DNA from: Thioalkalivibrio sp.
Lineage (GTDB): Bacteria > Pseudomonadota > Gammaproteobacteria > Ectothiorhodospirales > Ectothiorhodospiraceae
Direction: 5' to 3'
NCBI RefSeq assembly: GCF_007692535.1
Contig: NZ_REBW01000214.1
Location: 1 to 51,674, forward strand
DNA length: 51,674 nt
Shown here: piece after piece, positions 1 to 51,674 of the stretch
Layout of the letters: each line of letters starts with the position of its first letter
Numbering within the stretch: the first letter of the stretch is position 1
The notes under the pieces: generated by a model
What the model was told of the DNA's origin: nothing
Databases searched by the model: none
What the model saw: only the letters and a program-made list of their open reading frames with translations
Program-made: the position numbers and the translations under genes

Positions 1-44
1 GCTGGCTCGATATGCACTACCGGGACGACGAACTGCGCCGGTGA
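1..44 (+). CDS. 3' end of an upstream gene (partial)
   Basis: A reading frame open from base 3 ends at the TGA at 42-44 and encodes WLDMHYRDDELRR. The charged C-terminus looks like a real protein end, and the palindromic repeats begin about 40 bases later, as expected after a gene. Only 13 codons are visible, so no function can be given. A second frame also runs to a stop at 48 but gives a less protein-like peptide. Confidence 0.35.
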   Translation, partial: WLDMHYRDDELRR

Positions 45-83
45 CCTGAACCCCCTATAGCCGCATCAGGGAACGCACGAAAC

Positions 84-316
84 GTAGGTCGGGTTAGCGT
101 GAAAGAACCCGAGCTTGGGGCGAAGCCCAGTAGGTCGGGTTAGCGCAGCGTAACCCGACGACTTCCCGGGGACGACGCCATTTTGCGCCCATGGGTGGGG
201 TACGAGGCCCGTCGGGTTACGCCCTTTGGGCTAACCCGACCTACAGTTTGCGGCTTTTCATCATCAGGGGTCCCGCGCCCCCCAATGGCATGACAGTTAG
301 CGCAGCGTAACCCGAC
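84..316. repeat. Cluster of TAGGTCGGGTTAGCG palindromic repeats
   Basis: Four related elements lie within about 230 bases. 84-114 and 130-159 are direct copies starting GTAGGTCGGGTTAGCG and closing with AACCCGA. 211-244 is the same element inverted, ending CTAACCCGACCTAC. 296-316 is a partial copy lacking the left arm. Each full copy can fold into a stem of TCGGGTTA against TAACCCGA around a short variable loop. This is a REP-like intergenic family; similar sequences are known from several gammaproteobacteria. Together with flanking sequence they fill the gap 45-445, in which I see no gene. Confidence 0.85.
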
Positions 317-445
317 ACCGGACTGGATCCGCGGTGCGCCGTGTGTGCCGGGGGTCGGCAGCGCGAGCGGCGCCGGGTGATCTCGGCCAGTTGTGTGGCC
401 CGGATCTGCGCGACCGGCCGCCTGCCCATGAGGCCGTCCCGCATC

Positions 446-679
446 TCAGAGACCGATCAGCTCCGCATGGAGACCGGTCGCGATCACGGCGAGCAGTATG
501 TCGTGACTCTGCAGTCTCTCGGGATCGAATTTCACCACCAGAAGGTGGGACGTCCCGTTGTGACTGGATGCGGCGGTTACGCCGTCCAGGGCCAGGAGTC
601 TGCTTTCAAGACTGACCCGGGCTTCGGGGTCGATGCTCTCATCGATGTGTATCGTCACGTCGGCGATGGCGTCATTCAT
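446..679 (-). CDS. HMA-like small protein without a metal-binding CxxC
   Basis: A 77-residue protein whose pattern fits the ferredoxin-like fold of heavy-metal-associated domains: strand (ADVTIHID, residues 6-13), helix (PEARVSLESRLLALDGV), strand (TSHLLVVKFD), helix and final strand. The cysteine pair that binds metal in true HMA domains is absent, and the protein has no cysteine at all, so copper or zinc carriage is unlikely. The start at 679 is chosen because GGAGGT lies about 7 bases upstream; the frame continues upstream but the extra 75 residues are Arg/Ser-rich and unlike a protein. Transcribed away from the retropepsin module. Its role is unknown. Confidence 0.7.
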   Translation of the reverse strand: MNDAIADVTIHIDESIDPEARVSLESRLLALDGVTAASSHNGTSHLLVVKFDPERLQSHDILLAVIATGLHAELIGL

Positions 680-1188
680 CGCGGCTACCTCCGGACAAGC
701 AGGCTTCTGATAAACAGCGCATATCGTCACCCCCCCAGACGGCGAGGATCGCGCGTCCCTTGTTTTGCCTGACGACCGCAGGCCTTCCGTGATATTAGAC
801 TCAGATCGCGGGGTTTGCGTGATGCGGGCGTCGCTCGCATTCCGGGAGGTGGCGTTCCTTCGGCGGCTGGCGGGATTGTGGCGAAGGACCGGTGCCGGGG
901 CCATGGCAATGGGAACGCTTGCTGTCTCAAGAGGTCGGAATGCCCGTATAATTAAAATTTCATCTGATTATCACGGAAAGTCCGCAGAGGATCGCTTCGC
1001 GCGCAAGGCGCGTTCCTACGGGTCATTGCCCTTGTCGGAGTCTGCGTTGCAGGCGAAGATTTTGGCGGTTGCGCTGCGGTCAATGCGATCTTCCTCGCCT
1101 GCGGAGGACTCGTGATAATCAGGAAACCTTATGGCTCCGGCAGGGGCGGCCAGTGAACGCTGGCCCGATGGATTCGATGGAGGACCCG
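680..1188. other. Intergenic region between divergent genes; promoter candidates only
   Basis: About 500 bases between the HMA-like gene (minus) and the retropepsin gene (plus). Open frames here have no credible ribosome binding site or protein-like composition. On the plus strand there is a sigma-E-like pair (912-939), a TATAAT at 947-952 in a locally AT-rich patch, and a small CGCGC/GCGCG hairpin at 1000-1012, so a long 5' leader before the gene at 1189 is possible. No RNA gene was recognised. Confidence 0.5.
912..939 (+). promoter_or_regulatory. Possible sigma-E-type promoter upstream of the retropepsin module
   Basis: GGAACGC at 912-918, 16 bases, then TCGGA at 935-939. The sigma-E consensus is GGAACTT-N16-TCTGA, so this is a partial match with the right spacing, the same as the two better sites at rpoE and degP in this window. 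The gene starts 250 bases downstream. A sigma-70-like TATAAT at 947-952 lies nearby without a clear -35 box, so assignment is open. Confidence 0.35.
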
Positions 1189-1803
1189 ATGTACCCGCAC
1201 GTTTTGCGCGCAGCCGCGCTGCTGCTGACCCTGTTTTTTGCGAGCAGCGGCCTTGCCGCGGACGAACCCGCAAGCCGTTCCATCTTCGGCTGGGTCGAGC
1301 GGGTCGAGATTCTGCCTGAAGGAATATCGCTGAAGGCCAAGATGGATACCGGGGCGACCACATCGTCGCTGAATGCGCTGAACAAGGAGGCCTTCCGCCG
1401 CGATGGAGAGCGCTGGATCGCCTTTGACATCATCGACCCCGAGACTCCGGACAGCAAGGTGCGGCTGGAGCGCAAGGTCACCCGTTACGTCCGGATCGTT
1501 CGCCACGATGGCGAGCACCAGCGGCGGCCCGTGGTCACGATCGGGCTTTGCATGGGTAGCATCTACCTTGAAGAGGAAATGAACCTGGTCGACCGTACGC
1601 AGCTGAATTACCAGGCCCTGGTGGGCCGTAATCACATGGCGGGGGCCATCTTGGTGGACCCGGCGGAGACGTTTATCCAGTCGCCGCGCTGCGAGTTGCC
1701 GGAGGGAGTCGCGGACACCACGGAATTGCACCCGGCAGTTGATCCTTCGGCTTACGATGCGGCCCCGATTGCAGGGAAGCGGCACGTGGCGCGGGGGTTA
1801 TGA
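1189..1803 (+). CDS. Exported retropepsin-like aspartic protease (RimB/RloA-like)
   Basis: A 204-residue protein. Residues 1-24 form a signal peptide (MYPHVLRAAALLLTLFFASS, then GLAA before the cut), so it acts in the periplasm. The mature part belongs to the putative ATP-dependent zinc protease/retropepsin-like family: the aspartic protease motif MDTGATTSSL is visible at about residues 50-60, and the LVGRNHM segment typical of the family lies near the end. The start at 1189 is supported by GGAGG at 1179-1183; in-frame ATGs at 1168 and 1177 lack such a site. Its stop overlaps the next start (ATGA). In the family this gene neighbours an inactive transglutaminase/TM protein and an ATP-grasp ligase, as here, suggesting joint handling of a peptide or amide modification. 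Substrate unknown. Confidence 0.82.
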   Translation: MYPHVLRAAALLLTLFFASSGLAADEPASRSIFGWVERVEILPEGISLKAKMDTGATTSSLNALNKEAFRRDGERWIAFDIIDPETPDSKVRLERKVTRYVRIVRHDGEHQRRPVVTIGLCMGSIYLEEEMNLVDRTQLNYQALVGRNHMAGAILVDPAETFIQSPRCELPEGVADTTELHPAVDPSAYDAAPIAGKRHVARGL

Positions 1804-3329
1804 GGCGCCTGCACCTTCCGCTGCTGATTCTGCTTCTGACGGGGCTCAGCCTCGGGGTTTTTTATCACAAGGTCTGGAATCTCGGTTTCCCGGTACTGCC
1901 GGCCCAGACCACTGACAACTGGACCGTCGAAGCGCGCGTGGCGTTCGAGCCAACGGGTGGTGCGCTCACCGCCCGGCTGTTCCTGCCGCATGAGCCCCCC
2001 GGTTTTGCTCTTCTGGACGAACACTTCGTATCCCGCGGCTACGGTCTGGCCACCGGTATGGGCGCTGATAACCGGGAAGCGACCTGGACCACACGCAGTC
2101 CGAGCGGTCGGCAGGTGCTCTACTACCGTGCCGCGGTCTACCAGTTGCAACGCTCCCTGCGAACCCAACCGGAGTACCCCGGCCCCGCCGATGTCCCGGA
2201 TCTGGAGGAGCCCTACCTGTCCGCGGCAGAGACCATCATCGACCAGGTGCGTGCGCGTTCCGCCGACATCACCAGCTTCGCGACTGTGCTGGTACGCGAC
2301 ATGCTCAGCGCTGCCGATGAGAACATGGGGCTGTTCGTGTCCGGGAATGCCAGCGAACGCGACCGTGTGGCTGTCGCGATCGAACTGCTGGCTGGCGCCC
2401 GTATACCGGCCCGTATGGCCCACGGGCTGCAGCTGACGGATCGTGGCCGGGACCTGCAGCCCCGGACCTGGCTCGAGGTCCACAATACCCGTGAGTGGGT
2501 TGCGGTCAACCCCAACGACGGCAGCGTGGGCTATCCCGAGCATTTCCTGGTCTGGTGGTACGGAGATGGCGATCCGGTAGAACTGAGCCGTGCCCGCAAC
2601 GCGCAGGTCAGCTTTGCGGTCAGCCGAAATTTCCAGGATGCGGTGGATACCGCACAGCAGCGCGCGAAACTCCTGAACTCCCGGGTGATGGATTTCTCGC
2701 TGTTCGGGCTGCCGGTGCAGACCCAGAACATGTACCGGGTGCTTCTGATGGTTCCGGTCGGCGCGATGATCATCGTGCTGTTGCGCAACGTGGTCGGTGT
2801 GCAGACCTTCGGCACCTTCATGCCGGTACTGATCGCGCTGTCGTTTCGCGAGACCGAACTGCTCGGCGGGGTGATCCTGTTTACCCTCATCGTATCGCTG
2901 GGGCTGGCCATACGGTTCTATCTGGAACACCTGAAGCTGCTGCTGGTACCCCGGCTCGCGGCCGTGGTCAGTATCGTGGTGATGCTGATGCTGGCCTTGA
3001 GCATCCTCAGTCACCGCCTGGGGATCGAACACGGACTGGCCATCGCGTTGTTCCCGATGGTGATCCTGGCGATGACCATCGAACGCATGTCGATCGTCTG
3101 GGAAGAACACGGGGCCGGGGACGCGATCCGGCAGGGAATCGGAAGCCTGATGGTTGCGGTAGCTGGATATCTGCTGATGATCAATCCCTATATCGAGCAC
3201 CTGATCTTCGTGTTCCCCGAACTGCTCCTGATCGTGCTCGCCGCCACTTTGCTGCTGGGGCGTTATACCGGGTACCGCCTGTCTGAGTTGCTGCGGTTCC
3301 GGGTGTTGGCGGGTCGCTCCAAGTCATGA
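1800..3329 (+). CDS. Inactive transglutaminase fused to multi-TM domain (UUP1 family)
   Basis: A 509-residue inner-membrane protein. One TM helix (about residues 5-22) is followed by a large periplasmic region to about residue 305. Within it a transglutaminase-like core is recognisable (ELLAGARIPARMAHGLQL, then RTWLEVHNTREWVAVNP), but the catalytic cysteine is missing and the His position before W is Arg, so it should not be enzymatic. The last 190 residues hold about six or seven hydrophobic helices. It overlaps the protease upstream and the ATP-grasp gene downstream by 4 bases each, implying translational coupling. The arrangement matches a known conserved trio; the periplasmic domain probably binds peptide or polyglutamate-like ligands (inference). 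Confidence 0.85.
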   Translation: MRRLHLPLLILLLTGLSLGVFYHKVWNLGFPVLPAQTTDNWTVEARVAFEPTGGALTARLFLPHEPPGFALLDEHFVSRGYGLATGMGADNREATWTTRSPSGRQVLYYRAAVYQLQRSLRTQPEYPGPADVPDLEEPYLSAAETIIDQVRARSADITSFATVLVRDMLSAADENMGLFVSGNASERDRVAVAIELLAGARIPARMAHGLQLTDRGRDLQPRTWLEVHNTREWVAVNPNDGSVGYPEHFLVWWYGDGDPVELSRARNAQVSFAVSRNFQDAVDTAQQRAKLLNSRVMDFSLFGLPVQTQNMYRVLLMVPVGAMIIVLLRNVVGVQTFGTFMPVLIALSFRETELLGGVILFTLIVSLGLAIRFYLEHLKLLLVPRLAAVVSIVVMLMLALSILSHRLGIEHGLAIALFPMVILAMTIERMSIVWEEHGAGDAIRQGIGSLMVAVAGYLLMINPYIEHLIFVFPELLLIVLAATLLLGRYTGYRLSELLRFRVLAGRSKS

Positions 3330-4279
3330 AGTGGTTCATCACCCCGCAGGAATTGCGGCGTCAGGGCGTCGTGGGCATGAACCGCCGCAACACGCAGATG
3401 ATCGCTGAGCTGAATCCGCGCAGCCGCTACCCCCTGGTGGACGACAAGCTGCAGACCAAGGCGGTCGCCATCGCTGCCGGCATCTCCGTGCCCGAACTGT
3501 ACGGGGTGATCGAGACCAACCACGACGTTCGGCACCTGCCTGCAATCGTCGCCGGGCGCGAGGATTTTGTGATCAAGCCCGCTCACGGCAGCGGCGGCAA
3601 TGGGATTCTGGTGATCACGGGCAGGGTGGGCGAGCAATTTCGCAAGGCCTCGGGCCTGCTGGTGGATCTGGATGGTCTCAAGCACCACGTTTCCAACATC
3701 CTGAGCGGGATGTACAGCCTCGGCGGACAGCCTGATCGGGCGATGATCGAATACCGGGTCCGCTTCGACCCATTGTTCGGGCAGGTGAGTTTTCAGGGTG
3801 TGCCGGACATCCGCACGGTGGTCTACAAGGGCTACCCGGCGATGGCCATGGTACGCCTGCCGACCCGCACCTCCGACGGCAAGGCCAACCTGCACCAGGG
3901 CGCCGTGGGCGCGGGCATCGCCATCGCCACCGGCGTCACCGGCCATGGTGTCCTGCACAACGACATCGTCGATCAGCACCCGGATACCGGCGCTCCGCTC
4001 GGTGGTATCGCGATCCCCGGCTGGGGCCGACTGTTGGAACTGGCCGCCGGCTGTTACGAACTCACCGGCCTGGGCTACCTCGGCGTGGACGTGGTGCTCG
4101 ACCGTGATCTAGGCCCGCTGATTCTCGAACTGAACGCCAGGCCCGGCCTTGCCGTGCAGATTGCGAACGGCACCGGCCTTCTGGGCAACGTCGAATGCAT
4201 CGATGCGCGCGCAGCGCAGGCAGCCCTCGGTCCTGCTGACCGGGTTGCCTTCGTCCGGGGTCTTGCGCTGCGCGAATGA
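3326..4279 (+). CDS. ATP-grasp alpha-L-glutamate ligase-like protein (RimK-related)
   Basis: A 317-residue cytoplasmic ATP-grasp enzyme. The nucleotide-binding segment FVIKPAHGSGGNGILVI is near residues 87-103, and the Mg-binding segment LILELNARPGLAVQIAN near residues 267-283. The N-terminal region (NRRNTQMIAELNPRSRYPLV) is typical of the alpha-L-glutamate ligase-like family. Such enzymes join an amino acid to a carboxylate with ATP hydrolysis. Its start overlaps the stop of the transglutaminase-like gene. With the periplasmic protease and membrane partner it forms a three-gene unit with amide-bond making and cutting capacity on opposite sides of the membrane. The real substrate is not known from sequence. 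Confidence 0.85.
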   Translation: MKWFITPQELRRQGVVGMNRRNTQMIAELNPRSRYPLVDDKLQTKAVAIAAGISVPELYGVIETNHDVRHLPAIVAGREDFVIKPAHGSGGNGILVITGRVGEQFRKASGLLVDLDGLKHHVSNILSGMYSLGGQPDRAMIEYRVRFDPLFGQVSFQGVPDIRTVVYKGYPAMAMVRLPTRTSDGKANLHQGAVGAGIAIATGVTGHGVLHNDIVDQHPDTGAPLGGIAIPGWGRLLELAAGCYELTGLGYLGVDVVLDRDLGPLILELNARPGLAVQIANGTGLLGNVECIDARAAQAALGPADRVAFVRGLALRE

Positions 4280-4379
4280 GTCGGCCGGGCTTGGGCCAGC
4301 AGGGTGTTCGCGCGCCCCTACGGTGCCTTGGAGGTCGCGAAGAGAAGGAATACCCGGCCGTCCCTGGCCGCGGTAGAGG

Positions 4380-5771
4380 TCAGGCTGCGTCGGCCAGCGG
4401 GTTGCTCTGTCCGGGGCGCGAGACCTTCAGCGTAACCAGTTCCTCGGAACTGGTCGGATGGATCGGGATGGTCAGGTCGAAGTCGCGCTTGGTTGCACCC
4501 ATGCGTACCGCGACCGCGAAGCCCTGCAGCATCTCGTCCACTGCGTCGCCGACCATGTGGATGCCGACCACGCGTTCGTCTTCTCCCGCACAGACCAGCT
4601 TCATCGCAATCGGTGCGATGTCAGCTTCGGCGAAGGCGCGGGCGAGGCCGCCGTACTCGGTTTCGTACACGTGTACTGCGTCGCCGAACCGCTCCACGGC
4701 CTGGGGCTCGGTCATGCCGACCGCAGCGGTGGGGGGATGGGTGAAGGTGACCGTCGGGATCTGCGCGTAGTCGACCGGCACGGGGTTCCGTTCCGGCGCG
4801 AACCAGCGGTCGGCAAGCCGGCGCCCGGCGGCGATGGCCACGGGTGTCAGCGGAGCCTTGCCGATGATGTCGCCGAGTGCGAACACGCCAGGGACGTTGG
4901 TCTCCTGCCACTCGTCAACCGGAACGGTGTGGTTGGGTTGGATCTCGACGCCAGCGGCCTCCAGGCCGATATCCCGCGTCTTCGGGCGCCGGCCGACGGC
5001 CCACAGCACCCGCTCAAAGGGACCGAATTCCCGGGCCTCGGCCACCTGGACCCGGATCGCGCCGGGTTCTCCGGCCAGACCCTTCACCGTCGAGCCGAGA
5101 TGGCGAACGATGCCCTGTTCTTCCATGTGTCGTTCGATCACGTGGCTGACCATCGGGTCGAACATCTCCAGCACCCGCTCCTCCATCGCGATCACCGTGA
5201 CCTCCACCCCGAAGGAGCGCAGCATGCCAGCCATCTCCAGACCGATGTAACCGGCCCCGATGATCGCAATGGACTTGGGCAGGTCCTCCCACTGAAAGAA
5301 GTCATCCGAGGTGGCGCCGAGGTCGTGACCGGGCATCCGCGGCACGATGGGTTCGCCGCCGGTGGCGATGACCACGCGCTTGCCCTGATAGGTCTTGCCT
5401 CCGGCCGACACGGTATTCGCATCGACGAGTTGCGCGCGCTCGGGCACGTAGTCCACCCCCAGGCGCTCCAGGTAACCGGACCAGTAGTCGTTCAGCATCC
5501 GCAGGAAGTCGTGGCGGCGTTTTACCAGCTCACCGTAGCGGATGCCGGAGACGTCGACATCGACGCCGAATTCGTGCGCGTGGCGGGCCTGGCTGAGGTG
5601 ATGGGCTGCGTACCAGGTCAATTTCTTCGGGACGCAACCCTCGTTGACGCAGGTACCACCCAGCGGCTTGGGGTCGAAGACGACTGCACGTGCGCCATGG
5701 CCTGCCGCCCTTTCAGCGACCGCGAGGCCGCCACTGCCCCCGCCGATCACGAGGATGTCGTAGTGTTCCAT
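4380..5771 (-). CDS. gor: Glutathione-disulfide reductase
   Basis: A 463-residue class I pyridine nucleotide-disulfide oxidoreductase. The FAD-binding GGGSGG is at residues 10-15, the redox disulfide CVNEGC at 41-46, the NADPH-binding GAGYIGLEMAG in the middle, and the C-terminal HPTSSEE supplies the catalytic His/Glu. The EGC spacing and HPTSSEE fit glutathione reductase better than lipoamide or mercuric reductase. It reduces GSSG with NADPH. The start at 5771 has GGGAG about 5 bases upstream; an upstream in-frame Met (5822) adds 17 non-conserved residues. It lies downstream of the peroxiredoxin-glutaredoxin gene on the same strand, which consumes its product GSH. Confidence 0.93.
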   Translation of the reverse strand: MEHYDILVIGGGSGGLAVAERAAGHGARAVVFDPKPLGGTCVNEGCVPKKLTWYAAHHLSQARHAHEFGVDVDVSGIRYGELVKRRHDFLRMLNDYWSGYLERLGVDYVPERAQLVDANTVSAGGKTYQGKRVVIATGGEPIVPRMPGHDLGATSDDFFQWEDLPKSIAIIGAGYIGLEMAGMLRSFGVEVTVIAMEERVLEMFDPMVSHVIERHMEEQGIVRHLGSTVKGLAGEPGAIRVQVAEAREFGPFERVLWAVGRRPKTRDIGLEAAGVEIQPNHTVPVDEWQETNVPGVFALGDIIGKAPLTPVAIAAGRRLADRWFAPERNPVPVDYAQIPTVTFTHPPTAAVGMTEPQAVERFGDAVHVYETEYGGLARAFAEADIAPIAMKLVCAGEDERVVGIHMVGDAVDEMLQGFAVAVRMGATKRDFDLTIPIHPTSSEELVTLKVSRPGQSNPLADAA

Positions 5772-5886
5772 GCTGGCTCCCGTTGTGGTTGTGTGACAAA
5801 CGTGCGCCAAGTGTCGGGGCACGGCGGGAAATTGAATATCAGGATTTTAACGTATTCTCGTACGGAGGGCTCAAAGGCTGGGCAGA

Positions 5887-5913
5887 CGCGCCGGAAACAA
5901 GGTTTCCGGCGCG
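5887..5913 (-). terminator. 12-bp stem-loop between the peroxiredoxin-glutaredoxin and gor genes
   Basis: A perfect inverted repeat CGCGCCGGAAAC (5887-5898), loop AAG, GTTTCCGGCGCG (5902-5913), beginning 7 bases after the upstream gene's stop. There is no T-run on the minus-strand 3' side, so it is not a canonical intrinsic terminator. It may partially terminate transcription or protect the upstream message. Confidence 0.55.
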
Positions 5914-5920
5914 GTCTTCG

Positions 5921-6667
5921 TCAGGCGGCCTGATCGCGGGTCAGCCATGCCTTGAGGTCTTCGGAGCCGCCGATGCGGTGGCCGCCAACGAATACCTGAG
6001 GCACGGTCATTGCGCCGGTGGCGGCGCGGAGGCCGCGCAGGGTGGTATCACGTCCGAGCACGATCTCCTCGAACTCCATCGCTGCGTTCTGCAAGTCGTC
6101 CTTCGCGGCTTTGCAGTAGGGGCAGCCCGGCTTGGTGAAGAGCACCACGTCCTGGGGACGCGACACCTTCGGGGCGATGTGCTCCAGCATGGTGTCCGCA
6201 TCGGAAACCACGAAGGGGTCGCCGGGCTCGTCGGGCTCGACGAACTGCTTTTCGATCACGCCATCGCGTACCAGCATGGAATAGCGCCAGGACCGCTTGC
6301 CGAAGCCGAGGTCGGACTTGTCGACCAGCATGCCCATGCGGTCCGTGAACTCACCGTTGCCATCGGCCAGGAAAGTGACGCGGTCTGCCTTCTGGTCGGC
6401 CTGCCAGGCCTCCATTACGAAGCCGTCGTTGACCGAGATGCAGACGATTTCATCGATTCCCTGCGCCTTGAACACTGGTGCCAGCTCGTTGTAACGCGGC
6501 AGGTGGGCGGACGAGCAGGTGGGGGTGAACGCGCCCGGAAGGGCGAAGACCACCACATTGCGGCCCTTGAAGATGTCCTGGGAGCGGATGTCGTTCCAGT
6601 CGTTGTCGGTGCGGCAGCGGAACGTGATCTCGGGTACGCGCTGGCCTTCTCGTGTTTTCAGTTCCAT
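5921..6667 (-). CDS. Peroxiredoxin-glutaredoxin hybrid (glutathione peroxidase activity)
   Basis: A 248-residue fusion. Residues 1-165 are a Prx5-type peroxiredoxin with the peroxidatic Cys51 in PGAFTPTC; residues 170-248 are a glutaredoxin with the active site CPYC (182-185) and the TVPQVFVGG segment. Fusions of this kind reduce hydroperoxides directly with glutathione. The start at 6667 is preceded by GGAGAA at good distance; an upstream Met (6736) is unlikely. The downstream neighbour is glutathione reductase, closing the GSH cycle. The upstream region (6740-6800) is strikingly AT-rich for this genome and probably holds the promoter; no clear OxyR site was recognised. Confidence 0.93.
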   Translation of the reverse strand: MELKTREGQRVPEITFRCRTDNDWNDIRSQDIFKGRNVVVFALPGAFTPTCSSAHLPRYNELAPVFKAQGIDEIVCISVNDGFVMEAWQADQKADRVTFLADGNGEFTDRMGMLVDKSDLGFGKRSWRYSMLVRDGVIEKQFVEPDEPGDPFVVSDADTMLEHIAPKVSRPQDVVLFTKPGCPYCKAAKDDLQNAAMEFEEIVLGRDTTLRGLRAATGAMTVPQVFVGGHRIGGSEDLKAWLTRDQAA

Positions 6668-6739
6668 GAAGTTCTCCTGGTTTGCATGAATGGGTTTCAA
6701 AGTTTTTCGTCCAGTCCGTGCTGGAACGAGGCCCACCCT

Positions 6740-6800
6740 ACGACCTGAGCGATAATATATCTAATCAATAATTTATATTTAAACGATAGCGTTAAACTAA
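6740..6800 (-). promoter_or_regulatory. AT-rich promoter region of the peroxiredoxin-glutaredoxin gene
   Basis: About 60 bases with very low GC compared with everything around them, 75-130 bases upstream of the start at 6667. On the minus strand a TATAAA lies 17 bases after a TTAGTT, a weak sigma-70 pair. An OxyR-type tetrad of ATAG/CTAT with 7-base spacing was looked for and is not clearly present. Confidence 0.4.
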
Positions 6801-6818
6801 ATACGCAGCCTCTGCGCA

Positions 6819-6914
6819 CCGGCTCTCGCCGGTATCCGGACGTCCCTTCGGATACCGTGGTTGACGGGCGCGCCGGAAAACCGGAAGCTTTCGGGTTCGC
6901 CTGGTGACCCAGGC
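6819..6914. other. Run of stem-loops before the 4.5S RNA gene
   Basis: CCGGC/GCCGG at 6819-6832, GGTATCCG/CGGATACC at 6831-6856, and GCCTGG/CCAGGC at 6899-6914. The first two overlap by two bases and could be alternative folds. A TTGACG at 6861-6866 may be a -35 box for the 4.5S RNA, but the expected -10 position is not convincing. Function unclear. Confidence 0.4.
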
Positions 6915-6924
6915 ACCGCGTTAT

Positions 6925-7040
<116 letters not shown>

Positions 7041-7083
7041 TTCAGCCGCAGCCCCTACGGCCCACACCGAGGACAACAAGCCG

Positions 7084-8856
7084 ATGAGCCATCAGGTGTT
7101 GGCCCGAAAATGGCGTCCCGGCCGGTTCGAGGACCTGATCGGTCAGCCGCACGTCGTGCGGGCTCTGGTGAATGCGCTGACCAATGACCGGCTGCACCAT
7201 GCCTACCTGTTTTCCGGCACGCGCGGTGTCGGCAAGACCACGGTGGCGCGCATCCTGGCCCGCTGCCTGAACTGCGAGACCGGCGTCACTGCGACCCCCT
7301 GCGGTGAGTGCCGCTCGTGCATGGAGATCGCCGAGGGCCGTCATCTCGACCTGATCGAGGTCGATGCCGCCTCGCGCACCCGCGTGGACGATACCCGGGA
7401 GCTCCTGGACAACGTCTCGTATGCCCCTGTCTCCGGGCGCTTCAAGGTCTACCTGATCGACGAGGTGCACATGCTCTCGGAGAAGAGCTTCAACGCCCTG
7501 TTGAAGACGCTCGAAGAGCCACCGCCGCACGTGAAGTTTCTGCTGGCGACCACCGATCCGCAAAAGCTTCCGGTGACGGTGCTGTCGCGTTGCCTGCAGT
7601 TCAATCTGAAGCCGATGTCGACGGCCCTGATTGCCGAGCACCTGAATCGGGTCCTCGCGGCCGAGGGTATCGCTGCCGAGCCGGGGGCATTGCTGCGTCT
7701 GGCCGAGGCCGCCGAAGGCAGCATGCGCGATGCGCTCAGTCTGACCGACCAGGCGATCGCCTATGGCGGCGCCGGTCTGACGGAAGCGGATATCTGCGAC
7801 ATGATCGGGCTGCTGCCGCGCAGTCGTTTGAGCGAGTTGCTGGATAACGCATGGGCCGGGCAGGGCGCAGGTCTGCTGCAGACCCTGAATGAGCTCGATG
7901 CCCTCGCGCCGGATTGGTCGCGCCTGCTCGAGGAGCTCGCGGCCCTGGTGCACGGGGTTGCGGTGGAGCAGGCGATGGCGCTCGATTCGGCGGCGGTCGA
8001 GGCCGGACCCGCGTCCGATCCCCTGGTGGCCTGGCAGCGCGAGACCGCGCGGCGCCAGGCTCCCGAGGAGGTTCAGCTCGCCTACCAGATCCTGCTGCAT
8101 GGTCGCCGTGACCTTCCCCATGCGCCGGATCCGCGGATTGGTGTCGAGATGACCCTGCTGCGCATCCTGGCCTTTCGCCCGGAGCCGCCGCCGCGCGAGC
8201 AGGTGGGCGGGAGCGCCGCGGGCTCCGGAAAACGGGGCTCGGACCGGGTTCGCGGCACGACCATTCCCGAGGGCGCCCCGGCTTCGCGCCGGGACGCGAC
8301 ACCGTCCGGCGGGCGCGCAAGCCGCGCCGAGCCGGCGAACCCGTTGCCCGAACCGGCTGCGGCGCCCGAGCCGGTCCCGACGTCTGCGCCGGTTGCCGTA
8401 TCCAGGCCGACGAGCCGTCCGGTGCATGCCGTCGCTGAGCCGAGGCCGCTGGACTGGCACGTCTTCGCGAACGCACTGCAGCCCGGGCCGGTGCGCGAGC
8501 TCGCCCTGCACGCGGACCTGCTGGAGTACGATGCCGAACGGGTGGTGATCGCGGTGCAATCCGCGCACCGTATGCTCTGCACCGACAGAAGTCGCGCCCG
8601 GCTCGCGGAGGCCTTGGGAAAGATCCTCGGCGGCCCGGTTCGACTCGAGCTGCGGGATCAGGCCACGGCGTCGAAGAATACCCCGGCGGCACGGCTTGCG
8701 GCGGACGCGGCGGACCGTCAGGCTAGGGCAGAGTCGGAGGTGCGTGCAGATCCGGTGATCGCCGCGTTGCGCGAAACCTTCGGTGCCGAGGTGTCCAGAG
8801 TACATCTTCGGGATGAGGCCGATTCCGCCGGAGAGGGCAGTCGCTCCCGGCCTTGA
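7084..8856 (+). CDS. dnaX: DNA polymerase III subunits tau/gamma
   Basis: A 590-residue AAA+ clamp-loader subunit. Walker A GTRGVGKT at 45-52, zinc-binding cysteines C64, C73, C76, C79, Walker B VYLIDE at 122-127, sensor LLATTDPQK. The N-terminal ATPase and lid are followed by a Pro/Ala/Arg-rich linker (about 370-455) and the tau-specific C-terminal domain that contacts polymerase alpha and DnaB. I see no A-AAA-AAG slippery run, so a short gamma form made by the E. coli frameshift signal is not supported. First gene of dnaX-ybaB-recR, 43 bases after the 4.5S RNA. Confidence 0.96.
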
Positions 8857-8908
8857 GCGACGGCAGGATTTCAGCAACAGCCAGGTGATTGACCAGGAGC
8901 GTACGGAC

Positions 8909-9235
8909 ATGATGAAGGGTGGTTTGGGTGGCCTGATGAAACAGGCCCAGAAGATGCAGGAAGACATGCAGAAGGTGCAGGCTGAGTTGGCCAGCATGGA
9001 GATCGAGGGTCAGGCCGGCGGTGGCCTGGTGAAGGTGATCATGACAGGCAAGCACGAAGTCCGCAGGGTCAGCATCGATCCCAGCCTTTTCGACGACGAT
9101 CGAGACATGATCGAGGATCTCGTGGCCGCGGCGGTGAATGATGCGGTGCATAAGGCAGACGCCGCAGCTCAGGAACGGATGGCCGGGCTGACCGCGGGAA
9201 TGGGCTTGCCCGCGGGCATGAAGCTGCCGTTCTGA
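8909..9235 (+). CDS. ybaB: YbaB/EbfC nucleoid-associated protein
   Basis: A 108-residue protein, the usual length for the family. The N-terminal helix [20 protein letters not shown], the central [22 protein letters not shown] strands (parts of the DNA-contacting surface) and the C-terminal Gly/Met-rich tail are all characteristic. It binds DNA as a dimer. The start is at 8909 with AGGAG 9 bases upstream; a second ATG follows immediately. It sits between dnaX and recR, 52 bases after dnaX. Confidence 0.93.
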
Positions 9236-9266
9236 TCCGCGACGACGTTACTGCGGGAAGCGGCCG

Positions 9267-9857
9267 ATGGAGGCAGCCCTCGACGAGCTGATTGCAGCCC
9301 TGCGCTGCCTGCCCGGCGTGGGCAACAAGTCCGCGCGGCGTATGGCGCTGCATCTGCTGGAACGCGACCGCGGCGGGGCCAGGCGCCTGGCGCGGGCGCT
9401 GGAGGTGGCTGCCGAGACGATCGGTCACTGCTCGGTGTGCCGGACCCTGACCGCGTCGATCACCTGTCCGCGTTGCCAGGATCCGGACCGCGACGCTGGC
9501 GTGGTCTGCGTGGTCGAGACACCGGGGGACGTGCTGGCGATCGAGGCTGCGACCGATTTCCGCGGGCAATTCCACGTGCTGCTGGGCCGCCTTTCACCGC
9601 TCGACGGCATCGGGCCCGAGGAGTTGGGACTCGACAGACTCGAGGCCAGGCTGAGGGATGCCCCGGTTCGCGAGCTGATTCTGGCGACCAATGCCTCGGT
9701 CGAGGGCGAGGTCACTGCACACTACATTGCCGAAATGGCGGCCCGCCAAGGCGTACGGGCGACGCGTATCGCCCAGGGGGTGCCGGCTGGCGGTGAGCTG
9801 GAGTATCTGGACGCGGGTACCCTGACCCACGCCCTTTCCGGACGGCGCGATTACTGA
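9267..9857 (+). CDS. recR: Recombination mediator RecR
   Basis: A 196-residue protein. The helix-hairpin-helix [18 protein letters not shown] (14-31), a zinc finger with C55, C58, C67 and C70, and the Toprim domain starting [10 protein letters not shown], followed by the Walker B-like region ([11 protein letters not shown]), are all present. With RecO (24620-25285 here) and RecF it loads RecA onto gapped DNA. It follows ybaB by 31 bases in the standard dnaX-ybaB-recR order. The C-terminus is slightly shorter than in E. coli. Confidence 0.95.
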
Positions 9858-9909
9858 TGCCGTGGGGTTCTTGCCGTGGCGCCTTTCGCAAACCTGAAGG
9901 AGGAATGAC

Positions 9910-10254
9910 ATGACGGATTGCATATTCTGCCGCATCGTTGCCGGGGAGATCCCCGCGAAGCTCATCCTGGAAACGGAGAATGTCGTGGCCTTCCATGATC
10001 TGAATCCCGTGGCTCCACAGCACGCGCTGGTGATTCCGCGCCGGCACATCGCCACGCTGGACGATGCCACAGACGAGGACCGGGAATTGCTCGGGCAACT
10101 GATGCTCGCGGGCGCGGAGGCTGCCCGTCTGCTGGGTTGTGCGGAAAATGGCTACCGGACCGTGATGAATTGCAAAGAGTCCGGTGGTCAATCGGTGTAT
10201 CATATCCACTTGCACGTGCTTGGCGGACGCCCGTTTTCCTGGCCGCCAGGATGA
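9910..10254 (+). CDS. HIT family purine nucleoside phosphoramidase (HinT-like)
   Basis: A 114-residue histidine-triad protein. The catalytic HIHLHVL is at 98-104, the N-terminal C4xxC7 is seen in many bacterial Hint proteins, and FHDLNPVAPQHALVIPRRH is the nucleotide-binding part. It hydrolyses AMP-lysine-type phosphoramidates; the physiological substrate in bacteria is uncertain. A strong AGGAGG precedes the start. Located after recR, 52 bases downstream. Confidence 0.93.
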   Translation: MTDCIFCRIVAGEIPAKLILETENVVAFHDLNPVAPQHALVIPRRHIATLDDATDEDRELLGQLMLAGAEAARLLGCAENGYRTVMNCKESGGQSVYHIHLHVLGGRPFSWPPG

Positions 10255-10325
10255 GAAAAGTACTATACTTCAGCAAGTCGACGTACAGATTCTGAGCAGC
10301 TCCCGAAAGGGTAGGGACAACGGCC

Positions 10326-11075
10326 ATGAACGCGTGTGCAGGTACATTCCGGAATGCAGGTCGCCTCGTCCTGGCGGCGTTTCCGCTTGCCCTCATCGCG
10401 CTCCCGTTGCACGCCGAATCCCGTTCGCTCTACGAAATGTCCTACACCCCAGGACAGGACGCGCTGTCCACGCTGGATGCGTTCTCTGGGGCCGACCGCC
10501 TGCGTCCGGGCTTCCGCAACGACATGCACAGAGGCCGGGAATTCAATCTCGATGTCCGTTCCACACAGATGCCTTCGCTGGTCGAGCCGGGTTCGGCTGA
10601 GCATGCGCTGGAAACGAGTGGCGGATTCATTCAGCGATTCGGCAGCAGCGGCTTCGGTTACGGGGTCGACTTCGGCCTCGGCCTGCATTCCTCAGGCGGC
10701 GGTCAGATCGTGGATCCCGATGCGGGGGGTATCCGCAGCAGTTTCATGGTCAGCGATTTCAGTACCGGCCCGACCTTCGAATCCGGCAATCTCCGCAGCC
10801 GGGTACGGGTGGGCGTACGTTACCCCCTACTGGGTGATGCCGATGCGGGTTCCGCGTTTTATGGTCACCGGGGTGATTCGGCGCGCAGCGCCGGCTACCT
10901 GAGCCTGGACAGCCGGCTGCGCTTCAGCAACCAGACCGAAGTGTCGGTCAGTCTCTTCTACGACGATTACGGCGCCAGCGCATCGCGCGACTGGCTGAGC
11001 GAAGGCCTCGACTTTCAGGGCGGCGCCGGCGCCAGTGAATCCGTGGTCGGTTTCGAGATGGGGCTGAACTTCTGA
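10326..11075 (+). CDS. Exported protein, probable outer-membrane beta-barrel, unknown function
   Basis: A 249-residue protein not recognised as a named family. Residues 1-30 are a signal peptide ending LHAES. The mature part is rich in Gly, Ser and alternating aromatic/polar residues (GFGYGVDFGLGLHSSGG, RSRVRVGVRYPLLG, TEVSVSLFYDDYGAS) and ends VVGFEMGLNF; a terminal Phe with alternating hydrophobics is the signal used by outer-membrane barrels. A TATACT lies about 60 bases upstream with no clear -35. It may be a small porin-like or fibre-anchoring protein, but that is a guess. Confidence 0.6.
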   Translation: MNACAGTFRNAGRLVLAAFPLALIALPLHAESRSLYEMSYTPGQDALSTLDAFSGADRLRPGFRNDMHRGREFNLDVRSTQMPSLVEPGSAEHALETSGGFIQRFGSSGFGYGVDFGLGLHSSGGGQIVDPDAGGIRSSFMVSDFSTGPTFESGNLRSRVRVGVRYPLLGDADAGSAFYGHRGDSARSAGYLSLDSRLRFSNQTEVSVSLFYDDYGASASRDWLSEGLDFQGGAGASESVVGFEMGLNF

Positions 11076-11156
11076 TCCAGCGCACCGCGCGCATGGCCCG
11101 CTAACTCTCATGGCCTCGAAGCGCGCCACCCCGAATGATGAAAGCACAAGCGCCTA

Positions 11157-11238
11157 TGGAGTGCGGCGGCTTGCCGCCGCTTTGGGGAAATCGGTTATAC
11201 CCCGGCACCGAATAGCGGGAGCAAGCTCCCGCACTCCA
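11157..11238. repeat. Inverted pair of REP-like elements between convergent genes
   Basis: TGGAGTGCGGCGGCTTGCCGCCGC at 11157-11180 (a 24-base element, stem GCGGCGGC/GCCGCCGC) and the same element inverted at 11215-11238 (stem GCGGGAGC/GCTCCCGC). They share the outer TGGAGTGCGG and the central GCTTGC, differing only by compensated stem changes. This is the arrangement of bacterial interspersed mosaic elements and it sits where the plus-strand gene and minus-strand rsgA converge, so it may also work as a bidirectional transcription stop. Confidence 0.8.
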
Positions 11239-11279
11239 GAAGCGGGGGCGTAGCGGCGGGCGTGGCCGTGACTTTCACG

Positions 11280-12179
11280 TTAAATTTCTCGCCGGCCACT
11301 GGAGCCACTGCTCAGGCCTTGCAGCAGCTCGAGCCAGGCGTTGAGGCGTGCTTCCGGCAACAGGCCCTGGGCCACCGCCTGGCGTACCGCGCAGCCGGGC
11401 TCGGATCGGTGCGTGCAATTGCGGAACCGGCATCCGTCGCCAATGTCACCAAGGTCCGGAAATCCCCGGAGCAGTTCATCGATGCTGGTGATCTCGGGGG
11501 TGAAATCGCGTACGCCCGGTGAGTCGATCCACGCGCCCCCACCTGCGGACGGGTACCAGCGTGCGGTGGTGGTGGTATGACGGCCCTCGCCGCTGTGCCC
11601 CACCGCGCCGACCCTGAGACTCTGCTCCGGGAGCATGGCCTGGATCAGGGATGACTTGCCGACCCCCGACTGCCCGACCAGGATGTTGCTGCCGCCCGCC
11701 GCCGCGTCCCGGAACGACTCCATGCCGAATCCCGTGTGTGCGCTGACCTGCAGGACTGGAAGGTCGAGGTGCCGGTAGCCGGCAAGGCTCGCCTCCAGTG
11801 ACTTCGCAGTGACCGCATCCACCAGGTCGTACTTGTTGATCACGACTGCAGCGCTGGCCGGCAGGTTGAAGATGCCGACCAGAAAGCGATCGATCAGCAG
11901 ATGCGGAATTGCCGGCCGGGGCGCGACCACGATCCACACCCGGTCGATGTTGGCGGCGATGGTCCGGTGGCGGTTGAAGCCATCCCGGCGGCCCAGGTGG
12001 TTGATCCGCCGCTCCCGGCCGGTGACGATCCGCTCCCCGGGTTCGACCAGGACCACGTCCCCACAGACGACGTCGTCGAACTTGCGCCGCAGATGAGCTC
12101 GAAGGATGCCACCTGTTGGCGGCAGCACGTCGACTTCGCTGCCAAAGCGTGCAACCACCCGGCAGGGCAAGGTGATCAT
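11280..12179 (-). CDS. rsgA: Small-subunit ribosome biogenesis GTPase RsgA
   Basis: A 299-residue circularly permuted GTPase. An N-terminal OB domain (1-75) is followed by G4 NKYD at 115-118, G1 GQSGVGKS at 169-176 and G3 DSPG at 219-222, the permuted order typical of this family. The C-terminal zinc site is C250, C255, H257, C263. It releases factors and checks late 30S assembly. The ribosome binding site is weak. It follows the dehydratase gene by 157 bases on the same strand and converges with the exported-protein gene. Confidence 0.95.
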   Translation of the reverse strand: MITLPCRVVARFGSEVDVLPPTGGILRAHLRRKFDDVVCGDVVLVEPGERIVTGRERRINHLGRRDGFNRHRTIAANIDRVWIVVAPRPAIPHLLIDRFLVGIFNLPASAAVVINKYDLVDAVTAKSLEASLAGYRHLDLPVLQVSAHTGFGMESFRDAAAGGSNILVGQSGVGKSSLIQAMLPEQSLRVGAVGHSGEGRHTTTTARWYPSAGGGAWIDSPGVRDFTPEITSIDELLRGFPDLGDIGDGCRFRNCTHRSEPGCAVRQAVAQGLLPEARLNAWLELLQGLSSGSSGRREI

Positions 12180-12336
12180 CCTGGCAGCGTCCCTGCAGCG
12201 AGTGAGAGGGCCGGGCAGGCTTCGGCGGCCCTCATCCCCCGTGCATCCGTCGGGCGGACTGCCCGCCCCGATGCATGCCCCGGTGCGGTCCGATCCCGCT
12301 CAGCACGAATGCAGCCCGCCGCCGCTACGGAGCCGG

Positions 12337-12672
12337 TCAGTCGAACAGCGCATCGACGCGCGCGGCGCAGATGAAGTCGTTCGGGCTGAGCCCGCCCACC
12401 GCATGGGTCGAGAACCGGACGATGCAGTGGCCGTAGGAGACCTCCATGTCGGGGTGATGGTCCTCCCGGTTCGCGACCCAGGCGACCGCGTTGACGAAGG
12501 ACATGGTCTCGTGGAAGTTCGCGAACTCCAGACGCCGCGAGATCTGCTGCGCTTCGGCGTCCAGATTCCAGTCGGCATCAAGCTGCTTCAGGGTCTCCTC
12601 GCACTCGGCCCGGGACATGGGCCCCGGAAAGGCTTCCGGTGCCTGGCAGTGCAGGTTCTTCAGGTCGCTCAT
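12337..12672 (-). CDS. 4a-hydroxytetrahydrobiopterin dehydratase (pterin-4a-carbinolamine dehydratase)
   Basis: A 111-residue protein with the family active-site block: EDHHPDMEVSYGHCIVRFST at 70-89 (His72, His73) and GGLSPNDFICAARVD near the end. It dehydrates the carbinolamine formed by pterin-dependent hydroxylases; no phenylalanine hydroxylase is in this window, so a moonlighting role is possible. GGAGG precedes the start. 17 bases downstream of the cytochrome c gene, likely co-transcribed. Confidence 0.93.
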   Translation of the reverse strand: MSDLKNLHCQAPEAFPGPMSRAECEETLKQLDADWNLDAEAQQISRRLEFANFHETMSFVNAVAWVANREDHHPDMEVSYGHCIVRFSTHAVGGLSPNDFICAARVDALFD

Positions 12673-12689
12673 GGTCGGCCCTCCTGCGG

Positions 12690-12971
12690 TCAGAATTTGT
12701 AGTAGTTCTCGTTCAGATACTTGGCAACCGATTCGACCTCGTCGTCGAACCAGCCGGTGCCGAGGCTGACGTTGCAGCGGTTCACCTGGGTGATCAGGGA
12801 ATCCATCGAGTGGATCATCCGGTCGTCGCGCGTGTAGGCCTCAGTCCCATGGCAGCTGAGGCAGTTGAAATCGTGCAGGGCCTTGCCCTCGGCGGCATCG
12901 CCGGCCTGAGCCGCACTGCCGAAGGTGGCGACGAAGAGCAGGGTACCGATGGCTGTTCCGATCTGACGCAT
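12690..12971 (-). CDS. Small exported monohaem cytochrome c
   Basis: A 93-residue protein with a signal peptide (about residues 1-23, ending AAQA) and one haem-binding CLSCH (37-41) near the mature N-terminus. A downstream Met (RMIHSMDSL) may be the sixth ligand. The conserved tail FDDEVESVAKYLNENYYKF resembles class I cytochromes seen in sulfur-oxidising gammaproteobacteria. It presumably shuttles electrons in the periplasm; partner unknown. GGAGAG ribosome site. First gene of a minus-strand group with the dehydratase; divergent from orn. Confidence 0.88.
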   Translation of the reverse strand: MRQIGTAIGTLLFVATFGSAAQAGDAAEGKALHDFNCLSCHGTEAYTRDDRMIHSMDSLITQVNRCNVSLGTGWFDDEVESVAKYLNENYYKF

Positions 12972-13057
12972 GATTCTCTCCTGTCCTGTGGTGATGCCGA
13001 GTCCGATCGCGGATTCGGCTTTGGATGATAGACTGGCGGCCAGCGCAAGGAGACCGC

Positions 13058-13621
13058 ATGGGCCAGAATGCCGACAACCTGATCTGGATCGATCTCGAGA
13101 TGACCGGCCTGGACCCCCAGTCTGACCTCATTATCGAGGTCGCTACCATTGTGACCGACAAAGACCTCAATTTGCTCGCGGAGGGGCCGGTTTTCGCGGT
13201 GCGGCAGGCGGAATCGGTGCTCGCCCGCCTCGACGACTGGAACCGGCGGACGCATGGCGCCTCCGGACTCCTCCAGCGTGTACGCGAGAGCGTGCACGAC
13301 GAGATCGGTGCTGAGCAGGCCACGCTGGACTTCCTGAAGCGGTGGGTGCCACGGAGTGCGTCCCCCATGTGCGGCAACTCCATCTGCCAGGATCGGCGTT
13401 TCCTGGCCCGCTGCATGCCGGATCTGGAATCCTACTTTCATTACCGCAACCTCGACGTCAGCACGCTCAAGGAACTGGCCAGGCGCTGGGCGCCGGGCGT
13501 GCTCGCGTCGTCGAAGAAGGACGCCACCCACCAGGCGCTGCAGGACATCCGGGATTCCATCGAAGAGCTGCGTCATTACCGCGAACACTTCATCCGCATG
13601 CCGGCTGCCAAGGCCGGTTGA
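13058..13621 (+). CDS. orn: Oligoribonuclease
   Basis: A 187-residue DEDDh exonuclease. Exo I is IDLEMTGLD (D12, E14), the middle contains [13 protein letters not shown], and Exo III is [13 protein letters not shown] with the catalytic His and Asp. It degrades di- to pentaribonucleotides to mononucleotides, including pGpG from c-di-GMP turnover. The start at 13058 has AAGGAG upstream; the frame also contains an earlier Met (13025) with no site. Convergent with nadB, 33 bases between stops. Confidence 0.95.
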
Positions 13622-13654
13622 GACCCGCACCGGGACGCCGTTGCCGGATCGCAT

Positions 13655-15286
13655 TCATGCACCAGGTTGCGGGGGTGGCGTCAGTATCGTCGGTCGCGCG
13701 TCCAGCGCTGCATCGCGCTCAGGGAAGTCACGGATGAAGTGAAGGCCGCGACTCTCGCGCCGTTCCAGCGCGCTCTGCACAATGATGTCGGCCACCACCA
13801 CCAGGTTGCGCAGTTCGATCAGGTCCGGCGTGATCCGGTAGTGGGCGTAGTGCTCATGGACCTCTTCCTTCAGCACCCGGATGCGCCGCTGGGCCCGCAG
13901 CAGGCGGTCGCGGGTGCGCACGATGCCCACGTAGTCCCACATCAGGCGGCGCAGTTCGTCCCAGTTGTGCGAGACGACCACCTCCTCATCGGAGTCGGTC
14001 ACCCGCGACTCGTCCCAGTTGGGTGGTCGCGGCAGATCCCCGGGCGCCAGCGGGTCGGGATCGGAAAGAATGTGATCGGCCGCCGACCGAGCGTACACGA
14101 GGCATTCCAGCAGCGAGTTGCTCGCCATCCTGTTGGCGCCGTGCAGGCCGGTGTAGGAGACCTCGCCAGCCGCATACAGCCCCGGGAGATCCGTCTGTCC
14201 ATCGGCGTTGACCAGCACGCCGCCGCAGGTGTAGTGGGCCGCGGGGACCACCGGCAGCGGTTCCCGGGTCATGTCGAAGCCGTATTCCAGGCAGCGTTGG
14301 TGGATCATCGGGAAGTGTTCGCGCACGAACTCCGGGCTTCGGTGGCTGATGTCGAGGAAGACGCAATCGAGGCCCAGTCGCTTCATCTCATGGTCGATCG
14401 CCCGGGCGACGATGTCTCTCGGAGCCAGTTCGCTGCGGCGATCGAAGTGCTGCATGAACCGGCTGCCGTCGGGCAGCAGCAGCCGGCCGCCCTCGCCACG
14501 TACCGCTTCCGAGATCAAAAAGGACTTGGCCTGGGGATGGAACAGGCAGGTCGGATGGAACTGCATGAATTCCATGTTCGCGACCCGGCACCCGGCCCGC
14601 CATGCCATCGCGATGCCGTCTCCCGTCGCGCCGTCAGGATTGGAGCTGTACAGGTAAACCTTGCTCGCGCCGCCGGTGGCCAGAATCACCACCGGGGCGA
14701 GTACGGTCTGTACCTCGCGGGTCTCGCCATCCTGCACATAGGCGCCGATCACCCGCGACTGTCCATTGAGCTCGTGCACGATGAGATCCACGGCCAGATG
14801 CCGCTCAAAGACCTCGATCCGCGGCTGACCCCGTGCGGTTTCCACCAGGGCCTCCTCGATCGCCTGCCCGGTTGCGTCAGCGGCATGTGCAACCCTGCGC
14901 GCGCTGTGACCACCCTCACGCGTGAGATGCAGCCGGCTGCGTCCCTCATGGGCCTCGCGGGTGAATGGCACCCCCAGCCCCATCAACCACTTGATGGCCC
15001 CGGGACCCGCGGCCACCGTCCGGCGGACCGCCTCGGTCTCACACAGGCCGGCGCCCGCGTCCAGGGTATCCGAGACGTGGGAGTCGAAGGAGTCCGTCTT
15101 GTCCAGCACCGCCGATATGCCGCCCTGGGCGTAGCGCGTGCTGCCCTCTTCCACCGGACCCTTGCTGATGATCGCGACCCGCCGGAAGGGCGCCAGATGC
15201 AGGGCCGCGGTAAGGCCGGCCGCGCCGCTTCCGATGATAAGCACGTCGAAGCGTTCCTGCGCGGGGCCCATTTGTGTTGCGGCCAT
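13655..15286 (-). CDS. nadB: L-aspartate oxidase
   Basis: A 543-residue flavoprotein of the succinate dehydrogenase/fumarate reductase flavoprotein family. The FAD motif is [13 protein letters not shown] near residues 17-29, followed by the [11 protein letters not shown] block; [14 protein letters not shown] and [21 protein letters not shown] are the family signatures, with the active-site Arg in the last third. It oxidises L-aspartate to iminoaspartate for quinolinate and NAD synthesis. It is transcribed divergently from rpoE, the same arrangement as in E. coli. The start is uncertain by five codons (Met6 is an alternative). Confidence 0.95.
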
Positions 15287-15358
15287 GGCTCAGGTAAGTT
15301 TCCGGCGTGATTCCACGCGCAGATCGGCGCGGTTCGGAACGCCAGGGACGATCGGGAC

Positions 15359-15385
15359 GAACTTCATCATGTTTATAGGGTCCAT
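15359..15385 (+). promoter_or_regulatory. Sigma-E-type promoter of rpoE
   Basis: GAACTT at 15359-15364, exactly 16 bases, then TCCAT at 15381-15385. This fits the sigma-E pattern GGAACTT-N16-TCTGA/TCAAA apart from the first G and the end of the -10. Transcription would start about 40 bases before the rpoE start codon, giving the autoregulation known for this sigma factor. Confidence 0.7.
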
Positions 15386-15430
15386 CCAGCCAAGAGTACC
15401 GGAGTTGGCGCTTGGGGCGGGAGTGCCCGC

Positions 15431-16009
15431 ATGAGCGAAAAGGCTTCAGATGAGGCTCTTGTTCTGCGTGTGCAACGCGGGGAGAAGGCGGCTTTTGACA
15501 TCCTGGTCCTCAAGTATCAACACAAGATCATCAACCTCGTGGGGCGCTACGTGCACGACCATGCCGCGGCTCTGGACGTTTCCCAGGAGGCCTTCATCAA
15601 GGCCTACCGGGGCCTCGCCAACTTTCGTGGTGAAAGCGCCTTCTACACGTGGTTGTACCGCATTGCGATCAACACCGCGAAGAATTATCTGGTCGCTCAG
15701 GGAAGACGGCGGCCGGAGGCCGAGGTGGATGTGCAGGACGCCGAGCAGATGGGAGGCGACTCGGCACTCAAGGAGAATGCAACCCCGGAAGGGGAGTTGT
15801 TGTCACAGGAGATACAGGCGGCAGTGCAGCGGACAATCGAGCGGTTGCCGGATGATCTGCGCACCGCGATCACGTTGCGTGAACTCGAGGGACTGAGCTA
15901 CGAGGAGATTGCCCAGACCATGGGATGTCCGATCGGAACGGTTCGGTCGCGCATCTTCCGGGCCCGAGAGGCCATCGACCGGACCCTGCGTCCACTGCTA
16001 AACGATTGA
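15431..16009 (+). CDS. rpoE: RNA polymerase sigma factor RpoE (AlgU)
   Basis: A 192-residue group IV sigma factor. Region 2 (KYQHKIINLVGRYVHDHAAA, then DVSQEAFIKAYRGL and FYTWLYRIAINTAKN) recognises the -10, and region 4 (LPDDLRTAITLRELEGLSYE, IAQTMGCPIGTVRSRIFRAR) the -35. It directs the response to misfolded outer-membrane proteins. It heads rpoE-rseA-rseB-rseC, followed by degP, and has its own sigma-E-like promoter upstream. Confidence 0.97.
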   Translation: MSEKASDEALVLRVQRGEKAAFDILVLKYQHKIINLVGRYVHDHAAALDVSQEAFIKAYRGLANFRGESAFYTWLYRIAINTAKNYLVAQGRRRPEAEVDVQDAEQMGGDSALKENATPEGELLSQEIQAAVQRTIERLPDDLRTAITLRELEGLSYEEIAQTMGCPIGTVRSRIFRAREAIDRTLRPLLND

Positions 16010-16020
16010 GCGAGCAGAGA

Positions 16021-16545
16021 ATGAACAACCAAGTCAGCAAAGCCGAGCGCCTTTCCGCTCTCATCGACAACGAAACCGACACCTTCGAGACCCGCCGCCT
16101 GATCGATGAATTGATGAAGTCCGGGGAGGACCGGGCGCAATGGTCACGCTATCACCTGATCGGTGACAGCCTGCGTGGGGGAATGACGCAGGTCGCCCCG
16201 GTAGATTTCCTCGCCCGCGTGCAGGAAGGCATCGCCGAGGACGCACCGCTCGACGTATCGGTCGGATCGAGGCAGAGGCTGCGCTGGCTGAAGCCGGTGG
16301 CGGGTGTCGGCGTGGCCGCGACGGTGGCGATGGTTTCACTCTTGGGGCTGCAGATGGTCACTGGCGGCGGCGACGATGCTCCGATCGTTACGGTCGAAGT
16401 CGCCCCGGCGTCGGAGCCCGACGCGACCGACACGGGGACGGCCCCCGATCCCCGCTTCGCACGCTATCTGGAAAACCACGCAGAACTGGTTGCTCCGGGT
16501 TCCTCGGCGTTTGCCCGGGTCCGGAATTCGGTTGACGGCGAGTAG
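16021..16545 (+). CDS. rseA: Anti-sigma-E factor RseA (MucA)
   Basis: A 174-residue single-pass membrane protein. The N-terminal cytoplasmic domain (ERLSALIDNETDTFETRRLI, WSRYHLIGDSLRG) binds sigma-E; a TM helix follows (about 100-118, VGVAATVAMVSLLGLQMV); the short periplasmic tail is bound by RseB and cut by DegS. Regulated proteolysis of this protein frees sigma-E. 11 bases after rpoE. The start at 16021 excludes an in-frame upstream extension that lies inside rpoE. Confidence 0.93.
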   Translation: MNNQVSKAERLSALIDNETDTFETRRLIDELMKSGEDRAQWSRYHLIGDSLRGGMTQVAPVDFLARVQEGIAEDAPLDVSVGSRQRLRWLKPVAGVGVAATVAMVSLLGLQMVTGGGDDAPIVTVEVAPASEPDATDTGTAPDPRFARYLENHAELVAPGSSAFARVRNSVDGE

Positions 16546-16552
16546 CGCGGGG

Positions 16553-17548
16553 ATGTTGCGCTGGCGCCGTGATCTTCCGGCGACGTTGCTCATGCTGCTG
16601 TCGTTTACGCTGCACGCCGGGCAAGACGACCCCAATGTCTGGCTGGAGCGGATGGCGCAAAGTCTGCACACGCACAGTTACGAGGGGACCTTCATCTTCC
16701 AGCGCGGCGACCGCATCGACACGGTACGGGTGGTGCATTCGGCCGAAGACGGTGGCTACCGGGAGCGTTTGCAGACGCTCACCGGCTCCGCGCGCGAGGT
16801 CATCCGTTCGGTGGACCGCATCAGTGCCCTCAAGGGTGCGCGTGTGGAAGGCGATGGCGGGCAGCAGGGCGCGCCGCAAAGGCCCCCGGCGATCGCCGGC
16901 TCAATGTTGCGGGCCAACGAGCGTTATGACCTGCAGTCGCCGGGATACGATCGTATTGCCGGCTTCTCCTGTTACATGTTGCATGCCGAGGCACGGGACG
17001 GTTACCGCTACAGTCATCAGTATTGCCTGCACCGCGATACCGGGCTGCCCCTGTTGAGCGAACTGATCGACGCCGACGGACAGCTCCTGGAGCGACTGGT
17101 ATTCACCGAGCTGGAATTTCTGGACGTCGTGTTCGAGGAATCGCTGAAGGCACGCGGCTGTGATGCCCGTCATATTGAAATACGTTCCGCAGATGACGGG
17201 GGCACGGTGACCGGGCAGGAAGGGGAATGGTATTTCGAGGGTCTTCCTCCCGGCTTTGCCACGGTCATCGCCACTGAGCGCGTGTTCGGTCCGGATGCTG
17301 CGCCCTCCCTGCATTTCGTGCTCAGCGACGGACTGGCCACGGTTTCTGTCTACGTCGCCGCCAGCGAGGAGGTCTCCGAGGCCTTCGAAGGGTACACGCG
17401 TTCCGGCGCCACCCATGCAGTGGCCAGGCCTGTAGCCGGGCACCAGGTGACAGTGGTCGGTGAGGTGCCGAAGAAGACGGTCGAATGGATTGCCGAATCG
17501 GCGCGCTTCCGGGCCGCGGGTGCCGGCGAAGACGCAACGGCGCGCTGA
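16553..17548 (+). CDS. rseB: Sigma-E regulator RseB (MucB)
   Basis: A 331-residue periplasmic protein with a signal peptide (MLRWRRDLPATLLMLLSFTL, cut after HAG). The MucB/RseB core begins DPNVWLERMAQSLHTHSYEG, a LolA-like lipid-binding domain, followed by the smaller C-terminal domain (LHFVLSDGLATVSVYV, then HQVTVVGEVPKKTVEWIAES). It shields RseA from DegS until LPS or lipoprotein signals displace it. 7 bases after rseA. The ribosome site is only a GGGG run. Confidence 0.92.
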   Translation: MLRWRRDLPATLLMLLSFTLHAGQDDPNVWLERMAQSLHTHSYEGTFIFQRGDRIDTVRVVHSAEDGGYRERLQTLTGSAREVIRSVDRISALKGARVEGDGGQQGAPQRPPAIAGSMLRANERYDLQSPGYDRIAGFSCYMLHAEARDGYRYSHQYCLHRDTGLPLLSELIDADGQLLERLVFTELEFLDVVFEESLKARGCDARHIEIRSADDGGTVTGQEGEWYFEGLPPGFATVIATERVFGPDAAPSLHFVLSDGLATVSVYVAASEEVSEAFEGYTRSGATHAVARPVAGHQVTVVGEVPKKTVEWIAESARFRAAGAGEDATAR

Positions 17549-17562
17549 AGGTATCTCCGGCG

Positions 17563-18060
17563 ATGAGCGACTGGATCGAGGAACAGGGCGTCGTCGTGAA
17601 CGCTGATGATGCCTGGGCCACGGTGCGCATGCAGCGTCAGTCCACCTGCGGTTCCTGTTCCGCGCGCAGCGGTTGCGGCAACGGCGTGCTGTCCGAGGTG
17701 CTCGGGCGCCGGGCGCTGGAGCTTCGTCTGGCCAATGTCCATGGTCTGAGGCCCGGTGACCGTGTGACCCTGGGCATTCGCGATCGCGCGCTGGTTTCGG
17801 GTGCTTTGGCGATGTACATGCTGCCGCTGTTCGGCCTGATCGCGGCTCCAACACTTCTGGGAGCGCTGTTTGCCGGTCTGTCCGAGGGCTGGCTGATTCT
17901 CGCCGGTGCGGCCGGTTTCGGTTTGGGCCTGATGGTGGTGCGGCGCTGGCTGCGGGCCCAGGGACAGCGGTTCGACCCCGTGCTGCTTGGATGCGAGCCA
18001 GCCCGTCTTTCTCCGGCGCCGATGGCCGGTGCGGGCGGCCTGTCCCGTCCTGATTCCTGA
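17563..18060 (+). CDS. rseC: RseC/MucC-family membrane protein
   Basis: A 165-residue inner-membrane protein. An N-terminal domain with a cysteine cluster (C29, C32, C38 in STCGSCSARSGCG) precedes two adjacent TM helices (ALAMYMLPLFGLIAAPTLLG and WLILAGAAGFGLGLMVV). The family is linked to sigma-E regulation and to reduction of the SoxR cluster. The start at 17563 is taken because the matching MSDWIEEQGVVV begins the conserved part. Last gene of the rpoE operon before a 150-base gap. Confidence 0.9.
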   Translation: MSDWIEEQGVVVNADDAWATVRMQRQSTCGSCSARSGCGNGVLSEVLGRRALELRLANVHGLRPGDRVTLGIRDRALVSGALAMYMLPLFGLIAAPTLLGALFAGLSEGWLILAGAAGFGLGLMVVRRWLRAQGQRFDPVLLGCEPARLSPAPMAGAGGLSRPDS

Positions 18061-18156
18061 GCGCGGACGGCGGAAACCGCGTGACGTTTCGGCGCGTCGC
18101 GGCGTCCCCGCCCAAGGCGACATGAACCCCCTGGATGCCGGCCGGTTTCGTGAGCG

Positions 18157-18185
18157 GGAACTTGCGTGCCCGGATTCCCTCTAGA
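18157..18185 (+). promoter_or_regulatory. Sigma-E promoter of degP
   Basis: GGAACTT at 18157-18163, exactly 16 bases, then TCTAGA at 18180-18185. The -35 is identical to the sigma-E consensus and the -10 matches TCT at the key positions. The gene starts 30 bases further on. The sequence therefore predicts direct sigma-E control of the protease. Confidence 0.82.
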
Positions 18186-18214
18186 GTGATACTCACTGAC
18201 CCCTGAAGGTGCAC

Positions 18215-19630
18215 ATGAAAGCTTATCGATGGTTCTTCCTGGCGACGGTGCTGATTGCGCTTTCGATACCCGCATCCGCACGCCACCTGCCCGATTTCGT
18301 CGACCTGGCGGAACAATACAGCCCAGCGGTGGTGAATATTTCCACGTCTCGTGAGCGGCCCGCAGTAGAAGGCGGGGGGGGCGGGGCGCCCGACATCCCC
18401 GAGGGCATGCCGTTCGGTGATCTCCTCGAGCGTTTCTTCGGCGAGCGTGGCCAACCCGGGTTACCCGAGCGTTTCGAGCGTGGTTCGATGGGGTCCGGCT
18501 TCATCTACACTGAAGACGGCTACATCCTGACCAATCACCACGTGATCGAGAACGGTGGCGAGATCGTGGTGCGCCTGTCCGACCGGCGCGTCTTCACCGC
18601 TGAACTGATCGGTTCCGACCCACAGAGCGATGTGGCGGTGCTGAAGATCGACGCCGACGAACTGCCGACGCTGAAGCTGGGCAGCTCGGAATCCCTGAAG
18701 GTCGGCGAATGGGTGCTGGCGATCGGATCACCGTTCGGCTTCGATCACTCGGTGACGGCCGGCATCGTCAGCGCGAAGGGCCGCAGTCTCCCTTCCGACA
18801 ACTATGTTCCGTTCATCCAGACCGACGTGGCGATCAATCCGGGCAACTCCGGCGGTCCGCTGTTCAACATGGACGGCGAGGTGGTCGGCATCAACTCCCA
18901 GATCTACAGCCGCACCGGCGGGTTCATGGGCCTGTCCTTCGCGATCCCGATCGACATGGCCGTCGAGGTGGCCCGGCAGCTGCGCGAGACCGGCACCGTC
19001 ACTCGCGGCTGGCTGGGGGTGCTGATCCAGGAAGTGACGCGTGAACTGGCCGATTCCTTCGGTATGTCCCGGCCAACCGGGGCGCTGGTCGCGCAGGTGC
19101 AGCCGGACAGCCCGGCCGAAAAGGCCGGCTTCCGCACCGGAGACGTGATCCTGCGTTTCAACGGGATCGACGTGCCCCGCTCCAGTGCCCTGCCGCCGAT
19201 CGTCGGCCGGACCCCGGTGGGTTCCGAAGTCGATGTGGACGTGCGCCGCGGCGACGAGGAGATCGTGATCGGGGTTACCATCGAAGCGCTTCCCGAGGAA
19301 GTGGCCAGTGCCCGCAGTCGCACGCCCGCGCCGCCGGTACAGCCCCAGAGCCTGCTGGGGATGCAGGTCGAGCCCCTGACCGAAGAGGAACGTTCGGCGC
19401 TGGGTCTGGGCGAGTCGGGTATCCGGGTCATCGAAGTGACCGACAATCCCGCGCGCGCCGCAGGTGTGCGCTCCGGTGACGTGATCGCGCAGTTTGGCGG
19501 CGACCCCGTGACCTCCGTCGACGACTTCCGGGAGCAGGTGGAAGCCGCCTCGGCCGGACGATCCGTGCCGGTGTTGATCCACCGTGACGGCAACCCCGTG
19601 TTCATCGCCCTGCGCATCCCGAATTCGTGA
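18215..19630 (+). CDS. degP: Periplasmic serine protease DegP/MucD (Do family)
   Basis: A 471-residue HtrA protease. Signal peptide 1-23; protease domain with His109 (TNHHV), Asp139 (SDVAVLK) and Ser212 (GNSGGP); two PDZ domains at about 255-345 and 375-465. It degrades or refolds misfolded envelope proteins. An in-frame GTG at 18209 is possible, but the ATG at 18215 has AAGG at a better distance. A sigma-E consensus promoter lies just upstream, and the gene follows rseC as mucD does in Pseudomonas. Its stop overlaps a GTG used by the next frame. Confidence 0.95.
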   Translation: MKAYRWFFLATVLIALSIPASARHLPDFVDLAEQYSPAVVNISTSRERPAVEGGGGGAPDIPEGMPFGDLLERFFGERGQPGLPERFERGSMGSGFIYTEDGYILTNHHVIENGGEIVVRLSDRRVFTAELIGSDPQSDVAVLKIDADELPTLKLGSSESLKVGEWVLAIGSPFGFDHSVTAGIVSAKGRSLPSDNYVPFIQTDVAINPGNSGGPLFNMDGEVVGINSQIYSRTGGFMGLSFAIPIDMAVEVARQLRETGTVTRGWLGVLIQEVTRELADSFGMSRPTGALVAQVQPDSPAEKAGFRTGDVILRFNGIDVPRSSALPPIVGRTPVGSEVDVDVRRGDEEIVIGVTIEALPEEVASARSRTPAPPVQPQSLLGMQVEPLTEEERSALGLGESGIRVIEVTDNPARAAGVRSGDVIAQFGGDPVTSVDDFREQVEAASAGRSVPVLIHRDGNPVFIALRIPNS

Positions 19631-19953
19631 CCGGCGAAAGGCGCGGACTCGCCGGCCGCCCCGGCCAGCGACCCGCGTCATCGGGCCGCGCTAGCGTGCA
19701 GGGTCAGCCGGTTCGCCGGCTGACCCTTTACCATCGAGTCGACTGCGGGCTCTGCGAGAGGATGCTTGCGGAGCTATCGCAGCTGGAAAGCCGTTATACT
19801 TTCGCGCTTGAGCGTATCGACATCGATGAGGAGCCGGGACTTTCCGCGCGTTTCAATGCCAAGGTCCCCGTGCTGGCGGTGGACGGAGAGATCCTCTGCT
19901 GCCATTTCCTCGATACGTCGGCCCTGATCGACGAGCTGACCCGGAATGACTGA
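19627..19953 (+). CDS. Glutaredoxin-like protein (DUF836 type)
   Basis: A thioredoxin-fold protein: strand RLTLYHR, active site CGLC (C41 to C44 if the first GTG is used), helix, then [11 protein letters not shown] with the cis-Pro and a final helix. Family members are about 80-85 residues, which would suit a start at the GTG at 19696; the frame is open from a GTG at 19627 that overlaps the degP stop (GTGA), giving 108 residues with an Arg/Gly-rich N-terminus that looks non-conserved. A UUCG stem-loop sits at 19701-19726 inside the 5' part. It overlaps lepA by 8 bases. This gene between mucD and lepA is common in gammaproteobacteria. Confidence 0.8.
19701..19726 (+). terminator. Stem-loop with UUCG tetraloop after degP
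   Basis: GGGTCAGCCGG (19701-19711), loop TTCG, CCGGCTGACCC (19716-19726), then TTTA. The 11-bp perfect stem with an extra-stable UUCG loop is typical of terminators, but the T-run is only three bases. It lies within the 5' end of the glutaredoxin-like coding frame, so it may be an attenuator after degP or mark the true start of the downstream gene as later than 19627. Confidence 0.5.
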
Positions 19954-21748
19954 AACCCGACTGACCCGCAACTTCTCCATCATCGCGCACATCGACCACG
20001 GGAAATCCACACTCGCCGACCGGCTGATCCAGGTCTGCGGTGGTCTGGCCGAGCGCGAGATGGCGGAACAGGTGCTGGATTCGATGGACCTGGAACGCGA
20101 GCGCGGGATCACCATCAAGGCGCAGAGCGTGTCGCTGTACTACGACGCGGCCGACGGCGAGCGCTACCAGCTCAACTTCATCGATACTCCCGGCCACGTC
20201 GACTTCTCCTACGAGGTGTCGCGCTCCCTCGCCGCCTGTGAGGGAGCGCTCCTGGTGGTGGATGCCTCGCAGGGCGTCGAGGCGCAAAGCGTCGCGAACT
20301 GCTACACGGCGATCGATCAGGGTCTGGAAGTGGTGCCGGTGCTGAACAAGATCGACCTGCCGGCCGCCGACCCCGACCGGGTCGCCACCGAGATCGAGGA
20401 CGTGATCGGGATCGAGGCCGAGAATGCGATCCGGGTCTCGGCCAAGACCGGGGAGGGGATTGCGGACCTGCTGGAAGAGTTGGTTCGGCGGATTCCGCCG
20501 CCGGAAGGCAGTGCCGACGCGCCGCTGCAGGCGCTGGTCATCGACTCCTGGTATGACAACTACCTTGGTGTCGTGGCGCTGGTGCGGGTCAAGTCCGGAC
20601 GCCTCTACGCCAAGCGCCGGATCATCGCGATGTCGGTGGGCCGCGCCTACGAGGTCGATCGAGTCGGTGTGTTCACACCGAAACCGCTGGACAAACCGTT
20701 CCTGGAGGTCGGCGAGGTCGGCTACGTCATCGCCAGCATCAAGGACATCACCGGTGCCAAGGTCGGCGATACCTTCACCGACGCGCAGAAGCCGGCCGGG
20801 AACCCGCTCCCCGGCTTCAAGGAGATCCAGTCCCGGGTCTTTGCCGGCCTGTTCCCGATCAGCGCGGAGGACTTCAACGACCTGCGCGAGGCCCTGGACA
20901 AGCTGCGCCTGAACGATGCCTCCCTGCGGTTCGAGCCGGAGACCTCTCAGGCGCTGGGCTTCGGGTTCCGTTGCGGTTTTCTCGGCATGCTGCACATGGA
21001 GATCGTGCAGGAGCGCCTCGAGCGGGAGTACGGACTGGACCTGATCTCGACCGCGCCCACCGTGGTCTACGAGGTTGAAAAGACCAGCGGTGAGGTGGTG
21101 CCGGTACACAATCCCTCCGAGCTGCCCCCGTCCAACGAGATCGCCGAGATCCGCGAGCCCATCATCCTGGCCAATATCCTGGCACCCCAGGAATACGTGG
21201 GCGCAGTGATGACCCTGTGCGTGGAGAAGCGCGGCGTCCAGGTGAAGATGCAGTACATGGGCAGGCAGGTCGCGCTGTCCTATGAGATGCCGATGTCCGA
21301 GGTGGTGATGGATTTCTTTGACCGCCTGAAGTCGGCGACCAAGGGGTATGCGTCGTTCGATTATCAGCCGCTGCGGTTTCAGGCGGCGCCGCTCGTGCGG
21401 GTCGATGTCCTGATCAACGGTGAGCGCGTCGACGCGCTGTCGGCCATCCTGCACCGCGACCAGGCCCAGAGCCGCGGGCGGGACCTGACCGAACGCATGT
21501 GTGGCATCATCCCCCGGCAGATGTTCGAGGTGGCGATACAGGCAGCGATCGGCTCCAAGGTCATTGCGCGGTCGACGGTCAAGGCGCTGCGCAAGAATGT
21601 GCTCGCAAAGTGCTACGGCGGTGATGTCAGCCGCAAGCGCAAACTGCTGGAAAAGCAGAAGGCCGGCAAGCGTCGCATGAAGCAGATCGGGCGTGTCGAC
21701 GTACCCCAGGAGGCCTTCCTCGCCGTGCTGTCCACGGGCGACAAGTGA
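19946..21748 (+). CDS. lepA: Translation elongation factor 4 (LepA)
   Basis: A 600-residue translational GTPase. G1 [10 protein letters not shown] near residue 15, DTPGHVD (G3), NKIDLP (G4), then EF-G-like domains II, III and V and the LepA-specific C-terminal domain ([20 protein letters not shown]). It acts on stalled or mistranslocated ribosomes and in 30S biogenesis. The start overlaps the stop of the glutaredoxin-like gene by 8 bases. lepA-lepB-rnc-era-recO is the standard order. Confidence 0.97.
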
Positions 21749-21791
21749 CGCGGCGGAGTCTGATGAGCGGCATCAAGGAAAAGGATCGTTT

Positions 21792-22565
21792 ATGACATTC
21801 AGCCTGGAGCTGATTTTGGTGCTGGCGACGCTGGCGACGGGAGTCATCTGGCTCGGCTGGGTCGTCGCCAGGCGGTGGATGAGTCCCGAACGGCGCGCGA
21901 CCCTGCCCTGGTACGTCGACTATTCCCGATCGTTCTTTCCGGTGCTGCTGATCGTGCTGGTGCTGCGGTCCTTCGTCGCCGAGCCCTTCCGCATCCCCTC
22001 CGGTTCGATGATGCCCACGCTGCTGGTCGGCGATTTCATCCTGGTCAACAAGTTTTCCTATGGCGTGCGGTTGCCGGTCACGCGCACCGTGATCCTGGAG
22101 ACGGGCAAGCCGGAGCGGGGCGACGTGGCGGTGTTCAAGTATCCCCGCAACCCGGCGGAGGATTACATCAAGCGCGTGGTCGGTCTCCCCGGAGACCGGA
22201 TCGAATTCCGTGACCGGACGCTGTTCGTGAATGGAGAGCCCCAGGAAACGGAATTGCTCGGCACCTATGAAGGCGTCGGTTCGGGGCGCATGATGACGGG
22301 GGCAAACCATTTCCTGGAGCATCTCGGCGATACCCCCCACGAAATCCTGATGTGGGAGCAAAGCCCGGGTCTGACGGGAACGGTGCGGGTACCCGAAGGC
22401 CACTACTTCATGGTTGGCGACAACCGGGACAACAGCAACGACAGTCGCATGTGGGGCTTCGTGTCCGAGGATCTCCTGGTCGGCCGGGCCCTCTTCATTT
22501 GGCTGAACTGGGATTACACTGGTGGGCACTGGGATTTCTCCCGGGTCGGTAACCGCATTCAATGA
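21792..22565 (+). CDS. lepB: Signal peptidase I
   Basis: A 257-residue inner-membrane serine protease. Two N-terminal TM helices (5-26 and 48-62) are followed by the catalytic Ser72 in PSGSMMPTL, the catalytic Lys127 in YIKRVVGLPGD and the box GDNRDNSNDSR. It removes signal peptides from exported preproteins. The start at 21792 has AAGGA upstream; the frame is open further upstream into lepA. Its stop overlaps the next start by 4 bases (ATGA). Confidence 0.95.
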   Translation: MTFSLELILVLATLATGVIWLGWVVARRWMSPERRATLPWYVDYSRSFFPVLLIVLVLRSFVAEPFRIPSGSMMPTLLVGDFILVNKFSYGVRLPVTRTVILETGKPERGDVAVFKYPRNPAEDYIKRVVGLPGDRIEFRDRTLFVNGEPQETELLGTYEGVGSGRMMTGANHFLEHLGDTPHEILMWEQSPGLTGTVRVPEGHYFMVGDNRDNSNDSRMWGFVSEDLLVGRALFIWLNWDYTGGHWDFSRVGNRIQ

Positions 22566-22966
22566 CCATACAGAGGGGGATGGGGGCGATGATGAGATCC
22601 AGGCAAAGAATACGTGGGATTGGTGCGTTCACCGTGATCGTGTTCATCGTGTTCGCGGTGCTGGTCGCGAACTTCTTTCTGACCGTCGGCAAGGACTACC
22701 TGCAGTATTTCACGGTGCGCAGTGTCGTCACGGACGTCGCCGCCGCACCGGGAGCCGCCGAGCGGACCGACCGGCAGCTCTGGAGCGAGATCGACCGGCG
22801 TTTTTCGATCAACTCGGTCTATGAGCTGAAGGCGCCCGAGATCATCAGCTTCACGGAGGACGGCGGCGGCCGTTTCATGTTGCTCGAGTACGAGGTGCGG
22901 CGTAACTTTTTCGCGAACCTCGATCTGATCGCCAAGTTCAATCGCCGCGACAAGCTTGCGCCTTGA
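22562..22966 (+). CDS. DUF4845 membrane-anchored protein
   Basis: A 134-residue protein with an N-terminal TM helix (FTVIVFIVFAVLVANFFLTV, about 24-43) and a small soluble domain (YFTVRSVV, WSEIDRRFSINSVYELKAPE, VEYEVRRNFFANLDLIAKF-like). It matches the DUF4845 family found between lepB and rnc in gammaproteobacteria; function unknown. The first ATG overlaps the lepB stop, but a later ATG at 22589 or 22592 has a better GGGGG site, so the protein may begin at Met10 or Met11. Confidence 0.82.
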   Translation: MTIQRGMGAMMRSRQRIRGIGAFTVIVFIVFAVLVANFFLTVGKDYLQYFTVRSVVTDVAAAPGAAERTDRQLWSEIDRRFSINSVYELKAPEIISFTEDGGGRFMLLEYEVRRNFFANLDLIAKFNRRDKLAP

Positions 22967-23040
22967 CGGGACCGGTCGCCCTTGCGCCGTCCTACCCCGC
23001 GTGTGGGTCGGCAGAAGCTGACGTCCGACCCCCCGCTCCG

Positions 23041-23721
23041 ATGACTGCCACGGATTTTCGAAGCCTTCTGCCCGAGGCCCTGCGGGGTGCGCAGTCGCTG
23101 GAGCAGGCGCTGACCCACCGCAGCGCGAGCGGGAGGCACAACGAGCGCCTGGAATTCCTCGGCGACGCGGTACTGGGGCTCGTGATTGCCGACGCACTCT
23201 TCCGATCCCTGCCGGAGGCTCCGGAAGGCGACCTGACGCGCTTGCGGGCTGCGCTGGTCAATCGGGGTTCGCTGGCCGAACTCGCCCGCGCGGCGGGTAT
23301 GGAGGGCGCTCTGAATCTCGGGCAGGGCGAGCGCAAGAGCGGCGGTCAGCGGCGGGAGTCCATTCTTGCCGATGCACTGGAGGCGCTGATTGGAGCGAGC
23401 TACCAGGTGGCGGGATTCGATGCCGCGCGCGATTTCGTACTGCAGCTGTACGCGGATCGGCTCGCGGCCCTGCCCAGCGCCGAGTCCCTGAAGGACCCGA
23501 AGACCCGCCTGCAGGAATTCCTGCAGGGGCGGGGACGGGAACTGCCTGAGTATCAGGTGCTGGAGGTCTCGGGGCCGGACCACCAGCGGGAATTTACGGT
23601 GGAGGTCCGGCTGCCCAGCGAGTCCTGGGGGCAACGCGGCACCGGTCCCAGCCGTCGCGCGGCGGAGCAAGCCGCGGCCGAGGCGGCCCTGAATCGCCTG
23701 CAATCGGAGTCAGGCACATGA
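23041..23721 (+). CDS. rnc: Ribonuclease III
   Basis: A 226-residue enzyme, the same length as E. coli RNase III. The signature NERLEFLGDAVLG is at 34-46 with catalytic E38 and D42, a second acidic pair in ILADALEALIGA, and a dsRNA-binding domain at about 150-224 (DPKTRLQEFLQGR, then the Ala-rich helix at the end). It processes rRNA and cleaves structured mRNA. The frame begins at a TTG (22963), but the ATG at 23041 gives the family length. Confidence 0.95.
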   Translation: MTATDFRSLLPEALRGAQSLEQALTHRSASGRHNERLEFLGDAVLGLVIADALFRSLPEAPEGDLTRLRAALVNRGSLAELARAAGMEGALNLGQGERKSGGQRRESILADALEALIGASYQVAGFDAARDFVLQLYADRLAALPSAESLKDPKTRLQEFLQGRGRELPEYQVLEVSGPDHQREFTVEVRLPSESWGQRGTGPSRRAAEQAAAEAALNRLQSESGT

Positions 23722-24623
23722 GCGAAGTACCGCAGACGCGTTGCGGCCTGGTGGCTCTGGTGGGGCGTCCCAACGTCGGGAAGACCACCCTGTTGAACCG
23801 GATGGTCGGAGAAAAGCTGGCTGCGATCACCCGCAAGCCGCATACCACACGCAACCGCATCCTTGGGATCGTGACCCGCGGTCGGGACCAGACGGTACTG
23901 ATCGATACCCCGGGGATCGATGCCGAGCGCAGCCGGCTGATGAACCGCGTACTGAACCGCACCGCGGTCCAGGCACTGGCGGATGCCGACATCGTCTGTT
24001 TCATCATCGAGGCCGGGCGTTTCGAGGCCGGCGATGCATTCATCCTGGAGGCCATCCGCGCGGCCGGCCGACCCGCCGTGCTGGTCGTGAACAAGGTGGA
24101 CCGGGTCGCCGACAAGAGCACACTGTTGCCGTTCCTTGAGACCCGCGCGGGCGAATTCGACTACCTGGGCATCGTTCCGCTGTCGGGCAAGACCGGCAAG
24201 AACCTCGAGGGACTGATCGATGAACTGCGCACGCACCTGCCGGAGGGGCCGTTCCTGTACGACCCCGAGCAGCTGAGCGATCGTCCCGAACGGTTCCGCG
24301 CCGAGGAGATGATCCGCGAGGCACTCCTGGAGCGTCTCGGACAGGAGGTCCCCTATGCGGTGGCCGTGCGCGTCGAGGACTGGGAGGACCGTCCGGGCAT
24401 CACCCATATCGATGCGCTGATCCTGGTCGAGCGTGACAGCCAGAAGGGCATCGTGATCGGCAAGGGCGGGCAGATGCTGAAGCGGATCGGCCAGGCGGCC
24501 CGCGAGCAGCTGGAGACTCTGCTCGGACGCAAGATCATGCTGCGCCTGACCGTCCGCGTCGAGGAGGGCTGGTCGCAGAGCAATCGCGCCTTGCGGGAAC
24601 TGGGGATCGAAGAGCCCCGGTGA
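23718..24623 (+). CDS. era: GTPase Era
   Basis: A 301-residue protein. G1 GRPNVGKTT (16-24), G2 TTRNRILG, G3 DTPG, G4 NKVD, and a C-terminal KH domain (GIVIGKGGQMLKRIGQAARE) that binds the 3' end of 16S rRNA. It acts in 30S assembly. It overlaps rnc by 4 bases and recO by 4 bases, so rnc, era and recO are probably translationally coupled. Confidence 0.96.
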   Translation: MSEVPQTRCGLVALVGRPNVGKTTLLNRMVGEKLAAITRKPHTTRNRILGIVTRGRDQTVLIDTPGIDAERSRLMNRVLNRTAVQALADADIVCFIIEAGRFEAGDAFILEAIRAAGRPAVLVVNKVDRVADKSTLLPFLETRAGEFDYLGIVPLSGKTGKNLEGLIDELRTHLPEGPFLYDPEQLSDRPERFRAEEMIREALLERLGQEVPYAVAVRVEDWEDRPGITHIDALILVERDSQKGIVIGKGGQMLKRIGQAAREQLETLLGRKIMLRLTVRVEEGWSQSNRALRELGIEEPR

Positions 24624-25285
24624 CGGCGGATCGGCAGGAACTGCTCGTTACGGGATTCGTGCTGCATGCTCGGCCGTTCCGCGAAAACAGTCGGATCCTG
24701 GAATTGATCACGCGTGACGCGGGCCGGCTCGCGGTTCTTGCGCGCGGGCGGGCCGGCAGCCTCCGGCCGTTCGTGCTGCTCGACCTGGCCTGGCGCGGTC
24801 GGGGAGAGTTGCCCAACCTGACCGTCGGCGAGGAGAGGCGGGCCTTCCCGCTGACCGGTCGGTCGATGGTCTGCGCCCTGTACCTGAACGAGCTGGTGCT
24901 GCACCTGTTCCCGCGTGATGTACGTGCCGGAGACGCCGTTGCGATTCTGCAAGAGGCCTACCAGGGTCTGCTGGCACCGGAACGTCCCGAGCATGCGCTG
25001 CGCGCCGCCGAGTGGTCGCTCCTGTGTCTCCTGGACTCGGGCCTGGAGCACGTTTCCGGCGCGGAACTCGAAGCCGATGCACACTATCGCTATCAACCCG
25101 ACGCGGGGCTGAGCGAACCCGTTGCCGCCGGGGCGCCTGGCGCCCTGACCGGTGCGGCCCTGTTGGCGCTCGCCACGGGCTCCAGGCTGGCCGATAATGA
25201 CCAGCGCGCGGCGCGTGACTTCATGCGCAGGCTCATCGATCAACACCTCGACGGCCGGGAGATCCAGACCCGGCGTCTTCTCTGA
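24620..25285 (+). CDS. recO: DNA repair protein RecO
   Basis: A 221-residue protein beginning with GTG that overlaps the era stop. The N-terminal OB domain is recognisable (GFVLHARPFRENSRILELIT, then GRLAVLARGRAGS), followed by the alpha-helical region (LYLNELVLHLFPRD) and the C-terminal helices ending ARDFMRRLIDQHLDGREIQT. No zinc finger is present, as in other gammaproteobacterial RecO. It anneals SSB-coated DNA and loads RecA with RecR. Confidence 0.92.
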   Translation: MTADRQELLVTGFVLHARPFRENSRILELITRDAGRLAVLARGRAGSLRPFVLLDLAWRGRGELPNLTVGEERRAFPLTGRSMVCALYLNELVLHLFPRDVRAGDAVAILQEAYQGLLAPERPEHALRAAEWSLLCLLDSGLEHVSGAELEADAHYRYQPDAGLSEPVAAGAPGALTGAALLALATGSRLADNDQRAARDFMRRLIDQHLDGREIQTRRLL

Positions 25286-25301
25286 CGGGAAAGACCGCAT
25301 C

Positions 25302-26057
25302 ATGGCAGCCTACGTCCCCCCTGCGCTTCGGCTCGGGGTCAACCTCGATCACATCGCCACCATCCGCCAGGCCCGGCACACTCCGTACCCGGATCTGATG
25401 CACGCGGTGCGTCTGGCCGAGGCCAGCGGGGCCGATTCGATTACCCTGCACCTGCGCGAGGATCGCCGCCACATCCAGGACGATGACGTCTTCGGCATCA
25501 AGCCGCGTCTGGCCCGGCCACTGAATCTCGAGATGGCGGCGACCGACGGCATGCAGGCCATTGCGCTGAAACTGCTGCCGGAGGCCTGCTGCATCGTGCC
25601 GGAGCGTCGGGAGGAACTCACCACGGAGGGCGGTCTGGATGCTGTCGGACAGCAGGTTCGCCTGCATGACTTCGTGCAGCCCCTGGCCGCTGCCGGGATC
25701 GAGGTGTCGCTGTTCGTCGAGCCGGACCTGCGCCAGCTGGAGGCCGCAGTCGCCATCGGAGCGCCCGTGGTGGAACTCCACACCGGCGCCTACGCCAATG
25801 CGCGTGACCCCGAGCAACGGGCGCGCCTGATCGAGGGGCTGTTCGAGGCGGCGCGGGTCGGCCACGAGATGGGCCTGGTGATCAACGCCGGACACGGACT
25901 GGACTACGACAACGTGCGGCCGATCGCGGCCCACCCCCTGTTTCATGAACTCAACATCGGCCATTCGATCATCGCCCGTGCGCTGTTCACGGGGTTGCCC
26001 GAGGCGGTGAGCCACATGCGCGGCGTGATGGACGCCGCGCGCCGCGACGGCGCCTGA
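25302..26057 (+). CDS. pdxJ: Pyridoxine 5'-phosphate synthase
   Basis: A 251-residue TIM-barrel enzyme. LGVNLDHIATIRQAR at the N-terminus, DSITLHLREDRRHIQD, the catalytic Glu in LNLEMAATDGM, and the C-terminal GHGLDYDNV and ELNIGHSIIARALFTGL are family signatures. It condenses 1-deoxyxylulose 5-phosphate with 3-amino-2-oxopropyl phosphate to make vitamin B6. 16 bases after recO and 21 before acpS, the standard order. Confidence 0.96.
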   Translation: MAAYVPPALRLGVNLDHIATIRQARHTPYPDLMHAVRLAEASGADSITLHLREDRRHIQDDDVFGIKPRLARPLNLEMAATDGMQAIALKLLPEACCIVPERREELTTEGGLDAVGQQVRLHDFVQPLAAAGIEVSLFVEPDLRQLEAAVAIGAPVVELHTGAYANARDPEQRARLIEGLFEAARVGHEMGLVINAGHGLDYDNVRPIAAHPLFHELNIGHSIIARALFTGLPEAVSHMRGVMDAARRDGA

Positions 26058-26078
26058 ACAGGTGAAAGGAACCCGTCG

Positions 26079-26486
26079 ATGATTCTCGGCATCGGCACCG
26101 ATCTGGTCCGCGTGGAGCGCCTGCGCCCGATGCTGGAGCGCCACGGTCCCCGGCTTCTCGAGCGCCTGCTGCATCCGGAGGAGCAGGTGGACTTGCCCTC
26201 GGTTCGCCCCGAGGCTTTCGTCGCCCGCCGTTTTGCCGCGAAGGAGGCTCTGGCCAAGGCGCTGGGCTGCGGAGTGGGTCGCGACATGGCGCTCAACGAG
26301 GCCTGCGTGACCCATGACGCGGCGGGCCGTCCCGGTTTCGCGTTGAACGGAGCCGCCGCCCGTACCGCCGCCCGCCTGGGCGTGACCCGGATCCACCTCA
26401 GCATCAGCGACGAGCACGACTATGCCCAGGCCTTCGTCGTTCTCGAGGGCGGGTCCGTAGGTGGAGGTCCGGGCCATCCCGGGTGA
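26079..26486 (+). CDS. acpS: Holo-[acyl-carrier-protein] synthase
   Basis: A 135-residue phosphopantetheinyl transferase. IGTDLVRVERL with Asp8 and the FAAKEALAKALG helix with the Mg-binding Glu are diagnostic; ISDEHDYAQAFVV closes the fold. It transfers 4'-phosphopantetheine from CoA to apo-ACP. GAAAGGA precedes the start. The C-terminal GGSVGGGPGHPG is longer than in most homologues and low in complexity. Confidence 0.94.
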   Translation: MILGIGTDLVRVERLRPMLERHGPRLLERLLHPEEQVDLPSVRPEAFVARRFAAKEALAKALGCGVGRDMALNEACVTHDAAGRPGFALNGAAARTAARLGVTRIHLSISDEHDYAQAFVVLEGGSVGGGPGHPG

Positions 26487-26619
26487 TCCGGGCGTTCCCG
26501 CGATGGCTCGTGATGCCGATGGCGGGGGCTTGCCTCCGGGGCGCCGTGTGTGGAGCGTCCCAGCCTGACTCCTCCATTGGAGCCCCGTAATCGGATGGGA
26601 GCCGCTATACTCTCGCGCC

Positions 26620-27528
26620 ATGGCTACCGTGAACCCGGAATCCTTTCCTACGCTGGAGCAGTTCGTCGGCAACACCCCGCTGGTGCGCCTGCAGCGCCTT
26701 GCCGCGGGTCTGCCCTCGCCGGTGCTGGTCAAGCTCGAGGGCAACAACCCAGCGGGGTCGGTGAAGGACCGGCCGGCGCTCAACATGATCCTGCAGGCGG
26801 AGGCGCGCGGCGAGATCCGTCCCGGTGACACGCTGATCGAGGCCACCAGTGGCAATACCGGCATCGCCCTGGCCATGGTGGCGGCGATCAAGGGCTACCG
26901 GATGATCCTGATCATGCCCGACAACATGTCCGCGGAGCGTCGGGCCGCAATGAAGGCCTTTGGTGCCGAGATCATCCTGGTGACCCGCGAGCAGAGCATG
27001 GAGGGCGCCCGGGATCTGGCGCAGCAGATGCAGCGCGAGGGCAAGGGCAGGGTGCTCGATCAGTTCGCCAACCCGGACAATTCCGACGCCCACTACCGGG
27101 GCACGGGACCCGAGATCTGGCGGGATACCGGGGGCCGGGTCACGCACTTCGTCTCGTCGATGGGGACCACCGGAACGATCATGGGGACCTCGCGCTATCT
27201 GAAGGAGCGCAATCCCGCGGTGGAGATCGTCGGGGTGCAGCCTACCGAGGGATCGTCGATTCCCGGCATCCGGCGCTGGCCCGAGGCCTACCTGCCGTCG
27301 ATCTTCGATGCCTCCCGCGTGGATCGCACGCTGGACGTCAGCCAGCAGGAGGCCGAGACGATGATGCGCCGGCTGGCTGCGGAGGAGGGGATCTTCGCCG
27401 GCGTGTCCTCGGGCGGTTCGGTGGCTGCTGCGTTGAAGGTCGCCGCGGAGGTCGAGGACGGTCTGGTGGTCGCGATCGTCTGCGACCGGGGCGACCGCTA
27501 CATCTCCACCGGCGTCTACCCGGCGTGA
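26620..27528 (+). CDS. cysM: O-acetylserine sulfhydrylase B (cysteine synthase CysM)
   Basis: A 302-residue fold-type II PLP enzyme. Lys49 in GNNPAGSVKDRP forms the internal aldimine, EATSGNTG (75-82) binds the substrate carboxylate, and GVSSGG holds the phosphate. MPDNMSAERRAAM and SSIPGIRRWP match CysM rather than CysK. It makes cysteine (or S-sulfocysteine from thiosulfate), fitting a sulfur-oxidiser. A TATACT at 26606-26611 lies only 8 bases before the ATG. Its stop overlaps the GTG of the next gene. Confidence 0.95.
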   Translation: MATVNPESFPTLEQFVGNTPLVRLQRLAAGLPSPVLVKLEGNNPAGSVKDRPALNMILQAEARGEIRPGDTLIEATSGNTGIALAMVAAIKGYRMILIMPDNMSAERRAAMKAFGAEIILVTREQSMEGARDLAQQMQREGKGRVLDQFANPDNSDAHYRGTGPEIWRDTGGRVTHFVSSMGTTGTIMGTSRYLKERNPAVEIVGVQPTEGSSIPGIRRWPEAYLPSIFDASRVDRTLDVSQQEAETMMRRLAAEEGIFAGVSSGGSVAAALKVAAEVEDGLVVAIVCDRGDRYISTGVYPA

Positions 27529-28328
27529 CCGGCGGGCCCGTACTGGTCTTCGATCTGGAGACCGTTCCCGACATCGATGGAGCGCGGCGGCTGCACGACT
27601 TCGAGGGACTGTCCGACAAGGAGGTCGCCGAGGCCCTTTTCGCGCTGCGCCGGATCAAAACCGGGTCCGAGTTCCTCGCCCATCCCCTGCATCGGATCGT
27701 CTCGATCGGCGTTCTTTATCAGGGCGGCGACCAGATCAAGCTGTCCGCCTTCGGGCGTGAGAGCGAAGACGAGGCGGAACTGCTGCGTCAGTTCTTCGAT
27801 GTGATCGAGAAACGGACACCGACGCTGGTCAGCTGGAACGGCGGTGGTTTCGATCTGCCGGTGCTGCACTACCGTGCCATGCTGCACGGTGTGAGCGCAC
27901 CGCGGTACTGGGATCAGGGCGATGACGACCGCAGCTTCCGCTACAACAACTACCTCAGCCGCTTTCACTGGCGTCACATCGACCTGATGGATGTGCTTGC
28001 CGCGTACCAGATGCGGGCCACCGCTGGGCTGGACATGATCGCCTCGCTGCTTGGCCTTCCGGGCAAGCTGGGCATGGACGGCAGCAAGGTGTGGCCGGCC
28101 TGGCGCGATGGGGACAGGGCCAGCATCCACGATTACGTCGAGCACGACGTGCTCAACACCTATCTCGTGTACCTGCGCTTCGAGGTGATGCGCGGAGGCC
28201 TGACCCCCGAGGCGCTGGAGCGGCGCGAGACGCAGCTTCGGGACTACCTGGGCCATACCGGCAAAGCCCACCTGGACGAGTTCCTGGCCGCATGGCGCGG
28301 TGCCGGCCCGCCGCCTGCGTCCGCATGA
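27525..28328 (+). CDS. PolB-like 3'-5' exonuclease
   Basis: A 267-residue DEDDy-type exonuclease, starting with GTG at the cysM stop. Exo I is VLVFDLETVPDID (D10, E12), Exo II is PTLVSWNGGGFDLPVL, and Exo III is DYVEHDVLNTYLVYLRF. The family is annotated as a predicted 3'-5' exonuclease related to the PolB exonuclease domain, usually stand-alone, and of unknown precise role in repair. It overlaps rlmD by 4 bases (ATGA). Confidence 0.9.
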   Translation: MTGGPVLVFDLETVPDIDGARRLHDFEGLSDKEVAEALFALRRIKTGSEFLAHPLHRIVSIGVLYQGGDQIKLSAFGRESEDEAELLRQFFDVIEKRTPTLVSWNGGGFDLPVLHYRAMLHGVSAPRYWDQGDDDRSFRYNNYLSRFHWRHIDLMDVLAAYQMRATAGLDMIASLLGLPGKLGMDGSKVWPAWRDGDRASIHDYVEHDVLNTYLVYLRFEVMRGGLTPEALERRETQLRDYLGHTGKAHLDEFLAAWRGAGPPPASA

Positions 28329-29641
28329 GCATCGACCGCAGTCCGTTCGAACTGCAGATCGACGACCTGACCCTCGACGGTCAGGGCGTGGGTCGGCGTG
28401 AGGGCAAGGCCTGCTTCGTCGCCGGCGCGCTGCCCGGGGAGCGCGTGCGAGCCGTACAGACCGGGCGCAAGCGCAACTTCGATACCGCACAGCTGGAGAC
28501 GGTGCTGGAACCCGCCCCCGAGCGCGTGGAGCCGCCCTGCGAATGGTTCGGCGTCTGCGGCGGCTGCCGGCTGATGCATGCAGAGGTTGGCTTCCAGCGG
28601 CTCCTGAAGGAGCGGAATCTCTTCGAGGCCCTGTCGCGGATCGGCCACGTCGCCGTGGGGCGGCGGCTGGAGCCCCTGGTCGGGGATGACCTGGGGTACC
28701 GGCGCACGGCGCGACTGGGCGTGAAATATGTAGCCAAGAAGGGTGGCACGCTGGTCGGTTTTCGTGAACGCGGAGGGCGCTATCTTGCCGACATGTGGGA
28801 TTGCCAGGTGCTGCATCCGGCGATCGGCAGGCGCATCGGGCAACTGCGCCACCTGATCGATGGGCTGGACGCGCGGGAGCGGATTCCCCAGATCGAGGCC
28901 GTGGTCGATGATGCGGGTACTGCCGCCCTGGTATTCCGTCATCTGCAGCCGCTGTCGCAGGCAGATCGGGACCGCCTCGCCGCATTCGCCGCCGGGGAAG
29001 GCGTGCAGGTCTACCTGCAGCCCGGCGGCCCGGACACCGTGCAGCAGCTTGCGGGACCGCAGACACAACTTCGCTACGGGCACCCCGACTTCGGCGTGAC
29101 GGTCGACTTCGGGCCGCTGGACTTCGTCCAGGTGCATGCGGAGATCAACCGGCGCATGGTGCGAAGGGCGATCGATCTGCTGGAGCCGGTACCCGATTCC
29201 CGGGTGCTGGACCTTTTCTGCGGGCTGGGAAACTTCACGCTGCCGCTGGCGCGTCGGGCCGGGGAGGTCGTTGGGGTCGAGGGAGACGCCCGGATGCTGG
29301 AGCGCGCGCGCGCCAATGCCGAGCGCCAGGGTATCGGCAATACCCGCTATGTCTGCGCCAATCTGGAGGACGAGGGCTTGCAGGAGATGTCCTGGCTCGA
29401 TGAATCGTTCGATCGCGTGCTGCTGGATCCGCCGCGCACCGGCGCTGCGGCCGCGATCGAGGCCCTCGGTTCCCGTGGGATTCCACGGCTGCTCTACGTC
29501 TCCTGCAATCCCGCCACGTTGGCGCGCGATGCCGAGCGGCTCGTGCATCACTTCGGCTACCGGCTGGATGCGGCCGGTATCATGGACATGTTCCCGCACA
29601 CCGCGCACGTGGAATCGATGGCCGTGTTCGCGCGCGATTAG
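28325..29641 (+). CDS. rlmD: 23S rRNA (uracil-1939-C5)-methyltransferase
   Basis: A 438-residue TrmA-family RNA methyltransferase. An N-terminal TRAM domain (1-65), a [4Fe-4S] site with C72, C78, C81 (and a fourth Cys in DMWDCQVLHP), an SAM-binding motif VLDLFCGLGNFTLPLA, and the catalytic Cys in YVSCNPATLARD. The length and cluster fit RlmD. It overlaps the exonuclease gene by 4 bases; a stem-loop follows at 29710-29730. Confidence 0.94.
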   Translation: MSIDRSPFELQIDDLTLDGQGVGRREGKACFVAGALPGERVRAVQTGRKRNFDTAQLETVLEPAPERVEPPCEWFGVCGGCRLMHAEVGFQRLLKERNLFEALSRIGHVAVGRRLEPLVGDDLGYRRTARLGVKYVAKKGGTLVGFRERGGRYLADMWDCQVLHPAIGRRIGQLRHLIDGLDARERIPQIEAVVDDAGTAALVFRHLQPLSQADRDRLAAFAAGEGVQVYLQPGGPDTVQQLAGPQTQLRYGHPDFGVTVDFGPLDFVQVHAEINRRMVRRAIDLLEPVPDSRVLDLFCGLGNFTLPLARRAGEVVGVEGDARMLERARANAERQGIGNTRYVCANLEDEGLQEMSWLDESFDRVLLDPPRTGAAAAIEALGSRGIPRLLYVSCNPATLARDAERLVHHFGYRLDAAGIMDMFPHTAHVESMAVFARD

Positions 29642-29709
29642 AACGGGCTGGACCCCGCGCCCTCGTGTTTCGTGCCTTCCGAGGTGCGGGTATCATCAAG
29701 AACTGACTG

Positions 29710-29730
29710 CCGGCGGGAAGATTCCGCCGG
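29710..29730 (+). terminator. Stem-loop between rlmD and exbB
   Basis: CCGGCGG (29710-29716), loop of 7, CCGCCGG (29724-29730), followed by TTGCGG rather than a T-run. It lies 69 bases after the rlmD stop and 21 before the next start. It could be a weak terminator or part of the exbB 5' leader. Confidence 0.4.
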
Positions 29731-29751
29731 TTGCGGAGTAGGGAGATCTGG

Positions 29752-30381
29752 ATGCTGGAAATCGTTAAGGCGGGCGGTTGGCTGATGGTGCCGATCCTGC
29801 TTTGTTCCGTGATCGCGGTGGCCATCGTGCTCGAGCGCATCTGGGCGTTGCGGCGTTCGCGGGTGGTGCCCCGTGGCCTCCTGCTGACGGTATGGGAACA
29901 GGCGCAGGGTGCTGGTCCCGGTGGCGGGGTTCAGCTCCAGCGCCTGCGTGCCCGCTCTCCGCTCGGCCAGGTGCTGGCGGCCGGCCTGGCCGCGCAGGAT
30001 CACTCGCGCGAGGTGATGAAGGAGACCATCGAGGAGACCGGCCGGCGGGTCGCGCATGAACTCGAGCGCTTCCTGAATACCCTGGGTACCATCGCGATGA
30101 TCACTCCGCTGCTGGGTCTGCTGGGCACCGTGGTCGGGATGATCGAGGTCTTTAACGTGATCACCGAGATCGGCGTGGGCAGTCCCCGTGATCTCGCTGG
30201 GGGAATCTCCCAGGCTTTGGTGACCACCGCGGCCGGCATCGGTGTGGCGATCCCGACGCTGATCTTTCATCGCTATTTCCGCGGTCGGGTCGATGAACTG
30301 GTGATCGAGATGGAGATGGAGGCCGTGAAGCTGGTGGAAGTGATTCACGGCGAGCGCAGCGCCTCCGGGGTCACTGCGTGA
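29752..30381 (+). CDS. exbB: ExbB/TolQ/MotA-family proton channel protein
   Basis: A 209-residue inner-membrane protein with three TM helices: one near the N-terminus (GWLMVPILLCSVIAVAIVLE) and two in the C-terminal half (TIAMITPLLGLLGTVVGMIE and ALVTTAAGIGVAIPTLIFHR). The last two hold the family-conserved channel residues. With ExbD it powers TonB-type or related envelope transport; no tonB gene is adjacent. The start at 29752 has GGGAG upstream; a TTG seven codons earlier is not needed. It overlaps exbD by 4 bases (GTGA). Confidence 0.88.
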   Translation: MLEIVKAGGWLMVPILLCSVIAVAIVLERIWALRRSRVVPRGLLLTVWEQAQGAGPGGGVQLQRLRARSPLGQVLAAGLAAQDHSREVMKETIEETGRRVAHELERFLNTLGTIAMITPLLGLLGTVVGMIEVFNVITEIGVGSPRDLAGGISQALVTTAAGIGVAIPTLIFHRYFRGRVDELVIEMEMEAVKLVEVIHGERSASGVTA

Positions 30382-30803
30382 ATTTTCGTCGCCCCAGGGT
30401 CGATGAGGCGGGGATCAATCTCACGCCACTGATCGACGTGGTCTTCCTGCTGCTGATCTTCTTCATGGTTTCCACGACCTTCGACCGGCATGCCGATATC
30501 CAGCTGCAGCTTCCCGCCGCGGACCGCGAGCCGGTCGCGGCGGAACGGGCCTGGATCGACATCCTGGTGGACGCCACCGGCGAATATTACGTGGACGGCA
30601 AGGAACTCGTTAACCGCCGGCCGGAGACGCTGGAGCGTGCGCTGGAGCAGGCGGTCAGCGAGCGGCCGGGTGACCCGGTGTTGATCCGGGCGGATGCCAA
30701 CGCAACCCACCAGTCCGTCGTCACTGCGCTCGACGTGGTCGGGCGCCTTGGGATTTCAGCGGTTTCGATCGCGACGATCGGCCGTTCCCCCGATGCGGAA
30801 TAG
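30378..30803 (+). CDS. exbD: ExbD/TolR-family biopolymer transport protein
   Basis: A 141-residue protein starting with GTG. A short cytoplasmic N-terminus, then one TM helix carrying the essential Asp (NLTPLIDVVFLLLIFFMV, residues 14-31), then a periplasmic domain (DILVDATGEYYVDGK, VLIRADANATHQSVV). The Asp takes part in proton flow with ExbB. Located before msbA, as in many gammaproteobacteria. Confidence 0.92.
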   Translation: MNFRRPRVDEAGINLTPLIDVVFLLLIFFMVSTTFDRHADIQLQLPAADREPVAAERAWIDILVDATGEYYVDGKELVNRRPETLERALEQAVSERPGDPVLIRADANATHQSVVTALDVVGRLGISAVSIATIGRSPDAE

Positions 30804-32562
30804 GGGCCCGTTGCGGGAGTACGGCTCCGGCTGGTCGGTCTACCGGCGACTGCTGTCCTATGCCTTTTACTACTGGCCGATTCTGGTCGGCGCCACGGTC
30901 ACCATGATGATCATGGCGGGAACCGAGGCAGGCTTTGCCGCGCTGATGAAGCCGCTGATGGACGAATCCTTCGGTGTCGCGGAGAGCGACCTCGCCCGCT
31001 GGATCCCGCTGCTTCTGATCCTGCTCTTTGCGGTCCGCGGCGTCGCCGAGTTCGGCGCGACCTATTCGATGCGGTATGTCGCGCGTCAGATCGTCAAGCG
31101 TCTGCGCAGGGAGTTGTTCGAGCGTCTGCTGGTGATGCCCGTCCAGCGGTTTCAGCACCAGTCCAGCGGCGAACTGATCTCACGCCTGACCTACAACGTC
31201 GAGCAGGTCGCTGGGGCCGCCACCGATGGCTTCAGCGTACTGGTCAAGGATACCCTGACCGTCCTGGTGCTCCTGGCCTGGATGTTCTATCTGAGCGTGG
31301 TGCTGACCCTGACCATCCTGGTGATCGTGCCGCTGGTCGTCCTGGTGGTGAATCTCGTCAGCAAACAGTTCCGGCGCCTGTCGCATCGGATCCAGGGCAA
31401 CATGAGCGACGTGACCCACGTGACCCAGGAGGTGATCGAGGGCCACCGTGTCGTGCGCATCTTCGGCGGGGAGACCTACGAGCGGGAACGCTTCGAGGGC
31501 ATCAACGAGGGCAACCGCCGGCTGCATATGCGCATGGAGGGCATCAAGGCGGCCTACGTCCCGATCATCCAGTTCATCGTGGCGGTGGTCCTGTCCCTGA
31601 TCATCTGGATGGCGACCTCCGACATCCTCGGCGAGCAGATCACCGCCGGGACCTTTGTCTCCTTTCTGACCGCGATGCTGCTCCTGCTGACTCCGATCCG
31701 CAGGCTCAGCAACATCAACGCAACGCTGCAACGCGGCATCGCTGCAGGGCAGAACATCTTCGCGGTCCTCGACGAGGTTCCCGAACGTGACGCCGGGCAC
31801 GTTCCGATGGAACGAGCCCGTGGCGCCCTGCGGCTGGAGAACGTGAGCTTTCGCTATGAGCCGGGTGGCCCGGACGTACTGAGGGATATCGATCTGGACA
31901 TCCAGCCGGGCGAGAGTGTGGCGCTGGTGGGCCGTTCCGGCAGCGGCAAGACGACACTGGTGAATCTGTTGCCGCGGTTTTTCCATCCCACCCGAGGCCG
32001 TATCCTGCTCGATGGACACGACATCGAGGATCTGCGCCTGCGTGACCTGCGGCGCCAGATCGCCTATGTCGGCCAGGACGTCACATTGTTCGCCGATACC
32101 ATCGCCGCCAACATCGCCTACGGGCGGGTCGAGTCCACCGAGGCGGAGGTGCGCGAGGCGGCCGTGGCGGCCCATGCCCTGGAGTTCATCGAACGTTTGC
32201 CGGATGGTTTCGACACCCTGATCGGTGAGAACGGGGTGCTGCTCTCCGGTGGTCAGCGGCAACGACTGGCGATCGCCCGCGCCCTGCTGCGCGACGCGCC
32301 CCTGCTGATCCTGGACGAGGCGACGTCGGCCCTCGACAACGAGTCCGAGCGCATGGTGCAGGCTGCGCTGAGGACCCTGATGCATACCCGCACGACGGTG
32401 ATCATCGCCCACCGGCTGTCCACCATCGAGCACGCGGACCGCATCGTGGTGCTCGATGCCGGCCGGGTGATGGAGGTGGGCCCGCATGCCGACCTCCTGG
32501 CCCGTGATGGCATCTACACCCATCTGTATCAGTTGCAGTTCCGTGATGCCGAGGCCGATTAG
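30793..32562 (+). CDS. msbA: Lipid A ABC transporter MsbA
   Basis: A 589-residue half-transporter. Six TM helices occupy about residues 20-320; the ATPase domain has Walker A VGRSGSGKTTLVNL near residue 378, signature LSGGQRQRLAIARAL and Walker B LLILDEATSALD. It flips lipid A-core across the inner membrane. It overlaps exbD by 11 bases, and lpxK lies two genes downstream, supporting the lipid A assignment over other exporters. Confidence 0.94.
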   Translation: MRNRGPLREYGSGWSVYRRLLSYAFYYWPILVGATVTMMIMAGTEAGFAALMKPLMDESFGVAESDLARWIPLLLILLFAVRGVAEFGATYSMRYVARQIVKRLRRELFERLLVMPVQRFQHQSSGELISRLTYNVEQVAGAATDGFSVLVKDTLTVLVLLAWMFYLSVVLTLTILVIVPLVVLVVNLVSKQFRRLSHRIQGNMSDVTHVTQEVIEGHRVVRIFGGETYERERFEGINEGNRRLHMRMEGIKAAYVPIIQFIVAVVLSLIIWMATSDILGEQITAGTFVSFLTAMLLLLTPIRRLSNINATLQRGIAAGQNIFAVLDEVPERDAGHVPMERARGALRLENVSFRYEPGGPDVLRDIDLDIQPGESVALVGRSGSGKTTLVNLLPRFFHPTRGRILLDGHDIEDLRLRDLRRQIAYVGQDVTLFADTIAANIAYGRVESTEAEVREAAVAAHALEFIERLPDGFDTLIGENGVLLSGGQRQRLAIARALLRDAPLLILDEATSALDNESERMVQAALRTLMHTRTTVIIAHRLSTIEHADRIVVLDAGRVMEVGPHADLLARDGIYTHLYQLQFRDAEAD

Positions 32563-32565
32563 CCG

Positions 32566-33684
32566 GTGGCGAATCGCGGATATGGTGCGGGTTTCGGGCC
32601 GGTCTGGCGTGCCGTGCTGCGCGACTATCGCGTCGGGGAGGGGAATCGGGCCCGCGCCCGACTGGGCTTTCTGACGCCGCCCGAGGGCAGGGGTCGTGTG
32701 CTCTGGATCAAGGCGGGCGGCAGTCCGGATGCGCTGCGCCTGGGGGTGGAACTGCTGGGCGCGGTGCGTGACCGGCGCCGGGATCTGCGCCTGGTGATGA
32801 CCTTCGAACGGGACGACCCGGACCTGCTTCGAGCCGTGCTGCGTCCCTGGCAGCGGGTGGGGATCGGGTACGGACCCTGCGACCGACCGCGCGTCGTCAC
32901 CCGGGTTCTCTCGCGCTTCCAGCCCTGTGGGATCATCCTCGTTGAGTCGGATCCGCCGCTGAACCTGTTGCGCCGGACGCTCGCCCCGGTGGCAGCGGTG
33001 GGAACCGGTCCGGCTCCGGTGCCGGTGGCCGCAGCATGGCCCGTCTCCGGTGCGGCGCAGCGTGACTGGGAGATGAACGGCCAGGCTGGCGAGCTGCTGC
33101 CGCCGGCCGACCCACAGGCGCGTTTCGCCGAGGCACAGGCGGATGTGGTGCTGCGCACACTGGCGGGCGGTGGCGAGAGGCGCCTCTGGTGGTGGCATGG
33201 CCGCGCGCAGCAGTGGCCGGAATGGCTCACTGCCTGGCGCGGGATGGCAACCGCAGCGGATGACATTCTGATGGCCAGCTTCGCCGATACCGGCGCTCCC
33301 GAGGAGGCTGCTCTGAAGGTCAGCGCCTGGGACCGGAGCGGGCTTGCCGGCGGCAGCATCCTGCACATCGATGACCGGCGCTGGTTCGCCGCCGCTGCCA
33401 GCGCGGCCGACGCCGTACACCTGGCCGATCCGGGCCGTGCGGTCCTGTGGCAGGCTCTGGCCGCTGGCTGCGCGGTGACCCTGGGCAAAGAGGCAGCGGC
33501 CGCAACCCTGCCGGTCCCGATGCTCGCCTCCAGCGGGGCCGTGGTTGACCACTGGCGCAGGCTTCGGGGCGACGACCATCAGCGTCGCAGCCTGGGCGAT
33601 GCGGCCCGCCGGCGTTTCTGGGAAGAGCGGCGCCAGGTGGACGCGAATCTCGGGGCGTTGATGGACCGGGTGTGGACATGGTAG
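32566..33684 (+). CDS. Degenerate Kdo-transferase-like glycosyltransferase
   Basis: A 372-residue protein starting with GTG 3 bases after msbA. The N-terminal half resembles the N-terminal domain of WaaA/KdtA: GRVLWIKAGGSPDALRLGVE aligns with the WIHAVSVGE region, LRLVMTFERDDP with the TTxT strand, and RFQPCGIILVESDPP with the ExWPN strand. The catalytic Glu of the GE motif is replaced (GGSPD), and the ExWPN motif is reduced. The C-terminal half is Ala-rich with AADAVHLADPGRAVLWQALA where the acceptor/donor site would be. Between msbA and lpxK it may be an inactive or altered lipid A-modifying protein. Not a standard WaaA. Confidence 0.6.
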   Translation: MANRGYGAGFGPVWRAVLRDYRVGEGNRARARLGFLTPPEGRGRVLWIKAGGSPDALRLGVELLGAVRDRRRDLRLVMTFERDDPDLLRAVLRPWQRVGIGYGPCDRPRVVTRVLSRFQPCGIILVESDPPLNLLRRTLAPVAAVGTGPAPVPVAAAWPVSGAAQRDWEMNGQAGELLPPADPQARFAEAQADVVLRTLAGGGERRLWWWHGRAQQWPEWLTAWRGMATAADDILMASFADTGAPEEAALKVSAWDRSGLAGGSILHIDDRRWFAAAASAADAVHLADPGRAVLWQALAAGCAVTLGKEAAAATLPVPMLASSGAVVDHWRRLRGDDHQRRSLGDAARRRFWEERRQVDANLGALMDRVWTW

Positions 33685-34682
33685 AGCAGTGGCTCTGGCG
33701 TCAGTGGAGCCATCGTGGGCCCTTTGCCGCGGTGATGTTTCCGCTGTCGCTGGTCTACGCGGGGTTGGCCACGTGGAATCGCAACCGCTTGGAAGGCAAT
33801 CAGCGCTCCGTTTTCCTGCCCGTGAAGGCCGTGATCGTGGTCGGTAACCTGACCGTCGGTGGGAGCGGCAAGACCCCGATGACTGCCTGGCTGGCGCAGC
33901 GGCTGGTCAAGGCCGGCTACCGTCCCGGCATCGTCAGTCGCGGTTACGGCCGGCGCCATGCCCAGGCGAGCCTGCTGGTCCGGCCCGGTGCTGATGCGGC
34001 CATGGTGGGCGACGAGCCGTTGATGCTGGCACGGCGTACCGGAGTCCCGGTCTGGGTGGACCGGGACCGGGTGCGTGCGGCACGGGCCCTTGCCGAGGAG
34101 GAGGGCGTCGATGTGGTGATCTCGGATGACGGGTTGCAGCATCACCGGCTGCCGCGGGATATCAGTATCCTGATGGTGGATGGCCACCGCCGCTTCGGCA
34201 ACGGCCTCTGTCTCCCCGCAGGTCCCTTGCGGGAGCCGCGTTCGGCGGCTGCCCGGGCCGATTTCGTCGTGAACATGGGCGGCGTGCCGCAGCCCGGCGA
34301 GTACGCGATGGACCTGACCGCGTCCGATCGCGTTCATAGCGTGGCCCGCCCGGGCGTCGGCCGCCCGTTGCGCGAGGTCGGGCGCTCCGCCCACGCGGTT
34401 GCCGGTATCGCCGATCCGGAGCGGTTCTTCCGGGCGCTCGACGATGCGGGCGTGGACGTGATGCGGCATCCTTTCCCGGATCATCACCGCTTCCGTGCGC
34501 GCGATATCCGCTTCGACGATGACTTTCCGGTACTGATGACGGAGAAGGATGCCGTAAAATGCCGGGACTTTGCTGATGAGCGTCATTGGTACTGGCCGGT
34601 GTCGGCGCAGCCGGAACCCGCCTTCGAACAGGCGCTGCTGCGGCGCCTGGAAACCTCTATACGGCTCAAATACCTGGGGTAA
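33678..34682 (+). CDS. lpxK: Tetraacyldisaccharide 4'-kinase
   Basis: A 334-residue membrane-associated kinase. One N-terminal hydrophobic helix (about 17-33), the P-loop VGNLTVGGSGKTPMT (near 54-68), then ISDDGLQHHRLPRDI and MTEKDAVKCRDF are family signatures. It phosphorylates the 4' position of lipid A disaccharide. The start may be the ATG at 33678 or the GTG at 33672; both overlap the preceding gene by a few bases. Confidence 0.95.
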   Translation: MVEQWLWRQWSHRGPFAAVMFPLSLVYAGLATWNRNRLEGNQRSVFLPVKAVIVVGNLTVGGSGKTPMTAWLAQRLVKAGYRPGIVSRGYGRRHAQASLLVRPGADAAMVGDEPLMLARRTGVPVWVDRDRVRAARALAEEEGVDVVISDDGLQHHRLPRDISILMVDGHRRFGNGLCLPAGPLREPRSAAARADFVVNMGGVPQPGEYAMDLTASDRVHSVARPGVGRPLREVGRSAHAVAGIADPERFFRALDDAGVDVMRHPFPDHHRFRARDIRFDDDFPVLMTEKDAVKCRDFADERHWYWPVSAQPEPAFEQALLRRLETSIRLKYLG

Positions 34683-34688
34683 AACACG

Positions 34689-34883
34689 ATGGACAAACGC
34701 CTGCTCGATATTCTCGTCTGCCCGGTCACCAAGGGGCCGCTGCACTACGACCGCGAGGCCAAGGAGTTGATTTCGGTCTCTGCGGGCCTGGCCTACCCGA
34801 TCCGGGACGACATCCCGGTGATGCTCGAGGACGAGGCCCGCGTGCTGTCGGAGGAGGAAAAGAAGCGCTGGCGGGACAAGTAG
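34689..34883 (+). CDS. Trm112-family protein (YcaR-like)
   Basis: A 64-residue protein: [20 protein letters not shown], then [20 protein letters not shown]. The family usually has four zinc cysteines, but only one Cys is seen here, as in other bacterial YcaR. It may activate methyltransferases; the bacterial role is poorly defined. Between lpxK and kdsB as in E. coli. Confidence 0.92.
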
Positions 34884-34946
34884 GCAGGTTCCTCGGCTGT
34901 GGGCAGGCAGCCGGCCCCTCCATGCTGACCTTGGCGGAGAAATCGG

Positions 34947-35720
34947 ATGAACACGGAACCCTTCATCGTTGTGATCCCGGCCCGCATGGCCTCCAGCCGG
35001 CTGCCGGGCAAGCCCCTGATCGCCATCGCCGGGCGTCCGCTGATCGCGCATGTGATCGCGCGGGCCCGGGAGAGCGCGGCGGAACGGGTGATCGTGGCCA
35101 GCGAGGACCAGCGCGTGCTGGACGTGGCGCTGCAGAGTGGTGCAGAAGCGCGCTGGACCGACGCCGCGCTGGCTTCGGGCACGGATCGGATTGCCGCGGT
35201 CGCGCTGGAGGAGAACTGGTCGGACGACACTTGCGTGGTCAACCTGCAGGGCGATGAGCCGTTAACGCCCGGCTCGCTGCTGAATGACCTGGCGGCCCTG
35301 CTGCAGGCTCACCCCGGTGCCGACATGGCGACGCTGGGTGTACCAATGCGTTCCGCAGCCGACCTGGAAGACCCCAATCAGGTGAAGCTGGTCACCGATG
35401 CGAGTGGGCGGGCCCTGTACTTCTCCCGTGCCCCCATTCCCTGGGATCGCGAGGCGCGGCGGGCCGGGCAGCCGCCCGATCTGGCGCTGGCCCGGCGCCA
35501 TCTGGGTCTTTACGCGTACCGCGCGGGCTTCCTGCGGCGCCTCACCACGGAGCCGCCGGCGGCGCTGGAACGGATGGAGCAACTGGAGCAGTTGCGGGCC
35601 CTGGCCATCGGAGCCTGGATTCAGGTCGGAATTGTGGACAGGGCGGTGCCGCAGGGCGTGGACACACCTGAAGACGTCGATCGGCTGGAGCGTCTCATGG
35701 CCGCAACGGCGCTGGTCTGA
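34947..35720 (+). CDS. kdsB: 3-deoxy-manno-octulosonate cytidylyltransferase
   Basis: A 257-residue nucleotidyltransferase: VVIPARMASSRLPGKPL at 8-24 binds CTP, NLQGDEPL holds a Mg-binding Asp, and GLYAYRAGFLRRL and EQLEQLRAL are typical. It activates Kdo as CMP-Kdo for lipid A. GGAGAA precedes the start. Its 3' end overlaps the convergent HAD gene by 26 bases. Confidence 0.95.
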   Translation: MNTEPFIVVIPARMASSRLPGKPLIAIAGRPLIAHVIARARESAAERVIVASEDQRVLDVALQSGAEARWTDAALASGTDRIAAVALEENWSDDTCVVNLQGDEPLTPGSLLNDLAALLQAHPGADMATLGVPMRSAADLEDPNQVKLVTDASGRALYFSRAPIPWDREARRAGQPPDLALARRHLGLYAYRAGFLRRLTTEPPAALERMEQLEQLRALAIGAWIQVGIVDRAVPQGVDTPEDVDRLERLMAATALV

Positions 35721-36453
35721 CCAGGCCGAGTCGGATCGGAATCTGGCCCAGGCGGCCAAAGGTCAGGGCAGGATGGGGCGCGTCGTGGGACCAGGCACTG
35801 GTGCCCGGGTTGAACCAACCGGCGTGCATCCCCGCGTTGCGGGCCCCCAGCACGTCGCAGACGGGGTCGTCGCCGATGTGCAGCATGGCCTCGGCAGGTA
35901 GCCCGGCCCGCCGCGCCGCGGTCCGAAAGATTGCGGGATCCGGCTTGGCGACACCGGCTTCCGCCGCCGGGATCGCGAAGTCGAAGAATTGCCCCAGCGG
36001 GGTTCGGAAGACGTCGGCATTGCCGTTGCTGATCGCTCCGAGTCGAAAATGCCGGCCCAGGACCTCGAGAACCGCGGCCGCCTCCGGGTCGGGCTCCACC
36101 TCGTTGCGCGCCAGCCAGAAGACCTCGAACCCCTCGGAGGCCATGCGCTCCGGGCAGGTGTCGGCCTCCAGCGCGATCCCCCGCAGCCAGCGCTTGCGCA
36201 GGCTGGTCAGATCGTGGCGCTCGGACGCGGGCGCAGCACGGATGAAGGCGCTCCGGGCCGCGACCAGCGCCGCCGGCGTATAGCGTGCGCAGACACTCGG
36301 TGCATGGACCCGCAGCCAATCGTAGAAGCGCGCCTCGGCACGGTGAATGGCCGGCATCACGGGCCACAGCGTATCGTCGAGATCGAAGGTGATGCAGCGG
36401 ATCCCGGCGGTGAATGCGGCGGGTTGGGCGGAAGCCTGGTTCATCGCCTGCAT
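35695..36453 (-). CDS. HAD-superfamily hydrolase (YigB-like)
   Basis: A 252-residue phosphatase. Motif I FDLDDTLW (D24 nucleophile, D26), motif II LGAISNGN, Lys in GVAKPDPAIF, and motif III HIGDDPVCDVLGARNAGM. YigB-type enzymes act on flavin precursors or FMN, but the substrate is not read from sequence. The start could also be Met4 (36444). A long in-frame extension upstream (to 36798) overlaps the divergent gene at 36618 and is Arg-rich, so it is rejected. Confidence 0.87.
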   Translation of the reverse strand: MQAMNQASAQPAAFTAGIRCITFDLDDTLWPVMPAIHRAEARFYDWLRVHAPSVCARYTPAALVAARSAFIRAAPASERHDLTSLRKRWLRGIALEADTCPERMASEGFEVFWLARNEVEPDPEAAAVLEVLGRHFRLGAISNGNADVFRTPLGQFFDFAIPAAEAGVAKPDPAIFRTAARRAGLPAEAMLHIGDDPVCDVLGARNAGMHAGWFNPGTSAWSHDAPHPALTFGRLGQIPIRLGLVRPAPLRP

Positions 36454-36617
36454 TGTAGTGAATCCCGCCGCATTCGCCGCAAACCCGCACAGACCCCCGG
36501 GAACGCCGGGCGACCCTGACGCGTCTGGAACACGCACTCGGGCCATGGAATGGTTTGCACGCCGGCCCCTATCCCGCAGAATGATCTCACCGCTGGCAAC
36601 CTTGGGCAGACGATCCG

Positions 36618-37697
36618 GTGAATGCCAACTCCACAACCGCCGCGTCCGGGGACCTGCTCGGGGACCTCCGCGCCGCCGTGCAGCGCAACTGCGACATCGC
36701 CGATGCCCAGTTCGCCGGCAACTATTCCCTGTGCACCTACCTGCTGAAGATGCGCGAGTTCTATCGCTGGGAACGCGGTCTGCCGTTTTCCGCTGCACTG
36801 AATCGGCAGGAGGTCGGTGACTGGGTCAGTGAGCGCGAGCGCAGCTGGGAGGAACTCGAGGGCCTGTCGCCCGAGGCGTTGCGCCTGGGTGATGTGCAGC
36901 ACGACCCGTTCGACCAGGAGGCGGTCAACCGGTCGCTCGATCCCTATGGGCTCGTGTACGGGGCGGGACTGGGGCGCGGCGCCCGTCCTCTCTTCTTCCT
37001 CGGGACCCTGCTGCGCCGCGAGGACTACAACGGCTATCAGGTACATGTCGTCGGGGCAGAGGCTGCGCGTGACCTCGTGAGCCCGCCGGCGATGTCTCGG
37101 GATGACCAGATCTTCGTGCGCCGCGAATCGGTGCGCCGCCTCGTGTTCGAAATGATCGAGGCCTGGCAGATCAGGGGTGCGCCGGCGGACGACGCGCTGG
37201 CCCGGGCGCTGGCGGCCTATGGCTATGATCCCGCCGACGAGGCGACACTGGAGGCGATGACCGACAGCGAGGTCGAGTCCGCGGTCTGGCACGAGGTGGG
37301 CGAGATCCTTGCCGGCAGGGCGCTCGGGGATGCCTGGAAGGACCGGGTGCTGGCGGTCGCCGGCGGCCGTCATGAACTCGTCGCCCGTGCGGTGCGGGAT
37401 CACCTGGCCGACTGCCTGACCACCCTGCCGGCGCTGCTGGCGGAGGAATCGCCGGGCGCGATCCATTTCTACTTCGCCAATCTCACCGGCATGCGATCGC
37501 TGCTGTTTCCGCAGCTCCGATCCGCCTACGAGTCCTGGATCGCCGGCGCGCCTCTGGCGGTGCTGAAGGCCCAGATCGCACCCGCCCGGGAGCACTGGCT
37601 TGCGGTGGCACGGCGCTTCCTCGAAGAGCCGAGCGAATCCTGGCCGGTGGACGACGAGGCGCTCGCGTCGTTGCGGCCAGGCTTCGGCACGGCGTAA
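36618..37697 (+). CDS. Conserved protein of unknown function (Sfum_1244-like)
   Basis: A 359-residue soluble protein starting with GTG. NYSLCTYLLKMREFYRWERG (about 35-54), VSEREREWEELEG-like and GLVYGAGLGRGARPLFFLG segments are distinctive; it resembles proteins labelled Sfum_1244 family in sulfur bacteria, but the recall is uncertain. No TM helix, signal peptide or known catalytic motif is seen. Mostly alpha-helical by pattern. Divergent from the HAD gene. Function unknown. Confidence 0.7.
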   Translation: MNANSTTAASGDLLGDLRAAVQRNCDIADAQFAGNYSLCTYLLKMREFYRWERGLPFSAALNRQEVGDWVSERERSWEELEGLSPEALRLGDVQHDPFDQEAVNRSLDPYGLVYGAGLGRGARPLFFLGTLLRREDYNGYQVHVVGAEAARDLVSPPAMSRDDQIFVRRESVRRLVFEMIEAWQIRGAPADDALARALAAYGYDPADEATLEAMTDSEVESAVWHEVGEILAGRALGDAWKDRVLAVAGGRHELVARAVRDHLADCLTTLPALLAEESPGAIHFYFANLTGMRSLLFPQLRSAYESWIAGAPLAVLKAQIAPAREHWLAVARRFLEEPSESWPVDDEALASLRPGFGTA

Positions 37698-37710
37698 GGA
37701 ACCCTTGTGC

Positions 37711-37740
37711 AGGAGCCGAGCCCTCTCGGCGATGCTGTCG
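37711..37740 (+). repeat. Solitary REP-like palindrome
   Basis: AGGAGCCGAG-CCCT-CTCGGCGATG with stem GCCGAG (37715-37720) and CTCGGC (37725-37730). It resembles the GGAGC...GCGAT REP class known from Pseudomonas and relatives. It lies in the 181-base gap after the conserved unknown gene. A single copy was found in this window. Confidence 0.5.
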
Positions 37741-37878
37741 GTGATCCGGACGTCGGGGCCGGGGCCGATCGGCCAGGGGCTGGCCTCCTACGAGCTTGCG
37801 GGACGGGCCTCCAGGCTTGATGATCGGCCCCAGGCACCGTCCACCCACGGTCCATGCCTCGCCAGCCCCGGAGCCTCG

Positions 37879-38553
37879 ATGCTGATCACCCTGCCGAACG
37901 TCCTCGACGCCGCCACCCTGCAGCGCGTGCATGAACTGCTGGCTGAACTGTCCTTCGTCGATGGCCGCGCCTCGGCGGGCGGAGATGCGCGCCGGGTCAA
38001 GAACAACCAGGAGGCCGACCCGACGGATCAGCGGGTGGGCGCATTGAACCGGCTGGTCCTGATGCCGCTGTACCGGAATCCACTGTTCCAGGCCGCGGCC
38101 ATGCCGAAACGGCTCTCCGGGGCGTTCTTCGCGCGGTACCAGCCGGGAATGAGCTACGGGACCCATGTGGACGACCCGGTGATGGGGCCGGAGGGCGGCC
38201 GCTATCGCTCCGATGTGTCGATGACGGTCTTTCTGAACCCGGCTGCGGCCTATGATGGTGGCGAACTCGTGGTGGAGACCGAATACGGCGAACAGCGCGT
38301 GAAGCTCGAGGCCGGGGATGCGGTGATCTATCCTTCCTCCAGCCTGCACCGCGTGGATCCGGTGACCCGGGGCGAACGGCTGGTCGCGGTCGCGTGGGCG
38401 GAGTCCATGGTCCGCGAGCCCGACCGGCGGCGACTGCTGCTCGACCTCTATCAGATCGAAGAGGAGCTTCGCAGTGCCGACCCGGACGCCGGGATCACCC
38501 GCAGGACCGGCCGCGCACGCGCCAACCTGATGCGCATGTGGGCCGATGTGTGA
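37879..38553 (+). CDS. PKHD-type Fe(II)/2-oxoglutarate dioxygenase (PiuC-like)
   Basis: A 224-residue dioxygenase. The iron ligands are H96 and D98 in YGTHVDD and H157 in SSLHRVDPV; R167 in RGER should bind 2-oxoglutarate. Family members are about 225 residues and often linked to iron uptake or stress; no receptor or Fur-like box is visible here. GGAG precedes the ATG at 37879. Convergent with dsrR; 93 bases between stops. Confidence 0.9.
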   Translation: MLITLPNVLDAATLQRVHELLAELSFVDGRASAGGDARRVKNNQEADPTDQRVGALNRLVLMPLYRNPLFQAAAMPKRLSGAFFARYQPGMSYGTHVDDPVMGPEGGRYRSDVSMTVFLNPAAAYDGGELVVETEYGEQRVKLEAGDAVIYPSSSLHRVDPVTRGERLVAVAWAESMVREPDRRRLLLDLYQIEEELRSADPDAGITRRTGRARANLMRMWADV

Positions 38554-38646
38554 GCGGAAGGCGGGTCAAGCTGCGGGGTGCCCGCGGGATGAATGCGCAG
38601 ATGCCGCCCACCGCGGCGCCGATGGCTGCGTTCAGTTGCAACCGTA

Positions 38647-38982
38647 TCACTTGGCGGGCGGCGCGTTCAGCCCGTCCGGCGGACGATAGTCGGGGTCGTT
38701 GGGGTTCATGAAGATGAAGCGGAAATCGCCGGCCTCCATTTCCACGTAGTCGAGCACCGCGTTTTTCAGCAGGTCCACGCTGACCGGCTCGATCACGACC
38801 TCGATGCCGCCGGTCTTGAAGACGAGATCGTTGTCCCGTTCGTGTTCGTCGAAACCCATGCCGTAGTCGATGTTGCCCGAGGGCATACGCTTGGCCGCAA
38901 TGCGCAGTGCGGGCTTCTCCATGCCGCTTTCGGCGGCTGACGCCTGGATCTGCTTTGAGGCCGCGGGGGTGATCGTGATCAT
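38647..38982 (-). CDS. dsrR: DsrR, A-type scaffold-like protein
   Basis: A 111-residue protein with the IscA/SufA fold (MITITPAASKQIQASAAESG, ALRIAAKRMPSGNIDYGMGF, LDYVEMEAGDFRFIFMNPND). All cysteines that bind Fe-S in IscA are missing; the protein has no Cys, which is the known feature of DsrR in A. vinosum, where it acts in the dsr system without a cluster. It lies 16 bases after dsrN and is the last recognised dsr gene here. Confidence 0.92.
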   Translation of the reverse strand: MITITPAASKQIQASAAESGMEKPALRIAAKRMPSGNIDYGMGFDEHERDNDLVFKTGGIEVVIEPVSVDLLKNAVLDYVEMEAGDFRFIFMNPNDPDYRPPDGLNAPPAK

Positions 38983-38998
38983 GCCTTGCTCCTTGTTC

Positions 38999-40423
38999 TC
39001 AGATTGGAAGGCTTTTTTTCGGGGCGTCGCCGGTCGCCCGGTCGGCGCCCGCCATCACCGTGCGTGCGAAGTGCACGAAGCGGGTCGCCCAGGGGTTCTG
39101 CGCGGTATGGCGCAGATGGCTGTAACTCGCCAGCAGATTGCGGTGCACGATGCCGTCGTGCTGTCCGTCGACGCCATGGCCGCGCAACACGCGGTAAGCA
39201 TACACGGGCGGTTCGTCGAGGGGTTCCAGCGCCGAGTAATGAAATTCGTGCGCCCCGAAGGATCCGGGCTCCCCCGCGGGTCCGGTCAGGGGCCAGAGGC
39301 CGTGCCCCGTCTCCTGCAGTCGCACCAGCCCGCGGCCTTGCGGCCGCGCATGCATGGTGATCTCACCGGGGAGCACGCCGGCCATCTCGCTGCGGCGGCC
39401 GTCCCAGGCAATGCCGCGCGCGAGATACATCAGGCCGCCGCACTCGGCGTAGGCGGGCATTCCCGATTCGATTGCCAGACGGATGGCCTCGCGCATCGGC
39501 GTGTTGGCCTCCAGGGCCTGCATCTGGCTCTCCGGGAAACCGCCGCCGATGAACAGGGCGTCGGCGTCAGGCAGGCGTGCGTCGTGGATCGTGTCGAAGA
39601 ACACGAGCTCCGCTCCAGCCCGTTCCAGGGCCTCCAGGTCGGTGGTGTAGTAGAAGCCGAAGGCCGCGTCCCGGGCCACTGCGATCCGCACAGGTGGGCC
39701 GGGCGCATCGATGGCGGGTGGGGAGGGTACGGGGAGGGCGGGGGCGTCGGCGCCCAGCCGGGCGATGGTGGCCAGGTCGACCTCCGCGGCGACCGCCTCG
39801 GCCAGTGTCCGGATCTGGCGGTCGGCGGCAGTATGCTCGTTGCTCGGCACCAGCCCCAGATGGCGCTCCAGGATCTGTAACGCCGGGTTCTCCGAGACCA
39901 GGCCGAGCACCGGGATATCGGTGTAGTGCTCGATCACCGCGCGCAGCTTGGCCCCGTGACGCGCGCCACCGACCCGGTTCAGGATCACGCCGGCGATCCG
40001 GATATCGGGTTCAAAGGCCTGGTAGCCGAGCAGCAGCGGTGCGACACCGCGGGTCATGCCCCGGCTGTCGATCACCAGCACCACGGGCGCCTCGAGCAGC
40101 CGTGCCAGCGCCGCGTTGCTGTTCGAGCCCTCCAGGTCCAGGCCGTCATACAGGCCCTTGTTTCCCTCGATCAACGCCAGGTCGGCAGCCGCCATGTGCG
40201 CGCCGGCGGCCTCGCGGATCTCCCGGGGGGACATGGTGTTGAAGTCGAGATTGACGCAGGGCCGGCCCGCGGCGCGGCCAAGCCATAGCGGATCGATATA
40301 GTCGGGACCCTTCTTGAACGGCTGTACGCGCAAGCCGCTGGCCGCCAGCGCCGCGCACAGGCCGGTGCTGATCGTCGTCTTGCCGGACGACTTGTGTGCG
40401 GCGGAGACGAGCAGCCGGGACAT
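38999..40423 (-). CDS. dsrN: DsrN, siroheme amidase (CbiA/cobyrinate a,c-diamide synthase-like)
   Basis: A 474-residue protein. The N-terminal ATPase starts SAAHKSSGKTTISTGL (P-loop) and continues GPDYIDPLW; the C-terminal glutaminase domain contains the nucleophile in YAECGGLMYLARG and a late His. Homologous to cobyrinate synthase, in dsr operons it is assigned to glutamine-dependent amidation of siroheme for DsrAB. 37 bases after dsrP. Confidence 0.94.
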   Translation of the reverse strand: MSRLLVSAAHKSSGKTTISTGLCAALAASGLRVQPFKKGPDYIDPLWLGRAAGRPCVNLDFNTMSPREIREAAGAHMAAADLALIEGNKGLYDGLDLEGSNSNAALARLLEAPVVLVIDSRGMTRGVAPLLLGYQAFEPDIRIAGVILNRVGGARHGAKLRAVIEHYTDIPVLGLVSENPALQILERHLGLVPSNEHTAADRQIRTLAEAVAAEVDLATIARLGADAPALPVPSPPAIDAPGPPVRIAVARDAAFGFYYTTDLEALERAGAELVFFDTIHDARLPDADALFIGGGFPESQMQALEANTPMREAIRLAIESGMPAYAECGGLMYLARGIAWDGRRSEMAGVLPGEITMHARPQGRGLVRLQETGHGLWPLTGPAGEPGSFGAHEFHYSALEPLDEPPVYAYRVLRGHGVDGQHDGIVHRNLLASYSHLRHTAQNPWATRFVHFARTVMAGADRATGDAPKKSLPI

Positions 40424-40460
40424 GCTTACGCCGCCGCCGCTGCGGCAGCCAGGGCCGGGG

Positions 40461-41717
40461 TCATGCCCCGGCGGGAGCGGACTGTGCCGTGGAGGGGGTG
40501 CTGGAAACCTGGGGATCGACCTTGTCGTCCGCGAGGCTGGTCGGCAGGATGCGAAGGAACTTCATCACCACCGCCAGCAGCAGGAAGGCGAAGGCCGTGC
40601 CGCCCAGACCCAGCATCAATTCGGGGAGCGACGGGGTGTAGGTCGCGACCACGCCGTCGAAGAAACTGCTGCTCATGTCGTATCCCGGGAAGAGATCCAG
40701 GGGATAGGCCTGTCCACCGATCACGATCACATAGAGTTGCGCCAGACCGCCGGCGATCACCAGGCCGGCGGCCGCCGCGATCACGCGGCGCGCCCGACTC
40801 CACACAGGGTGGAAGAGCAGAACGAGGGGAAGGATGCTGCCGAGACCGATCTGCACGAACCAGAACAGGAAGGTGTAGATGCCGCCATTGAGCAGGACAA
40901 AGGCCTCGATGCCGTGCAGCCGGGTCGCATAGAGGTTGGTCAGATGGTAGGCGAGCACGAAGTAGAGCACGCCCGCAACGAAGATTCCGAGCAGGTTCTT
41001 CATGCGCCGGAGGATCAGGTCGCCGAGCGGGCGCTCGGTGCCGGCGAAGGTCGCCATCACCACGAGGATGAAGACCGCCATCCCGAGGGAGAAGGACATG
41101 GCAATGAACATCGGCGCCAGGATGGCGGCGTCATAGGCCTCCCGGGCGACCAGGAAGCCGAAGATGGAGCCGGTACCGGTGGTCAGGATCAGACGCCAGA
41201 GGAAGGCCACGTAACCCGCGACCGGAACGTAGCTGTTCATGCGTCGTTCCATCATGAACCACAGGTACACTGCGACCACGGCCAGAAAGCCGGTGTACAG
41301 CAGGATGTTCCAGGCGAAGATCGACTTGAAGTTGTAATGGGTCATCGCCACGATCAGGCGATCGGGGCGGCCCAGATCGAGCACCAGGATGACCAGGCCG
41401 CCGATCAGCAGCGTCATGGCCAGCAGGCCCGACAGCCGGGCCAGCGGCTTGTAGGCGACGCGGCCGAAGACCGAGGAGAAGGAGGCCGCGTTCAGCGCCC
41501 CCGAGGCCGCAACGATCAGGAAAATCGCGAAGATGTGGGGCAGGCCCCAGACCACCTGGTTGTTCATGCCGGTGATGTAATGGCCGTGTGTGCCCTTGAG
41601 CACCGCGGCAAGCAGCCCGAGGCCGATCAGCACGGCCAGTCCGGCCAGGAGGGCGAGGTAACCGGGGCTGCGGCCCTCGATTTCCGTGAAGTGTGTCTTC
41701 GCTGTCATCGTTGTCAT
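40461..41717 (-). CDS. dsrP: DsrP, NrfD-family membrane subunit
   Basis: A 418-residue integral membrane protein with about ten TM helices from residue 18 to about 385 (for example LALLAGLAVLIGLGLLAAVL and HIFAIFLIVAASGALNAASF). NrfD/PsrC-type quinone-interacting subunit of the DsrMKJOP complex. 7 bases after dsrO. The start may be Met4. The C-terminus is a short Ser/Ala-rich tail. Confidence 0.93.
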   Translation of the reverse strand: MTTMTAKTHFTEIEGRSPGYLALLAGLAVLIGLGLLAAVLKGTHGHYITGMNNQVVWGLPHIFAIFLIVAASGALNAASFSSVFGRVAYKPLARLSGLLAMTLLIGGLVILVLDLGRPDRLIVAMTHYNFKSIFAWNILLYTGFLAVVAVYLWFMMERRMNSYVPVAGYVAFLWRLILTTGTGSIFGFLVAREAYDAAILAPMFIAMSFSLGMAVFILVVMATFAGTERPLGDLILRRMKNLLGIFVAGVLYFVLAYHLTNLYATRLHGIEAFVLLNGGIYTFLFWFVQIGLGSILPLVLLFHPVWSRARRVIAAAAGLVIAGGLAQLYVIVIGGQAYPLDLFPGYDMSSSFFDGVVATYTPSLPELMLGLGGTAFAFLLLAVVMKFLRILPTSLADDKVDPQVSSTPSTAQSAPAGA

Positions 41718-41724
41718 GTCTCGG

Positions 41725-42465
41725 TCAGATACCCTGGTAGCGGACTGCAGGGTTCAGCCGCAGGTCGGCGCGGACGGCAGTGCTGCCCTCCTGCTTGAGG
41801 CGCTGCGCAATCTCGCTGGAAGGGTCGTTCAGATCTCCGAAGACCATGGCCCGGTGCCCATCCTTGTTGCAGGCTTCGACGCAGGCAGTGGTCCCCTCGC
41901 CACGGTCGACCTTGTGCACGCAAAGGGTGCAGCTTTCCACCGTGCCCTTGCCCCTCGGTGAATGCGGTTTCTGGTCGGTCAGCGGCTCGTGAATGAAGGA
42001 GCGCGCCTTGTAGGGGCAGGCCATCATGCAGTACCGGCAACCGATGCAGGTGTGCTTGTTGACCAGCACGATGCCGTCCGGGCGGATGAAGGAGGCCTTC
42101 GTCGGGCATACGTCGACGCAGGGCGGTTTCTCGCAGTGCTGGCACATCACCGGCAGCGAATGCTGGTGTCCGGTTTCGCGTTCGGTCAGGTTGACCTTGC
42201 GAATCCACTGCGCATCGGTCTTGGGCCTGCCCAGACTGCGCACGCCATTTTCCTCGTGGCACGCGCGCACGCAGGCGGTGCAGCCGTCGGCGCACTTGCT
42301 GGTATCGATCAGGAGGCCCCAGCGCGTGGCAGGGTCGGCCCCGTTCGCCGCGCCGGCGGTCTTCAGCAGGAAGACCCCGGGCGCGACGGTGAGCCCCGCC
42401 ACGGCAGTGGCCGCCCCGGTGATGAATTGCCGACGTGAGACGTTCGCGCTGTTTTCGGTACTCAT
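41725..42465 (-). CDS. dsrO: DsrO, periplasmic ferredoxin-like subunit
   Basis: A 246-residue iron-sulfur protein with a Tat signal (SRRQFITGAATAVAG, about 10-24). Four cysteine clusters follow: CADGCTACVRAC, CQHCEKPPCVDVC, CIGCRYCMMAC and CTLC...C, consistent with several [4Fe-4S] clusters. It links DsrJ to DsrP in the periplasm. Its start overlaps the dsrJ stop by 4 bases. Confidence 0.95.
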   Translation of the reverse strand: MSTENSANVSRRQFITGAATAVAGLTVAPGVFLLKTAGAANGADPATRWGLLIDTSKCADGCTACVRACHEENGVRSLGRPKTDAQWIRKVNLTERETGHQHSLPVMCQHCEKPPCVDVCPTKASFIRPDGIVLVNKHTCIGCRYCMMACPYKARSFIHEPLTDQKPHSPRGKGTVESCTLCVHKVDRGEGTTACVEACNKDGHRAMVFGDLNDPSSEIAQRLKQEGSTAVRADLRLNPAVRYQGI

Positions 42466-42941
42466 GGTGTCGAAATCTCCTGGACGGTCTCGATCCCGTC
42501 AGCCTGAAGCGCAAGGTGCCGTTCGATGGACTCTTCCAGGCCTGCGCTGCGTTTGGGCGGCGCAGCATCCGACGGCTGGTCGGTGTGGCATTGGAAACAG
42601 TCCATGCGTACGGCGTTGAACTGGTGACAGGCCATGCAGAAGTGCGTTGCGGGGTCGTCGCGGCTCGCCGTGGGCGAGACGTGGCAGTCGACGCAGCCGA
42701 CGAAGCTGTGATCCGGATTGCGCCGGCCGTAAATTTTCGCCTCGTCACGCTCGTGCATCAGGATCTTCATGTGGTCCCGGCGAATCACGTCGGTGGGTTC
42801 CACGCACTGGTCGCCACGCGCCTCGAGCACGAGGTGGGGAGCGGGCGGTTCAACCTTCCCACAACCGGTCAGTGTCAGGGCCAGCCCTGCCAGCAGCAGT
42901 GCTGGCAGGACAAGGCCGAACTGGGCAAATCCACGGCGCAT
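42462..42941 (-). CDS. dsrJ: DsrJ, triheme cytochrome c
   Basis: A 159-residue protein with three haem-binding motifs: CVDCH (83-87), CMACH (102-106) and CFQCH (115-119). Cys46 in GDQCVEPTDV matches the conserved cysteine proposed as an axial ligand in A. vinosum DsrJ. The N-terminal hydrophobic segment ends LTLTGC, a plausible lipobox with Cys27, so it may be a lipoprotein rather than anchored by an uncleaved signal. 2 bases after dsrL; overlaps dsrO by 4. Confidence 0.95.
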   Translation of the reverse strand: MRRGFAQFGLVLPALLLAGLALTLTGCGKVEPPAPHLVLEARGDQCVEPTDVIRRDHMKILMHERDEAKIYGRRNPDHSFVGCVDCHVSPTASRDDPATHFCMACHQFNAVRMDCFQCHTDQPSDAAPPKRSAGLEESIERHLALQADGIETVQEISTP

Positions 42942-42943
42942 GC

Positions 42944-44890
42944 TCAGTCACCCATGGCCATGTCGATGTAGCCCGTGGGGCAGACCTCGGCGCAGATGTG
43001 GCAGCCGATGCACTTGTTGTAGTCCGTATCGACGTAGCGACCGGTGGCGCTCTCTTTCTTGTTCACCCGGAATACGGCCGTCTGGGGGCAGTAGATCACG
43101 CAGTTGTCGCACTCGAAGCACATGCCGCAGCTCATGCAGCGCTTGGCCTCCTCGACCGCCTTCTCTTCGGTCAGCGATCGCATGCGTTCCTCGAAGTGTC
43201 CGATCACCTCGTCGGCGCTCGGTCCGTGCTCCTCGCGCAGATTGCGTGCCACGTAGGGGAAATGGCCCTTGAACAGCTTCTCGTGGGAGATGATCTCCTG
43301 CGCGGAACGGTCCTCGAAGTTGTGCACCGCAAACCGGGCATCGGAAGTACCGCGGACCTGCTCGCCGGAGTAGGCCTCGGGCTCGAGCCCGGTCTCCTGC
43401 AGCTTGTTCAGCAGGTTGAAGTGGTGCACGTCGACACGCGGACGCTTGATCGGCTCCTGCTGGTGCAGGAAGTAATCGATGCTGTCGGCGGCGATCCGGC
43501 CGTGGCCGATGGCGGTGGTCAGCAGATGCGGGCGGATGATGTCACCGATCACGAAGTGGCCGCTCTTGCCGGGCACCTGGTAGAACTTGTCGCTGTCGAT
43601 GAAGCCGCGGCCGTTGTCCATGAACTCGAGGCCGGTGAGGTCGCCGCCCTGACCGATGGCAGTGATGATCAGGTTGGCCTCCAGCACGAACTCCGTACCC
43701 TCCACCGGCTTCGGCGCATTGCCCTCGAACTGGCACTGGGCCATCTTCAGGCCGATGGCGCGGCCCTTGTCGTTCAGCACGACCTCGATCGGGATCACGC
43801 CGTCCAGGATCTTCACGCCCTCGCGCAGGGCGTCCTGCACCTCGTGCTCGGTCGCGGTCATCTTTTCCTTGGTGAACAGCGAGGTCAGCGTTACGTCGGC
43901 GCCGGTCCGCACGGCGGCGGTCGCCGAATCGTGCGCCACGTAGCCGTGGATCGCGTCCTCGGGGTTGTCCACCGGGTTGTCGGCCTCGATCTTGCCGAGA
44001 CGCCGGGCCACCGAAACCACGTCGATGGAGGTGTCGCCGCCACCCACGCAGACGATCTTGTCGGTCGGCAGGACCTTCAGGCGGCCGGTGTTGAAGGCGG
44101 ACAGGAACCGGACGCCGGCGATGCAGTTCGGGGCGTCACCGCCCGGCACCGGCAGGTTGCGGCCGGTCTGGCAGCCCACGGCCCATACGACCGCGTCGAA
44201 TTCCTTCTCGATGTCCTCGACGCTCACGTCCTTGCCCACGCGGGTATTCAGGCGCAGCTCGATGTCGCCGAGCGACGTGATGCGCTCCATCTCGCCGCGG
44301 AGCATCGGACGCGGAACCCGGTACTCGGGGATGCCGTACATCATCATGCCGCCCAGTTCTTCGTGATCGTCGAAGATGGTCGAGGCATGGCCCTTGCGGC
44401 GCAGGTGGTAGGCTGCGGACATGCCGCCGGGGCCGCCGCCGATGATCGCGACACGCTTGCCGGAAAGGGCCGGAGCGGGATCGTAGGTGAAGCCTTCGGT
44501 CAGAGCGGTATCGCCGATGAACTGTTCCACCGAGTTGATGCCGACGAAGTCCTCGACTTCGTTGCGGTTGCAGCCCGACTCACAGGGGGCAGGGCAGACA
44601 CGGCCCATCACCGAGGGGAAGGGGTTGGCGTCGGTGGCACGACGGAAGGCATATTCCTGCCAGGACATGTCGCCGCTGGGCTTTTCGATGCCCCGCACGA
44701 TCTGCAGCCAGCCGCGGATGTCCTCACCGGCCGGGCAGGAGCCCTGGCAGGGCGGCGTGCGGTGCACATAGACCGGGCACTTGTGGGAATGATCGCCCTC
44801 GAAAATGGCACTTTGCCAGTTCCGCTGCTCGTGGTCGCCGTCGCGGTATTTGCGGAAGGTCAGTTTCATGTCATCGCTTGAGGTTGCCAT
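42944..44890 (-). CDS. dsrL: DsrL, NAD(P)H-linked iron-sulfur flavoprotein
   Basis: A 648-residue protein like the glutamate synthase small subunit. N-terminal Fe-S cysteines (CQGSC, CPAPCESGC), FAD motif VAIIGGGPGGMSAAYHL, a second nucleotide-binding IVCVGGGDTSIDV, and a C-terminal ferredoxin domain with CMSCGMCFECDNC and CIGCHICAEVC. It passes electrons from the sulfide-oxidising reaction to NAD+ in reverse-type systems; its presence supports the oxidative direction. GGAG precedes the start. Confidence 0.95.
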   Translation of the reverse strand: MATSSDDMKLTFRKYRDGDHEQRNWQSAIFEGDHSHKCPVYVHRTPPCQGSCPAGEDIRGWLQIVRGIEKPSGDMSWQEYAFRRATDANPFPSVMGRVCPAPCESGCNRNEVEDFVGINSVEQFIGDTALTEGFTYDPAPALSGKRVAIIGGGPGGMSAAYHLRRKGHASTIFDDHEELGGMMMYGIPEYRVPRPMLRGEMERITSLGDIELRLNTRVGKDVSVEDIEKEFDAVVWAVGCQTGRNLPVPGGDAPNCIAGVRFLSAFNTGRLKVLPTDKIVCVGGGDTSIDVVSVARRLGKIEADNPVDNPEDAIHGYVAHDSATAAVRTGADVTLTSLFTKEKMTATEHEVQDALREGVKILDGVIPIEVVLNDKGRAIGLKMAQCQFEGNAPKPVEGTEFVLEANLIITAIGQGGDLTGLEFMDNGRGFIDSDKFYQVPGKSGHFVIGDIIRPHLLTTAIGHGRIAADSIDYFLHQQEPIKRPRVDVHHFNLLNKLQETGLEPEAYSGEQVRGTSDARFAVHNFEDRSAQEIISHEKLFKGHFPYVARNLREEHGPSADEVIGHFEERMRSLTEEKAVEEAKRCMSCGMCFECDNCVIYCPQTAVFRVNKKESATGRYVDTDYNKCIGCHICAEVCPTGYIDMAMGD

Positions 44891-44944
44891 GCCGTGTCTC
44901 CTGTGGAGTCGGACCTGGTGGCCCGGCTTTGCATCGGTTCGTGG

Positions 44945-46438
44945 TTATTGTTTGGCGTCGAGGACGATGGCGTCGCTGACCAGCTGGTGAACACTCACGA
45001 TCTGGTCCATCTCGAATCCGTAATAGGGTAGTACCTTGGCGAACTGGCTCTTGCAGATGGCGCAGATCGCCGCCATGTGCGTGACGCCGTGTTCCTCGAC
45101 CACCGATTTCAGGGCCGACATGCGTGGCAGCGCGCCCTTGACCCGCAGTTCCATCAGGTCGTCGGTCAGCAGGCCGCCGCCGCCACCGCAGCAGAAGGTC
45201 GCTTCGCCGATGGTATCCGGGGCCATGTCGTAATAGTGGTTGCACACGGCCTTGATGATCTCGCGCGGGATCACGAACTGGCCGCCGGGCATGTCGCCCA
45301 TCCGCGAGGCGCGGGCCACGTTGCAGGAATCGTGGAAGGTGACGCGACGGTGATCGTTGGCGCTCTTGTCCAGGGTCAGGGCGCGCCGCTGGATCAGATC
45401 GTAGGTGAACTCGCAGATGTGCTGCGGCACCGGGTAGCGCGGATCGAGGAAGTCGAAGGGGCCCGCCAGTGTGTTCAGGTAGCTGTAGGCAACCCGCCAT
45501 GCATGTCCGCATTCGCCGAAAATGATGCGCTTCACACCGAGATCGAGCGCCGCCTCGCGGATGCGCAGCGCGATCTTCTTCATGTTTTCCGCCGAACCGA
45601 TGAACAGGCCGAAGTTCGCGGCCTCGGACGCATGCGAGGACAGGGTCCAGGAGATCCCGGCCGCGTGGAAGACCTTGCCATAGCCGATCAGGCCGTCGAC
45701 GTGGGGTTCGGCGAAGAAATCGGCGGAAGGCGTAACCAGCAGCACCTCGGCGCCCTTTTCGTCCAAGGGGTAGCGTACATCGACGCCGGTTTCGTCTTTC
45801 ACGTCCTCTTCAAGACCCAGGAGGGTGTCTGCCAGCGCGGGCTGGGGCAGCCCCAGGTTGTTGCCGATCTTGAAGACCTTGCCGATGATCTCGTTGCTGT
45901 ATTTCTGACCCACGCCCACCGCGTTCATGATGTCGCGCGTGGCCATGGTGATCTCGGCGGTGTCGATGCCGTAGGGGCAGTACACAGAGCAGCGGCGGCA
46001 CTCGGAACACTGGTGGAAGTAGCTGTACCATTCGCCGAGGACTTCCTCGGTCAGATCGGTCGCGCCGACCAGCTTGGGAAAATACTTGCCCGGCAGGGTG
46101 AAGTACCGGCGATAGACGCCGCGCAGCAGATCCTGGCGCGCGACGGGCATGTTGCGCGGATCCGATGTGCCGAGGAAGTAATGGCACTTGTCGGTGCAGG
46201 CACCGCACTTCACGCAGGAATCCATGAAGACCTGGAGCGCCCGATTGGTCTCCAGCAGTTCTCCGAGCTTGTTGATCGCAACGTCCTTCCAGTTGTCGAC
46301 CAGTTCACCGGGGAACCCGAGCGGTGCCTGGAATTTGTCCTGAGACACGTAGGGCTTGCTGTGGGACATCACCCCAGTCTGCAGGGCAGGGATGTCCACG
46401 GTTTCGTCCTTGATTTCTGGAGTCTCGAATTTGGCCAT
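44945..46438 (-). CDS. dsrK: DsrK, HdrD-like catalytic iron-sulfur subunit
   Basis: A 497-residue protein. Two [4Fe-4S] motifs, CVKCGACTDKC (near 75-85) and CSECRRCSVYC (near 143-153), precede two CCG-like domains (FGECGHAWR; FHDSCNVARA and FCCGGGGG) that hold a noncubane cluster, as in heterodisulfide reductase. It acts on the DsrC disulfide or trisulfide at the cytoplasmic face. 34 bases after dsrM. Confidence 0.95.
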   Translation of the reverse strand: MAKFETPEIKDETVDIPALQTGVMSHSKPYVSQDKFQAPLGFPGELVDNWKDVAINKLGELLETNRALQVFMDSCVKCGACTDKCHYFLGTSDPRNMPVARQDLLRGVYRRYFTLPGKYFPKLVGATDLTEEVLGEWYSYFHQCSECRRCSVYCPYGIDTAEITMATRDIMNAVGVGQKYSNEIIGKVFKIGNNLGLPQPALADTLLGLEEDVKDETGVDVRYPLDEKGAEVLLVTPSADFFAEPHVDGLIGYGKVFHAAGISWTLSSHASEAANFGLFIGSAENMKKIALRIREAALDLGVKRIIFGECGHAWRVAYSYLNTLAGPFDFLDPRYPVPQHICEFTYDLIQRRALTLDKSANDHRRVTFHDSCNVARASRMGDMPGGQFVIPREIIKAVCNHYYDMAPDTIGEATFCCGGGGGLLTDDLMELRVKGALPRMSALKSVVEEHGVTHMAAICAICKSQFAKVLPYYGFEMDQIVSVHQLVSDAIVLDAKQ

Positions 46439-46472
46439 GTCGCAGTATCCTGGTTGCCGGGCTCAGCCGCGG

Positions 46473-47225
46473 TTACTTGTCGCCGCCGGTGGCGGGGCGT
46501 TCACTCGCGGTCATCCACTTCACCTTCGTCACGTGCCGCTTCTCGCGCGGGTTGTCGACCTGGTTGCGCGTGGGGCTGAAAAAGACCCCCGGGGCATGCA
46601 GCAGCTTGCTGAAGGGGAAGATGATCATCAGTCCGGCCACCAGCAGCAGGTGCAGCAGCAGCATTGGCTGCAACGGCAGGGGGTTGAACTCGAAGCGCAT
46701 CAGCCCGGTGAAGAACAGCTTCACCGCGGTGATGTCGGTATGCCAAAGATAGGTCATGCTCAGACCGGTCAGCGCGATCCCGAGCAGCAGCGCCAGCATC
46801 AGGTGATCGGAGGGCGAGGAGATGTAGCGGATGCGTTCCACGAAGATGCGGCGCACCCACAGCCCGGCCAGGCCCAGCACCATCGCAAATGCGGCGTACA
46901 GGCCGAAAGGCTGGATCATCACGACCCAGGTCGGAACCGGATCGAGGAAGTAACGCAGGTGACGCAGCAGGACCAGCGCCAGCGCGACATGGAACACGAT
47001 GCCGAAGAGCCAGATCCACTTGTTGGCCTTGAACAGGCTGTTGAACAGGAAGACCTCGGTGCCCATGCGCAGGACCACTCCGCCGCGGGTCGTCGGTGCC
47101 GGCGTGGTCGGAATCTTCAGGGGGGCGGGGGCCCGTGCATAACCTGCAATGCGCACGCCGAGGCCGACCAGCAAAATGGCGGTGGCCACGTAGAAGAGCA
47201 GGGCAAAGAGCACGGTGACGAACAC
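46473..47225 (-). CDS. dsrM: DsrM, NarI-like cytochrome b
   Basis: A 250-residue membrane protein with about five or six TM helices and several helix histidines (FHVALALVLLRHLRYF, LMLALLLGIALTG, LLLHLLLVAGLMIIF) that bind b haems; it transfers electrons between DsrK and quinone. The frame can begin at a TTG (47231), but the GGAGG at 47233-47237 is one base from it and 7 bases from the GTG at 47225, so GTG is chosen. A large stem-loop lies just upstream. Confidence 0.94.
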   Translation of the reverse strand: MFVTVLFALLFYVATAILLVGLGVRIAGYARAPAPLKIPTTPAPTTRGGVVLRMGTEVFLFNSLFKANKWIWLFGIVFHVALALVLLRHLRYFLDPVPTWVVMIQPFGLYAAFAMVLGLAGLWVRRIFVERIRYISSPSDHLMLALLLGIALTGLSMTYLWHTDITAVKLFFTGLMRFEFNPLPLQPMLLLHLLLVAGLMIIFPFSKLLHAPGVFFSPTRNQVDNPREKRHVTKVKWMTASERPATGGDK

Positions 47226-47237
47226 GGGCAATCCTCC
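47223..47237 (-). promoter_or_regulatory. Ribosome binding site deciding the dsrM start
   Basis: GGAGG on the minus strand at 47237-47233, seven bases before the GTG at 47225-47223. The alternative TTG at 47231 is only one base away and cannot use it. The site follows the dsrC-dsrM stem-loop by about 10 bases. Confidence 0.75.
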
Positions 47238-47247
47238 GGATGAGAAT

Positions 47248-47274
47248 TCCGGGTGAGGGCGGGCCTCACCCGGA
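47248..47274 (-). promoter_or_regulatory. 11-bp stem-loop between dsrC and dsrM
   Basis: TCCGGGTGAGG (47248-47258), loop GCGGG, CCTCACCCGGA (47264-47274). Perfect 11-bp stem starting 18 bases after the dsrC stop. On the minus strand it is followed by ATTCTC, not a T-run, so it is a stabiliser or partial stop rather than a canonical terminator. It would protect the 3' end of the dsrC message. Confidence 0.7.
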
Positions 47275-47291
47275 GGGGTCGTGCAGACGGG

Positions 47292-47624
47292 TCAGACGCA
47301 GCCGGTCGGCTTGGGCAGGCCGGCGTATTTGCACGCCTGCTTCGCGGGACCGTAGGGGAACAGTTCGTACAGGTACTTGCTGTTGCCCTTGTCCGGCCCG
47401 AGCTTCTTGCCGATGGCCTTGGTCAGCACGCGGACGGCCGGGGCGATCTGGTATTCCTCGTAGTACTCACGCAGGAAGTTGATGACCTCCCAGTGGTTCT
47501 CGTCGAGATCGGCGCCGTCGGCCTTGGCCATGGCGGCCGCGAGGTCGGGGTTCCAGTCGTTCAGATCGGCCAGGTAGCCTTCTTCGTCGGTTTCATACAC
47601 TTTGCCATTGGCTTCGATGGGCAT
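47292..47624 (-). CDS. dsrC: DsrC, sulfur-carrier protein
   Basis: A 110-residue DsrC/TusE-family protein. The C-terminal arm PKQACKYAGLPKPTGCV-like carries both redox cysteines, C98 and the penultimate C109, the hallmark of true DsrC. It receives sulfur from DsrEFH and presents it to DsrAB and DsrK. GAGGAG lies before the start. Located between dsrH and dsrM, with a strong stem-loop after it. Confidence 0.97.
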   Translation of the reverse strand: MPIEANGKVYETDEEGYLADLNDWNPDLAAAMAKADGADLDENHWEVINFLREYYEEYQIAPAVRVLTKAIGKKLGPDKGNSKYLYELFPYGPAKQACKYAGLPKPTGCV

Positions 47625-47679
47625 GGGATGCTCCTCTTGATTGCGGTTCGGGTTGGTATTATTGGGAAGGGTCCGGTGG

Positions 47680-47988
47680 TCAGAGCCACGCCTGGACTTT
47701 TTCGTGCTTCTCGGTCAGGTCGACAAAGCCGCCATAGTCCACGACCGAGACGCCTTCGATGACCTGGTCGTCGGTCATGCCACGGGCGTTAAGATCCGGA
47801 CCCAGGACGTAGACGCTGTGATCGGCGAGTGCCCCGCGAAGCAGATCCGAATGGGCAGTCCCCTCCAGGGCGCCGTACACGCCGTCCTCAATCAGCAGGA
47901 TGGCCGAGCCGGCCGTTGCGTGACCGAGGCACGAGACGAGGGTATTGCGCTCGAAAGGCGACTTGTTGACGGTATGCAGCATGCTCAT
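47680..47988 (-). CDS. dsrH: DsrH, TusB-like sulfurtransferase subunit
   Basis: A 102-residue protein: MLHTVNKSPFERNTLVSCLG with Cys20 at the position used in DsrH, then AILLIEDGVYGALEGT and VYVLGPDLNARGM. It forms the DsrE2F2H2 hexamer that carries persulfide to DsrC. 11 bases after dsrF; 55 bases before dsrC. Confidence 0.95.
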   Translation of the reverse strand: MSMLHTVNKSPFERNTLVSCLGHATAGSAILLIEDGVYGALEGTAHSDLLRGALADHSVYVLGPDLNARGMTDDQVIEGVSVVDYGGFVDLTEKHEKVQAWL

Positions 47989-47999
47989 GACAAATCCCC

Positions 48000-48392
48000 T
48001 CAGAAACTCAGAATCACTTCCTGCTCGTTCATCAGCTCGGCCAGGGCCTCACGGCTCATGACCTCCACCGGAACCAGCAGATCATCCTCGCTCAGGCCGC
48101 GTTCGGCCAGCGATTCCGCTTCCACGTAGAGCTTCTCCACGTCGTAGCCCTCGAGGGCTCGGTAGGTCGGGGAGAAATTCTTCTGACCGATGCCCTTGGT
48201 GTCCTGGCCCTTCTTGAGCTGGTACACCCCGTCATCGAGGAAGGCCATGCTGACATCCTGTTCGAAGGCGGCGGCGATCAGGACGACCTCCAGTGACTCC
48301 AGCGCGTAGATGGTGCCGTAGGGGGCCTTGCGGTTCACGTACATGAACTTCTTGACCGTGCCTGGACCTTCTTCTTCCCAAGGTTCTGACAT
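48000..48392 (-). CDS. dsrF: DsrF, TusC-like sulfurtransferase subunit
   Basis: A 130-residue DsrE/F-fold protein: KKFMYVNRKAPYGTIYALES, then VSMAFLDDGVYQLKKGQDT and the YVEAESLAERGL segment. It contains no cysteine, so it should be a structural partner of DsrE and DsrH rather than a sulfur carrier. It lies between dsrE and dsrH; the dsrE-dsrF gap holds two stem-loops. Confidence 0.94.
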   Translation of the reverse strand: MSEPWEEEGPGTVKKFMYVNRKAPYGTIYALESLEVVLIAAAFEQDVSMAFLDDGVYQLKKGQDTKGIGQKNFSPTYRALEGYDVEKLYVEAESLAERGLSEDDLLVPVEVMSREALAELMNEQEVILSF

Positions 48393-48429
48393 TTGCTTCT
48401 ACCTTCAGTGTTGATGGTTGCCTGTCCAG

Positions 48430-48479
48430 GCATCCGCAGCGGATGCAGGGACGGGGATCCGCGGGCAACGCTGGCCCGC
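48430..48479 (-). promoter_or_regulatory. Two stem-loops between dsrE and dsrF
   Basis: GCGGGC/GCCCGC at 48461-48479 (first after the dsrE stop) and GCATCCGC-A-GCGGATGC at 48430-48446. Both are perfect. Neither is followed by a T-run. They may slow decay or limit read-through from dsrE into dsrF. Confidence 0.6.
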
Positions 48480-48487
48480 ATCGGGGG

Positions 48488-48880
48488 TCAGTCGCCGAAC
48501 ACGACCAGTCGGTCGCACTGGATGCCGGCCTCGATCAGCTGGCCGAGTCCGGAAATCCGGAAGCCGGGTGCGATGTTGTTCCCATCCTTGCCCTGTCGCT
48601 TGGCCTCGCCCTCGTCCAGCAGGCCACGGCGCTGGGCGGCGGCGATGCAGACCACGAGGTCGGTGCCATGCGCTTCGGCCATCTGGCTCCAGAGTTCCGC
48701 GATCTTGCGGTCGTCCTGCGGTGGCACGGCGAAGCGGGTGCCGTTGTTCACGCCGTCGTGATAGAAGAACACGCGGTAGAGCTCGTGGCCCTTGTCGAGC
48801 ACGGCCTTGGCGAACTGGTAAGCGGTATCCGAGGCCTGGTGCTGGTAGGGGCCCTCGTTGACCAGAATTCCGTATTTCAT
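48488..48880 (-). CDS. dsrE: DsrE, TusD-like sulfurtransferase
   Basis: A 130-residue protein: KYGILVNEGPYQHQASDTAY, FFYHDGVNNGTR, and LVVCIAAAQRRG with Cys78, the active persulfide residue in DsrE. It takes sulfane sulfur from donors such as TusA/Rhd and passes it to DsrC. 83 bases after dsrB with an 11-bp stem-loop between them. Confidence 0.96.
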   Translation of the reverse strand: MKYGILVNEGPYQHQASDTAYQFAKAVLDKGHELYRVFFYHDGVNNGTRFAVPPQDDRKIAELWSQMAEAHGTDLVVCIAAAQRRGLLDEGEAKRQGKDGNNIAPGFRISGLGQLIEAGIQCDRLVVFGD

Positions 48881-48909
48881 GAACTGTGTTCCTGTTGAGC
48901 CTGGTTACG

Positions 48910-48960
48910 AACCGGCGGCCAAGGGGCCGCCGGTTGATCCTCTGCCGGGTCGGGGACCCG
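48910..48960 (-). promoter_or_regulatory. Two stem-loops between dsrB and dsrE
   Basis: CGGGTC/GACCCG at 48946-48960, then AACCGGCGGCC-AAGG-GGCCGCCGGTT at 48910-48935, an 11-bp perfect stem. Both lie within 55 bases after the dsrB stop. No T-run follows on the minus strand, so a stabilising or partial-stop function is more likely than full termination. Confidence 0.65.
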
Positions 48961-48963
48961 CGA

Positions 48964-50040
48964 TCAGAACCGGATGTGGGTCGAGGCGTTCAGGGTGTTG
49001 CGCGCGCCTCTCCAGTTCTCGATGTGGTAGCGGGTGAACGGGAGGCCGGTTTTCTCAAAGAAGGCGGGCCAGCCGATGCGCTCGATCCAGTCGTTGATGC
49101 GTTCCCAGTCCTGCCCGTCTTCCTGATAGACCTTCAGGATGCGCTTGACGATCGCCGTGGCCTCGGGCCAGCGCGGCGGGTTGTTCGGAATCCCGGAGGC
49201 GACCAGTTTCTGGAAGGTCGGCTTGCCGCGGGCATTCGAGTGGTTGCCGCCGACCCAGATCGCGAACTTGGTGTGCTCGGCGTCATTGATCTGCATCGGG
49301 GGGCAGGGCGGGTAGCAGGCGCCGCAGCAGATGCATTTCTTCTCGTCCACTTCCAGTGACGGCTTGCCGTTGACCAGCGCCGGACGGATCGCGGCCACCG
49401 GGCAGCGGGCGACCACCGAGGGGCGCTCGCAGACGTTGGCGACGAGGTCGTGGTTGATCTTCGGCGGCTTGGTGTGCTGCACGTTGATCGCGATGTCACC
49501 CTGGCCGCCGCAGTTGATCTGGCAGCAGGAGGTGGTGATGTGCACGCGATTGGGCATGTTGTGGTTGCGGAACTCGTCGATGAGTTCGTCCATCATCGCC
49601 TTCACCACGCCGGAGGCGTCGGTGCCGGGGATGTCGCAGTGCAGCCAGCCCTGGGTGTGGGAAATCATCGACACCGAGTTGCGGGTGCCGCCGACGATGA
49701 AGCCGGCCTCTTCCAGGGCGTTGATCAGGGGCTCGACCTTCTCCTCGGCATCGATCATGTACTCGATGTTCGAACGGATGGTGAAGCGGACATAGCCGTC
49801 GGCATACTCGTCACCGATATCGCAGAGCTTGCGCAATGTGAACACGTCGAGGATGCGCTGGGTGCCGGCCTTCACCGTCCAGATCTTCTCGCCGAACTCG
49901 GAGACGTGGAGCAGAACGCCGGGGCGGGGATGCTCGTGGTATTTCCACGCGCCGAAATTGCGGCGCATGACCGGGTGCATGTACTGAAAACCGTCCGGAC
50001 AACCGGATTCGATCGGCGGACGCATGGCTGTTTGTGACAT
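48964..50040 (-). CDS. dsrB: Reverse dissimilatory sulfite reductase, beta subunit
   Basis: A 358-residue protein with siroheme-[4Fe-4S] cysteines in the TTSCCQINCGGQGD block (near 170-182) and further Cys at 204 and 213, and a ferredoxin domain CICCGACYPPCPPM (236-249). It forms the alpha2beta2 enzyme that oxidises DsrC-bound sulfur to sulfite in sulfur oxidisers. GGGAG precedes the start. 59 bases after dsrA. Confidence 0.97.
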   Translation of the reverse strand: MSQTAMRPPIESGCPDGFQYMHPVMRRNFGAWKYHEHPRPGVLLHVSEFGEKIWTVKAGTQRILDVFTLRKLCDIGDEYADGYVRFTIRSNIEYMIDAEEKVEPLINALEEAGFIVGGTRNSVSMISHTQGWLHCDIPGTDASGVVKAMMDELIDEFRNHNMPNRVHITTSCCQINCGGQGDIAINVQHTKPPKINHDLVANVCERPSVVARCPVAAIRPALVNGKPSLEVDEKKCICCGACYPPCPPMQINDAEHTKFAIWVGGNHSNARGKPTFQKLVASGIPNNPPRWPEATAIVKRILKVYQEDGQDWERINDWIERIGWPAFFEKTGLPFTRYHIENWRGARNTLNASTHIRF

Positions 50041-50091
50041 CGGTGACTCCCGCTATCTTTTGAATTCGTTGGGTTCGATCAGGGGGCGGAA

Positions 50092-50110
50092 CCGCGGGAT
50101 CAACCCGCGG
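50092..50110 (-). promoter_or_regulatory. Stem-loop straddling the dsrA stop codon
   Basis: CCGCGGG (50092-50098), loop ATCAA, CCCGCGG (50104-50110). The dsrA stop at 50100-50102 lies in the loop, so the last codons of dsrA form one arm. Such a structure would be opened by terminating ribosomes and reform afterwards. Confidence 0.6.
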
Positions 50111-51365
50111 CGGCCTGCCGCTTTTCCATCTTCTGGCGGAGGTAGTTTTCCGCGGCCTCGTCGTAATCGTCCATCCGGATGTAGGAGCTCTGGCGCGGGT
50201 GGCTGACCATGTTGGGATCGGCCTCGAGGCCCATGCCCTTCAGGAAGTTCACCAGGCCGATGCGCTCGATCATCTCGCCGCAACGCTCGTGCTCGAGGCC
50301 GTTCTCGGCCCAGAAGTCGATGATGTTCTCGGCCAGTTCGACCAGGCCCTGGTAGTCCTCTTCGGTGTCCAGCTTCATGAACGGCACGATCACGGTGCCC
50401 ATCAGGTCGCCGATCTTCAGCGTGCGCTTGCCACCGACCAGGATGCTGACGCCCTTGTCGTCACCGGGAGACAGGGCCTTGGTCATCACGTTGATGCAAT
50501 GCATGCAGCGGACGCAGTTGCTGTCCTCGATGTGGAGGGTGTTGTCCTCGTTCAGGGTCATGCACTTGCTGGGGCAGCGGTTGATCACGTCCAGGTGAAC
50601 CTTGTCGCGGCCGTACTCGGCGACGAAGTTCTTCACTTCTTCCTGGTCGATCTTGATCTCGTCGCGCCAGGTGCCGATCACCGCGAAGTCGGAACGCTCG
50701 ATCGCATTGACGCAGTCGTTCGGGCAGCCGGAGACCTTGAACTTGAACTTGTACGGCAGGGACGGACGGTGCACGTCGTCGGTGAAGCGGTTCAGCAGGA
50801 CGCGGTGGGCGCGCTGCTCGTTGGTGCAGGACTGCTCGCAGCGGGCCGCGCCGACGCAGGACATGCCGGTACGCACGCAGGGGCCGGCGCCACCGAGATC
50901 CCAGCCGTATTCGTTGATCTCGTCGAAGAAGCCCTGGGTGTTGGTCGTGTTGACGCCGATGAACATCGCGTTGCCGGTCTGGCCGTGGAAGGTGATCAGG
51001 CCGGAACCGTACTTCTCCCAGCTGTCGCCGAGCTGGCGCAGCATCGCGGTGGAGTAGAAGTTGCCGGCAGGCGGCTGCACACGGACGGTGTGGAACTCGC
51101 GCGATTCGGGGAAGGCCTTGGATACCTCGGAGAAGCGCGGGATGATGCCCGAGCCGTAACCGAACACCGAAACCGTACCGCCCTTCCAGTAGCCCTTGCG
51201 GGTTTCGTAGGAGTGCTCGAGCTGGCCCAACAGGTCGTTGGTGACGTTCTTGATGCGATCATCGGGATGATCGTCACGCAGGCGCTTGATTCCCGAGATG
51301 AAGCTCGGCCAAGGGCCGTTTTCCAACTCGTCGAGCATGGGGGTCGGATGATGTTGGTTCGCCAT
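50100..51365 (-). CDS. dsrA: Reverse dissimilatory sulfite reductase, alpha subunit
   Basis: A 421-residue protein. Siroheme/[4Fe-4S] cysteines C170, C176, C214 (SGCPNDC) and C218; inserted ferredoxin domain with C264, C268 and CVRCMHC at 284-290. Homologue of the sulfate-reducer enzyme, but dsrEFH and dsrL in the operon show the oxidative type. The start at 51365 has AGGAG 7 bases upstream; the frame stays open to 51500 but the extra 45 residues lack a site. Confidence 0.96.
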   Translation of the reverse strand: MANQHHPTPMLDELENGPWPSFISGIKRLRDDHPDDRIKNVTNDLLGQLEHSYETRKGYWKGGTVSVFGYGSGIIPRFSEVSKAFPESREFHTVRVQPPAGNFYSTAMLRQLGDSWEKYGSGLITFHGQTGNAMFIGVNTTNTQGFFDEINEYGWDLGGAGPCVRTGMSCVGAARCEQSCTNEQRAHRVLLNRFTDDVHRPSLPYKFKFKVSGCPNDCVNAIERSDFAVIGTWRDEIKIDQEEVKNFVAEYGRDKVHLDVINRCPSKCMTLNEDNTLHIEDSNCVRCMHCINVMTKALSPGDDKGVSILVGGKRTLKIGDLMGTVIVPFMKLDTEEDYQGLVELAENIIDFWAENGLEHERCGEMIERIGLVNFLKGMGLEADPNMVSHPRQSSYIRMDDYDEAAENYLRQKMEKRQAAAG

Positions 51366-51674
51366 GGCGGTCTCCTTGATCGGATTCTGTATGCAGGCCG
51401 GCTTGTTGCTTCCGGGATCGATACGTACCTTCTTTGTTTCGAATCGCGGTCCTTCACTCTGGCCAGATCGCCGGTCCGCCGATTCGTCGAACGAGATCAT
51501 CCAAGCGGATCACCTCGTCACACGGTGGGTTACTCTAGGTTCGAAGAAGCCCCGAAAACATCCTACTCATGGGGGGGGGGTGCATGGGGCGTATATCTCC
51601 CAAGGGATAGGGGGGGAAACGGGATCTGCCGGGGTGCGATCGTTCCTCGGGGCCGGACCTGCGCGCGACGCCCC
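51366..51674 (-). promoter_or_regulatory. Upstream region of the dsr operon
   Basis: 309 bases to the window end, without a supported gene. It must contain the main dsr promoter if the operon is transcribed from here, but no convincing -35/-10 pair was found. It holds a run of ten G bases (51571-51580, plus strand) and a run of seven (51610-51616) on either side of an ATATCTCC stretch. Confidence 0.4.

Follow-up and report, generated by a model that had tools for sequence, protein, structure and literature searches.

Near the start of the window, by which we mean the whole 51,674-nucleotide stretch of Thioalkalivibrio sp. DNA analysed here, a protease, a membrane protein and a ligase are encoded side by side on the forward strand. 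What does such a set make, and on which side of the membrane does the product end up?

The operon and its three proteins

The original prediction described a trio overlapping by 4 bases at both junctions, encoding a secreted aspartic protease with a DTGA motif, a multi-TM protein with a dead transglutaminase domain and a cytoplasmic ATP-grasp ligase. This description was borne out in full (Table 1), with ATGA at both the rloA/rloB and the rloB/rloC junctions. A scan for promoters and terminators gave nothing above chance, and no TPR or barrel gene lies beside it.

Table 1. Features of the operon, in window coordinates
Feature	Position	Strand	Description and basis
rloA-like gene	1189..1803	+	204 aa; secreted retropepsin-like aspartic peptidase; PF05618, E = 6.6e-37
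RloA-like signal peptide	1189..1260	+	about residues 1-24, starts MYPHVLRAAALLLTLFFASSGLA; judged by eye
RloA-like active-site motif DTGA	1345..1356	+	sequence
rloB-like gene	1800..3329	+	509 aa; PF14400 and PF14402
RloB inactive transglutaminase part	1866..2342	+	PF14400 match, residues 23-181
RloB E186 codon, place of the catalytic Cys	2355..2357	+	alignments
RloB 7TM_transglut domain	2577..3308	+	PF14402, about residues 260-503
rloC-like gene	3326..4279	+	317 aa; cytoplasmic ATP-grasp, RimK-like ligase; TIGR02291, PF14397
RloC E268-L-N270	4127..4135	+	presumed metal ligands of ATP-grasp site; E268 and N270 invariant

Judged by its families, gene order and active-site residues, the trio is almost certainly an rlo-type operon. 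The rlo operon was named in 2025 in Pseudomonas aeruginosa, where rloA-rloB-rloC correspond to PA14_41690-41710-41730 (PMC12239564); the gene set is already known, and the window holds a further member in a Thioalkalivibrio-like genome. As in P. aeruginosa, the three families stand in the order A-B-C in one operon: a secreted (by eye) retropepsin with a DTG motif and four pseudosymmetric poly-Glu contact residues of the K46/R92/R114/R137 type, a membrane protein with inactive transglutaminase and 7TM domains, and a RimK-like ATP-grasp ligase (TIGR02291, 471 bits, cut-off 314.2). The window proteins differ in having diverged below the narrow NCBIfam cut-offs: RloA scored 129 bits against RloA3 (cut-off 210) and 81 against RloA (cut-off 280; NF052262, NF052264), and RloB scored 463 bits against NF052267 (cut-off 900). 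On these scores, both are homologues outside NCBI's named close orthologues. The window genome has two PF05618 matches, one secreted and one RimB-like, and thus one secreted retropepsin was found there versus three in P. aeruginosa.

The catalytic Asp is kept in all 97 aligned RloA sequences. The contact positions are nearly as constant (K or R at 46 in 96 sequences, R92 in 92, R114 in 97, R137 in 96), and window RloA keeps equivalents of all four; its nearest solved relatives are 9g59, 9g58 and 2pma. Pseudomonas RloA cuts 8E and 10E, not 6E or fewer, and cleavage requires R114 and R137 (PMC12239564). The triple rloA1-3 mutant needs salt to grow; removing rloB or rloC restores its growth fully and relieves its other defects in part (PMC12239564). 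For the Pseudomonas set, the osmotic-stress test proposed with the original prediction is already published. Both poly-Glu cleavage by RloA and the harm that RloA loss does through RloB and RloC are experimental findings from P. aeruginosa only. The product had been called unsettled. In vivo this still holds, although poly-glutamate has been published as its likely chemistry, together with a hypo-osmotic phenotype (PMC12239564).

RloB (PF14400, E = 4.4e-48; PF14402, E = 5.8e-106) consists of a membrane anchor, a dead transglutaminase-like periplasmic domain and the 7TM domain. Alignments place E186, R222 and N237 where active transglutaminases and cysteine peptidases carry Cys, His and Asp. 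In an AlphaFold2 model (m87bf486306ea; pLDDT 82, pTM 0.60), the transglutaminase domain reaches about residue 280, beyond the PF14400 match, and solved structures similar to its periplasmic region include the putative cysteine protease 3isr (Z = 15.6) and the periplasmic domain of TgpA (Z = 8.0); a search by sequence found no solved relative of RloB. Conserved 7TM residues across 130 sequences are R329, G333, G338-F340-P342, P419, E428-R429 and G491. The best structural matches of this domain are membrane subunits of the Rnf complex, at a Z of 8 that lies in the tool's range for a common helical-bundle arrangement, and our comparisons tied it neither to CapC/PgsC nor to any known transporter.

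In the modelled RloC (mb30f0dc6f996; pLDDT 90.6), the closest fold and best PDB match is the poly-alpha-L-glutamate synthetase RimK (5zct, E = 1.1e-11). Residues E268 and N270, presumably metal ligands of the ATP-grasp site, are invariant in 48 of 48 compared sequences, divergent clades included.

Linkage of the three genes among relatives

A GTDB genome scan placed RloC next to RloB in all of the best 80 of 519 confirmed RloB loci, with an RloA match (tblastn) at 59 of the 80. In a sample of 185 genomes from the source's class, RloB occurs in 39; of the 40 RloB-family matches, 36 lie within 3 kb of RloC, 32 are accompanied by a PF05618 retropepsin and 30 by both. On these counts, conservation is above chance. 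The trio had been said to be conserved across proteobacteria, which is so for many of them but not for all, given the 39 in 185.

A larger set comprised 128 RloB proteins (127 different, some from the same or nearly the same genome reached two ways); 40 of 63 phylum-wide full-length matches entered it, those of the window and G162 included. RloB and RloC act as one unit: they adjoin in 126 of the 128, are fused in L093 into one 838-aa protein, and occur together in every one of the 36 sampled genomes (of 185) that have a strong RloC match (>150 bits). No RloC lies near the divergent RloB proteins L094 and L095. The core is the 7TM domain plus the ligase: two genomes outside the class (L183, L184) keep just those two, with a 7TM protein lacking the transglutaminase domain beside RloC. 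RloA is separable, lying within 3 kb of 96 of the 128 RloB proteins. Independent occurrence of the three genes, which the original prediction had named as part of its refutation, therefore applies to one partner: RloB and RloC almost never part, but RloA does, being missing beside 23 of 119 RloB proteins with a dead triad.

A RloB clade with an intact triad

The Cys-His-Asp triad is intact in 9 of the 128 RloB proteins and dead in 119. The nine form one clade, with a single change on the tree (support 99), and none has an adjacent RloA. In the eight informative genomes we found no secreted retropepsin: five lack a PF05618 match (two of them 88% complete) and three have RimB-like ones without signal peptides. 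The ninth (G033) also carries a canonical rlo set and is hence uninformative. Among the 119 dead-triad proteins, an RloA-family gene lies within 3 kb in 96 cases and a secreted retropepsin elsewhere in the genome in six (G368, G571, G572, G573, G575, G055); for the remaining 17 we found none (14 without PF05618 and three with RimB-like matches only, mostly in drafts of unstated completeness). Signal peptides were judged by eye, and the 96 adjacent RloA were counted by family membership.

A strict rule of either a live triad or RloA fails in one direction, at the 17 of 119 for which neither was found, and the absence of RloA from the live-triad clade counts as one event because these proteins form one clade. 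Given the 17 exceptions, either some sets do without RloA trimming or another peptidase takes over the task. Upstream of RloB in 21 loci without RloA, inspection by eye found no replacement peptidase in the rloA position and mostly housekeeping-like neighbours; the contig of L063 starts 88 bases before RloB.

The live-triad loci carry additional genes. A TPR protein follows RloC in all nine, and seven also have an outer-membrane barrel after it, always from a single family. The barrel shows a weak similarity (26 bits, cut-off 275) to the exopolymer outer-membrane protein EpsL. This variant was not found in the literature searched; Iyer et al. 2009 (Mol Biosyst), who reportedly predicted many amidoligase neighbourhoods, might mention it. 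The rlo paper cites that study (PMC12239564). The clade is a natural variant whose otherwise "dead" domain retains its catalytic residues.

Polymer export weighed against other readings

Comparison of relatives suggests that the rlo set is a polymer-export machine. In our main reading, to which we assign a probability of roughly 0.55, RloC and RloB together would form a ligase-coupled exporter whose cargo is an acidic poly-amino acid, and RloA would trim this in the periplasm. On the cytoplasmic side of RloB, RloC would build an alpha-linked chain from glutamate or a similar acidic amino acid; the 7TM domain would take the growing chain and pass it to the periplasm, where the dead transglutaminase-like domain may hold or guide it. 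Secreted RloA would then cut chains that have reached about eight residues and so prevent a strongly anionic polymer from piling up. The ligase fold and the specificity of Pseudomonas RloA are shown, and transport by RloB and the product are putative; we put this mechanism at even odds. The proposed layout, made inside, carried or sensed by the membrane protein and trimmed outside, is favoured as far as carriage goes, by the cutting of 8E and 10E and the rescue of rloA1-3 by loss of rloB or rloC; sensing found no support.

More tentatively, RloC-RloB could be a new kind of poly-amino-acid synthase-exporter in which a ligase feeds a 7TM channel. In canonical sets, the chain would stay periplasmic as an anionic osmotic buffer whose length RloA limits, and loss of RloA would block growth only at low salt because the uncut polyanion would raise the osmotic pressure of the periplasm. 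In the sister clade, a live Cys-His-Asp domain would stand in for RloA and the chain might pass by membrane-anchored TPR proteins to the outer-membrane barrel and outside. In a major pathogen, the rlo genes influence biofilm, sensitivity to antibiotics and survival of osmotic conditions, and the comparative evidence makes the question of the RloB/RloC product directly testable.

A less probable reading is that RloC glutamylates an acceptor (a protein, a lipid-linked precursor or a peptidoglycan stem) which RloB presents or flips and RloA trims, tuning cell-wall synthesis or hydrolysis. RimK, the nearest solved fold to RloC, glutamylates ribosomal protein S6, and Pfam calls the RloC domain "sugar-transfer associated ATP-grasp"; among the options raised in the rlo paper are polyglutamylated proteins and links to peptidoglycan, and it reports effects on cell shape and ampicillin sensitivity (PMC12239564). 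However, no plausible linked acceptor recurs across clades among the neighbours within 4 kb of RloBC (top 14 clusters, by eye): ubiquinone and glycine-cleavage genes (up to 17 loci) and PEP-synthase-like genes (16 loci) are confined to related genomes, and one cluster of Fur-like regulators occurs in 14 loci. That live-triad pairs have barrel and TPR proteins as neighbours also points to something leaving the cell, though an acceptor encoded elsewhere in the genome may exist. It is unlikely that RloB is instead a sensor whose dead domain responds to a peptide or to envelope stress and passes a signal to cytoplasmic RloC, with RloA cleaving the ligand. Such a role would suit a domain that is catalytically dead in 119 of 128 proteins and an operon among the loci most upregulated under VxrB in Vibrio cholerae (as cited in PMC12239564), yet the 7TM-ligase pair survives without that domain in L183 and L184, and the sister clade keeps the triad.

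RimB-RimK likewise pairs a retropepsin with a RimK-fold ligase acting on alpha-linked poly-Glu, in S6 polyglutamylation, and RloA cuts S6-8E in vitro (PMC12239564). It is nevertheless very improbable that RloABC is a relocated RimB-RimK system whose substrates are ribosomal tails, S6-like or other, and in which RloB is incidental. RimB-RimK is cytoplasmic and has no membrane protein, RloA carries a signal peptide as judged by eye, and both window proteins miss the family cut-offs (RloC 34 bits on the RimK-family model, cut-off 143; RloA 68 on RimB, cut-off 200); in P. aeruginosa, rimB deletion is reported to show no interaction with rloA deletions (PMC12239564).

In concept, RloC-RloB resembles the poly-gamma-glutamate synthase PgsB-PgsC (CapB-CapC), in which a ligase in the cytoplasm works with a small subunit in the membrane; the PgsB/CapB ligase fold differs from that of RloC. 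PgsC sequence features compared by eye, and a weak Pfam match in the divergent protein L095, had suggested that RloB is a PgsC/CapC relative; we dropped the idea, as its profile score did not stand clear of controls. Against five CapC-like proteins of one bacterial family, the best hhalign score of the 7TM domain with CapC (PF14102) was 19.4 (P = 0.035), a value that one column-shuffle in 40 and one unrelated membrane protein in 40 also reached, and PF14102 is absent from the domain's Pfam matches up to E = 10. The L095 match to PgsC/CapC has 9 bits (E = 2.4), and a protein of G388, from the family that also includes G264 and G306, matches CapC weakly but is by eye heme-A-synthase-like.

A system that works like rlo, though not a member, is the alginate module, which has unrelated enzymes and a polysaccharide polymer. 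In that module, AlgK is a TPR protein. The periplasmic depolymerase AlgL shields the cell from its own polymer by preventing lethal alginate build-up, and the polymer leaves by way of AlgK and the AlgE barrel (PMC8829089). No TPR or barrel genes flank the window operon, but the TPR and barrel proteins that live-triad RloBC loci add would offer a possible exit of the AlgK-AlgE kind.

The rlo operon in the window

The three overlapping genes (see the table) are the rlo operon, a kind that received its name in a 2025 study of P. aeruginosa (PMC12239564). The original prediction of a trio with 4-base overlaps proved real: the open reading frames, an ATGA at both gene junctions of the window sequence and the Pfam families were all found, the latter all well over their cut-offs. 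RloC scores 471 bits against its NCBIfam model (cut-off 314), while RloA against the RloA3 model and RloB against the RloB model fall below NCBIfam's narrow cut-offs. Among the best 80 of 519 GTDB loci found with RloB, those closest to the window operon are for the most part from Thioalkalivibrio MAGs, the top one at 95%. The window's own genome is 99.8% complete (277 contigs, 3.13 Mb).

The rlo genes and other features of the window
Feature	Position	Strand	Assignment
RloA-like retropepsin, secreted, 204 aa	1189-1803	+	Pfam PF05618
RloB-like membrane protein, 509 aa	1800-3329	+	Pfam PF14400 + PF14402
RloC-like ATP-grasp protein, 317 aa	3326-4279	+	Pfam PF14397; NCBIfam TIGR02291
Pyridine nucleotide-disulfide reductase and peroxiredoxin-glutaredoxin hybrid	4380-6736	-	
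ECF sigma factor, DegP/MucD-like PDZ protease, LepA (LepA by eye), in a single stretch	15431-21748	+	
Two sulfite-reductase-type proteins side by side	48964-51500	-	

The disulfide reductase and the peroxiredoxin-glutaredoxin hybrid are both convergent with the trio. The reductase is presumably of the glutathione-reductase type, and we take the sulfite-reductase-type pair to be probably dsrAB of a sulfur oxidiser.

Association of RloB with RloC and RloA

RloC and RloB form one unit, in one case a single protein. In the best 80 of the 519 loci, RloC adjoins RloB in 80 and an RloA match does so in 59; over all 128 RloB proteins combined, the figures are 126 and 96. When 185 genomes of the class were sampled evenly, 39 of them yielded 40 RloB-family matches, of which 36 have RloC no more than 3 kb away, 32 a retropepsin and 30 both; one of the 40 (genome G077, 20 bits) lies below the cut-off, and our own RloB profile found nothing there. 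All 36 genomes in this sample with an RloC match above 150 bits also hold an RloB-family match, and 23 more, whose RloC-model matches are all below 50 bits, were treated as RimK-family background. PF05618 is matched in 90 of the 185 genomes because the family includes RimB. At the A-B junction, 37 of 95 same-strand pairs share an in-frame 4-base overlap; at the B-C junction, 78 of 125 RloB stop codons lie within ATGA, GTGA or TTGA, which permits such an overlap, RloC starts not having been checked individually. The original view of three coupled genes is thus borne out for RloB and RloC, but RloA is separable from them.

Of the 14 widest clusters of neighbouring genes within 4 kb of RloB-RloC loci, most are restricted to related genomes, and inspection by eye found among them no acceptor-type partner common to several clades. 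A Fur-like regulator (by eye) lies within this distance at 14 loci in two groups (for example L168, 6873-7361). Porin or OmpA-like genes occur slightly downstream of RloC at three loci with no adjacent RloA (L043, 11666-12811; L046, 10444-11823; L047, 9324-10046).

Conserved residues and a proposed make-export-trim scheme

Structure 9g58, whose own entry name is generic, was taken to be P. aeruginosa RloA: shifting its numbering by 20 brings each of the eight published contact residues into register. Aligned to it, window RloA has D48, K46, R92, R114 and R137, and across 97 RloA sequences D48 and R114 are invariant, K or R occupies position 46 in 96, and R92 and R137 are kept in 92 and 96, respectively; K95, K97, R99 and K109 are variable. 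In window RloB, E186, R222 and N237 align with the transglutaminase Cys, His and Asp. The RloB model (pLDDT 82, pTM 0.60) has a periplasmic part resembling 3isr and TgpA; R329, R429 and R499 of its 7TM domain are each conserved in 128 of 130 sequences, including two 7TM-only proteins. Sequence and structure comparison established no transporter relative of this domain. RloC has a predicted RimK-like fold with conserved ATP-grasp residues: its model (pLDDT 90.6) best matches RimK (E 1.1e-11), followed by further RimK structures and ArgX with glutamate and, lower still, cyanophycin synthetase and Ddl, and 37 positions, E268 and N270 included, are invariant among 48 sequences.

P. aeruginosa RloA is reported to cut runs of 8 and 10 glutamates and to spare those of 6 or fewer; in the absence of salt a mutant lacking all three RloA enzymes fails to grow, growth returns once rloB or rloC is deleted, and the damage that RloA averts comes from RloB and RloC together (PMC12239564). 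The authors left undecided whether the substrate is a polyglutamylated protein or free poly-alpha-glutamate, and the main text contains no words starting with "export" or "transport" (PMC12239564). Elsewhere, PA1766, PA1767 and PA1768 were among the genes found in a suppressor screen of flagellar mutants with raised exopolysaccharide (PMC7314104), and four mutants selected with ceftazidime carried mutations in PA1767 (PMC10187892).

Most likely, RloC makes, RloB passes and RloA trims, so the original interpretation was right in part. RloC would make an acidic chain that RloB would pass outward, along a path that R329, R429 and R499 may line. RloA would trim the chain much as AlgL, a periplasmic enzyme of the alginate system, clears stray alginate (PMC8829089), and the low-salt growth failure without RloA would come from the osmotic pressure of uncut periplasmic polyanion. 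The rlo operon was known already; what is added is a sharper, testable model for what RloB and RloC may make, together with a variant, located outside the window, that has intact catalytic residues.

Live-triad and divergent forms

The Cys-His-Asp triad is intact in 9 of the 128 RloB proteins (motifs ASCNGK, SHQW and PFD), one of which has a Transglut_core match of 63 bits. These nine form one clade (FastTree support 99), which is a single evolutionary event. RloA stands beside none of them, and no secreted retropepsin was found in eight of the nine genomes: five lack any PF05618 match and three have RimB-like matches, two beside a RimK-like gene. Among RloB proteins with a dead triad, a secreted retropepsin was not found for 17 of 119.

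In these live-triad clusters the RloB-RloC unit is found alongside an outer-membrane protein. A TPR protein follows RloC in all nine (clipped by the contig end in L146, farther off in L093), as does an outer-membrane barrel of one family (390-400 aa) in seven; the contig of L146 stops too early to show one, and the 8 kb retrieved for L093 showed none. In L093, RloB and RloC are fused into one 838-aa protein. The barrel assignment is based on L100, which is over the MtrB/PioB cut-off, on weaker barrel-family matches of the others and on appearance. In one bacterial family, a small membrane protein lies immediately upstream of live-triad RloB (L145, 6016-6570; L146, 4427-4990; L149, 6011-6568), with a weak, below-cut-off PepSY_TM match in L145 (22 bits). 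The bacterial family f186, which carries five of the nine live-triad RloB proteins, also has frames of up to ~1085 aa in which two CapC-like membrane domains stand in tandem (L104-L108, L110-L114).

The minimal core consists of the 7TM domain plus the ligase, around which processing parts are interchangeable. In genomes G264 and G306, RloC is overlapped or adjoined by a 7TM protein that has no transglutaminase domain; ahead of this 7TM protein lies a secreted protein of 314-315 aa, barrel-like by eye, for which a Pfam search gave no significant barrel match.

A third, divergent RloB type with a dead triad occurs in L094 (4753-7072) and L095 (5139-6761, with L204 3581-4084); no RloC was found near either, and each genome has a secreted retropepsin (by eye), one reading DSGA, not DTGA. 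The window's own genome also encodes a RimB-like retropepsin without a signal peptide (L103, 4193-4726, minus strand; 145 bits, cut-off 200). A search of the surrounding 10 kb found no RimK; the retropepsin may be an orphan, since the top RimK-family match in the whole genome looks, by eye, like a glutathione synthetase.
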